44,671 bases of DNA, from positions 1-44,671 of the forward strand of contig JAPULJ010000735.1 of assembly GCA_027295145.1 (NCBI GenBank). The letters are read 5' to 3'. The stretch comes from Alphaproteobacteria bacterium. Its GTDB lineage: Bacteria > Pseudomonadota > Alphaproteobacteria > JAPULJ01. Of this stretch, positions 1 through 44,671 are shown piece after piece. The position numbers and the translations under genes are program-made. Position 1 is the stretch's first letter; the number at the start of each line of letters is the position of its first letter. The notes under the pieces were generated by a model that was given only the letters and a program-made list of their open reading frames with translations, had not been told where the DNA came from and did not search any database.

Positions 1-174
1 CGGCGAAATTTTGAAAGGCATGTAATATACTTGAATTTCGTCGTCGCCCCTCCCGTCGCCGGAACGTTTGGTGCGAATATTCAGTCCAAATGTTAAATCA
101 GCGCCCGTACTCCTGAATAGATTAGTCCCCGATCGTTATCATCGCAGTTGGGTATAAGTTAAAGGCGGCTGTTC

Positions 175-339
175 ATGATCGCATTTGTTCGGCCATTGCG
201 CTTCATCGTAGGTTTCAGAAACTTCAGCGCAAACCAGCGATCCCTGCATTTTCTCGCGAATAACTTCGAGTACCTCGCTTTCGTGATCTACAGCCCGCCA
301 GAGTCAGTACGGCTCGAAATTTTATTGGAAAGTTGATTT
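175..339 (+). CDS. Possible 54-residue ORF, unknown
   Basis: The first 390 bases hold no convincing gene. The only candidate is an ATG-initiated frame of 54 codons ending in TGA, with a weak purine stretch (AAAGGCGG) about 8 bases upstream. The peptide starts MIAFVRPLRF, has no clear membrane segment or recognisable motif, and ends in VRLEILLES. It could be a fragment of a decayed gene or chance. It faces the porin terminator and shares no obvious unit with any neighbour. Confidence 0.15.
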
Positions 340-390
340 GAGTGAAGTCGAGAACGAGATTTCCGGTCGGGCCGTTTCACGGCGCTGGGC

Positions 391-425
391 AAAAAATGGC
401 CGGTCTCCTCACTTGGAGACCGGCC
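391..425 (-). terminator. Rho-independent terminator of the porin gene
   Basis: A perfect 11-bp stem (GGCCGGTCTCC at 398-408 with its complement at 415-425) with a 6-base loop is followed, on the minus strand, by six T residues (A run at 391-396). It lies about 30 bases after the porin stop codon and is correctly oriented for it. Confidence 0.9.
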
Positions 426-456
426 CGTATAGTTCGTCTACCTACCTTGATTCCAG

Positions 457-1794
457 CTAGAAGCTGTACTTGAAGGCCACCTGGACGCGGTGCACTGTAC
501 CGTTGGCGCTGTGTACGAAACCATCGAATTGGTAGACGTACTCCACGCCGATGGTGGTCTTGGGCACCGGGCTCCACAACAAGTTGGCGTGGATCGACCA
601 CACGTCCTGAGTTGTACCCGCTGCTACGCCAGCCTTTCCGGCCAAACCGCCCACGCCGGACGACGTCGAACCGGCGACATCGTTCCAGTTGCGGCCATAG
701 ACGATCGTGCTGCGGAGCGTGTCGGTCCAGCGATGCTGGAGCCAGACCAATCCACCGACAAGGGTGACCGCATCGAGTTTTGCACTCGCTCCTCCGGGGC
801 CGTTCAGGACCGCGTCCGAGTATGCGGCCGAGTAGCGACCGATGCCATCGCCGTAGTAGACCAAGAGGCCGGCTGCCGTCTTCTTGTTGTTGAAGCGGAC
901 GCCGGTACCGAAATGAATGCCCCAACCGAAATCGGTGTCTTGCGTCCCGGCACCATCGTCGACCTGAAGCTGCCTGATCAAGGCGGCAACCGAGACCATG
1001 CCCGCAGACCAACGATGCTGCAGCCTGACCACGAAGTCCGGCAAGCCGTCCGGCCCCGCGACCAATGGAGCCCCACCGTACGCGGCGGCAAGGGTCTGGG
1101 GGTTCTCGATCGAGAGAACCAGAGCCGTTCCACCGCCGAAGCTGTGGGTGTAGCGGATCTGGGCCTGACGGACGAAGATAACACCCCTCGGGCCGGCGAA
1201 GTCGAGGGTTTCCGGCAGCGCGTGCAACGGCATGAAGTTCGACCAGGTCTGACCGGCAAGAACCGGACCGAGACGGCCATAGGCGTGACGCAGACGCAAG
1301 CTGTTCGAGTTCGAGACAAGCTGGTTGCCACCAGTACCGAAAAAGTCACCCTGAAGATGGGTCTCGAGCTCCCCCCAATCGGTCGGGGTCCAGGTGCGGA
1401 TCCAGAAGCGCGACTGGCGGGCGTGCAGGCGGAAGTTCCCCTGCGCGCGAGCCGCAGCCGAACCCTCTGCCGGCCCCGCAAGAAGCAAATCGCCCGACGA
1501 AGCGTTGATATCGTAAATCAAATCCAACTTGGCGTAGCCGCCGATCTGCATCGAGGTATTGGTCCCCGGCAGCTTCCACGACCGCGGCTTGGCCCCCGAC
1601 TCAACCGCTGCCGCCGGAGCGACCCGGCGCTTACTGACTTGCGACTTCTCCAGCTGGGACATCTTGTCCTGCAGGCTCTGGATTTGCGAGCGCAACTCAT
1701 CAATTTGGTCCGCCGAGGCCGGAACCGAAGCCGCCAATAAGGCAACCGCGGCGCCCGATCCCAATAGGGCGGACCGCCAACTTGTTTGAACCAT
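457..1794 (-). CDS. DcaP-like outer-membrane porin
   Basis: The 445-residue product should be a trimeric outer-membrane channel for small solutes. A signal peptide ends near residue 28 (VPASA|DQ). Residues 30-55 form a short heptad-like coiled coil (DELRSQIQSLQDKMSQLEK), as found at the N-terminus of DcaP-type porins. After a linker, IGGYAKLDLIYD starts the barrel, with alternating polar/apolar strands up to a terminal Phe, the usual signal for the BAM complex. The start ATG has GGGGAG about 10 bases upstream. It is monocistronic, with its own terminator and a long AT-rich upstream region carrying a probable promoter and a phased Crp/Fnr-like array, so carbon- or oxygen-linked control is likely. 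The substrate cannot be read from sequence. Confidence 0.85.
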   Translation of the reverse strand: MVQTSWRSALLGSGAAVALLAASVPASADQIDELRSQIQSLQDKMSQLEKSQVSKRRVAPAAAVESGAKPRSWKLPGTNTSMQIGGYAKLDLIYDINASSGDLLLAGPAEGSAAARAQGNFRLHARQSRFWIRTWTPTDWGELETHLQGDFFGTGGNQLVSNSNSLRLRHAYGRLGPVLAGQTWSNFMPLHALPETLDFAGPRGVIFVRQAQIRYTHSFGGGTALVLSIENPQTLAAAYGGAPLVAGPDGLPDFVVRLQHRWSAGMVSVAALIRQLQVDDGAGTQDTDFGWGIHFGTGVRFNNKKTAAGLLVYYGDGIGRYSAAYSDAVLNGPGGASAKLDAVTLVGGLVWLQHRWTDTLRSTIVYGRNWNDVAGSTSSGVGGLAGKAGVAAGTTQDVWSIHANLLWSPVPKTTIGVEYVYQFDGFVHSANGTVHRVQVAFKYSF

Positions 1795-1864
1795 ACTCTA
1801 TCACTCCCCAATATTATGCGCCCGAAAGCCGAGCACTCACTATCGTAATTGCACAGTACATATT

Positions 1865-1893
1865 AGTATTCGACAAATAAATAGACTTAACAA
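1865..1893 (-). promoter_or_regulatory. Probable sigma-70 promoter of the porin
   Basis: On the minus strand, TTGTTA (1893-1888) and AATACT (1870-1865) are separated by exactly 17 bases, giving a start site near 1858 and a leader of about 64 bases before the porin ATG. This is a match by eye in an AT-rich region, so a chance match is possible. Confidence 0.45.
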
Positions 1894-1937
1894 TCACTTC
1901 ATAGATTCTTTTTTATTGTGTGATATATTTACAGTTT

Positions 1938-2045
1938 TTTAGTTTTACTCACTTTAAAGTTGGTTTTACTCACTTTAAAGTTAGCTTCACTCATTTTTTT
2001 GTGTAATGATTCACAATAATGTGATCGTACTCACAAATGCGTGAG
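1938..2045. promoter_or_regulatory. Phased array of Crp/Fnr-like sites upstream of the porin
   Basis: The core ACTCAC (variants ACTCAT, ATTCAC) recurs at 1947, 1968, 1989, 2009 and 2029, a spacing of 21, 21, 20 and 20 bases, that is two helical turns. The two distal copies expand to full Crp-type palindromes: TGTGA-N6-TCACA at 2020-2035 (perfect) and TGTGT-N6-TCACA at 2000-2015. The two copies at 1942-1961 and 1963-1982 are identical 20-base direct repeats. The rest of the 1795-2110 gap is AT-rich and holds no ORF; a weak hairpin (2071-2095) may end the upstream transcript. Confidence 0.6.
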
Positions 2046-2110
2046 AATCGCCCGGCTTGAATAGTCCAATCCCGGTTCCTTCGATGGTCACCGGGGAGCC
2101 CGCGAGCCGT

Positions 2111-2842
2111 TCAGAATTGCGGGCGCTCGATTCGGGATATCTCCAGTTCGGGATAGCGCGCCGCCATGGTTCTGGAGATGTAGGGGCACAGGCCGGTGTG
2201 GATCCGCTCGGCCAGCGCCCAAAGCAGTAAAAAATTTCCGGCTAGCATCGTATCAAATTCCCGCCTGTCGTCTTCGCAATGGTATTCGATATAGAGCAGG
2301 CCAACTTTGCCAAGACGATTGCCGAGGTTCGCCAGGATGGGAACCTCGCAACCTTCGGTATCGAGTTTGAGAACCGGGATTTCGTCGATCCCGTGGGACT
2401 CCAATTCCTCATCCGCCGCCACCAGCTTGATGATTTCATGATCGTCCGTCGTGCCGGCGTAGGCGACGACCGAGTTCTGTGCCGGCTGTTCGAACCCATG
2501 ATAGAGGCTGACCTCGCGGCTCGATTCGTAGAGCCCGTAGGGGTAGGCGCCGATGTTGGCGAAGCCGGAAATGTATTCGGCAAGGCAGGCATAACAATCG
2601 CGCGCTGGCTCGTAGCAGTGAAAGCTCGCCTCCGGGCAGGCGGAATAGAAATAAAGCGCGGCGGCGCCGATATTGGCGCCGAGATCGACGACTACTTAGG
2701 GCCGGTAGTCGGGAAAGTTCAGGATGGGGTACTCGCGGCCCCCTAAAATATGGCCGATGGAAACCTTAAGCTTGTCACTGGCGAGATATTTGAACGCCAC
2801 CTCTTTGCCGCGGATGGTGATCCGGCTGGTGTAGGTTCGCAT
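2111..2842 (-). pseudogene. FkbM-family SAM methyltransferase with an in-frame stop
   Basis: A single continuous frame of 243 codons runs from an ATG with GGAG six bases upstream to the stop at 2111, but codon 49 is TAA (2696-2698). The break falls directly before the SAM-binding motif VVVDLGANIG; the family usually has Lys or Arg there, so AAA to TAA is the simplest change. Downstream, the frame keeps CYEP (acidic ribose-binding position), KLDTEGCE and the C-terminal LYIEYHCED. FkbM enzymes O-methylate sugars, glycolipids or polyketides. No good restart codon lies between the stop and motif I, so the product would be inactive. It is 52 bases downstream of the thioesterase, also broken, and the two probably formed one operon. 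A sequencing error is not excluded. Confidence 0.75.
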
Positions 2843-2894
2843 CAGAACTCCGTTTTGCTCTTGTCCCAGGCCCACTGCCGCCCAGTGCGGGGCG

Positions 2895-3662
2895 TCAAAC
2901 CCAGCTGGTTTCAGCCCGGGCTACCTCCACCCCGCCCGAGCGAAGAAGCGTATGGTGAAAACGGCCAGGCACGATTTTGCCGGCGCGGGCACACACATCG
3001 TGTTCGAGCCCGCACTCGGCACGGAACACGACGTCGATGGTGGCCAGTGATTGGCCGCCGGCCGCGCGCCGCGCCGGCGGTTCCAGCAGATAGCCCATCA
3101 ACTCGGCGTTGTTGACGTGGCCGTTGGTGTCTAGATCAGACCAGCGGGGAAGGATGGCTTGCTCCACATCGTACATGTCCCGGCGCGAGATCGAGCGACA
3201 GGGGAACTCGGCCGAACGAAACTCATTGTGGATAATGTTCTCCACCAGCCAAGAGGGGCCACGGATCGCCTTGCGCGAACGGCCTTCGATCAGGGCCCAG
3301 GCGCTAGTTGCCGTGGCCAGCAATCCACCGCTATCGTCCACGACCCTGAAATCGCGAAAAAAAAGCTGGCGCGGCCACCGCGATGGCTAGGTTTCGACAG
3401 CGATCTCCTCGCCCCCGCCGGGCTGGCGAATGATGCGGATGAATTGGCGCGTCAAGACCCAATGGAGGTCCATTCCCGCCAAGTGTGCCGCACCGACGCC
3501 GAGCCGCTCGGCATGCTCGCCGGCGGCTTGTTGTAGGTAGTTGGCGAGTGGCACGATGCCGATCTTTGCGTCCGGGCCGGGTTCATGAAAGGGCACTCTG
3601 TACCGCGCCAAATGGTGGCTGGCGGCGATCTCATTGGATATTTTCTCGGGGCGGGCTGACAC
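2895..3662 (-). pseudogene. Acyl-ACP thioesterase with an in-frame stop
   Basis: One frame of 255 codons starts with GTG at 3662 (an in-frame TAG lies just upstream, so no earlier start exists) and ends at TGA 2895. Codon 92 is TAG (3387-3389), inside the family motif ETWPS, where the sequence reads VET-stop-PSRWPRQLFFRDF; TGG to TAG is the simplest change. The two halves are two hot-dog folds: the first has VPFHEPGPDAKIGIVPLANYLQQAAGEHA, the second LDTNGHVNNAELMGYLLE with the family's conserved Asn/His region. Intact members release fatty acids from acyl carrier protein. The premature stop removes the second domain. It lies upstream of a similarly broken methyltransferase. Confidence 0.75.
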
Positions 3663-3857
3663 CGGCGATTTTGTCCGTCTACCTTTGTTAAGCGGCGTCG
3701 ACCATAGCGCGGGCCAACGCCCACGGCCAAGCTTTCGCTACCAAATACTTGTTTACGATTGTGAACCTCGGATGAACACAATACTCATGTTGCGTTCAGA
3801 GACAATAAACCAGAATGGCAGGCAATAGCCCATGTTGGCCGGGGTAAGGGGATTGCG

Positions 3858-4229
3858 ATGATTACCAAACGCACGACAAGCTCGACCGCCGTCCTTGCCG
3901 CGGCGCTGATCATGACCGGCTCCGGGCAGGCAGCCGCGCTGGGAACAACCGCGCCCCCGACGGCCAAGCTCTGCGAGAAGGGCGCATCGGCTCTTACTTC
4001 CAAAGAAGTGCGGACACTGCTGCGCCGCCAAGGCTATTTCTCGATCCGGGCTTTGCGGTTTCGCCAGTTCGAGGCTTCGGCACATCGGGCGCCGGTGTTG
4101 CGCCAACGTGGTATCTATTTTGCTACCGCCAGCCGCGGCTTCGGCATCGTGCGCTGGCACCTCAGCATTGATCCCTGCACGGGACGGATCCTGCGCACGC
4201 CGATGCCGCGTCTGACCCAAAACTCCTGA
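3858..4229 (+). CDS. Small secreted protein, unknown
   Basis: The 123-residue product has a signal peptide (about residues 1-27, with VLAAALIMTGSGQAAA) and a mature part of about 95 residues with Cys at 39 and near 107 that could form a disulfide. The C-terminal pattern (a strand with ATASRGFG, then WHLSIDPCTGRIL) resembles the PepSY-type strand-turn-strand with a D-x-x-T-G turn, but the match is loose. AAGGGGAT lies 6-8 bases before the ATG. It is alone on the plus strand, divergent from the thioesterase pseudogene, with about 195 bases between them. A periplasmic role is inferred from the signal peptide only. Confidence 0.65.
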   Translation: MITKRTTSSTAVLAAALIMTGSGQAAALGTTAPPTAKLCEKGASALTSKEVRTLLRRQGYFSIRALRFRQFEASAHRAPVLRQRGIYFATASRGFGIVRWHLSIDPCTGRILRTPMPRLTQNS

Positions 4230-4348
4230 AGCGAAAACGACAGATGGGCTTGAGGCGCTAGCCCAAGCGATCTCGACCGCGACCCCCGGCAGACGATATC
4301 ATTTGCCCCTCACAAGCTGGTTTTCGCCTACCCGGGAGAAAGAAGCAG

Positions 4349-5062
4349 ATGGACGGCGCGATTGCCTATTTCGTGACAATCCGGAGCAACGCTGAGTTTG
4401 ACGGGCGATTTGCTACGTGGTTCGAGGCCGGTCCGGCCCGTGCGCTGAAGACGCTGCCTGGGCTGCGCGCCTTCGATCTCTATCTGCCCGAGAACTCGCA
4501 CGACCCATATTTGGACGACGGGGCCGGACCGCTGACCATGGCGCAGCTCTATTTCGACGATGTGCCGACACTTGAAGCCGCGCTTGTGTCACCAAATTTT
4601 CCGGAAAGCGCCTTGAAAGGGGAGGGAAGCCCGGTCGATGAAGTCTGCGCGGTGCACTCGGCCATGCGCACCCAGTTCTTTCCGGTTGCCGGCGCGCGTT
4701 CGTCGGACCCGCTGACCGCCGGCACCTCCTATGTCGTGCGTTATCACCGACCGGTCGAGGACGAGGCAGCATTCAACGCGCACTATGTTGAATGCCACCC
4801 GCCGGTCCTTGGTGAATTTCCCGGCATTCGCAACGTCATCTGCTATCTGCCTATCGTGTGGCGCGATCCCACGGGCCTCGACGACGCGGATGTCTTTCTC
4901 GGCAACGAGGTTGTCTTCGATACGCCGGACGCCCTCAACGCGGCGCTGGCTTCCGACGTGCGCCACAAGCTGCGAGAGGACTACAAGACCTTCCCCGCAT
5001 TCACCGGCCGCAACACCCACTACGCCATGCAGCGCACGCGGTTATACCCCGCCGGTAGCTAA
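4349..5062 (+). CDS. Tandem EthD-like ferredoxin-fold protein
   Basis: The 237-residue protein appears to contain two copies of the EthD/dimeric alpha-beta barrel fold: residues about 1-110 (IAYFVTIRSNAEFDGRFATWF) and about 125-230 (YVVRYHRPVEDEAAFNAHYVECHPPVLGEFPGIRNVICYLP). The second copy keeps the family's H-Y-x-x-x-H-x-P pattern, typical of EthD and some monooxygenase or decarboxylase-type small proteins; the first lacks the His pair and may be structural. GGGAGAAAG precedes the ATG. It has no signal peptide. The stop codon overlaps by three bases with that of the convergent ABC ATPase gene. The substrate is unknown. Confidence 0.7.
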   Translation: MDGAIAYFVTIRSNAEFDGRFATWFEAGPARALKTLPGLRAFDLYLPENSHDPYLDDGAGPLTMAQLYFDDVPTLEAALVSPNFPESALKGEGSPVDEVCAVHSAMRTQFFPVAGARSSDPLTAGTSYVVRYHRPVEDEAAFNAHYVECHPPVLGEFPGIRNVICYLPIVWRDPTGLDDADVFLGNEVVFDTPDALNAALASDVRHKLREDYKTFPAFTGRNTHYAMQRTRLYPAGS

Positions 5063-5847
5063 TTCCCCTTCCGCGTCAGTCGCTCCCAAGGCACCAAGTA
5101 GGGTTGCCTGCGGTAAGTGCCGCGGACGGCGCGGACCTGATAGACGCTTGCCAACTGCTCGTCCGACAGCACCTCATTGGCATCCCCTTCGAAAGCAACG
5201 CGGCCCTTATCGAGTAGCACCAGACGCTCGCAGAACCGGCCGGCAAGCGTCAAATCGTGGAGGACGACGACGACGCCGGCGCCGTCCGCCGCCAGCCCGG
5301 CGAGCCGTTCCATGACCTCGAGCCGGTGATAGGGGTCGAGCCCGGCCACCGGCTCGTCGGCCAGCAGCAGCGCCGGCTCGCCAGCCAATGCCCGGGCCAG
5401 CAGCACTCGCGCCTCCTCGCCGCCCGATAGTTCGGTCGCTGGCCGGAAGGCAAGGTGGGCGACGTCTGTCGCCGCCATAACCCTGGCAACCACGTCGCGA
5501 TCCGCTGCTCCGGGGCCGGCAAATTTTCCGAGATGGGGGATGCGCCCCATCATCACCAGTTCCTCGACCGAGATCGCCCACTGACTCTTGCCGCCTTGCG
5601 GCAGATAGCCGATGTGGCGGGCGCGCTCTTTGTGGGGGGTCTGTTCGAGCCCATGTCCACCGAGCGTCACCGTGCCCGAGCTGGGCCGCAGGAGACCTGC
5701 GAGCGCCCGCAACAGCGTCGTCTTGCCGGCGCCGTTGGGGCCGATCAGGCCGATGAATTCACCCGGGCCAACGCTGAAGGAGACATCGCTTAAGGCGCGC
5801 TGGCTTCCGAAAGTGACGGAAAGGTTTTGCGCGGCCAGCCGGGTCAT
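5059..5847 (-). CDS. ABC transporter ATPase, metal-chelate/cobalamin type
   Basis: This 262-residue cytoplasmic ATPase powers the adjacent FecCD-type permease. Walker A is GPNGAGKTT (37-45), the Q-loop is YLPQGG (about 81-86), the signature LSGGE is at 140-144, Walker B LLLADEP at 160-166 and the switch His is in VVVLHDLTL. Length and motifs fit the FecE/HmuV/BtuD group. Its ATG overlaps the permease stop (ATGA), so the two are translationally coupled. No periplasmic binding protein is encoded nearby, so the ligand (ferric siderophore, haem or corrinoid) is open. The 3' end overlaps a convergent gene by three bases. Confidence 0.9.
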   Translation of the reverse strand: MTRLAAQNLSVTFGSQRALSDVSFSVGPGEFIGLIGPNGAGKTTLLRALAGLLRPSSGTVTLGGHGLEQTPHKERARHIGYLPQGGKSQWAISVEELVMMGRIPHLGKFAGPGAADRDVVARVMAATDVAHLAFRPATELSGGEEARVLLARALAGEPALLLADEPVAGLDPYHRLEVMERLAGLAADGAGVVVVLHDLTLAGRFCERLVLLDKGRVAFEGDANEVLSDEQLASVYQVRAVRGTYRRQPYLVPWERLTRKGN

Positions 5848-6869
5848 GTCCGACCACCCCGTGATTTGATCACCAGCCAGAAGAAGAACGGTGCCCCGAT
5901 CACCGCGGTCACTACGCCGAGCTTGAGATCGCGGGTCGGCAAAACCACCCGCACCAAGATGTCGGCGGTAAGGGTGAGCGCGGCACCGCCTAGTGCGCTG
6001 GCCAGCAACAGGGCGCCGGGCCGGTGGCCGACTAGGGGCCGCAATAGGTGGGGGACAACGAGGCCAACAAATCCGATGACGCCGGATACCGAAACTGCCG
6101 CCCCGACCGCCAGCGCGGTGCCCAGGATGAGGCGCCGGCGAACGTTGTTCATGTTGAATCCGAGGCTTTGGGCCGCCTCATCGCCGAGGGTGAGGGCATC
6201 GAGCGGCCGGCGCAGACTGAACAGAAGCGTCCAACCGACGGCAACGAAAGGCAGGACCAACCAAACATGGGTCATGCTGCGGTCGCGCAGGCTGCCGAGC
6301 ATCCAGAACACGATCTCTATGGCGGCGAAGGGGCTGGGGGCGAGATTGAGCGCCAGCGCGGTCAGGGCGCCGGCAAGGGACGATATCGCGATCCCGGCGA
6401 GGATCAGCGTGAACGGGCTGGCCTCGCGCCCGGCCAGGGATTCGAGGATGGCGACCGCCAAAAGAGCGCCGATCATGCCGCCCAGTGGCAGGGAAAGCGC
6501 GAAGACGGCGGAGAGCCCGTAGTAAAGCGCGATCACCGCGCCCAGCGCCGCTGAAGCCGAGACGCCGATGATCCCGGGTTCGGCCAAGGGGTTGCGCAGA
6601 AAACCCTGCATCGCGGCCCCCGCAAGGCCCAATGTGGCGCCGACCAAAAGGCCGAGCAACGCCCTCGGCAGGCGAACCTCCTGGACGATGATGGCGATGA
6701 TATCGGCTTGCCCGCCGAACAGTCCCTTAATGACCTGCCCGAAGCCGATGGCGGCCGGGCCGATCAGCAACGAGCCGACAAAGGCGATAGCGGTCGCCAA
6801 AGCAAGCAATATTAGGGTCACCCGGGTCCGGCTGTGCCTGGCGGCGGCAGCGCCCGGCAGCGGGCTCAT
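5844..6869 (-). CDS. FecCD-family ABC transporter permease
   Basis: The 341-residue inner-membrane protein has about ten hydrophobic segments and the FecCD hallmarks: RLPRALLGLLVGATLGLAG followed by MQGFLRNPLAEP near residues 66-98, and IGFVGLVVPHLLR near the C-terminus, the coupling helix that contacts the ATPase. Such permeases import ferric siderophores, haem or vitamin B12 as homodimers. I chose the ATG at 6869 because it overlaps the stop of the MetE-like gene (ATGA); an in-frame GTG/ATG further upstream would add 34 non-hydrophobic residues inside that gene. It is the third gene of a tetR - metE-like - permease - ATPase unit. Confidence 0.9.
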   Translation of the reverse strand: MSPLPGAAAARHSRTRVTLILLALATAIAFVGSLLIGPAAIGFGQVIKGLFGGQADIIAIIVQEVRLPRALLGLLVGATLGLAGAAMQGFLRNPLAEPGIIGVSASAALGAVIALYYGLSAVFALSLPLGGMIGALLAVAILESLAGREASPFTLILAGIAISSLAGALTALALNLAPSPFAAIEIVFWMLGSLRDRSMTHVWLVLPFVAVGWTLLFSLRRPLDALTLGDEAAQSLGFNMNNVRRRLILGTALAVGAAVSVSGVIGFVGLVVPHLLRPLVGHRPGALLLASALGGAALTLTADILVRVVLPTRDLKLGVVTAVIGAPFFFWLVIKSRGGRT

Positions 6870-7984
6870 CCCCAGACGTCGCGGGCGACCCGCTGCAATA
6901 ATTCGATTTTGGCCCGCGTGTCGTCTTGGGTGATCGGCTGGCCCCGGCCACCGCCGCTGGAAAAGCCGCATTGCGGGCTTATCCCGAGGCGTTCGAGGGG
7001 AATGTACTTGGCCGCTTCGTCGACGCGGCGCTTGAGGTCATTCTCGGATTCGAGTTCCGGTGTCTTGGTGCTGACCAGCCCCAGGATGACGCCGGTATTC
7101 GCTGGAATGAATCGCAAGGGCTCGAAATCGCCGGCGCGCGGGGTGTCGTACTCCAAAAAGAAAGCGTCGATCTTGGCCTCGCCGAACAGCACCTCGGCGA
7201 TCGGCTCGTAGCCTCCTTCGGCCATCCAGGCGCCCTTGAGGTTGCCGCGGCACAGATGCATCGAGACGAACATGCCCTCGGGCCGGCCATCGAGCGCAGC
7301 ATTGATGAGCTTGGCGTAGCGGGCGGTGAGGGCGTCGGGGTCTTCGCCACGCTCAACGACCTGGGCGCGGCCGCGCTCATCGCAATTGCAAGGCAGGGCG
7401 GTGTTGTCGAGCTGCAGATAAGCGCAGCCGTCGACCCCCAGCACGGCGATCTCCTCGCGGTAAATCTGCGCGAGGTCGTCGTAGAATTTATCGATGTCGG
7501 GATAGACCGCCTCGTCGACGGCGCGGGGCCCGAGGAAATAGTGCATGACGTCGGGCGACGGCATCGTGATTTTGGGAACGGCTGTACTAACGACCGATTT
7601 CAGGAAGGCGTGATCTTCGGCAACGATCGGCTTAGTGCGGCGCAACCGCGATGCGGCGTATGGTGAGGGGGCAACACCGAGATCGCCGCTTTCATCGCGA
7701 AATCCGAGGGTGCCCTCGCGCAGTCCGAACCCTTCGATCGCATCGATGAAGCCAGCCGACCAACTACGCCGGCGGAACTCGCCATCGGTTACGGCTTGCA
7801 AACCGAGTCCTTCCTGGAAGGCAACGATGTCGCGAATGCTTTCGTCTTGGATAGTGCGGTAGGCCGCCGGGTCGAGCGTGCCCGCCTTGGCCTCGCGGGC
7901 GGCAGTCAGTAAGCGCTCGGGGCGCAGGAAGCTGCCGACATGGTCGACACGGAAGGGCGGGCGGGACTTGTCGGCTTCGGCCAT
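6866..7984 (-). CDS. MetE C-terminal-like zinc methyltransferase
   Basis: The 372-residue protein matches the C-terminal catalytic half of cobalamin-independent methionine synthase, a TIM barrel. Zinc ligands are visible as His243 and Cys245 (MHLCRGN), Glu278 (FFLEYDTPR) and Cys339 (SPQCGFSS). It lacks the N-terminal folate-handling half of MetE, so it belongs with the short family that includes YxjG/YxjH, folate-independent methionine synthases and epoxyalkane:CoM transferase. It should move a methyl or alkyl group to a thiol, with an unknown donor. GGAGAG stands 4-5 bases before the ATG. It is translationally coupled to the FecCD permease and follows tetR by 72 bases; no riboswitch-like structure is apparent in that gap. 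Confidence 0.85.
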   Translation of the reverse strand: MAEADKSRPPFRVDHVGSFLRPERLLTAAREAKAGTLDPAAYRTIQDESIRDIVAFQEGLGLQAVTDGEFRRRSWSAGFIDAIEGFGLREGTLGFRDESGDLGVAPSPYAASRLRRTKPIVAEDHAFLKSVVSTAVPKITMPSPDVMHYFLGPRAVDEAVYPDIDKFYDDLAQIYREEIAVLGVDGCAYLQLDNTALPCNCDERGRAQVVERGEDPDALTARYAKLINAALDGRPEGMFVSMHLCRGNLKGAWMAEGGYEPIAEVLFGEAKIDAFFLEYDTPRAGDFEPLRFIPANTGVILGLVSTKTPELESENDLKRRVDEAAKYIPLERLGISPQCGFSSGGGRGQPITQDDTRAKIELLQRVARDVWG

Positions 7985-8056
7985 TTGGCTCTCCGGTTGA
8001 TACAGCGTGCCAGCGTAGCGGGCTGGGCGTACGGATTCCAGAACCGAAGCGACGCG

Positions 8057-8683
8057 TTAAATCGCAAGGAAACTGATTACGCGATCGGCAAACGAATCTA
8101 TATCCATGCCCTCGAGCGCCTCAGGCTTGATCTGGCCGTCGATCAGCAAATTGGCGAGGCCATGAACCAGCGACCAGGAGGCTACGGCCGCTAAGTCCGG
8201 ATCGGCAACCGATCCGCTCTCGTATTGGAATTTCGTGGCGCTTGAGAGCACGGCGTAGGCCGCATCGGCCTTGGTCTGAAGTTCGGGATGTGCTGACTTC
8301 TCGGGTATTTCCGGGCCGAACATCAGCCGCAGATAAGCTGGGTTGGCAACCGCAAAAATTACGTATCCCCGGCCCAAGGCGCGTAGTCTGGCCGTGGGAT
8401 CCTTGATCCCGTCCGCGGCCGCCAGCATCGCCGCCGTCAGCCCGGCAAACCCCTCACCGGCAAGGGCGGCGAGGAGTTCGGACTTATCCTTGAAGTGCCG
8501 ATAGGGCGCGGTCTGCGACACTCCGGCTCCGCGGGCCACGGCGCGCAAAGTGAGCGCGCCAACACCGTTCTTCTTCAATATGGCGGTTGCCGCCACGATG
8601 AGCGCGGCGCGCAGATTGCCGTGATGGTAGTGCCGTCCGGTAGTACTACTGCGTGTTCTACCGTCCGTCTTGCGTGAACTCAC
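8057..8683 (-). CDS. TetR/AcrR-family regulator
   Basis: The 208-residue protein has an N-terminal helix-turn-helix (about residues 25-70: LTLRAVARGAGVSQTAPYRHF) and a C-terminal ligand domain of the WHG-containing TetR type (PAYLRLMFGPEI). It should be a homodimeric repressor released by a small ligand. It is the first gene of the minus-strand unit with the MetE-like enzyme and ABC transporter and is divergent from the carotenoid oxygenase. Between them lie two palindromes that overlap its own promoter, so it probably represses itself and one or both flanking units. The ligand is unknown. Confidence 0.88.
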   Translation of the reverse strand: MSSRKTDGRTRSSTTGRHYHHGNLRAALIVAATAILKKNGVGALTLRAVARGAGVSQTAPYRHFKDKSELLAALAGEGFAGLTAAMLAAADGIKDPTARLRALGRGYVIFAVANPAYLRLMFGPEIPEKSAHPELQTKADAAYAVLSSATKFQYESGSVADPDLAAVASWSLVHGLANLLIDGQIKPEALEGMDIDSFADRVISFLAI

Positions 8684-8698
8684 AGTTGTGTATCCTCT

Positions 8699-8727
8699 TG
8701 TATATGAATTAATGTTGACAATGTAAA
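8699..8727 (-). promoter_or_regulatory. Probable promoter of tetR
   Basis: On the minus strand TTTACA (8727-8722), a 17-base spacer and TATACA (8704-8699) form a good sigma-70 promoter about 16 bases upstream of the tetR ATG. The -35 box lies inside the first palindromic operator, which would make repression by steric block direct. Confidence 0.65.
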
Positions 8728-8735
8728 CATTAATT
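8707..8735. promoter_or_regulatory. Palindromic operator 1 (tetR / oxygenase)
   Basis: A 29-base palindrome with 14-base arms around A8721: AATTAATGTTGACA and TGTAAACATTAATT, with 13 of 14 positions complementary. Core is GTTGACA-N-TGTAAAC. It covers the tetR -35 box and is the likely TetR dimer site. Confidence 0.7.
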
Positions 8736-8740
8736 GCTAA

Positions 8741-8755
8741 GTTGACACTGTCAAC
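8741..8755. promoter_or_regulatory. Palindromic operator 2 (tetR / oxygenase)
   Basis: A perfect 15-base palindrome, GTTGACA-C-TGTCAAC, whose core matches operator 1. The centres are 27 bases apart. It lies on the oxygenase side and contains TTGACA on both strands, so it may overlap a -35 box for the rightward transcript, although no good -10 follows at the usual distance. Confidence 0.65.
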
Positions 8756-8855
8756 ATTAATTCATGGAAACGATTTGGGCAAGCGTGACGTTACTGGCAG
8801 CTATCGGAAAGACGCTAAATAATTGAACAACAAAGCCGATCGCGAGGACAGGCGA

Positions 8856-10364
8856 ATGCATCAAAAAATTGGCAACAGCAGCGCGATGAGTCTTGGGCTT
8901 TCAAGCACGGAAACGGGACTGGTATCGAAGGGCCGGGCGAGCGCTGGTGCGGCCCTGCCGGGATCACAAGATTGGATCTCGCTGCTGGCCAAATCCCTGC
9001 CTACCGAGCACACATACAAAGCAAGAATTGAGGGTCGTATTCCCGCCGATCTTCGCGGCACGCTCTATCGCAATGGGCCTGGGATATTCGAGCGCGGCGG
9101 CGTACGCAAAAAATCCTTACTTGATGGTGACGGCATGATCCAGGCCCTCGATTTCGAAGACGGCGGGGTACGCTATCGCAATCGCTTCGTGCGCACCGAG
9201 AAATTCGTCGAGGAGGAGAAATCCGGACGGTTCATGAACGGAACCTGGTCGACCCGGGCGCCTGGCGGTTTCCTTGCCAATCTTGGGGTCGGCGTCAAAT
9301 CGCAAGCCGGGGTGACCACGCTCGTGCGTGACGGCAAACTCCTTGCCTTCGATGAGATCAACCCCCCTTACGCGCTCGACCCGTCGTCGCTGAAAACCGA
9401 AGGGCAATACCAGGTCGAGGCGGGAAAACCGTCCTTCGACTACAAGGCGCATACCAAGATCGACGGCAAGACCGGTGACTGGATTCTGTTCGGCACGAAT
9501 TTCGGCCGCCACATGACGCTCGATCACCTCGTCGTCGATAAGGGTGGCAAGATCAAGGCCAAGGGCAGTCTCCGATCGCCGCGCTCGACCTACCTGCACG
9601 ATTTCTTCGTCACCGAGCGCTACATCATCTACCTGCTGCACCCGGTAAAGTTTTCGCCATTGCCGATGTTGCTTGGCATGCGCAGCATTATGGACTGCTT
9701 GCGCTGGGATGCCTCGCTGGGAAATTTGGTGATCGTGGTCGACAAGGACGGAAAGGACAAACCGGTCATCCTCGAGGCGCCGGCCGCCTTCATGTGGCAC
9801 AGCCTGAACGCCTACGAGAGGGGAGATACAATCGTGGCCGAGTTCGTCGGCTACGACGAGCCCGACCATTTCATCGGCCTCGATCCCGCCTTCAAGGCGG
9901 TTATGGTGGGCAAATCAGGCAATGACAAATTCCCCGGCAAGTTACGCCGCTATGCGATCGATCTGAGAGCAAGAACCTTGCGCCAGGAGATCGTCGCCGA
10001 CGCACATTATGAGTTTCCCATCACCGATCCACGGGTTCAGTGCCACGCAAGCCGGTTTGCTCACCTTACCTACCAACACCACAAAGGATGGTTCCACGAC
10101 GGAATCGCCCGGGTCGATATGAAAACCGGCGAGCAGGCGAGATTTGGCTTCGGCGCCAAGCATTTTGTTGGCGAGCCGATCTTCGCGCCTTCGGGCGGCC
10201 GCGAGGGACAGGGGTGGCTATTGGCGCAAGTGTTGAGCGGCGAGACCAACAAAAGCTTTGTTGCGATCTTCGATGCGGAAAATGTCGCGTCGGGACCGGT
10301 TGCCAAAGTCATGATGGAACACCACGTGCCATTCAGCTTCCATGGTTGGTGGCAGCAGGCTTGA
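8856..10364 (+). CDS. Carotenoid cleavage oxygenase (RPE65 family)
   Basis: The 502-residue protein is a seven-bladed propeller, non-haem iron dioxygenase that splits a conjugated double bond in carotenoids, apocarotenoids or stilbenes. The four iron-binding histidines are visible as His199 (AHTKID), His248 (YLHDFFV), His315 (MWHSLNAYE) and His496 (FSFHGWW). The family opening LRGTLYRNGPGIFERGG is at 66-82. I prefer the ATG at 8856, which has GAGGACAGG upstream, over an in-frame TTG at 8823. It is divergent from tetR across two palindromes and is followed closely by a 42-residue membrane protein. The substrate cannot be told; no carotenoid biosynthesis gene is in the window. Confidence 0.9.
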   Translation: MHQKIGNSSAMSLGLSSTETGLVSKGRASAGAALPGSQDWISLLAKSLPTEHTYKARIEGRIPADLRGTLYRNGPGIFERGGVRKKSLLDGDGMIQALDFEDGGVRYRNRFVRTEKFVEEEKSGRFMNGTWSTRAPGGFLANLGVGVKSQAGVTTLVRDGKLLAFDEINPPYALDPSSLKTEGQYQVEAGKPSFDYKAHTKIDGKTGDWILFGTNFGRHMTLDHLVVDKGGKIKAKGSLRSPRSTYLHDFFVTERYIIYLLHPVKFSPLPMLLGMRSIMDCLRWDASLGNLVIVVDKDGKDKPVILEAPAAFMWHSLNAYERGDTIVAEFVGYDEPDHFIGLDPAFKAVMVGKSGNDKFPGKLRRYAIDLRARTLRQEIVADAHYEFPITDPRVQCHASRFAHLTYQHHKGWFHDGIARVDMKTGEQARFGFGAKHFVGEPIFAPSGGREGQGWLLAQVLSGETNKSFVAIFDAENVASGPVAKVMMEHHVPFSFHGWWQQA

Positions 10365-10401
10365 GCGCCAATCAGAGCGAGGGAAACTTAAGGGAGATCG
10401 C

Positions 10402-10530
10402 ATGATGCCGAGAGACGACACTTTCTGGGGCAGGGTCGGTCAACTCACCTTCGACGGGCTTGCTTATGTTGCGACCGCCGTGGCCGCGGCCCCTGCAATT
10501 CTGCTACTCGCATTTTTCTGCACCACTTAG
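10402..10530 (+). CDS. 42-residue single-span membrane protein
   Basis: A short ORF begins with tandem ATG codons 37 bases after the oxygenase stop, with GGGAG six bases upstream, and ends in TAG. The N-terminal half is polar (MMPRDDTFWGRVGQ); residues 18-40 form one hydrophobic segment (FDGLAYVATAVAAAPAILLL), ending FFCTT. Spacing and ribosome site suggest it is cotranscribed with the oxygenase. It could anchor the enzyme or act alone as a small membrane protein; no known family is recognised. Confidence 0.6.
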   Translation: MMPRDDTFWGRVGQLTFDGLAYVATAVAAAPAILLLAFFCTT

Positions 10531-10565
10531 GGTTCGGTGTCCACGCGTGACCCAAGCCCAGAGGC

Positions 10566-11492
10566 ATGACAGCGCAACAGCCTGAACCCTTGTGGCTCAT
10601 CGAGTTGGACGTGCCTTCTACGGGCATTGATATTTTCCAGGGATTGCTCGATCCCTTCGCCGAGGCAGTTTCAATCTTCGAGGCCGAGAACGGCGCTCTC
10701 TGGCGCATCTCCGGATATAGCGCTGGCGAACCCGAGCGCGCGCCTATTGAAGCCGCGGCGGCGGTAGCGGCGTGTGCTGCCGGGCTTAGTGTGCCGGAGC
10801 TGCGCATCGAGGCCCTGGCCGAAAAGGACTGGCTGGCCGAGAACCGGCGAAGTTTCGCCCCCGTTTCGGCAGCCAGATTTTTCGTCCATGGAAGCAATTT
10901 CGATGGAGTGCCTCCCGCCGGATCGATCCCCATCATGCTCAACGCCGGGCCGGCCTTCGGCGCCGGCAGCCATGAGACGACGCGCGGCTGCCTCATCGCT
11001 TTCGACGGGCTGGCGCGCCGGCGCAACTTCGCGCCAAAACGTATTCTCGATATCGGCTGTGGCTCCGGCATCCTGGCTATCGCCATGGCTAAACTCTGGG
11101 ACCGGCCGGTGCGGGCCATCGACCACGATCCCCTCGCCGTGCAGACTACCAAGGAAAATGCGAGCGCCAACGCCGTCGGCGAATTGGTCGAGGCAACGGG
11201 TGGCGACGGGCTCAATCCAAACTTGCTCAGATGCCACCAGCCCTACGATTTGGTTGCCGCTAATATCTTGTCGCAGCCGTTGATCGACTTTGCGCCGCGC
11301 CTGGCCGTTGCGCTGGCGCCGGAGGGGTTCACGGTTCTCTCCGGCATTCTGCGAGAGCAGCAGAACGAAGTGCGCGCTGCCTATCGGCAGGCCGGCTTTA
11401 TCGCCGCTGGATCGGTCCCGCTGGGCGAATGGCGGACATTGATATACCGACGGGATATGCCGCCGGAGAACCGCGTAGCGCGGATCACATAA
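10566..11492 (+). CDS. prmA: Ribosomal protein L11 methyltransferase
   Basis: PrmA uses S-adenosylmethionine to trimethylate lysines and the N-terminus of ribosomal protein L11. The 308-residue protein has the family's FGAGSHETT (131-139), the SAM motif LDIGCGSG (161-168), an acidic DHDPLA and the NPPY-equivalent catalytic stretch VAANILSQP (near 225-233). AGAGG lies just before the ATG. It is 35 bases downstream of the small membrane protein and could be part of the same transcript. Length and motifs are typical. Confidence 0.92.
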   Translation: MTAQQPEPLWLIELDVPSTGIDIFQGLLDPFAEAVSIFEAENGALWRISGYSAGEPERAPIEAAAAVAACAAGLSVPELRIEALAEKDWLAENRRSFAPVSAARFFVHGSNFDGVPPAGSIPIMLNAGPAFGAGSHETTRGCLIAFDGLARRRNFAPKRILDIGCGSGILAIAMAKLWDRPVRAIDHDPLAVQTTKENASANAVGELVEATGGDGLNPNLLRCHQPYDLVAANILSQPLIDFAPRLAVALAPEGFTVLSGILREQQNEVRAAYRQAGFIAAGSVPLGEWRTLIYRRDMPPENRVARIT

Positions 11493-11570
11493 CGGTGAAT
11501 TGTCAGACGCGACATTCTGCCCAATCTTTCAAAGGTTCGAGTTCATCGCATATAGAAAAAGGTCGAGCAT

Positions 11571-12203
11571 ATGAGTGAACCGATCACCAGACGCTTTGCG
11601 GTCATCTCGGGGCTTTCCTCGGCGGCGGCGGTGCTGGCGGCACCCAAAAGCGCGCTCGCTAGTCTCAAGGCAACGCCGACGCAATCGCGCGGGCCATTCT
11701 ACCCGGTTCGATTTCCCCTCGATTCCGACAACGATCTGGTCCGGGTCAAGGGCCGCGCCACCCGGGCGATGGGCAAAGTTACCCATCTGGTCGGGCGGAT
11801 TATCGATACGGCGGGTAAACCGGTGCCCGGCGCGCGTGTTGAAATCTGGCAGTGCGATGCCGGCGGCGTCTATCACCATCCCGGCGACGGAGGCCGGCCC
11901 GACGATGATTTCCAGGGATATGGGCGCACGGTGGCGGGCAAGGACGGTGGCTACCGTTTTCGCACCATCAAGCCGGTTCCCTATCCCGGCCGGGCGCCGC
12001 ACATCCACATCACGGTACGGGCCAAGGGGTTCGATGAGCTGGTAACTCAACTCTATATCGCCGGGCACACTCTCAATGAACGCGACTTCATCTACCGCCG
12101 GGCCGCCTCGCGTGGTGGAACCATCGTGGCCAAGTTCAGCCCCGCGCCGTCGATCGAGAAAGGCGCGCTGCTGGCGACCTTCGACATCGTGCTGAGCGTT
12201 TGA
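11571..12203 (+). CDS. Exported intradiol ring-cleavage dioxygenase
   Basis: The 210-residue protein resembles the catalytic chain of protocatechuate 3,4-dioxygenase and related intradiol enzymes, which open catechol rings with ferric iron. Likely ligands are Tyr101 (GVYHHP), Tyr138 (RTIKPVPYP), His144 and His146 (APHIHI). The N-terminus TRRFAVISGLSSAAAVLAAP reads as a Tat signal (twin Arg at 7-8) with cleavage near residue 30, so the enzyme is probably periplasmic. Ring-cleavage enzymes of central pathways are cytoplasmic; exported ones form a separate, poorly characterised group. The loop between Tyr138 and the His pair is shorter than in PcaH. It is about 80 bases after prmA and converges with a DUF1127 gene. 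Confidence 0.85.
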   Translation: MSEPITRRFAVISGLSSAAAVLAAPKSALASLKATPTQSRGPFYPVRFPLDSDNDLVRVKGRATRAMGKVTHLVGRIIDTAGKPVPGARVEIWQCDAGGVYHHPGDGGRPDDDFQGYGRTVAGKDGGYRFRTIKPVPYPGRAPHIHITVRAKGFDELVTQLYIAGHTLNERDFIYRRAASRGGTIVAKFSPAPSIEKGALLATFDIVLSV

Positions 12204-12533
12204 TCAGGCGGCTTTGGCGCTATTGTCATTTCCAGTCTTGCCCTGGTTGGCACTTTCGTCGATGAGGTAGGGGATATCGCCGCGGGTGATCCCGATATCG
12301 GCGAGGATGTGATCGTCCAGCGACATCAACTCATCGTATTCGCGTTGCCGGCGGCGCAACGCGGCGAAGGGCGCGATCAATCCCCGTCCTATCCGTGCGA
12401 AAAGATCGACGACCACTGCGTGGACTAAGCGCCCGCGCTCGATGCGAGCGGCGATGAGTGCCGAGTCGGAGGAAAAATCGGGATGGCCCGGCAATTCGCG
12501 TTTGTCTTGTGTCGTTTGGTTGCTTGGCTTCAT
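12204..12533 (-). CDS. DUF1127 (YjiS-like) protein
   Basis: The 109-residue protein ends in the DUF1127 signature, EYDELMSLDDHILADIGITRGDIPYLI (split here: EYDELMSLDDHILADI, then GITRGDIPYLI), preceded by an amphipathic basic stretch (residues 32-65). DUF1127 proteins are common in alphaproteobacteria; some bind RNA and affect phosphate or carbon metabolism. An AGGGA box precedes the ATG. Its stop codon directly abuts that of the convergent dioxygenase gene. The N-terminal 30 residues are polar and look disordered. Confidence 0.85.
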   Translation of the reverse strand: MKPSNQTTQDKRELPGHPDFSSDSALIAARIERGRLVHAVVVDLFARIGRGLIAPFAALRRRQREYDELMSLDDHILADIGITRGDIPYLIDESANQGKTGNDNSAKAA

Positions 12534-12743
12534 CGTCCCTATGTCCTGTTGTCTCCCGGGCCGGTGAGCGGTCCGGGGATGGCTCCTGATTGATCCTGAT
12601 CTGGTTCACCCGATTGTCTGTTTGTACCGTTTATGTTGCATTGCAGGATTGTCGGTCCTGCAGGCGGCGGTGGGCTTGCCTGGAATGCGCAGGACGCATA
12701 GCTTGGAGCGCATGATTAGGTCTTCAAAAATTGGATTCCGCTG

Positions 12744-14570
12744 GTGAATGAAGCCGCTGGAAAGCTGGCCTCCGACGCGCAATCCAGCACGCGAATAGCG
12801 GCTCTGCGCGCAGAGCTCAAAAGAAGAGCTCTCAGCGGTTTCGTCATCCCGTTGGCCGACGAACACCAAGGCGAGTACGTGCCGCCCTCGGCGCGGCGGC
12901 TCGCCTGGCTTACCGGTTTCAACGGATCGGCGGGGATGGCCGTGGTCTTGGCCGAAAAGGCAGCGCTGTTCATCGATGGGCGCTACACGCTTCAGGCGCG
13001 CGAAGAGGCCGATGGCGCGATCTACGACTTCCGCAGCATCCCCGAAGAACCGCCCAGCGCCTGGATCGAGGCCCATCTGCCGCGGGGCGGAAGGCTCGGC
13101 TACGATGCCTGGCTGCACTCCGAGGACGGTGCCAAACGCCTCGCCGAAGCCTGCGCAAAAGCCGGCGGGGAATTGGTAGCGAGCGAGGGCAATCCGCTCG
13201 ACGCGGTGTGGGACGACCGGCCCGCGGCACCTGCGGCAAAGGTGCATGCCCATCCGCTCGAATTCTCCGGTCTCGCTTCGGCCGACAAGCGGCGCAAGAT
13301 CGGCGGCCGGTTGCGAAAAGACAAGATCGACGCGGCGGTTCTGAGCATGCCCGATTCGATTGCCTGGCTGCTCAATATTCGCGGCGGCGATGTGCCGCGC
13401 GCGCCCTTGCCGCTGTCTTTCGCCATCCTGCGCGCCGATGCCGGGGTCGAGCTCTTCATCGACCCGCGCAAGCTCGGCGAGGCGCTTGCCGCTCATCTCG
13501 GGGAGGAGGTCACATTGTCGCTGCCAGAGGCGCTCGGCCCCGCCCTCGACCGGCTGGGCGCCAAAGGTCTGGCCGTGCTCGCCGATCCGGCGAGCGCTGC
13601 CGATTGGCTGTTCAAACGGCTCGATGCGGCGGGTGCGCGGATCAAACGCAGCCCGGACCCCTGTCAGCTTCCCAAGGCCTGCAAGAATCAAGTCGAGCTC
13701 GAAGGCGCACGGGCCGCGCACCGCCGCGACGGCGCCGCGCTGACACGGTTCCTTGCTTGGCTCGCCGCAGAGCTAACGAAAAGCGATGTAAGCGAAATGG
13801 CAGCGGCAGAGCGGCTTGAGGCCTTCCGGCGCGAAAGCGATCTGTTCCGCGATCTCAGCTTCGATACGATTTCCGGGGCCGGGCCGAACGGCGCCATCGT
13901 CCATTACCGGGTCAGCCAGGAGAGCAACCGGAAGCTCGAGCCGGGGCAGCTCTACCTCGTCGATTCGGGCGCTCAGTACCCCGACGGCACCACCGATGTG
14001 ACCAGAACTTTGGCCATTGGCACCCCGAGTAATGAGATGCGCGATCGGTTCACGCGGGTGCTCAAGGGGCATATCGCCCTGGCTCGCGCGCGATTCCCCA
14101 AAGGCACCACCGGCTCGCAACTCGATGCAATTGCACGGCAGCCGCTGTGGGAGGCCGGGCTCGATTTCGACCACGGCACCGGTCACGGAGTGGGTAGCTA
14201 TCTCTCGGTCCACGAAGGCCCACAGCGCATCTCCAAGCTACCGAGTACGGTGGCCCTGGAGGCTGGGATGATCTGTTCCGATGAACCCGGCTACTATAAG
14301 CAAGGCGCCTATGGGATCCGCATCGAGAACCTCGTCGCGGTGCGCCCTGCCGAAGGGCTCGAAGGAAGCGAGCGCGAGATGCTGGAATTCGAGACCCTGA
14401 CCTTGGCGCCGATCGACCTTGCCCTGGTCGACGCTTCTCTCATGTCCACCGCCGAGATCGCCTGGCTCGACTCCTATCACGCGCGAGTGCGCGAGGTCAT
14501 CGCACCGTTGGTCGACAAGGAGACGGTAGCTTGGCTTGTGGAGGCGACCAAGCCTGTGCACATTAAATAG
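12744..14570 (+). CDS. pepP: Xaa-Pro aminopeptidase, long three-domain type
   Basis: The M24B metallopeptidase removes N-terminal residues before proline. At 608 residues it is the three-domain type known from eukaryotic XPNPEP1 and common in alphaproteobacteria, not the 440-residue E. coli PepP form: two creatinase-like N-domains (about 1-320) and a pita-bread catalytic domain (about 325-560). The five dinuclear metal ligands are visible: Asp in VDSGAQYPDG and TTDVTRT, His in GTGHGVGSYL, Glu in GIRIENL and in MLEFETLTL. The GTG at 12744 is the first usable codon after an in-frame TAG. The last six codons lie in the left arm of a 30-bp inverted repeat, so the C-terminal residues (KPVHIK) may be a recent change. 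Confidence 0.9.
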   Translation: MNEAAGKLASDAQSSTRIAALRAELKRRALSGFVIPLADEHQGEYVPPSARRLAWLTGFNGSAGMAVVLAEKAALFIDGRYTLQAREEADGAIYDFRSIPEEPPSAWIEAHLPRGGRLGYDAWLHSEDGAKRLAEACAKAGGELVASEGNPLDAVWDDRPAAPAAKVHAHPLEFSGLASADKRRKIGGRLRKDKIDAAVLSMPDSIAWLLNIRGGDVPRAPLPLSFAILRADAGVELFIDPRKLGEALAAHLGEEVTLSLPEALGPALDRLGAKGLAVLADPASAADWLFKRLDAAGARIKRSPDPCQLPKACKNQVELEGARAAHRRDGAALTRFLAWLAAELTKSDVSEMAAAERLEAFRRESDLFRDLSFDTISGAGPNGAIVHYRVSQESNRKLEPGQLYLVDSGAQYPDGTTDVTRTLAIGTPSNEMRDRFTRVLKGHIALARARFPKGTTGSQLDAIARQPLWEAGLDFDHGTGHGVGSYLSVHEGPQRISKLPSTVALEAGMICSDEPGYYKQGAYGIRIENLVAVRPAEGLEGSEREMLEFETLTLAPIDLALVDASLMSTAEIAWLDSYHARVREVIAPLVDKETVAWLVEATKPVHIK

Positions 14571-14632
14571 GAGACAGTATACTTATTTTAAAATAATAAT
14601 AGGTATACTGTCTCCTATTTAATGTGCACAGG
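14553..14632. terminator. Long perfect inverted repeat, probable bidirectional terminator
   Basis: Two perfectly complementary 30-base arms (14553-14582 and 14603-14632) flank a 20-base AT loop that itself contains a 14-base palindrome (14583-14596). The left arm includes the end of pepP; the right arm ends two bases before the ligA stop. In RNA from either strand, GGAGACAGTATAC pairs with its complement and is followed by TATTT, so it can act as a terminator for both convergent genes, but it is much longer than needed. Confidence 0.6.
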
Positions 14633-14634
14633 TG

Positions 14635-18472
<3,838 letters not shown>

Positions 18473-18485
18473 GCGCTCCTTGGTA

Positions 18486-19334
18486 TCAGAAAAGCCACCG
18501 CAATACTTTGCGCGTAAAGGAAACTGGTTTTTCGAGCGGCTTACCGCGCTTGATTTCCTTGCCGGTGACGACCGAGTAGCTGTCGATATACCACTCGCTG
18601 GCAGGGTAGTTGTAGCCGAGTACGGCGGCGATTTTGCGGGCCTCGTCGGTGACGCCGAGGGCGGCGTAGGCGGCGGTCAACCGATAGAGGGCTTCGGGAA
18701 CATGGCTCGTCGTCTGGTACTTCTCGACAACGGTTCGGAACCGCCCGATGGCGGCGAGCTGACGGTTGCGTTTGAGGTAGAAACGTCCGACATCCATCTC
18801 CTTGCCGGCGAGATGATCGCGCACGAGGTCTATTTTGCGCCGCGCGTCGCGAGCGTAGCGCGAGTTTGGATTGCGCCGCACCAACTCCTCGAAACTCTTC
18901 ATCGATTGCCGCGCGGCGCTCTGGTCCCGGCGGATATCCTTGATCTGCTCGTAATAAGCCTGACCCTTGAGGTAGCGGGCGTAGGCGATATTTCGGCTAT
19001 TGGGATGGAGCTGGATGAAGCGGTCGAGCCCGATGATCGAATCGTCATATTTTTTGTCGCGGTATTTGGCGTAGGCCGACATCAACTGGGCGCGGTTTGC
19101 CCATTGTGAATAAGGGTGCTGGCGGTCGACATCATCGAACTTAGCGGCGGCATTCTTGTAGCTTTGCGCCAGTAACAGGTCCATTGCCTGATTATAGAGA
19201 GTGCCGACGCGGGCTTCCGAATAGTTGGCCTTCTTTTTGTCATCCTTCGAGCTACAGGCCTGAAGCGACAGGACGATCGCCGAAGCCACCATAAGGGCGG
19301 TCAGGATACGAGTGATTGTACGCTGAGTGTTCAT
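18486..19334 (-). CDS. bamD: Outer-membrane assembly lipoprotein BamD
   Basis: BamD is the essential lipoprotein of the BAM complex that inserts beta-barrels into the outer membrane. From the ATG at 19334 the 282-residue product has a signal peptide ending in lipobox LQAC (Cys27), then five TPR-like helical repeats (YNQAMDLLLAQSYKNAAAKF, WANRAQLMSAYAKYRDKKY and so on). An upstream in-frame start would add 14 polar residues before the signal peptide and is less likely. It is the first gene of a bamD-recN-ligA run; about 145 bases and a terminator separate it from lpxC. Confidence 0.95.
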   Translation of the reverse strand: MNTQRTITRILTALMVASAIVLSLQACSSKDDKKKANYSEARVGTLYNQAMDLLLAQSYKNAAAKFDDVDRQHPYSQWANRAQLMSAYAKYRDKKYDDSIIGLDRFIQLHPNSRNIAYARYLKGQAYYEQIKDIRRDQSAARQSMKSFEELVRRNPNSRYARDARRKIDLVRDHLAGKEMDVGRFYLKRNRQLAAIGRFRTVVEKYQTTSHVPEALYRLTAAYAALGVTDEARKIAAVLGYNYPASEWYIDSYSVVTGKEIKRGKPLEKPVSFTRKVLRWLF

Positions 19335-19480
19335 GGCGCTGTGCTGTAAATGCGGTAAGCGGTTTGGCTCGTGCAAGGCGACTGTTCGGACACCTAATTA
19401 GACCCATGATCCAATAAGGCGCCCTTATTAGCAGGTCGCGGACCGTCGCGGAAAGGCAAAATGCCGTATTAGTGGCTACG

Positions 19481-19501
19481 AAAAAATGTGCTTTGCAGCA
19501 C
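19481..19501 (-). terminator. Rho-independent terminator after lpxC
   Basis: On the minus strand GTGCT-GCAA-AGCAC (19501-19488) is followed by A and six T residues (A run at 19481-19486). It begins about 35 bases after the lpxC stop and should end the dcw-lpxC transcript before bamD. Confidence 0.8.
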
Positions 19502-19535
19502 CTAATTGCAAGATCGACGTCAATTTCAAGAAGCT

Positions 19536-20483
19536 TCAGGCCGTTGCGGCGGCGGCCACGGGGCTGCTCATCGCGGCAATAGCGGGGCGGGTTTCGCTGA
19601 AATCGGTGTAGCGCCAGGCCGTGGAATCCTCCATCAGCGCCCTCAATAATTCATGATTTAGAGCGTGGCCCGAGCGAAATCCGTGGAAGTGGCCAAGGAT
19701 GCAGCCGCCGGCAAGGTAGAGATCGCCGATCGAATCGAGCACTTTGTGGCGCACGAACTCGTCCTCGAAACGCAAGCCGTCATCGTTGAGGATACCGTCG
19801 CCACCGACGACAATGGCGTTATCCAGCGATCCTCCGCGGATCAGCCCGGCGGCGCGCAGCTCTGTAATCTCGTGCTCGAAGCCGAAGGTGCGTGCTCTGG
19901 CGATTTCCGATTGAAATGTGCCGTTTACCAGGCTGGTGAAGAATTGTTGGTGTTGAATGAACGTGCCTTCAAAATCGATCTCGAAGCTGATCGAGGGGCA
20001 CCGCCCTGGGCTCAAGACCGCCGAATGCCGGTCGTCGCCCACGCTGACCGGTTTCAGAACCTCGATCAGGCGCCGCGCCACCGGTTGCTCGGCCAGCCCC
20101 GCGCACTCGATCAAGAACAGGAAGGGTTCCGCACTACCGTCCATAATTGGTACTTCAGGCCCGTTGATCTCGATCAGGGCGTTGTCGATCTCGGCGCCCG
20201 AAAGCGCCGCCATGAGATGTTCGATAGTGCCGACGCAAACACCGTCGGCATTGCCGACGGACGTATTGAGCCTGGCATCGACGACCGTATCCCATCGCGC
20301 CGGAACCTCGCCGCCGCCACCGGCCACGTCGGTCCGCCGAAAGATGATGCCAGTGTTGGGGTCGGCAGGGTTGAGGGTCATCGAAACCTTGGCGCCGGAA
20401 TGAAGGCCGACGCCGGAGCAATCGATGGAAGACTTCAGAGTGTGCTGAAGCGCGCCGTTGATCTGATGTGCGCCAGGCGCCAT
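19536..20483 (-). CDS. lpxC: UDP-3-O-acyl-N-acetylglucosamine deacetylase
   Basis: LpxC is the committed step of lipid A synthesis, a zinc deacetylase. With the ATG at 20483, chosen because GGGGAGG stands 8 bases upstream, the product is 315 residues. Zinc ligands are His89 (TIEHLMAAL), His246 and Asp250 (RHKVLDSIGD); the general acid is His273 (SGHALNH). The GVGLHSG loop is at 25-31. It lies downstream of ftsZ with 196 bases between; that gap holds an imperfect inverted repeat (GGTCGT/ACGACC) but no ORF, so lpxC may have its own promoter as well as readthrough. Confidence 0.96.
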   Translation of the reverse strand: MAPGAHQINGALQHTLKSSIDCSGVGLHSGAKVSMTLNPADPNTGIIFRRTDVAGGGGEVPARWDTVVDARLNTSVGNADGVCVGTIEHLMAALSGAEIDNALIEINGPEVPIMDGSAEPFLFLIECAGLAEQPVARRLIEVLKPVSVGDDRHSAVLSPGRCPSISFEIDFEGTFIQHQQFFTSLVNGTFQSEIARARTFGFEHEITELRAAGLIRGGSLDNAIVVGGDGILNDDGLRFEDEFVRHKVLDSIGDLYLAGGCILGHFHGFRSGHALNHELLRALMEDSTAWRYTDFSETRPAIAAMSSPVAAAATA

Positions 20484-20679
20484 CCCCAAGCCTCCCCTAA
20501 TTTCCACGCGCCGCACTCATTCTTTTTGCGCGGTCGTTATTTTACAGACCTCCGGCCACGATCCCTGATAACGGGACGACCGCACCCGCTTCATCTAGCA
20601 GGCGCGGCCGATCCCCTCAAATCACTCTTTGTTTCAAAATGTTATGGCGCTTGGACGGCGCAAACCCTGGCGATTCTCC

Positions 20680-22269
20680 TCAATTCGCTTGGCGTCGTAG
20701 AAATGCCGGGATCTCGAGGATTTCGGCGCTCTCGAATTCCGCTTCTCCTGGGGATTCCACCGCCGATTTGAGTTTATCCGGCTCGCTCTCAGCTTCGCCG
20801 GCCGGCGAGTCGTCGCTCTCCGGTTTATCGGCTGTTTCCCTGGGATATTCATCATCGTCGTCGCTGTTGTCGATGAGCAAGCCAAGCAGGCGCGAGCCCC
20901 GGCGGCGACGCCTACGCTTCGTCGGCCGTCGGCTATCGGCCGTCGGCACTTCTTTGACGATGGGAGGGACTATCTCCTCAGCAGCCTCCACTCCAGGCGC
21001 GAATTGCTCGCCAGCATCCTCGATCGTTGCCTTATCCTCATGGGTTGCGCCGAAAATACGCTCGCGGCGATCGGCGAGCTCGACCTCCGCTTCCGGCTCG
21101 TCGGTGTCCTGGGAGGCCTTGAACAGATCTTCGTTTTCGACCACTCCTTCGGCTTCCGCCTCTTCGCGTTCTTCAAGCGTGATCGCCGGCTCGTCAATCG
21201 GCTCCTCCTGGGCTTGTGATGCGGCAAGAGGTTCAGCAATGGGTGGCTCGTATTGGGGTCTTTCCTCACGTACGCGGATCGGCAGGCTCTGCTCAGCTCC
21301 GGCACCAGTGATGCCGGTGGCGAAGATCGAAACCCGGACCTTACCCTGCAATCCTTCATCGAAGGTCGAGCCGAAGATGATATTGGCGTCGGGATCGACT
21401 TCCTCTCGGATGCGGTTGGCGGCCTCGTCGACCTCGTATAGGGTCATGTCGTTGCCGCCGGTGATGTTGATCAGCACCCCGCGCGCGCCGCGCAGCGAGA
21501 CGTCGTCGAGCAGGGGGTTGGAAATTGCCGCGTCGGATGCCTTGACCGCCCGGCCTTCGCCCTCGGCCTCGCCCGCGCCCATCATCGCCTTGCCCATCTC
21601 GCTCATCACCGTGCGGATATCGGCGAAGTCGAGATTGATCAATCCCGGCATGGTCATAAGATCGGTGACCCCGCGAACGCCGGCATAGAGCACGTCGTCG
21701 GCCATCTTGAAGGCATCGGAGAAAGTCGTTTTTTCGTCCGCCACCCGGAACAGGTTCTGGTTGGGGATGACGATCAGCGTATCGACAATCTCCTGTAAAT
21801 CGTCGAGCCCTTCCTCGGCGATCCGCATCCGCTGGGTGCCTTCGAAATGAAAGGGCTTGGTGACGACGGCTACTGTCAGCAGGCCCTGTTCGCGTGCCAG
21901 CCGGGCGATTACCGGAGCGGCACCGGTGCCGGTGCCGCCGCCCATGCCGGCGGTGATGAAGGCCATGTGGTTGCCTTGCAGATGATCGCTGATCTCCTGC
22001 GCGCCTTCCTCAGCCGAGGCGCGGCCGATCTCCGGGCGGGCGCCTGCGCCCAATCCTTGGGTGATGGTTGAACCAAGCTGGATTTTGCGTTTCGCCGAAG
22101 TCAGAGAGAGAGCCTGGGCATCGGTATTGGCAACGACGTATTCGACGCCTTCGAGCTCGGACTGGATCATGTTGTTGACGGCATTGCCGCCGGCGCCGCC
22201 GACACCGAATACCAATATCTTCGGCGTGAGTTCGGTCGGTACTTTTGGCGTGCTCAGATTGATTCCCAT
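20680..22269 (-). CDS. ftsZ: Cell division GTPase FtsZ
   Basis: FtsZ polymerises into the Z ring. From the ATG at 22269 (GGAGG five bases upstream) the product is 529 residues. The GTP-binding core holds [10 protein letters not shown] (22-31), the tubulin signature GGGTGTG (110-116) and the T7 loop NLDFADI. Residues from about 335 to 515 form a long, acidic, low-complexity linker as in many alphaproteobacteria; it contains a run of six Arg (452-457) next to an Asp-rich stretch (470-473). The conserved tail [10 protein letters not shown] binds FtsA and other partners. An upstream extension of the frame to 22611 is a shadow of ftsA. Confidence 0.97.
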
Positions 22270-22351
22270 AGCAACCTCCGATTCACTTTGTTGGGGTTTT
22301 GGAATCCAAGTCGCCGGTGGCGACCGGGATTTTCTACGATTCGAGCTGGAA

Positions 22352-23650
22352 TTAGAAGTATTCATGCAGCCATTGACCGATTCGGACGAACAGACCGGCC
22401 GACCCTGTGTTGTGGTGTGATGGGTGGTGGTGTGACGGACTATGTTGTGAGGCGCGCTTACCGCCGGTGCCGGGCGGCGCCATCGCGTAGTGCAGCAACC
22501 CCGCAGCGACGGCAAACGCCGGACCCGAGACCGACTCCGCCAGGGCGGTGATTGGCGCCGGCCGGCCGAGACGCACCTGGACGCCGAAGATATTGCCGGT
22601 GATCTCGGCAACGCCCTGTAGCTGGCTGGCGCCGCCGGTCAGAATAATCCGCCGGATGCTGGCCACGCCGGGGCCGTCCCTTTCGATCAGCTCGGCCATC
22701 AACTCGAAAGTTTCCTCGATGCGCGGCCCGATCATGCCGGCGATCTCCGCCCGCGACGCCTGGCCGATCTCGTCCGACAGGTCGCCGGCGATCTGAGGCA
22801 CGCCGATCAGCCGATCCCCATCGGAACTAGTGGCGACGGCAGTACCGAAGAGCGTCTTGATCCGTTCTGCATCGGCGAGGGGTGTCGCCAGCCCATGCGC
22901 CAGATCGGCGCTCACATGGCGGCCGCCGACCGGCACCCGGCCGGTGAACACAAGTTCTCCCTCCTCGAACGAGGCCAGCGTGGTCGTGCCGCCGCCCATA
23001 TCTATGATGGTGACGCCAAGTTCGGTCTCATCAATGGTGAGGCAGCCGAGCCCAGCGGCGTAGGGCGAAGCGACCAACGCCTCGCATTCCAAGTGGCAGC
23101 CGGCGACGCAACTTTTGAGGTTCTGGATGGCGCTTGGCTCGGCGGTAACGAGATGCATATCGACGCCGAGCCTTTGCGCCGCCATGCCGCTGGGGTCCTT
23201 GATCCCTCTGGTGCCGTCGAGGCTGAAGGCGACGGGGATGGCGTGGATCACCTCGCGCTCGACGCCATTGCGCCACTGCTGGCCCTGATCAAGCAGGCGC
23301 CGCAGGTCGGCTTTGCTAACCTGATGACCGGGCACCGTGACCTCGGCATTGGTCCGCGCCGAGCGTGGGTCGCCGGCCGATACATTGACCACCACACCGG
23401 TAATCGTGGCGTCGGCCATTTCCTCGGCCGTGTGGACGACCGCGCGCACGGCGTTGCGGGCCGCTTCCATATCAACGATCGAGCCGCCCTTGATGCCCTT
23501 TGAGACCTGGTGACCGATGCCGATGATCCTGGGGGCGCAATCGTCCCCAAGCTCGGCGATCAGGCAGCAGACCTTACTTGTCCCGATATCGAGCGCTGCG
23601 GTCAGAGGTTTTCGTGACTTACTCAATTCCGGTCGGGGCTCCCTACCCAA
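22352..23650 (-). CDS. ftsA: Cell division protein FtsA
   Basis: FtsA is an actin-like ATPase that ties FtsZ to the membrane. The 432-residue protein has the phosphate-1 loop [12 protein letters not shown] (19-30), a second phosphate loop [11 protein letters not shown] and the adenosine motif [10 protein letters not shown]. The C-terminal [14 protein letters not shown] is the amphipathic membrane helix. Between core and helix lies a His-rich linker (His403, 407-409, 412, 413). The frame starts with TTG at 23650; a second TTG at 23626 would give the start [12 protein letters not shown], which fits the family better, so the start is uncertain. It follows ftsQ by 25 bases. Confidence 0.95.
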
Positions 23651-23675
23651 GTTATCGCGTTGTTTTCATTGGCGA

Positions 23676-24674
23676 TCATGTGCTGCGTCCCGGTCCGTCC
23701 TGGCGCGGCGGTAGTGGCGGCAGCTTGCCCGGCGCCCGCAAGATGATCCGGTCGGGTAGCCGCAGGTCGATGAGGATGATCCCGCGGTCAAGGAGGTTGT
23801 GCCGAGCCTCGAGTCGGGCAAAGCGCAGCCAGGCTGCCGCCGGTTTGTCTTGAGGAAGCATCAACACGACGCCGTTGTCGAAGACGATATCCCAGCGCCG
23901 TTTACCGAGCCGGCGGGACGATGCGACCCGCTTGGCCAGCTTCGGTTGGGTGGCGAGAAATTCGAGCAGCCGGCCGACGGCGACCGGGGCGCCGCGCCCG
24001 GCGACCAGAGGCAGCGCCGCCCAGCGTCCGGGCCTGCGGGTCCGAATGGCGACCCCGTCGCCATCAACAAGCAGGGTGCGGCCGCCCGAGTGCCACCGCG
24101 CGATCGGCCGCCGCTCGGTTATACCGACATAGATCGTGTCGGGCAGTCGGCGCTCGACGACGGCCCGGGCGACCCAAGGAAGAGCCTCGATGCGCGCCTT
24201 TGCCCCTTCGAGGTCGAAATTCAGGATCGCTGTACCAGGCCGGGCACCGAGCGCGCGTTCGATCGCCTGCCGGTCGGCCCGGCGGCGGCCTTCGATCTTT
24301 ACAATTCCAAGCGTTAACTGAACAGTGCTCATAAGTTGCGCCTGGCCAGCGACAAACCAGGCTTCGGCGCGATCGAAATGACCGGCTTGCCACAGCCACA
24401 ATGGCGATGTCAGCAGGGCCGCCGCCAAAATCCGACGAAGAGTACGGCGCAAACGGTCCCGGTGGCGCTCCCACCGCCGAGCCCAACGGCCCTTGGCGGA
24501 GTGAGCCGGCGAGCGGTCATGCCAGCGCACCGGCGGCAGGGCCAGCTCGCCCTGACGATGGGCCGGCGTGCCGGCGAAGCGGAGTTCCTGCCGCGACGAT
24601 TGTGCGCGTCGGCCCTTGCCGTCCCCGGAAGGCACAGTGGCGGCTGCCCGGACGATGATGTCGACCGGGTTCAT
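23676..24674 (-). CDS. ftsQ: Cell division protein FtsQ
   Basis: FtsQ is a bitopic divisome protein. The 332-residue product has a long basic cytoplasmic N-terminus (about 80 residues, rich in Arg), one membrane segment (ILAAALLTSPLWLW), then the POTRA domain starting at VQLTLGIVKIEGRRRADRQ and the beta domain (ERRPIARW...LLVDGDGVAI). The ATG at 24674 overlaps the ddl stop (ATGA), which fixes the start. The C-terminus ends in a Pro/Arg-rich tail. Confidence 0.93.
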   Translation of the reverse strand: MNPVDIIVRAAATVPSGDGKGRRAQSSRQELRFAGTPAHRQGELALPPVRWHDRSPAHSAKGRWARRWERHRDRLRRTLRRILAAALLTSPLWLWQAGHFDRAEAWFVAGQAQLMSTVQLTLGIVKIEGRRRADRQAIERALGARPGTAILNFDLEGAKARIEALPWVARAVVERRLPDTIYVGITERRPIARWHSGGRTLLVDGDGVAIRTRRPGRWAALPLVAGRGAPVAVGRLLEFLATQPKLAKRVASSRRLGKRRWDIVFDNGVVLMLPQDKPAAAWLRFARLEARHNLLDRGIILIDLRLPDRIILRAPGKLPPLPPRQDGPGRST

Positions 24675-25594
24675 GCGTCGCACTCCGCATGCTCCACCAT
24701 CCACACTACAAGGTCATCAAACGACATTCCGATATGGGCGGCTTGTTCCGGCACTAGGCTCATCGGTGTCATGCCGGGTTGGGTGTTGACCTCGAGGATG
24801 TAGATGGCGCCGGGACCACCCTCGGCTTCGTCGTAGCGGAAGTCGGCCCGGCTACAGCCGCGGCAGCCGAGGGTCTGGTGGGCCAGGGCGGCCAGGCGCA
24901 TGGCCTCGTCGTAGATCGCCTTGGGCACCGGCGCCGGGACCACATGGACCGCCGCCTTTTCCTTGTCGTATTTGGCGTCGTAGTCGTAGAAACCTTGCTG
25001 GGGCTGGACCTCGGTGACCGCCAGCGCGCGCTCGCCGATAACGCCGACTGTAAGCTCGCGGCCCGGCACGTAGCGCTCGACCAGCACCCGATCGCCGTAG
25101 GGCCAGGACCGGCCATCGAAGGGTGGCATATGGTCCCCGGATTGCACAATGTGGACGCCGACGCTGGAGCCTTCATTGATTGGCTTGATGACGTAAGGGC
25201 GTTCCATTACATCGCCGGCAAGAACGTCCTCGCGGGCTGAAATGACACCGTGCGCACAGCGGATGCCGACCGTTTCAAACAACCGCTTGGCCATCACCTT
25301 GTCCATCGCCAACGCCGAGGCGAGCACACCCGAATGGGTGTAGGGAATATTGAGGATGTCGAGCAGGCCCTGGATGCTGCCATCTTCGCCAAAGCGGCCA
25401 TGCAGGGCGTTGAAGACTACGTCGGGTGCCGGATTGAGGGCCTTCATCAGTTTGCCCATATCGCGTTGAACGTCGATAGCGGTGACCGTAAAGCCGGCGT
25501 GTTCCAGGGCTTTGGCGCAGTTGGCGCCGCTATTCAAGGAAACCTCGCGCTCGGCAGACCAGCCGCCCATCAGCACGGCCACGTGCTTGCTCAT
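24671..25594 (-). CDS. ddl: D-alanine--D-alanine ligase
   Basis: Ddl joins two D-alanines for the pentapeptide. From the ATG at 25594, which overlaps the murB stop (ATGA), the product is 307 residues, typical of DdlB. It starts VAVLMGGWSAEREVSL, followed by NALHGRFGEDGSIQGLLD, the ATP-grasp loop KPINEGSSVGVHIV and the metal-binding EVNTQPGMTPMSLVPEQA. Six conserved substrate residues appear in place. Confidence 0.96.
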   Translation of the reverse strand: MSKHVAVLMGGWSAEREVSLNSGANCAKALEHAGFTVTAIDVQRDMGKLMKALNPAPDVVFNALHGRFGEDGSIQGLLDILNIPYTHSGVLASALAMDKVMAKRLFETVGIRCAHGVISAREDVLAGDVMERPYVIKPINEGSSVGVHIVQSGDHMPPFDGRSWPYGDRVLVERYVPGRELTVGVIGERALAVTEVQPQQGFYDYDAKYDKEKAAVHVVPAPVPKAIYDEAMRLAALAHQTLGCRGCSRADFRYDEAEGGPGAIYILEVNTQPGMTPMSLVPEQAAHIGMSFDDLVVWMVEHAECDA

Positions 25595-26622
25595 GCTGGG
25601 TTCTCCGTTGGGGGCGTGGCCCGAACGCCGATGCAGCGGATCTCCCATTCCAACTCGATGCCGGTCTCCTGCAACACGCGCCGGCGGACGTCGTCGCCAA
25701 GATCCTCGAGATCGGCCGCGCTCGCCGTGCCCGTATTGATGAGGAAGTTGCAGTGCTTTTCCGAGACCATGGCGCCGCCACGCTTTAATCCGCGACACCC
25801 AGCTTTATCGATGAGCTCCCAGGATCTCGGGCCTTGTGGGTCCGTGCCTTGGGGATTCTTGAAAGTCGAGCCGCCGGTGCGCGTGCGCAGGGGCTGGCTT
25901 TCCTCGCGGGCCTCGTTGATGCGCTCGATCTCCCGACCAACGACGTCTTGCGAAACCAGCGCTCCCTTGAGCGAGGCGCCGGTCAGGATCCATTCCTCGG
26001 GTAGCTCAGAATGGCGGTAGGCGTAGCCGAACTGGGCGATCGGCAGGAAGTGGAGCTGGCCGGCGCCGTCGATCGCCTTGGCCTGGATCACCACGTCGGC
26101 CATCTCGCTGCCATAGGCGCCGGCGTTCATGCGCAGGGCGCCGCCGATTGTGCCGGGGATGCCGGCGAGAAATTCCAAACCGCCCACCGCTTGGTCCCCG
26201 TGGGAACCGATCCCGGCATCGCGGCAGGCACGGGCGACCTGGATGCTGGCCGCGCCGGCGCCGACATTGACCAATACGCCTGCGCCTTGCGATGCCGCCG
26301 GCTCGAAATCGACTTCCTCGAAGACAGCGCCGACTGTGATGTCGCGGAACGAGCGGCCGAGGCGGATGACGACTCCGCCGATCCCGCCATCGCGAATCAG
26401 CAGGTTCGAGGCGCCGCCGATGAGGGTGACCGCGACGTCATTCGGCTTGTTAGCGATGAAGAAGGATAGATCTTCGCGGTCGGCCGGGTGGAAAAGCACT
26501 TCCGCCGGGCCGCCGACGCGGAACCATGTATAGCGATCGAGCGGGGCATCGGCGACATATTCGCCGCGCACCGGGGGTAGCCGGTCGACCAGACTGGGCG
26601 CCTTACGGACGGCCGCCATCAT
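25591..26622 (-). CDS. murB: UDP-N-acetylenolpyruvylglucosamine reductase
   Basis: MurB is the FAD enzyme that forms UDP-MurNAc with NADPH. The 343-residue protein shows [14 protein letters not shown], the FAD-binding [33 protein letters not shown] with NAGAYG, catalytic Ser in GGSTFKNP and the C-terminal Glu region near GIELEWEIR. The SerFKNP and shorter loop put it in type IIb. Its ATG overlaps the murC stop; a second ATG follows directly (MM). Confidence 0.96.
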
Positions 26623-28070
26623 TGCTTGGCTCTCGTCTTCGTGGTGGCCTTGGGTTTGGCGCGGGGCAGATTTTCGAGTTCGCGGGGTAGGCTATGGGCC
26701 CAGTTGGTGATGCTGCCGGCGCCCAGGCAAATCACGAAGTCGCCCTTCTTGGCGTGCTCGGCGACCAGCCCGGCAAGCGCTTGAGGCCCATCGAGGGAGA
26801 GCACATGGCGGTGGCCGTGGGCCCGCAAACCCTCGACCAGCGTATCGCGGTCGAAGCCTTCGATGGGGTCCTCGCCGGCTGCGTGAACCGGGGCCACGAT
26901 AACCGTATCGGCGTCGTTGAAACAGGTGCAGAAATCCTCGAACAAGTCGCGCAGGCGGGAGTAGCGGTGGGGCTGGACGACGCCGATGACGCGCCCACGG
27001 CCGGCTCCGCGGGCGGCTTTCAGAACGGCGGCGATCTCGACCGGGTGGTGAGCGTAGTCGTCGACGATGATGACGCCGCCGACCTTGCCGGTCCTCGTGA
27101 AGCGGCGATTGACGCCGGCGAAGTTAGCCAGCGCTTTGCGCAACACGGGTTCTTCAATTTCAAGCTCGAGGCCGACGGCGATAGCGGCCAGCGCGTTGAG
27201 CACGTTGTATTCGCCAACCATCGGCAGCTTGATGCCTTCGATCGTGTAGGGCTTGGCGCCGGCCCGGTCGCGCACGATGACATCGAATATCACGCCGGAA
27301 GGGCCGAACCGGGCGTTGACACCGCGCACGTCTGCCTGCCGGCTGCGCCCGTAGGTAACGATCCTGCGGTCGGGAATGCGGGCGACCATCGACTGAACCT
27401 CGGCATGATCGACGCACAGCACCGCCAGCCCGTAGAAGGGCACGTTGCCGACGAAGGAATCGAAGGCATCGCGCAATGCGTCGAACGAGCCGTAATGGTC
27501 GAGATGCTCGGGGTCGATGTTGGTGACTATTGCGAACGCCGCCGGCAACTTCACGAACGTGCCGTCCGATTCGTCGGCCTCGACCACCATCCAGTCGCCC
27601 TCGCCGAGGCGCGCGTTGGTCCCGTAGGCGTTGATGACGCCGCCATTGATTACCGTCGGATCGAGCCCGGCCGTGTCTAGCAGAGAGGCGATCAGCGAGG
27701 TCGTCGTCGTCTTGCCATGGGTGCCACCGACGGCAATTGCCCATTTCAGGCGCATCAGTTCGGCCAGCATTTCGGCCCGCCGCACGACCGGCAGCAAGCG
27801 CTCGCGCGCGGCCACGACTTCGGGATTGTCTGTGTTGACCGCCGAGGAGATGACGACCACCTGGGCGTCGCCCAAATTTCGTGGCTCGTGGCCGATGGCG
27901 ACGGGAATCCCGAGCTCTCGTAGGCGCCTGACATTGGCGCTTTCGGCGATGTCGCTGCCCTGCACCGTATAACCAAGATTGCTCAGGATCTCGGCGATAC
28001 CGCTCATGCCGATGCCGCCGATGCCGATGAAATGCAGGGTGCCGATATTGAGGGGCAGGGTGCTGATCAT
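26619..28070 (-). CDS. murC: UDP-N-acetylmuramate--L-alanine ligase
   Basis: MurC adds L-Ala to UDP-MurNAc. The 483-residue protein has the Rossmann start [17 protein letters not shown] (13-29), P-loop [10 protein letters not shown] (115-124), the carbamoylated-Lys/His region and C-terminal [14 protein letters not shown]. It ends in a basic tail ([12 protein letters not shown]). The ATG overlaps the murG stop (ATGA). Confidence 0.97.
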
Positions 28071-29200
28071 GCCGCGTTCCCCGCATGTCTTGCAGGCCCT
28101 GGAACGAGGCCCAGTACCATCTTGGCGAGGCGCTCAGCGGCGTCGGGGTGGCCGATCTTCCTGGCCTGCTTGGCAGCACCAGCGAGTTCGGCCGGGCGGT
28201 CAAGTAACTCAGCGATGCGTTCGGCCAGCCAGGCGGCCGTGAATTGCGGTTGCGGCGCCAGCCAGCCGGCACCGGCCTGCGCCACCGCCCGCGCGTTGGC
28301 CGTCTGATGATCGTCGGTGGCATAGGGGTAGGGCACCAGGATCGCCGGCCGTCCGGCGGCGGTCAGCTCGGCGATGGTCGAGGCGCCGGCCCGGCAGATC
28401 AGCAGGCTCGCTGTTTTCAGTCGCTTGGGGACGTCGTCAAAGAAGCTGGCAAGAATGGGTTTGAGCCCGGCCTCGGCGTAGATGCGCGCGGCCTCCTCGA
28501 TATCTTCCTCGCGACATTGCTGGGCAATGCGCAGGCGTTTGCGCTTGGACGGGGTTAGCATAGCCAGCGCGGCGGGGACGATTTCGCTGAATACCCGCGC
28601 GCCCTGGCTGCCGCCCAGCACTAGAAGGTTTACCGGTTTCCCTTTGGCGATATTGGGGTAGGGCGCACCGGCGAGGGCCGCGATCGGTGCCCGCACCGGG
28701 TTGCCGGTGACCACCAACTTGCCGAGATCGCCGGGCCGCACGCCGTGCACATCAGGATAGGCGACTGCGATACGCCGGGCGCGGCGGGCGAGGAAACGGT
28801 TGGCCCGGCCGAGGACCGCGTTCTGCTCATGGAGCGCGCTGGGGATACCGAGCCAGCCGGCGGCGATCATCGCCGGGAAAGATGCGTAACCGCCGAATCC
28901 GACCACCACCGTCGGCTTCAGCCGTTTGAGCAGCGAGCGCGCCTGGAAAGTCCCCAAGGCGATGTCGGCGAGCCCCAGAAGGCGCGCTATCGGGCCGCGC
29001 CCGGTAACCTGCCCGGCGCGCAGCTTGTGAGTATCGATTTTCTGCAGCGTCTCTCCGTAAGCGCCGCCACGGCGGTCGGTGACCAGTGCCACACGGCAGC
29101 CCTTGCCGATCAAGGCGTTGGCCAGCGCATCGGCCGGGAACATGTGCCCACCGGTGCCGCCGGCGGTCAGCACGATCAACGTCTTGCTGGTGCCGGTCAT
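28067..29200 (-). CDS. murG: Lipid II synthase MurG
   Basis: MurG is the peripheral-membrane glycosyltransferase that adds GlcNAc to lipid I. From the ATG at 29200, overlapping the ftsW stop (ATGA), the product is 377 residues: [15 protein letters not shown] (14-28), [43 protein letters not shown] and the UDP-GlcNAc site [11 protein letters not shown]. The frame stays open far upstream inside ftsW; that extension is a shadow. Confidence 0.97.
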
Positions 29201-30324
29201 GGGTTGCCCACCGTGCCGGCGCCCTTGCGGGTGAGGGCCAATAACATACCCATGCCAAGCGCTAGGGCCATCAGGGAGGAGCCACCATAAGAAAGGAATG
29301 GAAGGGTCATGCCCTTGGTCGGGATCAGGCTCAAGCTCGAGGCCATGTTGATCAAGGCCTGGATGCCGAAGCCGGCGAGTAGGCCGACTGAAGCCAGAAA
29401 TACGAACAAATTGCTCTCGGTATGAACCCGCGCCATGCCGCGCAGGACGATGAAGGCATAAAGGGCGACAATGGCGAGGCCGGCGATCAGGCCGAATTCC
29501 TCGCCGGCCACCGCGAAGACGAAATCGCTGTGGGCATCGGGCAGCATTGCCTTGACAGTGCCCTCTCCGGGGCCTCGCCCAAAGAGGCCGCCATTGGTGA
29601 AGGCCTCGAGCGCGCGGTCGATCTGATAGGTGTCGGCGCCGGCCGGGTTCCTGAAGGCGTTGATGCGGCCGGCGACGTGAGGAAAGGTATAGTAAGCGGC
29701 GACCATGCCGCCCAGGCCAAGCCCGGTGATCGAGCCGACCCAGATGATCGAAATGCCGGCGACGAAAAGCTGGACCAGGCAGACGGCAACCACCAGCCCG
29801 GCGGTACCGAGGTCGGGTTGCAGGACCAGAAGCCCGACGACGAGAGCAGCGGCACTGAGTGCGATCACCATGCCGGGGAAGGCGATTTGCCGGCGGCCTT
29901 GCGCGATCATCCAGGCGGTAAATACGGCGAGTGTCGGTTTCAATATCTCCGATGGCTGGAAGGACCGCCCGGCGATGGTCAGCCAGCGTCGGGCGCCGTT
30001 CTGCTCGGCACCGATCGCAAGCGTCAACACCGTCCCGGCGAGCGCCAGAAAAAAGAGGACCACCGCGAGGCGTTTGACCGATCGGGCCGATAATAGGGAG
30101 ACGGCCAGCAGCAGGGCGAAGGCGATGGGCAGAAGGACTGCCTGCTGGCGGACGAAATGAAAGCTGTCGAGGCCGATGCGGCCGGCGGCCGCCGGTCCGG
30201 CGGCGTAGATCAGCAACCCGCCGACGGCAGTGAGAACGGCCAGCGCCGCGAGGCTCCATTTGTCCACCGTCCACCACCAACGGCTCAGAACGCTGGTATC
30301 GGTGCGCGCAAAATAGCTGCTCAT
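29197..30324 (-). CDS. ftsW: Septal glycan polymerase FtsW
   Basis: FtsW is the SEDS-family polymerase that works with FtsI at the septum. From the ATG at 30324, overlapping the murD stop, the 375-residue protein has about ten membrane segments, NGARRWL, the catalytic Asp region (LQPDLGTAGLV), AFTNGGLFGRGPGEG and the C-terminal FLSYGGSSLMA motif. Upstream in-frame sequence to 30447 is inside murD. Confidence 0.95.
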   Translation of the reverse strand: MSSYFARTDTSVLSRWWWTVDKWSLAALAVLTAVGGLLIYAAGPAAAGRIGLDSFHFVRQQAVLLPIAFALLLAVSLLSARSVKRLAVVLFFLALAGTVLTLAIGAEQNGARRWLTIAGRSFQPSEILKPTLAVFTAWMIAQGRRQIAFPGMVIALSAAALVVGLLVLQPDLGTAGLVVAVCLVQLFVAGISIIWVGSITGLGLGGMVAAYYTFPHVAGRINAFRNPAGADTYQIDRALEAFTNGGLFGRGPGEGTVKAMLPDAHSDFVFAVAGEEFGLIAGLAIVALYAFIVLRGMARVHTESNLFVFLASVGLLAGFGIQALINMASSLSLIPTKGMTLPFLSYGGSSLMALALGMGMLLALTRKGAGTVGNP

Positions 30325-31745
30325 TGCAGCCCTCCCGCTGGCACATGCTCGACAGATGGGCCGCGCGCGCCTGGCAATGCTTCGACCAGCGCGCGAAAAC
30401 GCTCGCCCCGGGCGGCGAAGTTGGGAAATTGATCGAAAGACGCGCAAGCCGGCGACAGCAGCACCGTTGCCTTCGGCTCATCGGTCTCGTTGCCGGCGGC
30501 CAAATGGGCAGCGGCTACTGCGGCGTCTAGGTCGCCCGATTGGGTGCAGTCGACCGAGCCCAGAAGCGTTCTGGCAAAGGCGTCGCCAGCTTCGCCGATC
30601 AGATAGGCGTGCGAGATGCGCGTAAAATAGGGCTTCAGGGGCTCGATGCCCCCTTCCTTGGCCTGCCCGCCGGCGATCCAATGGATGCGCTTGTAGCAGC
30701 CGAGCGCCTTCGAGGCCGCATCGGCGTTGGTCGCCTTGCTGTCGTTGATGTAGGCGGTGCCGTCGATCACCGCGACGATCTCCTGGCGGTGGGGCAATCC
30801 GCGGAAACCGGCAAGACTGGCAGCTGCGCTTGCCCTGCTGGCGCCACCGGCAATGACGGCCGTGTAGGCGGCGGCGGCGTTCTACCAGTTGTGGGCGCCG
30901 GGCAGGGTAGAGATATTGCGGAGATCGCCGGCGATATTGTTGCCGCCATCGGTATCGTCGTAAAGAATCCCATCAACTACGTAGACGCCGCCGCGCACCG
31001 GCCCGGCGCTCGATATCGGGATGAGGCGTTGGGCGCCCTCGCCGGACAACTCGTAGTAGATCTGCTGGCTGTGTTCATCGTCGATGCCGACGATCGCGGT
31101 GCAGCTTGAATTCTGGCCTGCGAAGATGCGGCGCTTGGCGGCGATGTAGCCTTCGAGCCCGCCGTGGCGGTCGAGATGGTCGGGCGAGACATTGAGCAAC
31201 ACTGCGACGTCGAAGGTAACTTCCTTGGTGCGTTCCAGTTGGTAGGAGGACATCTCCAATACGTAGGTTCCGTCACTACCGAGGGGTTCGAACCCGAGGA
31301 CGGGGGGCCCCAGGTTGCCGCCGACCTCGATCGTCTTCCCGGCAGCCTGCAGGATATGTCCGATCAGCGCCGTCGTTGTCGATTTACCGTTCGTTCCAGT
31401 GATGCCGATGGTGCGCGCGCGCCGCTGGGCCCGGCCCAGTAATTCGATATCTGAGACGATCTCGCTGCCGGCTTCCATGGCCGCTTTTGCAATCGGATGA
31501 GGGGCGGGGAAACGGTGGGGGATACCGGGGCTGAGGACCAGCGTGCGAACCTCTCCCCAATCGCAGGCGTGCAAGTCGGTCAGCTGTACACCGTCCCGCT
31601 CGGCCACCTCGCGCCGAGCTTCGTCATCATCCCAGGCCAGTAGCACGGCGCCGCTTCCGGCCAGCGCCTTGGCGGCGGCCAGCCCGGAAACCCCCAGGCC
31701 GAGGACGGCGATCGGCGTGCCGTCGATGTTGGGGATCCGGATCAC
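30321..31745 (-). pseudogene. murD: MurD ligase gene with an in-frame TAG
   Basis: MurD adds D-Glu to UDP-MurNAc-L-Ala. One frame of 474 codons runs from GTG 31745, two bases after the mraY stop, to TGA 30321, but codon 288 is TAG (30882-30884). The stop falls in the conserved PGAHNWQNAAAA motif: the sequence reads AHNW-stop-NAAAAY, so CAG to TAG is the simplest change. Before it the N-domain (VLGLGVSGLA) and P-loop GITGTNGKST (114-123) are normal; after it the C-domain (YINDSKATNADAASKAL, LLSPACASFDQF) is intact, without frameshift. murD is essential and single-copy in known relatives, and this one is translationally coupled to ftsW. Either the base is wrong, the codon is suppressed, or another murD exists. 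Confidence 0.85.
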
Positions 31746-31747
31746 GC

Positions 31748-32833
31748 CTACCTCAGCTTCAGCGTCGAAAGGCCAACCAACGCCAGGATCGATGCGATGA
31801 TCCAAAAGCGGATCACAATCTTCGACTCGGCCCAGCCTTTTTCTTCGTAATGATGGTGTAGCGGCGCCATTCGGAAGACCCGCTTGCCGGTGAGTTTGAA
31901 GGAAATGACCTGGACGATCACCGAAACCGCCTCGAGGACGAAGAGACCGCCGACGATGGCCAGGACCAGCTCGTGCTTGGTGACCACCGAAATGGCTCCC
32001 AGCGATCCGCCAACGGCCAGCGAGCCCGTGTCGCCCATGAAGATCATCGCCGGTGGCGCGTTGAACCATAGAAATCCGAGGCTGGCGCCGACCAGAGCGC
32101 CGCAGAATACGGCCAACTCACCCGATCCCACGACGTGGTGGACTTGCAGATAGTCAGCAAATTTCACATTGCCGACGAGGTAGGCGACGAGCCCGAAGAC
32201 GCCAGCGGCGATCATCACCGGAACGATTGCCAACCCGTCGAGTCCATCGGTCAGGTTGACCGCGTTGGAGGCGCCGACGATGACCACCACGGCGAAGGGT
32301 ATGAAGAACCAACCGAGATTGACCAGCGTGTTGATGAAGGGAATGGCAAGACTGGTGGTAGACGGATTTCCGTCGGGCATAGCCACCCAGAAAATCACCG
32401 CCAGGCTTATACCGAGTTGCCCGGCCAGTTTAAGCTTGCCCGAAAGCCCGCCGGTGCTCCGCCGGGTCAGCTTTATGTAGTCGTCGATCGCGCCGATCAG
32501 ACCGAAGCCGACGGTTACGATCAACACCGCCCAAACCAGCTTGTTGTCGAGCCGCACCCACAGCAGCGTGCTGAACACAAGCGCCATGAGGATCAGCGCA
32601 CCGCCCATGGTCGGGGTGCCGGCCTTTTCGATGATGTGCGATTTGGGGCCGTCGTCGCGGATCGGCTGACCTTCGCCCTGGCTCGCCTTGAGCCATCTGA
32701 TCAGCGGCGGACCGAGGATGAAGCTGAGCAGCAGGGCGGTGACCACGGCGCCGCCGGTCCGGAATGTGATGAAGACGAACAGCCGAAGGGTGCCGAAATC
32801 ATCGGCGAGCGGCGTCAGTATCTCGTAGAGCAT
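31748..32833 (-). CDS. mraY: Phospho-MurNAc-pentapeptide translocase
   Basis: MraY makes lipid I by moving phospho-MurNAc-pentapeptide to undecaprenyl phosphate. The 361-residue inner-membrane protein has ten predicted segments and the family motifs: [11 protein letters not shown], the Asp pair in [23 protein letters not shown] and [11 protein letters not shown], plus HHHYEEKGW near the C-terminus. It ends in TAG. The gap from murF is 11 bases. Confidence 0.98.
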
Positions 32834-32844
32834 ACTTTGTCCCT

Positions 32845-34260
32845 TTATCCGTTGACCGCTACCGGTTGCGGCGCGCCGAGACCTCTGAGCGCATCGACCA
32901 CAATGGCCATGCGGCTGCCGAGCGAGCCCTTGACCGTGACCACGTCGCCCGGATGCACCATTCCTGTGAGAAGCGTCGCCAGCGCTGACGAGTCGGCTGC
33001 GTGCGCCCCGCGCGAGGCCTCCGGCAGCGCCTCGGCGAGGTGGGCCATTTCGGGCCCCGCGGTGAAGACCAGATCGACGCTGCAGGCGGCTAGCGCTTCG
33101 GCCAGCCCGGCGTGGAGCGCCGGCGAGCGGGGTCCCAGTTCGAGCATGTCGCCAAGGGCGACGATGCGCCGCCCGCCCGGACCCGGTTTAAACTGGGACA
33201 GCGTTTCGAACGCTGCCCGCATCGAGGCCGGGCTGGCATTGTAGCTGTCGTCGATGACCTCGATCGGGCCGCCGGCAAGTTGGACGCGGATCAGCTCGCC
33301 CCGGCCCTTGGCCTGGGGGATTTCGGCCAAGTCCTCGGCGGCCTGCCGCAGATCGGCGCCGAGAGCGGCAGCGGTGGCCAATACACCGAGGCTGTTGAAG
33401 ATCCAATGGCGTCCTGGCTGGCCGATCCGATAGGAGATCTGCTGGCCGTCGATCTCCGCTTTCACGTCGCTGCCGGCCGAATCGGGGTCGGCGTCGAGCA
33501 GCCGGGCGGTGGCTTCGGGATGGGCGCCGAAGCCGATGACCCGGTCGAGATTGCGCCCATACGCGGCGACAGCGAGGGTCGGGAAATAGGCGTTGTCGCG
33601 GTTGAGCACGGCGACACCGCCATCCATTCCATCGAATATCTCGGCCTTGGCGTCGGCAACCTCGCCGAGCGAATCGAAGAACTCGGTATGGGCCGGCGCG
33701 ATTGTCGTGATGAGGGCGACGTGAGGGCGGACCAGATGGGAAAGGGGCGTAATCTCGCCGGGGCTGTTCATGCCCAGCTCGAAGACGCCGTAGGCGACCC
33801 TCGGGCGCATCCGGGCAAGGCTCAAGGGGACGCCCCAATGGTTGTTGAGGTTGCCGGTGGTGGCGGCGGTCTCGCCCTGCTTCTGGAGGACGAAACGCAG
33901 CGCTTCCTTGGTGCCGGTCTTGCCGACACTGCCGGTGATGCCAGCAATGCGGGCCTTGGTGCGAGTACGCGCCGCCCGTCCCAGAGCGTTGAGCCCAGCG
34001 AAAGTATCCTCGACCACGAGGGCTGGCTTGCCGGTGACCGTCGCAGCTTGGCTGACTACGCAAGCGGCGGCTTGGTTCTCGAATGCCGCATCGACATAGT
34101 CGTGGCCATCGAGATGGTCACCCTTGATGGCGATGTAGAGATCGTTTTGTTCGAGCGTGCGCGTGTCGATCGAAACGCCATCCGCTGTCCACGGCTCGTT
34201 CGAGCGGCCGCCGGTTGCTTTATCGGCCTCGGCCGAAGTCCACAGCGGGCGATCAGCCAT
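32845..34260 (-). CDS. murF: UDP-MurNAc-tripeptide--D-Ala-D-Ala ligase
   Basis: MurF adds D-Ala-D-Ala to complete the pentapeptide. The 471-residue protein has the N-domain SIDTRTL...[16 protein letters not shown]-loop [11 protein letters not shown] (110-120), [11 protein letters not shown], the NRDNAYF loop and [16 protein letters not shown], then a C-terminal Rossmann domain. Its ATG overlaps the murE stop by eight bases. Confidence 0.96.
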
Positions 34261-35755
34261 CGATCCGCCCTCCGGTTTGGCGCAAGACCTCCCGAGCGAC
34301 TTCGCGGTCGTCGAACGGCAGGGTCCGCTCGCTGACGATCTGTCCCGGCTCGTGGCCCTTGCCGGCGATAATCAGCAGATCGCCTGTCGTAAGCTCTTCG
34401 ATGGCCGCTGCGATGGCTTGGGCGCGATCGCCGATTTCCTGGGCCTCGGGGCAACCTATCAGAACCGCGCGGCGGATCGCGCCGGCATCCTCGCTGCGCG
34501 GGTTGTCGTCGGTGACGATAGCGCGGTCGGCGAGACGGTGAACGACTTCGCCCATCATCGGGCGCTTGCCAGGATCGCGGTCGCCGCCGCAACCGAAGAC
34601 CACGCAGAGCTTACCGTCGGCGTGCGGCCGTACCGCTTCAAGCACGGTCTGTAGGGCGTCGGGGGTGTGCGCGTAATCGACGTAGATCGCAGCGCCGGCG
34701 TGGCTGACGCCGACCGGTTCCATGCGTCCGGGAGCGCCTTTGAGGGCTTCGAGCGCTGGCGCGACGTCGCCGGCATCATCGCCGCAGGCGGTTACCAGGC
34801 CGAACGCCGCTAGCGCGTTCATCGCCTGGAATCCGCCGATCAGGTCGAGCGCGGTTTGGTATTTTTTGCCGAAGGCGGTGAATGTGATCTCGATTCCGTG
34901 CGCATGGGGGCGCAATCGGTCGAGCCTGATTTCGCGGGCGTTCGAGCCGTAGTCGATGATGCTGTGTCCGCCCCTCTGTGACGCCTCGCGGAAAGCATCG
35001 AAGGCTTCGCTGTCGGCGTTGAGAACCGCTGTTCCGCCCGGCGCCATTAGCTCCGAGAACAGGCGTAGCTTGGACTTCAGATAGGCCTGCATCGTCCCGT
35101 GGTAGTCGAGATGGTCGCGCGACATGTTGGTGAAGGCGGCAGCCTTCATCTCGACCCCATCGAGCCGATACTGTTCGAGCCCATGGCTCGAGGCTTCGAG
35201 CGCCAAATGCTCGACCCCATGCTTTGCCAACCCTGCGAGATCGGCGTGCAGCGCGACCGGGTCGGGCGTCGTCAACACGGCCGGCTTTTCGTATCCCGGA
35301 GCGCTGATGCCGAGTGTGCCGAGGCTCGCCGCCTTGTAACCCAGCCGGGTCCAGATCTGGCGGGCGAAGGTGGCGACGGAAGTTTTGCCGTTGGTGCCGG
35401 TGATACCGGCGATGGTTTTGGGCTGGTGACTATGGAAGCGCGCCGCCATCAATGCCAGACGGCGGCGAGGATTTTCATCTTCCAGGGTGGCGATGCCCGG
35501 GCCGGGCCCACTATCGCCGGCACCGGCCTCGCCGATACCCGGCGGGCCGAGGACGGCGATGGCGCCCCGTTCTATGGCTTGGCCGACGAAGTCGCGGCCA
35601 TCAGCCCGCTCGCCGGGCAACGCAGCAAATAGATAGCCCGGCCCGACTGCGCGCGAGTCCGCAGTCAGGCCGAGGATATCGAGGTCGGCTACGGCAGGGG
35701 TCAAACCCGCCGGGCCGCTATCTGCGTTCCCGTCCATTAACTCGATAAGACGCAA
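34253..35755 (-). CDS. murE: UDP-MurNAc-dipeptide--meso-DAP ligase
   Basis: MurE adds the third amino acid of the stem peptide. The 500-residue protein has TADSRAVGPGYLFAALPG, P-loop GITGTNGKTS (117-126), the YGSNAREIRL region and the DNPRSED motif, whose DNPR marks meso-diaminopimelate specificity. The TTG at 35755 gives the family's usual opening (MRLIELMDG), with GGGAG upstream; it overlaps ftsI by 38 bases. An ATG at 35737 is a weaker choice because it cuts into that opening. Confidence 0.95.
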   Translation of the reverse strand: MRLIELMDGNADSGPAGLTPAVADLDILGLTADSRAVGPGYLFAALPGERADGRDFVGQAIERGAIAVLGPPGIGEAGAGDSGPGPGIATLEDENPRRRLALMAARFHSHQPKTIAGITGTNGKTSVATFARQIWTRLGYKAASLGTLGISAPGYEKPAVLTTPDPVALHADLAGLAKHGVEHLALEASSHGLEQYRLDGVEMKAAAFTNMSRDHLDYHGTMQAYLKSKLRLFSELMAPGGTAVLNADSEAFDAFREASQRGGHSIIDYGSNAREIRLDRLRPHAHGIEITFTAFGKKYQTALDLIGGFQAMNALAAFGLVTACGDDAGDVAPALEALKGAPGRMEPVGVSHAGAAIYVDYAHTPDALQTVLEAVRPHADGKLCVVFGCGGDRDPGKRPMMGEVVHRLADRAIVTDDNPRSEDAGAIRRAVLIGCPEAQEIGDRAQAIAAAIEELTTGDLLIIAGKGHEPGQIVSERTLPFDDREVAREVLRQTGGRIDG

Positions 35756-37478
35756 TCCTGCGTACTCCCGGCTTCATCCGCATCGGTGCCCACAGCCGGT
35801 CGTGCATATTTTCCTCGATCGGCTGAAGCTTAAGAATTGGCGCAATACGCGCGACAATCTTGGCGAAAGTAGGGGCCGCAACGAGCCCTCCTGTTGCTTT
35901 GAACCGCGTGTCCTTGTTGCCCTTGGGCTCGTCGAGCATGACAAGCAGGACGTAGCGCGGTCGGTGCATCGGGAAAGCGCCGATGAAGGACGACAACAGG
36001 CCTCGGGGTTTGCCCGGCGCACCGGTCGATTTATCGGCCGAGCCGGTCTTGCCGCCGACGAGATAACCTGGCGCCGCAGCCCGCCGCCCAGTTCCGCGCA
36101 GGACGACCTGTCGCATCAGATAACGGATACGCCGGGAAGTTTCTTCGGAGACGACCTGGCGTCCGCGCGGCTGCTCGCCATCCACCCGCTTAACCAGGGT
36201 CGGGGCGATCAGCCGGCCGCCATTGACGGTCGCGGCGACGGCGGCGCTGAACTGGACCGGGGTTACCGCGACACCGTGGCCAAAGGAAATGGTCATGGTA
36301 TTAATCGGCCGCCAGTTTTTGGGCCACAGCGGAACGCCGATCTCGGGCACTTCGATCCGGGCGGGGTGCAGGAGACCGAGCGTATCGAGAAACTTGCGTT
36401 GGCGCGCTCCACCAAATGCCAGCGCCATCTTGGCCGAACCGATGTTGGAGGATTTCACGAAGATTTCGTCGACCGAGAGCCAGCGGCCGGCCGGCGAATA
36501 GTCGCGAATGCGAAATCGCGCGACCCGGATCGGCTGTCGCGCATCGAACCGGTCGGTCAAACGCGCGGTGCCGCTTTCGAGTGCCAGTGCGGTGTTCAGG
36601 ATTTTAAATGTCGAGCCCATCTCGTAGACGCCGAGCGTCGCCTGGTTGAAGCGATTTCCGGCCGGCGCAGCGGTGGCATCGTTGGGATCGAAGTCGGGCA
36701 GGGAGACTATCGCCAGTACCTCTCCGTTGCTGGTGTTAAGCAGCAACGCGGTTCCGGCCTTGGCCCGGTAGCGCTTGATCGCCGCCGCCATTTCGCCGCG
36801 CAGGACATACTGGAGGCGGATGTCGAGGGAGAGCCGTATTGGCTTGCGGCTCTTACGGAGGCGCTCGTCGAAAAATTTTTCGATCCCGGCGAGACCGGAA
36901 TTGTCGCGGTCCGTGAAGCCTAGAACATGGCTAGCGAGGCGGCCTAGCGGATAGACGCGGCGTTTGTCCGCACGCACGTATAGACCTGGAATTCCAAGGG
37001 AATTGACCGACTGGTATTGGTCTGGTGTGAGGTGCCGGCGCAACCAGATGAAGCGGCGATTGCTCTTGAGTTTGCGGAGGAGCTTCGCATGTTTCAGGTT
37101 CGGCAGGATGCGCACCAAATGCGTTGCAGCGGCCATCGCGTTGGGTACCTGTCTGGCGTCCGCATAGAGCGAGTAGGTTCGCAAGGTGGTTGCCAGGATG
37201 ATCCCGTTCCGATCGAGGATCACCGCGCGCTGATCATGGGTATTCGTGCTAGCACGGTGCGCAACTTGCGGCGCGTTGCCGACGCTGAGCAGGGCTACAT
37301 CTATCAGGCGCACGCCGAGCCCGGCGAAGGCGATGGCGAATACGAGGCTGGCCAGTACGACGCGGCCCCGGCCCGTCTCCAGCCGCCGGGCGGCGGCACC
37401 CTCGCGGCGCGGCCGGCGGGTCGGGCGCAGCGCCTCGCCGATGGTATGCCTACGCAGCCGTGCATCTGTCATGGTCAT
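35718..37478 (-). CDS. ftsI: Septal transpeptidase FtsI (PBP3)
   Basis: FtsI cross-links septal peptidoglycan. The 586-residue class B penicillin-binding protein has a basic cytoplasmic tail, one membrane segment (about 39-60), a pedestal domain (AVILDRNGIILATTL) and the transpeptidase domain with Ser289-x-x-Lys292 (GSTFK), SSN 343-345 and KTG 477-479. Its ATG overlaps the ftsL stop (ATGA). It ends in TAG. Confidence 0.97.
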   Translation of the reverse strand: MTMTDARLRRHTIGEALRPTRRPRREGAAARRLETGRGRVVLASLVFAIAFAGLGVRLIDVALLSVGNAPQVAHRASTNTHDQRAVILDRNGIILATTLRTYSLYADARQVPNAMAAATHLVRILPNLKHAKLLRKLKSNRRFIWLRRHLTPDQYQSVNSLGIPGLYVRADKRRVYPLGRLASHVLGFTDRDNSGLAGIEKFFDERLRKSRKPIRLSLDIRLQYVLRGEMAAAIKRYRAKAGTALLLNTSNGEVLAIVSLPDFDPNDATAAPAGNRFNQATLGVYEMGSTFKILNTALALESGTARLTDRFDARQPIRVARFRIRDYSPAGRWLSVDEIFVKSSNIGSAKMALAFGGARQRKFLDTLGLLHPARIEVPEIGVPLWPKNWRPINTMTISFGHGVAVTPVQFSAAVAATVNGGRLIAPTLVKRVDGEQPRGRQVVSEETSRRIRYLMRQVVLRGTGRRAAAPGYLVGGKTGSADKSTGAPGKPRGLLSSFIGAFPMHRPRYVLLVMLDEPKGNKDTRFKATGGLVAAPTFAKIVARIAPILKLQPIEENMHDRLWAPMRMKPGVRRIASYRVNGRERR

Positions 37479-37801
37479 TGCGAAGCCTCCGCGTTGGCGG
37501 GTTGTTCGATACGTCCGGCAGGACCGAACCGATGCGGCAGTTCGGAGAAGACGCGGACGTTGCTGGGTGTCACTTGCCGCAGGCGCAGATATCGTTTGGC
37601 CAAACGTGCAAGGCGTTCGGGCCGGTTAAGGTAGGTCCACTCCGCCTCGAGCACTTCAATGGCGCGGCGGTCGCCAGCGGCTGTCCTGTCGATAGCGGCG
37701 AGACGGCGCTCGAGGATCTGCACTTCCTGTTTGAAGTGAAAGAGGCCGGTGACGAGGCCGGCGATGAGCAACAGCCAAATTGCGCCTACAGCCCGCGTCA
37801 T
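37475..37801 (-). CDS. ftsL: Cell division protein FtsL-like
   Basis: A 108-residue bitopic protein between rsmH and ftsI, with a membrane segment at 5-21 ([17 protein letters not shown]) followed by a coiled coil ([15 protein letters not shown]...AIEVLEAEW) and the motif [18 protein letters not shown], common in alphaproteobacterial FtsL. FtsL bridges FtsQ/FtsB to FtsW/FtsI. Sequence identity in this family is low, so position, size and topology carry the call. Both ends overlap neighbours by four bases. Confidence 0.88.
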
Positions 37802-38772
37802 GCCATCGCTCCATCATGCGCCGCATGCCGTGGCCAGGCCGGGGCGGGGGTCCGTTCCGCCGCCCGCAGACGGGCCGAGCGGGCACGGGGATTGCGCGCG
37901 ATTTCGGCTGGTTGGGCCCGGAGCGGCCGCGCGGTGAGAGCCCGGAAGCTGGGGCTCAGCGGGGGCCTGTCCGCGGGGAGGTGGCGCGAGGCCCTGGGCG
38001 CGCGGCCGCTCCGGTGTCTGATGAAGTGCTTGACCTTGCGGTCTTCGAGGGAATGGAAGGAAACCACCGCCAAGCGGCCACCCGGCGCGAGGATCGCCTC
38101 GGCGCTTTCGAGGCCTCGGTCGAGCTCGCCGAGCTCGTCGTTGACTTCGATCCGCAACGCTTGAAATGTCCTGGTCGCGGGATCGATGCCGTCGGCTGAC
38201 TTAGGCACGACACCGCGGACGATCCGGGCAAGGTCGTTGGTACGCGTTATCGGCGCCAGCTGGCGCGCTTCGACGATGGCCCGGGCGACGGCGCGGGCGT
38301 GGCGCTCTTCGCCGAAGCGGCGAATTAAAGCCGCGAGATCGCCCTCGGTCATGGTGTTGACGATGTCGGCGGCGCTGGCGCCCGCACGCTCCATACGCAT
38401 ATCGAGCGGACCCTCGAAGCGAAACGAGAAGCCGCGATCGGCGTCGTCGATCTGCGGCGAGGATACGCCGAGGTCGAGGGCGACGCCGTCGACGGCGCTC
38501 ACCGCGTGGTCTTCTAGCAGCCGGTCCATGTCGCCGAAACGGCCGTGGATGAGACCGAGCCGGCCCGCATAGGTTTCGGCGAGCTTCTGCCCGCGGGCGA
38601 TGGAATCGGGGTCGCGATCGATCCCCCAGACGCGGCAATCGGCGGCGTCCAGCAGAGCCCGCGAATATCCGCCCCCCCCGAAGGTGCCGTCGACGTAGAC
38701 CGCCCCGGACCGGGGCTTCAGGAGGTCGATGACCTCACTTAGGAGAACAGGGGTGTGGTCCGGTGCGGTCAC
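37798..38772 (-). CDS. rsmH: 16S rRNA m4C1402 methyltransferase RsmH
   Basis: RsmH (MraW) methylates N4 of C1402 in 16S rRNA. The 324-residue protein starts [13 protein letters not shown], followed by the SAM motif [61 protein letters not shown] and [13 protein letters not shown]. The C-terminal ~50 residues are Pro/Arg-rich. The ATG overlaps the mraZ stop. Confidence 0.97.
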
Positions 38773-39239
38773 GCCGACGGCCCCCTCGCTCGGGGGAGGA
38801 GCCTCAGACTGGCACCGCCGGGGCGCGCCTGGTCATCTATTTTGGCCAGTTGATCGGCACGCCGTTCGGGTTGCCAGATTTGAAATGTCGGTCCGATGCC
38901 GACAAAGAGCGCCCTGCCTGCGATGCCGGCATGGGCTAGAAAATTCTGCGGCAGCTGAACGCGGCCGTTTTCGTCGAAAGGCAGTTCCGTCGACCGGGAG
39001 AGGATGCTCTCGGCCTGCAGGCGTTGCTCATCGGTATAAAGGCCGGGGTCGTCGATCGCTTCGGCAACCTGTGCGATGCGATTGTGATCGCAGGCATCGA
39101 TGACGTCGTTTTCGAAGGACGGAGCGACGACGATGCCCTGATAAGTCTGGCCGGCGATGGCGATACGAAAACGCGCCGGCACGGAAACCCGCCCCTTGGC
39201 GTCAACCTTATTTTCGTAGCTGCCGATAAACGTCGCCAT
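38769..39239 (-). CDS. mraZ: Transcriptional regulator MraZ
   Basis: MraZ is a DNA-binding regulator of the dcw cluster that forms rings of subunits. From the ATG at 39239 the 156-residue protein has two AbrB-like halves: [22 protein letters not shown] and, around residue 85, [19 protein letters not shown], each with the D/E-x-x-G-R-x-x-x-P pattern. Upstream in-frame codons to 39353 would add 38 residues of non-family sequence. It is the first gene of the cluster; four TGGG-type repeats 114-148 bases upstream probably are its own operator. Confidence 0.95.
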
Positions 39240-39350
39240 TATAATCCCCGAATTCCCAGGGTCCCGATGGCCCCTGGCCCCCACGAGTCCCGGAGCTTGT
39301 TTCCCCACTCCGGGTGGCGCCCGGCGGCATGAGCAGTGCCTCATACCGTT

Positions 39351-39387
39351 CATAGGCGTTCATGGGATATCATGGGATGATATGGCG
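39351..39387. promoter_or_regulatory. Probable MraZ-binding repeats
   Basis: On the plus strand TAGGC (39353), TGGGA (39363), TGGGA (39373) and TGGCG (39383) recur with exact 5-base spacers, a 10-base period. E. coli MraZ is known to bind TGGGN repeats with 5-base spacers ahead of mraZ. Here the TGGG strand is opposite to the gene. A second candidate, TGGGA reading in the gene direction, lies at about 39254-39258. Confidence 0.6.
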
Positions 39388-39417
39388 GTCAATGTTAACA
39401 AACAGTAAAAATTGACC
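39387..39417. promoter_or_regulatory. Inverted repeat and CtrA-like site upstream of mraZ
   Basis: GGTCAAT (39387-39393) and ATTGACC (39411-39417) form a 7-bp inverted repeat. Between them, on the minus strand, TTTA-N7-TTAAC is one mismatch from the CtrA consensus TTAA-N7-TTAA. The rest of the gap, 39418-39732, is AT-rich and has no gene I can support; a mraZ promoter should lie in it but I see no convincing -35/-10 pair. Confidence 0.3.
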
Positions 39418-39736
39418 TACGCAAGTAGTGGTATGTCGCCAATCTAGTAAGCGCAGATATAGCGATACGGATAATTGTGTGCGCCAACGTGGTGTTGTGC
39501 CTGTTTTCTATGCATTAGTGTTGATGAATAGTTGTTGCTAGTTTGTTCTTAACAACAAATACTTCCAAAGACTTCGCTGAACCACAAACCGAAACCCAGT
39601 AATCTCAATTTCCGGACCTTATGGATTGGCGCTGCCGATCGCACAGGCGCTACCCAAGAATTGATCCGGTGTCCGGTAATACCAGAGAAGGACAACCAAT
39701 CATTCCTATGACCGGTCGGTATAAATTCGAATAAAA

Positions 39737-40123
<387 letters not shown>

Positions 40124-40129
40124 GGGTTC

Positions 40130-40157
40130 ACTTAAGGAGTGGTGATTGATGGGTCAA
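40130..40157 (-). promoter_or_regulatory. Probable rnpB promoter
   Basis: On the minus strand TTGACC (40157-40152), a 16-base spacer and TTAAGT (40135-40130) lie just before the expected 5' end of RNase P RNA, predicting a start near 40123. The fit with the P1 end supports it. Confidence 0.5.
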
Positions 40158-40187
40158 CCGGCGTATCGGCCCCCGGTGGTGGTCGGA

Positions 40188-40886
40188 TCAGGATTCGAGC
40201 ATTGCGCAGAGCGCCTGTAACCGCCCGGCTGTCCCGGCATCCGGCTCGCCGTCGAAGCGCGCTGGTCGGAAGTGGCGCTGAAAGGCAGCGATGGCGCGAC
40301 GGCTGGCCTCGTCCAGTATGCCGGTGCCGGTGACCTCGTAGCCGAAGCGGGCGAGCATCATTTGCAAGCCGGCAATTGGCATTTCGGAGTCTTTTATCCC
40401 GTCGCCGGGCCACAGTCCGATCCCGGCGCCAGCGAGGCGCACCCAGTCGAACAATTCGCCCGGATCTTCCTTGCGCCCCGGGGCCACGTCGGAATGGGCC
40501 AGAACCCGGTGCGGCGGAATGGAGTGGCGGGCAAGGATGCTGGCGGCCAGCTCACACAGCGCCGCCATCTGTGCCTCGGGAAAGGCACGGTAGCCGAATT
40601 CGTGGCCAGGATTGACCAGCTCGATGCCGATCGAGCGGCCGTTGATGTCGCGGCTGCCGGCCCAGTAGCTTTTCCCCGCGTGCCAGGCGCGGCGATCTTC
40701 GTCGACGTGGCGATAGATCGTGCCGTCTTCATCAATGGTGTAGTGGGCACTGACTTTCGCCGCTGGATCGCATAGGCGTTCGAGGGCGGCCTCGGCGGTC
40801 CGCATGCCTGTATAGTGAAGGAGCAGGATATCGACTTGTATATCCGGCGAGCGGGCCTCGTGATTCGGCGAGGGGCGTTCGATCAC
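40188..40886 (-). CDS. ampD: N-acetylmuramoyl-L-alanine amidase, AmpD type
   Basis: AmpD cleaves anhydro-muropeptides in peptidoglycan recycling. The 232-residue protein has zinc ligands His24 (LLHYTGM), His131 and Asp141 (AHSDVAPGRKEDPG), with Lys139 and Glu89 in the catalytic positions; the spacing 131/139/141 matches E. coli AmpD 154/162/164. The last ~65 residues form a PG_binding_1-type domain (LQMMLARFGYEVTGTG...AIAAFQRHFRP). No signal peptide, so it is cytoplasmic. GTG at 40886 overlaps the upstream stop (GTGA). An upstream frame to 41150 is a shadow. Confidence 0.92.
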   Translation of the reverse strand: MIERPSPNHEARSPDIQVDILLLHYTGMRTAEAALERLCDPAAKVSAHYTIDEDGTIYRHVDEDRRAWHAGKSYWAGSRDINGRSIGIELVNPGHEFGYRAFPEAQMAALCELAASILARHSIPPHRVLAHSDVAPGRKEDPGELFDWVRLAGAGIGLWPGDGIKDSEMPIAGLQMMLARFGYEVTGTGILDEASRRAIAAFQRHFRPARFDGEPDAGTAGRLQALCAMLES

Positions 40887-42550
40887 GGCTCGCCGGTGGT
40901 CAGGCGCCGGCCCAGGGATTCGAGCTCGCCGCGGACATCCTCGTCGGGCTCGTCGCCGAGCGAGGCGTGGAGCGCGGTTTCCACCTGCGGGCCCCAACTT
41001 TCGGGCTCCATCGCGGCCATGATCTGGCAGGCCTGCAGGCGGTGGCGGATCACCGGGCTGCGCAAGGCAGCGACCGTGAGGCGTGCGCTGTAGGGTCCCC
41101 GCCGCTCGATTTCCTGCAGCACAAAATCGAGGCAACCGCGCACGTCCCAATCGTCGCCGAGGCCGAGTTCGAGGGCCGGGCCGCAGCCGATCTGATCGAG
41201 TGGCAAATTGACCTCGGCGAAATCGATGATCGTTTGCCTCTTCCTGCTGTCGCTTGTGCGCAGAAGATCGTAATAGAGTTTCTGGTCGTGCGGCGCCTTT
41301 TTCAATTGCTTGAAGCCGATCTCCCAGAGATCAATGCCGAGCACCTCGGCGCAGGCGAACGCAAGACCGCTTCTCGGCTCAGCGCCCGCTTGGTAAGCAG
41401 ACCGCACCCGGTTGGCCCATTCGGGCGCCTGCAGTACGCGCTCGCTGCGACCGATCAGCTCGCGGCGGAGCAAATCGCTCCACCCCATCTCTCGGAGTTC
41501 TTGGCGGGTCTGTTCATCGGGCTCTTCGCGTTCTTCGGAGAATGCGACTTCGTGGACCGGGCGCAGCCAACGCAGCCATTCGGCGATCCTCACCACCGTG
41601 TAAAGCCTTTCTATCGAATCGCACCGGTGCTCGAGATGGCGCAGAAGATGGTCGACCGCGATGGGGCCCTCTGCATAGCCTTGGATGTCGACCGACGGGC
41701 CGCCGCCCTCGATCAATGAGAGGACGATGGTGCAGGCGCCGTCCAGCAATTCTTCGTCGATCGTTTCGGCGGCGAGCGCGCCGTCGAGGTCGCCGGCGGT
41801 GGCGCAAAGATAAGCGAGATAGCCGTCCTCGACCTCGTTGTCGCAACCCTTTCGCAAGAGCCAATCGCGGATGTCGGCGCGACGCAAAGCGGCGTCGGCG
41901 AGGCGCTCGACTAGGTGGATCTTGCCCCAGCCGCGCACGGTGCCGGCGAGTTCGAGCCAGTGATCGGCCGGCTCCTCGCACAGATTACCAATGGCGACTG
42001 CGGCGAAGAGGGTGAACTCGTCGTGCCGGGCCAGGGTCTTTAGGTTGTCGATGTCTTCGTCGGTGGCACCGAGGCCGAGGATCATGATGCCGAGCTTCAG
42101 CGGCTCGCGGTGGGCAGCGGTTTCGACGAGCCATTTGCCGACCGCCCATAAGCGCTCACGGTCGATGCTTTCGCGCGCCCGCAGGGCTTCGAGAATGGCG
42201 TCGCCGGCGGTGATCAACGATTCCTCGCGGGCCAACGTGTAGAGGCGCTCCATATCCTCCTCGGCGAGGGAAAGTGTGACCGCCTCGACCGCGTCGACCA
42301 AGCCAGCGGCGCGGGACTCGCTTTCTTCGTCTTCGGGCGTGATGGCGTGGTTGAGCAGGATCCCGTCAAGCGCACCGCCGGCGAATCGGACCTCGCCCAA
42401 ATCCCAGTCGGTCAACTCGCCGTCGGGGAGGTCGAGTTCTTGGGCGCCGTCCCAGGCGCGGATCAGATCGAGAAGCGCCGGCGCTTCCGCGCCATGCCCA
42501 CCGTGCGCTGCCGATCGCCCTGTCCAAAGTCTTTTCAGGAAGCCGAACAT
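40883..42550 (-). CDS. 555-residue helical-repeat protein, unknown
   Basis: I do not recognise this protein. It is cytoplasmic (no signal, no membrane segment) and acidic, mostly alpha-helical. Several stretches look like HEAT/Armadillo-type helical pairs, for example RLYTLAREESLITAGDAIL near 100-120, IRDWLLRKGCDNEVEDGYL in the middle and a C-terminal run (residues about 490-550: LTVAALRSPVIRHRLQACQI). An N-terminal segment, LTDWDLGEVRFAGGALDGIL (about 47-66), looks like a beta-rich entry. It begins three bases after the eamA stop and overlaps ampD (GTGA), so it belongs to the uup-eamA-x-ampD unit. A scaffold or adaptor role is only an inference from repeats. Confidence 0.75.
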   Translation of the reverse strand: MFGFLKRLWTGRSAAHGGHGAEAPALLDLIRAWDGAQELDLPDGELTDWDLGEVRFAGGALDGILLNHAITPEDEESESRAAGLVDAVEAVTLSLAEEDMERLYTLAREESLITAGDAILEALRARESIDRERLWAVGKWLVETAAHREPLKLGIMILGLGATDEDIDNLKTLARHDEFTLFAAVAIGNLCEEPADHWLELAGTVRGWGKIHLVERLADAALRRADIRDWLLRKGCDNEVEDGYLAYLCATAGDLDGALAAETIDEELLDGACTIVLSLIEGGGPSVDIQGYAEGPIAVDHLLRHLEHRCDSIERLYTVVRIAEWLRWLRPVHEVAFSEEREEPDEQTRQELREMGWSDLLRRELIGRSERVLQAPEWANRVRSAYQAGAEPRSGLAFACAEVLGIDLWEIGFKQLKKAPHDQKLYYDLLRTSDSRKRQTIIDFAEVNLPLDQIGCGPALELGLGDDWDVRGCLDFVLQEIERRGPYSARLTVAALRSPVIRHRLQACQIMAAMEPESWGPQVETALHASLGDEPDEDVRGELESLGRRLTTGEP

Positions 42551-42553
42551 TCA

Positions 42554-43420
42554 TCAGACCTCTGGTCCGCCGAACTTGGGCCGGCGCAGCACGATGATCG
42601 CCACCCCACCAAGCGTTGCCACGCCGCCAATGGCAATCGTCCAACTCAACGGCTCACCCAGCACAGCGACGCCGGAAAGCACGCCGACAAACGGGACCAA
42701 AAGCGTAAACGGCATGGTCTGGTTGGTCGCGTATTTTCCGATCATATAGTACCAAACACCGTAACCGATCACGGTTACAATTACCGACATATAAGCGATC
42801 GCCGCCCATTCAAGCCAGCCAGCGTTGGTTAGCGCGGCGATCTGTCCTTCCTCCAGCACCAATGAGGCAAGCAGAAGCTGCGGCGCGGCCAGTAGCGAAA
42901 TCCAGGCATTGAGCGCCAAGCCGTCGATCCGCTTCAGTCGCTTGATCTGGATATTGGCGACCGCCCAGACAGCCGATGCGCCGATCACCATCAACAGATA
43001 TACAAGGTCTGTCCTGACCGTCGGCGCGCCGGCGACAACGACGATCCCAGCGAAAGCGAGCGCCATGCCGAGCCCACGGCGCCAGCCGAAATAGTCCTTG
43101 AACAGTACGGCGGCGAGGATGGCGGCAATGGGGACTTGGAGTTGAATGGCGATTGCGGCGATCGAGGCGGCGACCTTGGTCAAGCCGATGAACATGAGGC
43201 TGAAATGCAAGCTGCCCATGGTCACCGACAGGATCGCGATCTGTTTCCACATTCCCTTGGGCCGGGGCGCGAACCAGACCAGCGCCAGGGCCACGATCCC
43301 AAAACGCAAAGCCATCATGAACAAAGGCGGGAAGACCTCGAGTCCGGTCTTGGCGACGACGAAATTAAAGCCCCAGATGATGATGACGAAGAGGATCAGG
43401 ACTGTATGGCCGAGGCTCAC
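42554..43420 (-). CDS. EamA-family transporter
   Basis: The 288-residue inner-membrane protein has ten hydrophobic segments in two EamA repeats (residues 5-130 and 145-275), beginning IIIWGFNFVVAKTGLEVFPP, as in the drug/metabolite transporter superfamily (RhaT/YdcZ-like, EamA exporters of Cys metabolites and others). The GTG at 43420 overlaps the uup stop (GTGA). The substrate is unknown. Confidence 0.88.
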   Translation of the reverse strand: MSLGHTVLILFVIIIWGFNFVVAKTGLEVFPPLFMMALRFGIVALALVWFAPRPKGMWKQIAILSVTMGSLHFSLMFIGLTKVAASIAAIAIQLQVPIAAILAAVLFKDYFGWRRGLGMALAFAGIVVVAGAPTVRTDLVYLLMVIGASAVWAVANIQIKRLKRIDGLALNAWISLLAAPQLLLASLVLEEGQIAALTNAGWLEWAAIAYMSVIVTVIGYGVWYYMIGKYATNQTMPFTLLVPFVGVLSGVAVLGEPLSWTIAIGGVATLGGVAIIVLRRPKFGGPEV

Positions 43421-44671
43421 GGCGAGGCCATCATTTCACGCAAATCCTCAAGCTCGACCCAGCGATCCTCTGCCGTGATCAGCTCGCCGCGCGCCGTATC
43501 GAGGCGGCCAGCGGCGGCCTCGAAACCGGCCTGATCGCGCTCGAAGAAGCCGGCATCGGCGAGGGCGGCCTCGAGTCCGGCGATTTCCTCGCCGAGGGCC
43601 TCGATTCGCCGGGGTAAGTGATCGAGTTCGTACTGGTCCTTATAGGTCAGCCGGCTGCGTGGGGATTTGGATTTTATCGGCGCTGATTTCGCCGGCTGCG
43701 CCGGTTTGGCGCGGGATTTGGTTGCCTCGCCGCCTTTGCTTTGACGTAGATAATCCTGATAGCCGCCGGGAAATTCATGCACTTCTCCATCGCCGGTCAG
43801 GGCGATAGTGCTGGTGACGGTGCGGTCGAGGAAGTCACGGTCGTGGCTGACCAGCAATATGGTGCCACTATAGTCGGCAAGCGCTTCCTGCAGGATGTCG
43901 AGGGTGTCCATGTCGAGATCGTTGGTCGGCTCGTCGAGAACCAGGAAATCCGAAGGGGTGGCGAGGATCTTCATCAGCAGGAGCCGGTTCCGTTCGCCCC
44001 CCGACAGGCTGCCGACGGGGCTCTCGGCGCCCTTGGGGTCGAAGAGAAAATCCTTGAGGTAGGCGCGGACATGGCGCGGCCGGCCGCGCACCAGAATCTG
44101 GTCGCCGCCGCCCGGCACCAGCGTCTCCCATAACGTCTTGGCTGGGTCGAGAGATTCCCGGTTCTGGTCGAAATAGGCGCAACGAAGGTGCTTGGACACT
44201 TTGACGGTGCCGCGATCTGGGACGAGCTCGCCGGTCAGCATGCGCAGCAGGGTCGTCTTGCCGGCGCCGTTGGGGCCGATCAGCCCGATGCGGTCGCCGC
44301 GCAGGATGCGGGTGGAAAAGGCGCGCACGATCAACTTCTCGGCGTCACCTTCACCGAAACTCTTGCCGGCGTCCTTAGCCTCGAGCACCAGCTTGCTTTT
44401 GATTTCGCTCGTGTCGATACGGAGCTTGACTGATTTGCCGCCACCGATTATCGCGGCGCGGGTGGCTCGCATTTCCTCGAGCTTGCGTAAGCGCCCCTGA
44501 TTGCGCTTGCGCCGGGCGGTGATGCCGCGTAACAGCCAGCGCGATTCCTGCGCGAGCCTGGCGTCGAGGCGTTCGGCGGCTCTGCTCTCTTCGGCAAGAA
44601 CCTCCTCCGACCAGGCCTCGAAGCCAGCAAAACCGCGCTCCCGCTGGCGGATCTGCCGGCTCGCCAGCCAG
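43417..44671 (-). CDS. uup: ABC-F ATPase Uup, C-terminal part
   Basis: The frame runs off the right edge, so only the C-terminal ~417 residues are present. They include the linker (WLLRGITARRKRNQGRL), the second nucleotide-binding domain with GPNGAGKTT, LSGGERNRLLL and LDEPTNDLDMDTL, and a C-terminal coiled coil (YKDQYELDHLPRRIEALGEE...RWVELEDLR), which is the mark of Uup among ABC-F proteins. ABC-F proteins act on ribosomes; Uup is linked to excision of precise deletions and ribosome function. An internal ATG at 44472 is not the start. Confidence 0.92.
   Translation of the reverse strand, partial: WLASRQIRQRERGFAGFEAWSEEVLAEESRAAERLDARLAQESRWLLRGITARRKRNQGRLRKLEEMRATRAAIIGGGKSVKLRIDTSEIKSKLVLEAKDAGKSFGEGDAEKLIVRAFSTRILRGDRIGLIGPNGAGKTTLLRMLTGELVPDRGTVKVSKHLRCAYFDQNRESLDPAKTLWETLVPGGGDQILVRGRPRHVRAYLKDFLFDPKGAESPVGSLSGGERNRLLLMKILATPSDFLVLDEPTNDLDMDTLDILQEALADYSGTILLVSHDRDFLDRTVTSTIALTGDGEVHEFPGGYQDYLRQSKGGEATKSRAKPAQPAKSAPIKSKSPRSRLTYKDQYELDHLPRRIEALGEEIAGLEAALADAGFFERDQAGFEAAAGRLDTARGELITAEDRWVELEDLREMMASP

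Follow-up and report, generated by a model that had tools for sequence, protein, structure and literature searches.

A helically phased repeat with two Crp-like sites upstream of a DcaP-family porin gene

Direct action of CRP at porin genes is known from Yersinia pestis, where ompC, ompF and ompX are controlled in this way and each promoter shows a single Crp footprint (PMC3050693). Porin promoters are also bound by OmpR, whose sites of about 20 bp stand in tandem and consist of two 10-bp subsites each (PMC3050693). A further kind of repeated operator is read by ArcA, in which two to five direct repeats follow one another at 11 or 22 bp (PMC3798270). Searches of the literature with a limited set of terms returned no phased Crp arrays at porins.

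The locus described here lies in a 44.7-kb window (the whole stretch of DNA that was analysed). It shares with the Y. pestis porin genes a TGTGA-N6-TCACA consensus located upstream of a porin and a Crp homologue encoded in the genome, but it differs from them in having two adjacent predicted sites, offset by 20 bp and at a long distance from the ATG, together with three degenerate phased units. Tandem, helix-phased units of about 20 bp upstream of a porin are likewise seen in the OmpR sites F1-F2-F3 and C1-C2-C3 at enterobacterial ompF and ompC; however, the array examined here has no 10-bp subsite repeat and two of its units are palindromic. With the multiple direct repeats of ArcA (PMC3798270) it would have in common repeats spaced by whole helical turns, units of variable quality and extended occupancy, whereas the centre-to-centre distance is 11 bp in ArcA sites and 20–21 bp in the porin array, which gives no 11-bp signal.

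Layout of the porin upstream region

The porin gene belongs to the DcaP family, as its product scores 74.2 bits against the Pfam DcaP profile (cut-off 27). The intergenic region upstream is bounded by the porin start (1794, minus strand) and by the end of the preceding gene (2111, minus strand). The features of the region are as follows.

457–1794, minus strand: DcaP-family / Porin_2-like outer membrane porin, 445 aa (Pfam DcaP E = 1.3e-20, Porin_2 E = 1.4e-10)
1795–2110, no strand: intergenic region upstream of the porin, an AT-rich island (29–37% GC between about 1801 and 2100; contig about 60% GC)
1939–1959, no strand: unit 1 of the tandem repeat (21 bp), with its ACTCAC core at 1947 (best 16-bp Crp register −6.8 bits)
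1960–1980, no strand: unit 2, core ACTCAC at 1968 (95% identity to unit 1; −7.2 bits as a Crp site)
1981–2001, no strand: unit 3, core ACTCAT at 1989 (71% identity to unit 1; −15 to −16 bits as a Crp site)
2000–2015, no strand: weak Crp-like palindrome TGTGTAATGATTCACA, 9/10, core ATTCAC at 2009 (2.5 bits)
2020–2035, no strand: perfect Crp-like palindrome TGTGATCGTACTCACA, core ACTCAC at 2029 (15.5 bits; centre 20 bp from that of the 2000–2015 site)
2030–2045, no strand: overlapping inverted repeat CTCAC-N6-GTGAG (from the sequence and the half-site positions)

The original prediction described five ACTCAC cores on one face of the helix. All five 6-bp cores lie where they had been placed (1947, 1968, 1989, 2009 and 2029), in steps of 21, 21, 20 and 20 bp and in phase, but the letters ACTCAC are found only at 1947, 1968 and 2029, while the core reads ACTCAT at 1989 and ATTCAC at 2009. 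Two further elements of the prediction were confirmed. The 20-mer GTTTTACTCACTTTAAAGTT is present twice in identical form, at 1942–1961 and 1963–1982, and its origin by tandem duplication is real, as the top-scoring tandem repeat of the whole window (Tandem Repeats Finder) is a 21-bp unit in 2.8 copies at 1939–1997. Because of this tandem repeat, units 1–3 are regarded as duplication-related and not as independent sites. The one perfect TGTGA-N6-TCACA and the one nine-of-ten match correspond to 2020–2035 and 2000–2015; elsewhere in the window no site has fewer than two mismatches.

The centre of the perfect site is located about 233 bp upstream of the porin ATG. The inverted repeat that overlaps it at 2030–2045 contributes the fifth half-site in a series with 10-bp steps: GTGT at 2001, TCAC at 2011, GTGA at 2021, TCAC at 2031 and GTGA at 2041. 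A consensus scan of 1700–2200 identified no sigma-70-like promoter, and a terminator scan gave no match.

The porin upstream region is real in its pattern: it is non-random and helically phased, and two of its five units are Crp-like. Its periodicity is stronger than in shuffled DNA, part of it being owed to the 21-bp tandem duplication. That the pattern is a chance one, seen post hoc within AT-rich DNA, is extremely unlikely. Such a reading can point to the choice of the core after the fact, to the two copies of five that deviate from the exact core, and to the shuffling results for chains of five similar 6-mers, which did appear in one of 150 dinucleotide shuffles of the 316-bp intergenic region and once in 200 when its AT-rich core was shuffled, any 6-mer and any near-constant step of 15–40 bp being allowed. 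However, GTGA/TCAC half-sites number 12 where 2.4 are expected, a count reached in none of 2000 shuffles. Crp-like palindromes with at most one mismatch occurred singly in 1% of shuffles, and two together in none of 5000. The porin pair, with 1 mismatch in 20, is moreover the best 20-bp-spaced pair in the 289 alphaproteobacterial genomes searched, in which just two other pairs reach 2 mismatches and the control gave none. Because units 1–3 are duplicates, units 3–5 were tested separately, and with units 1 and 2 left out the lag-20 self-identity still has a z-score of 3.5.

Crp-like sites and a Crp-type regulator in the genome

The assembly comprises 5.42 Mb in 813 contigs (93% complete, 6.8% contamination). 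Only one protein was found in it that joins a cNMP-binding domain to an HTH_Crp_2 domain, encoded at G000:C83:22239-22937 on the minus strand; the other cNMP-domain proteins that were inspected in the assembly have no Crp-type HTH. The recognition helix of the C83 protein, TTRETVARAL (RETVxR), contains the RE..R signature of a regulator of Crp-type operators and corresponds in alignment to SRETV in structures of M. tuberculosis CRP. The pattern Arg-Glu-x-x-x-Arg is that of regulators reading TGTGA.

A genome scan for the motif, which had been suggested as a check of the original prediction, revealed that TGTGAN6TCACA is enriched, with 73 sites at one mismatch or fewer against 33 for the reversed-pattern control. 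Sixteen sites are perfect (TGTGAYNNNNRTCACA) and have in common a Y at position 6 and an R at position 11. Several TGTGAN6TCACA sites lie next to predicted exported proteins that match no Pfam family. Pairs of TGTGAYNNNNRTCACA exactly 32 bp apart were found at five loci, and in the control at none:

G000:C142:1847-1894, C284:4676-4723, C331:7348-7395, C304:8788-8835 and C568:1899-1946: 32-bp TGTGAYNNNNRTCACA pairs

The pair loci on C284 and C331 are variants of one locus, 93–95% identical. Since five such pairs stand against zero in the control, pairing is a trait of the genome's site set, and the 32-bp pairs represent a candidate Crp regulon with a fixed tandem geometry. The porin pair shares with them the genome, the palindrome and the pairing on one helix face, but those pairs are strong and GC-rich and several lie near predicted exported proteins, whereas the porin pair is spaced by 20 bp, weaker and AT-rich.

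In order to score the five units, a matrix was built from the genome's own other Crp-like sites; these training sites score 17.6–24.7 bits, in a comparison that favours them. The 2020 site scores 15.5 bits, the 2000 site 2.5 bits and units 1–3 between −6.8 and −16 bits in register, and by this score units 1–3 were rejected as Crp sites. The palindrome TGTGA-N6-TCACA with its N6 spacing is present only at 2020 (10/10) and 2000 (9/10). The 2020 site matches the genome's site consensus, TGTGAY-N4-RTCACA, in one half only, and both sites deviate at positions 6 and 11, where the other genome sites nearly always have Y and R. The proposal of five Crp/Fnr sites therefore survives for two units that are Crp-like and fails for units 1–3, which match TGTGA-N6-TCACA at no more than 6 of 10 positions (at least four mismatches). 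Its Fnr part was not upheld, as no Fnr/FixK-type operator TTGAT-N4-ATCAA was found in the units and the half-sites read TGTGA/TCACA. Because units 1–3 fail as Crp sites, the five-site reading is an over-reading; these units are a degenerate 21-bp tandem repeat that offers at best one half-site. Crp-type control through the two candidate sites is plausible.

Comparison with other porins and genomes

The genome containing the window is the sole member of its family and order in the comparison set. It encodes further DcaP-type porins that are 50–59% identical to the one studied here:

G000:C459, C242, C40 and C256: four added DcaP-type porins, an expanded porin family

The array is missing from the upstream DNA of these four paralogues, which is readable in each, and no Crp-like site with at most 2 mismatches was found there. 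A second copy of the 3' end of the window's porin gene, with the DNA downstream of it, was observed at the end of contig C142, matching window positions 1–153 and 383–556 at 95% and 80% identity. This copy stops at the contig edge and reflects either a duplication or strain variation within the bin.

The closest porins found in other genomes are about 43–46% identical, and those examined are without the array. In 80 DcaP loci from other genomes, an upstream site with at most one mismatch was found in 2 (0.6 expected) and one with at most two mismatches in 6 (8.0 expected), i.e. Crp-like sites are not clearly over-represented in front of these relatives. The five-core chain was found in none of the 79 distant DcaP loci with enough upstream sequence. 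Apart from this locus, a search of 385 alphaproteobacterial genomes with a three-core pattern retrieved only an ACTCACT microsatellite, which is unrelated. As the array is missing from the genome's own paralogues, from the 79 DcaP upstream regions and, the microsatellite apart, from the 385 genomes, it is, within the reach of this comparison, specific to its lineage.

Possible control of the porin and neighbouring genes

We tentatively favour, while giving it somewhat less than an even chance, a Crp-type tandem pair accompanied by degenerate duplicated repeats as the element that would control the DcaP-family porin. The Crp-family regulator encoded on C83 would most likely bind as two adjacent dimers on one helix face, at the strong site 2020–2035 and the weak site 2000–2015. 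The three promoter-proximal 21-bp units would be degenerate tandem duplicates that retain their helical phasing together with a single TCAC-like half-site. Cooperative binding may use them as extension sites of low affinity; alternatively, they may be no more than a phased, AT-rich stretch separating the Crp pair from the promoter of the porin. The outcome would be a porin level coupled to a cyclic-nucleotide (carbon or energy) signal. The analysis shows the sequences, their phasing and its significance, a Crp-type regulator whose recognition helix is of the TGTGA type, and similar sites across the genome; from these we infer Crp binding, its cooperativity, the ligand and the direction of control. 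In Acinetobacter baumannii, growth on a number of di- and tricarboxylic acids depends on DcaP3 (PMC12338516), and by analogy with this role a carbon-linked Crp control of the porin would make sense.

The Crp pair is supported by its perfect and nine-of-ten palindromes 20 bp apart, two such sites having appeared in no shuffle; by the enrichment of TGTGAN6TCACA in the genome and the frequency of tandem sites; by the one Crp/Fnr-type regulator found, with its TTRETVARAL helix; by the lag-20 periodicity outside the duplicated part; and by the direct action of CRP at porin genes in other bacteria (PMC3050693). It is weakened by the scores of both sites, which fall below those of the training sites, by their deviations at positions 6 and 11, by the failure of units 1–3 as Crp sites, and by the lack of a clear excess of such sites at the 80 DcaP loci and of any at the four own paralogues. 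It is weakened also by the position of the strong site, which is the farthest from the gene; the distance to the ATG is beyond that usual for direct activation and, without a long leader, large for RNA polymerase to be touched directly. The porin locus is plausible as a Crp target with an odd layout, and the stretch is probably an unusual yet otherwise ordinary promoter control region.

What all five units have in common is a direct and not an inverted repeat, and units 1–3 have no Crp match. Both features would suit another regulator, of the OmpR, PhoB or ArcA type, that reads AYTCAY every 20–21 bp on one helix face, the palindromes being incidental or belonging to a second factor. Porins are classic targets of tandem OmpR sites of about 20 bp (PMC3050693), and ArcA, with its two to five direct repeats, provides a precedent (PMC3798270). 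However, the 10–11 bp subsite periodicity that is expected of response regulators was not detected (lag 10 z = 0.5, lag 11 z = 0.9), and no regulon is visible, since the 18-bp repeat unit has a single 3-mismatch match elsewhere in the genome, at control level, and the two-core pattern is rare there. We consider such a regulator possible but unlikely. Equally doubtful is that units 1–3 have no specific binder and are an AT-rich, possibly curved stretch, or one targeted by an AT-binding nucleoid protein, that owes its periodicity to 21-bp slippage duplication and lies beside a genuine Crp-type site or pair. Units 1 and 2 indeed differ at just 1 of 21 positions, the GC content drops to 29–37%, and the strongest 10.5-bp-phased A-tract signal of the window lies here, but this phasing is not above that of tract-order shuffles (p = 0.17), and the helical phase extends across units 4 and 5, which are not duplicated, so that slippage alone is insufficient. 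DNA curvature gained no support, as the A-tract phasing, although the highest in the window, does not go beyond composition.

Very unlikely, in our estimate, is a phased operator made of all five units, on which a side-by-side Crp-family assembly would extend from the strong distal nucleation site to the porin promoter and give graded or switch-like control. We know of no description of such porin control by a five-unit phased operator for Crp. If true, Crp-type dimers packed every 20 bp along some 100 bp upstream of one porin would constitute an unusual cooperative operator architecture, and nutrient signalling would be tied to outer-membrane permeability in an uncultured alphaproteobacterial lineage.

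Two consecutive genes upstream of the porin are broken. The first, at 2111–2863 (minus strand), is an FkbM-type methyltransferase frame interrupted by a single in-frame TAA at 2696–2698; the FkbM match of its C-terminal part is slightly under the Pfam cut-off, and either pseudogene formation or an assembly error is the probable cause of the interruption. The second, at 2895–3662 (minus strand), is an acyl-ACP thioesterase frame broken by a single in-frame TAG at 3387–3389.
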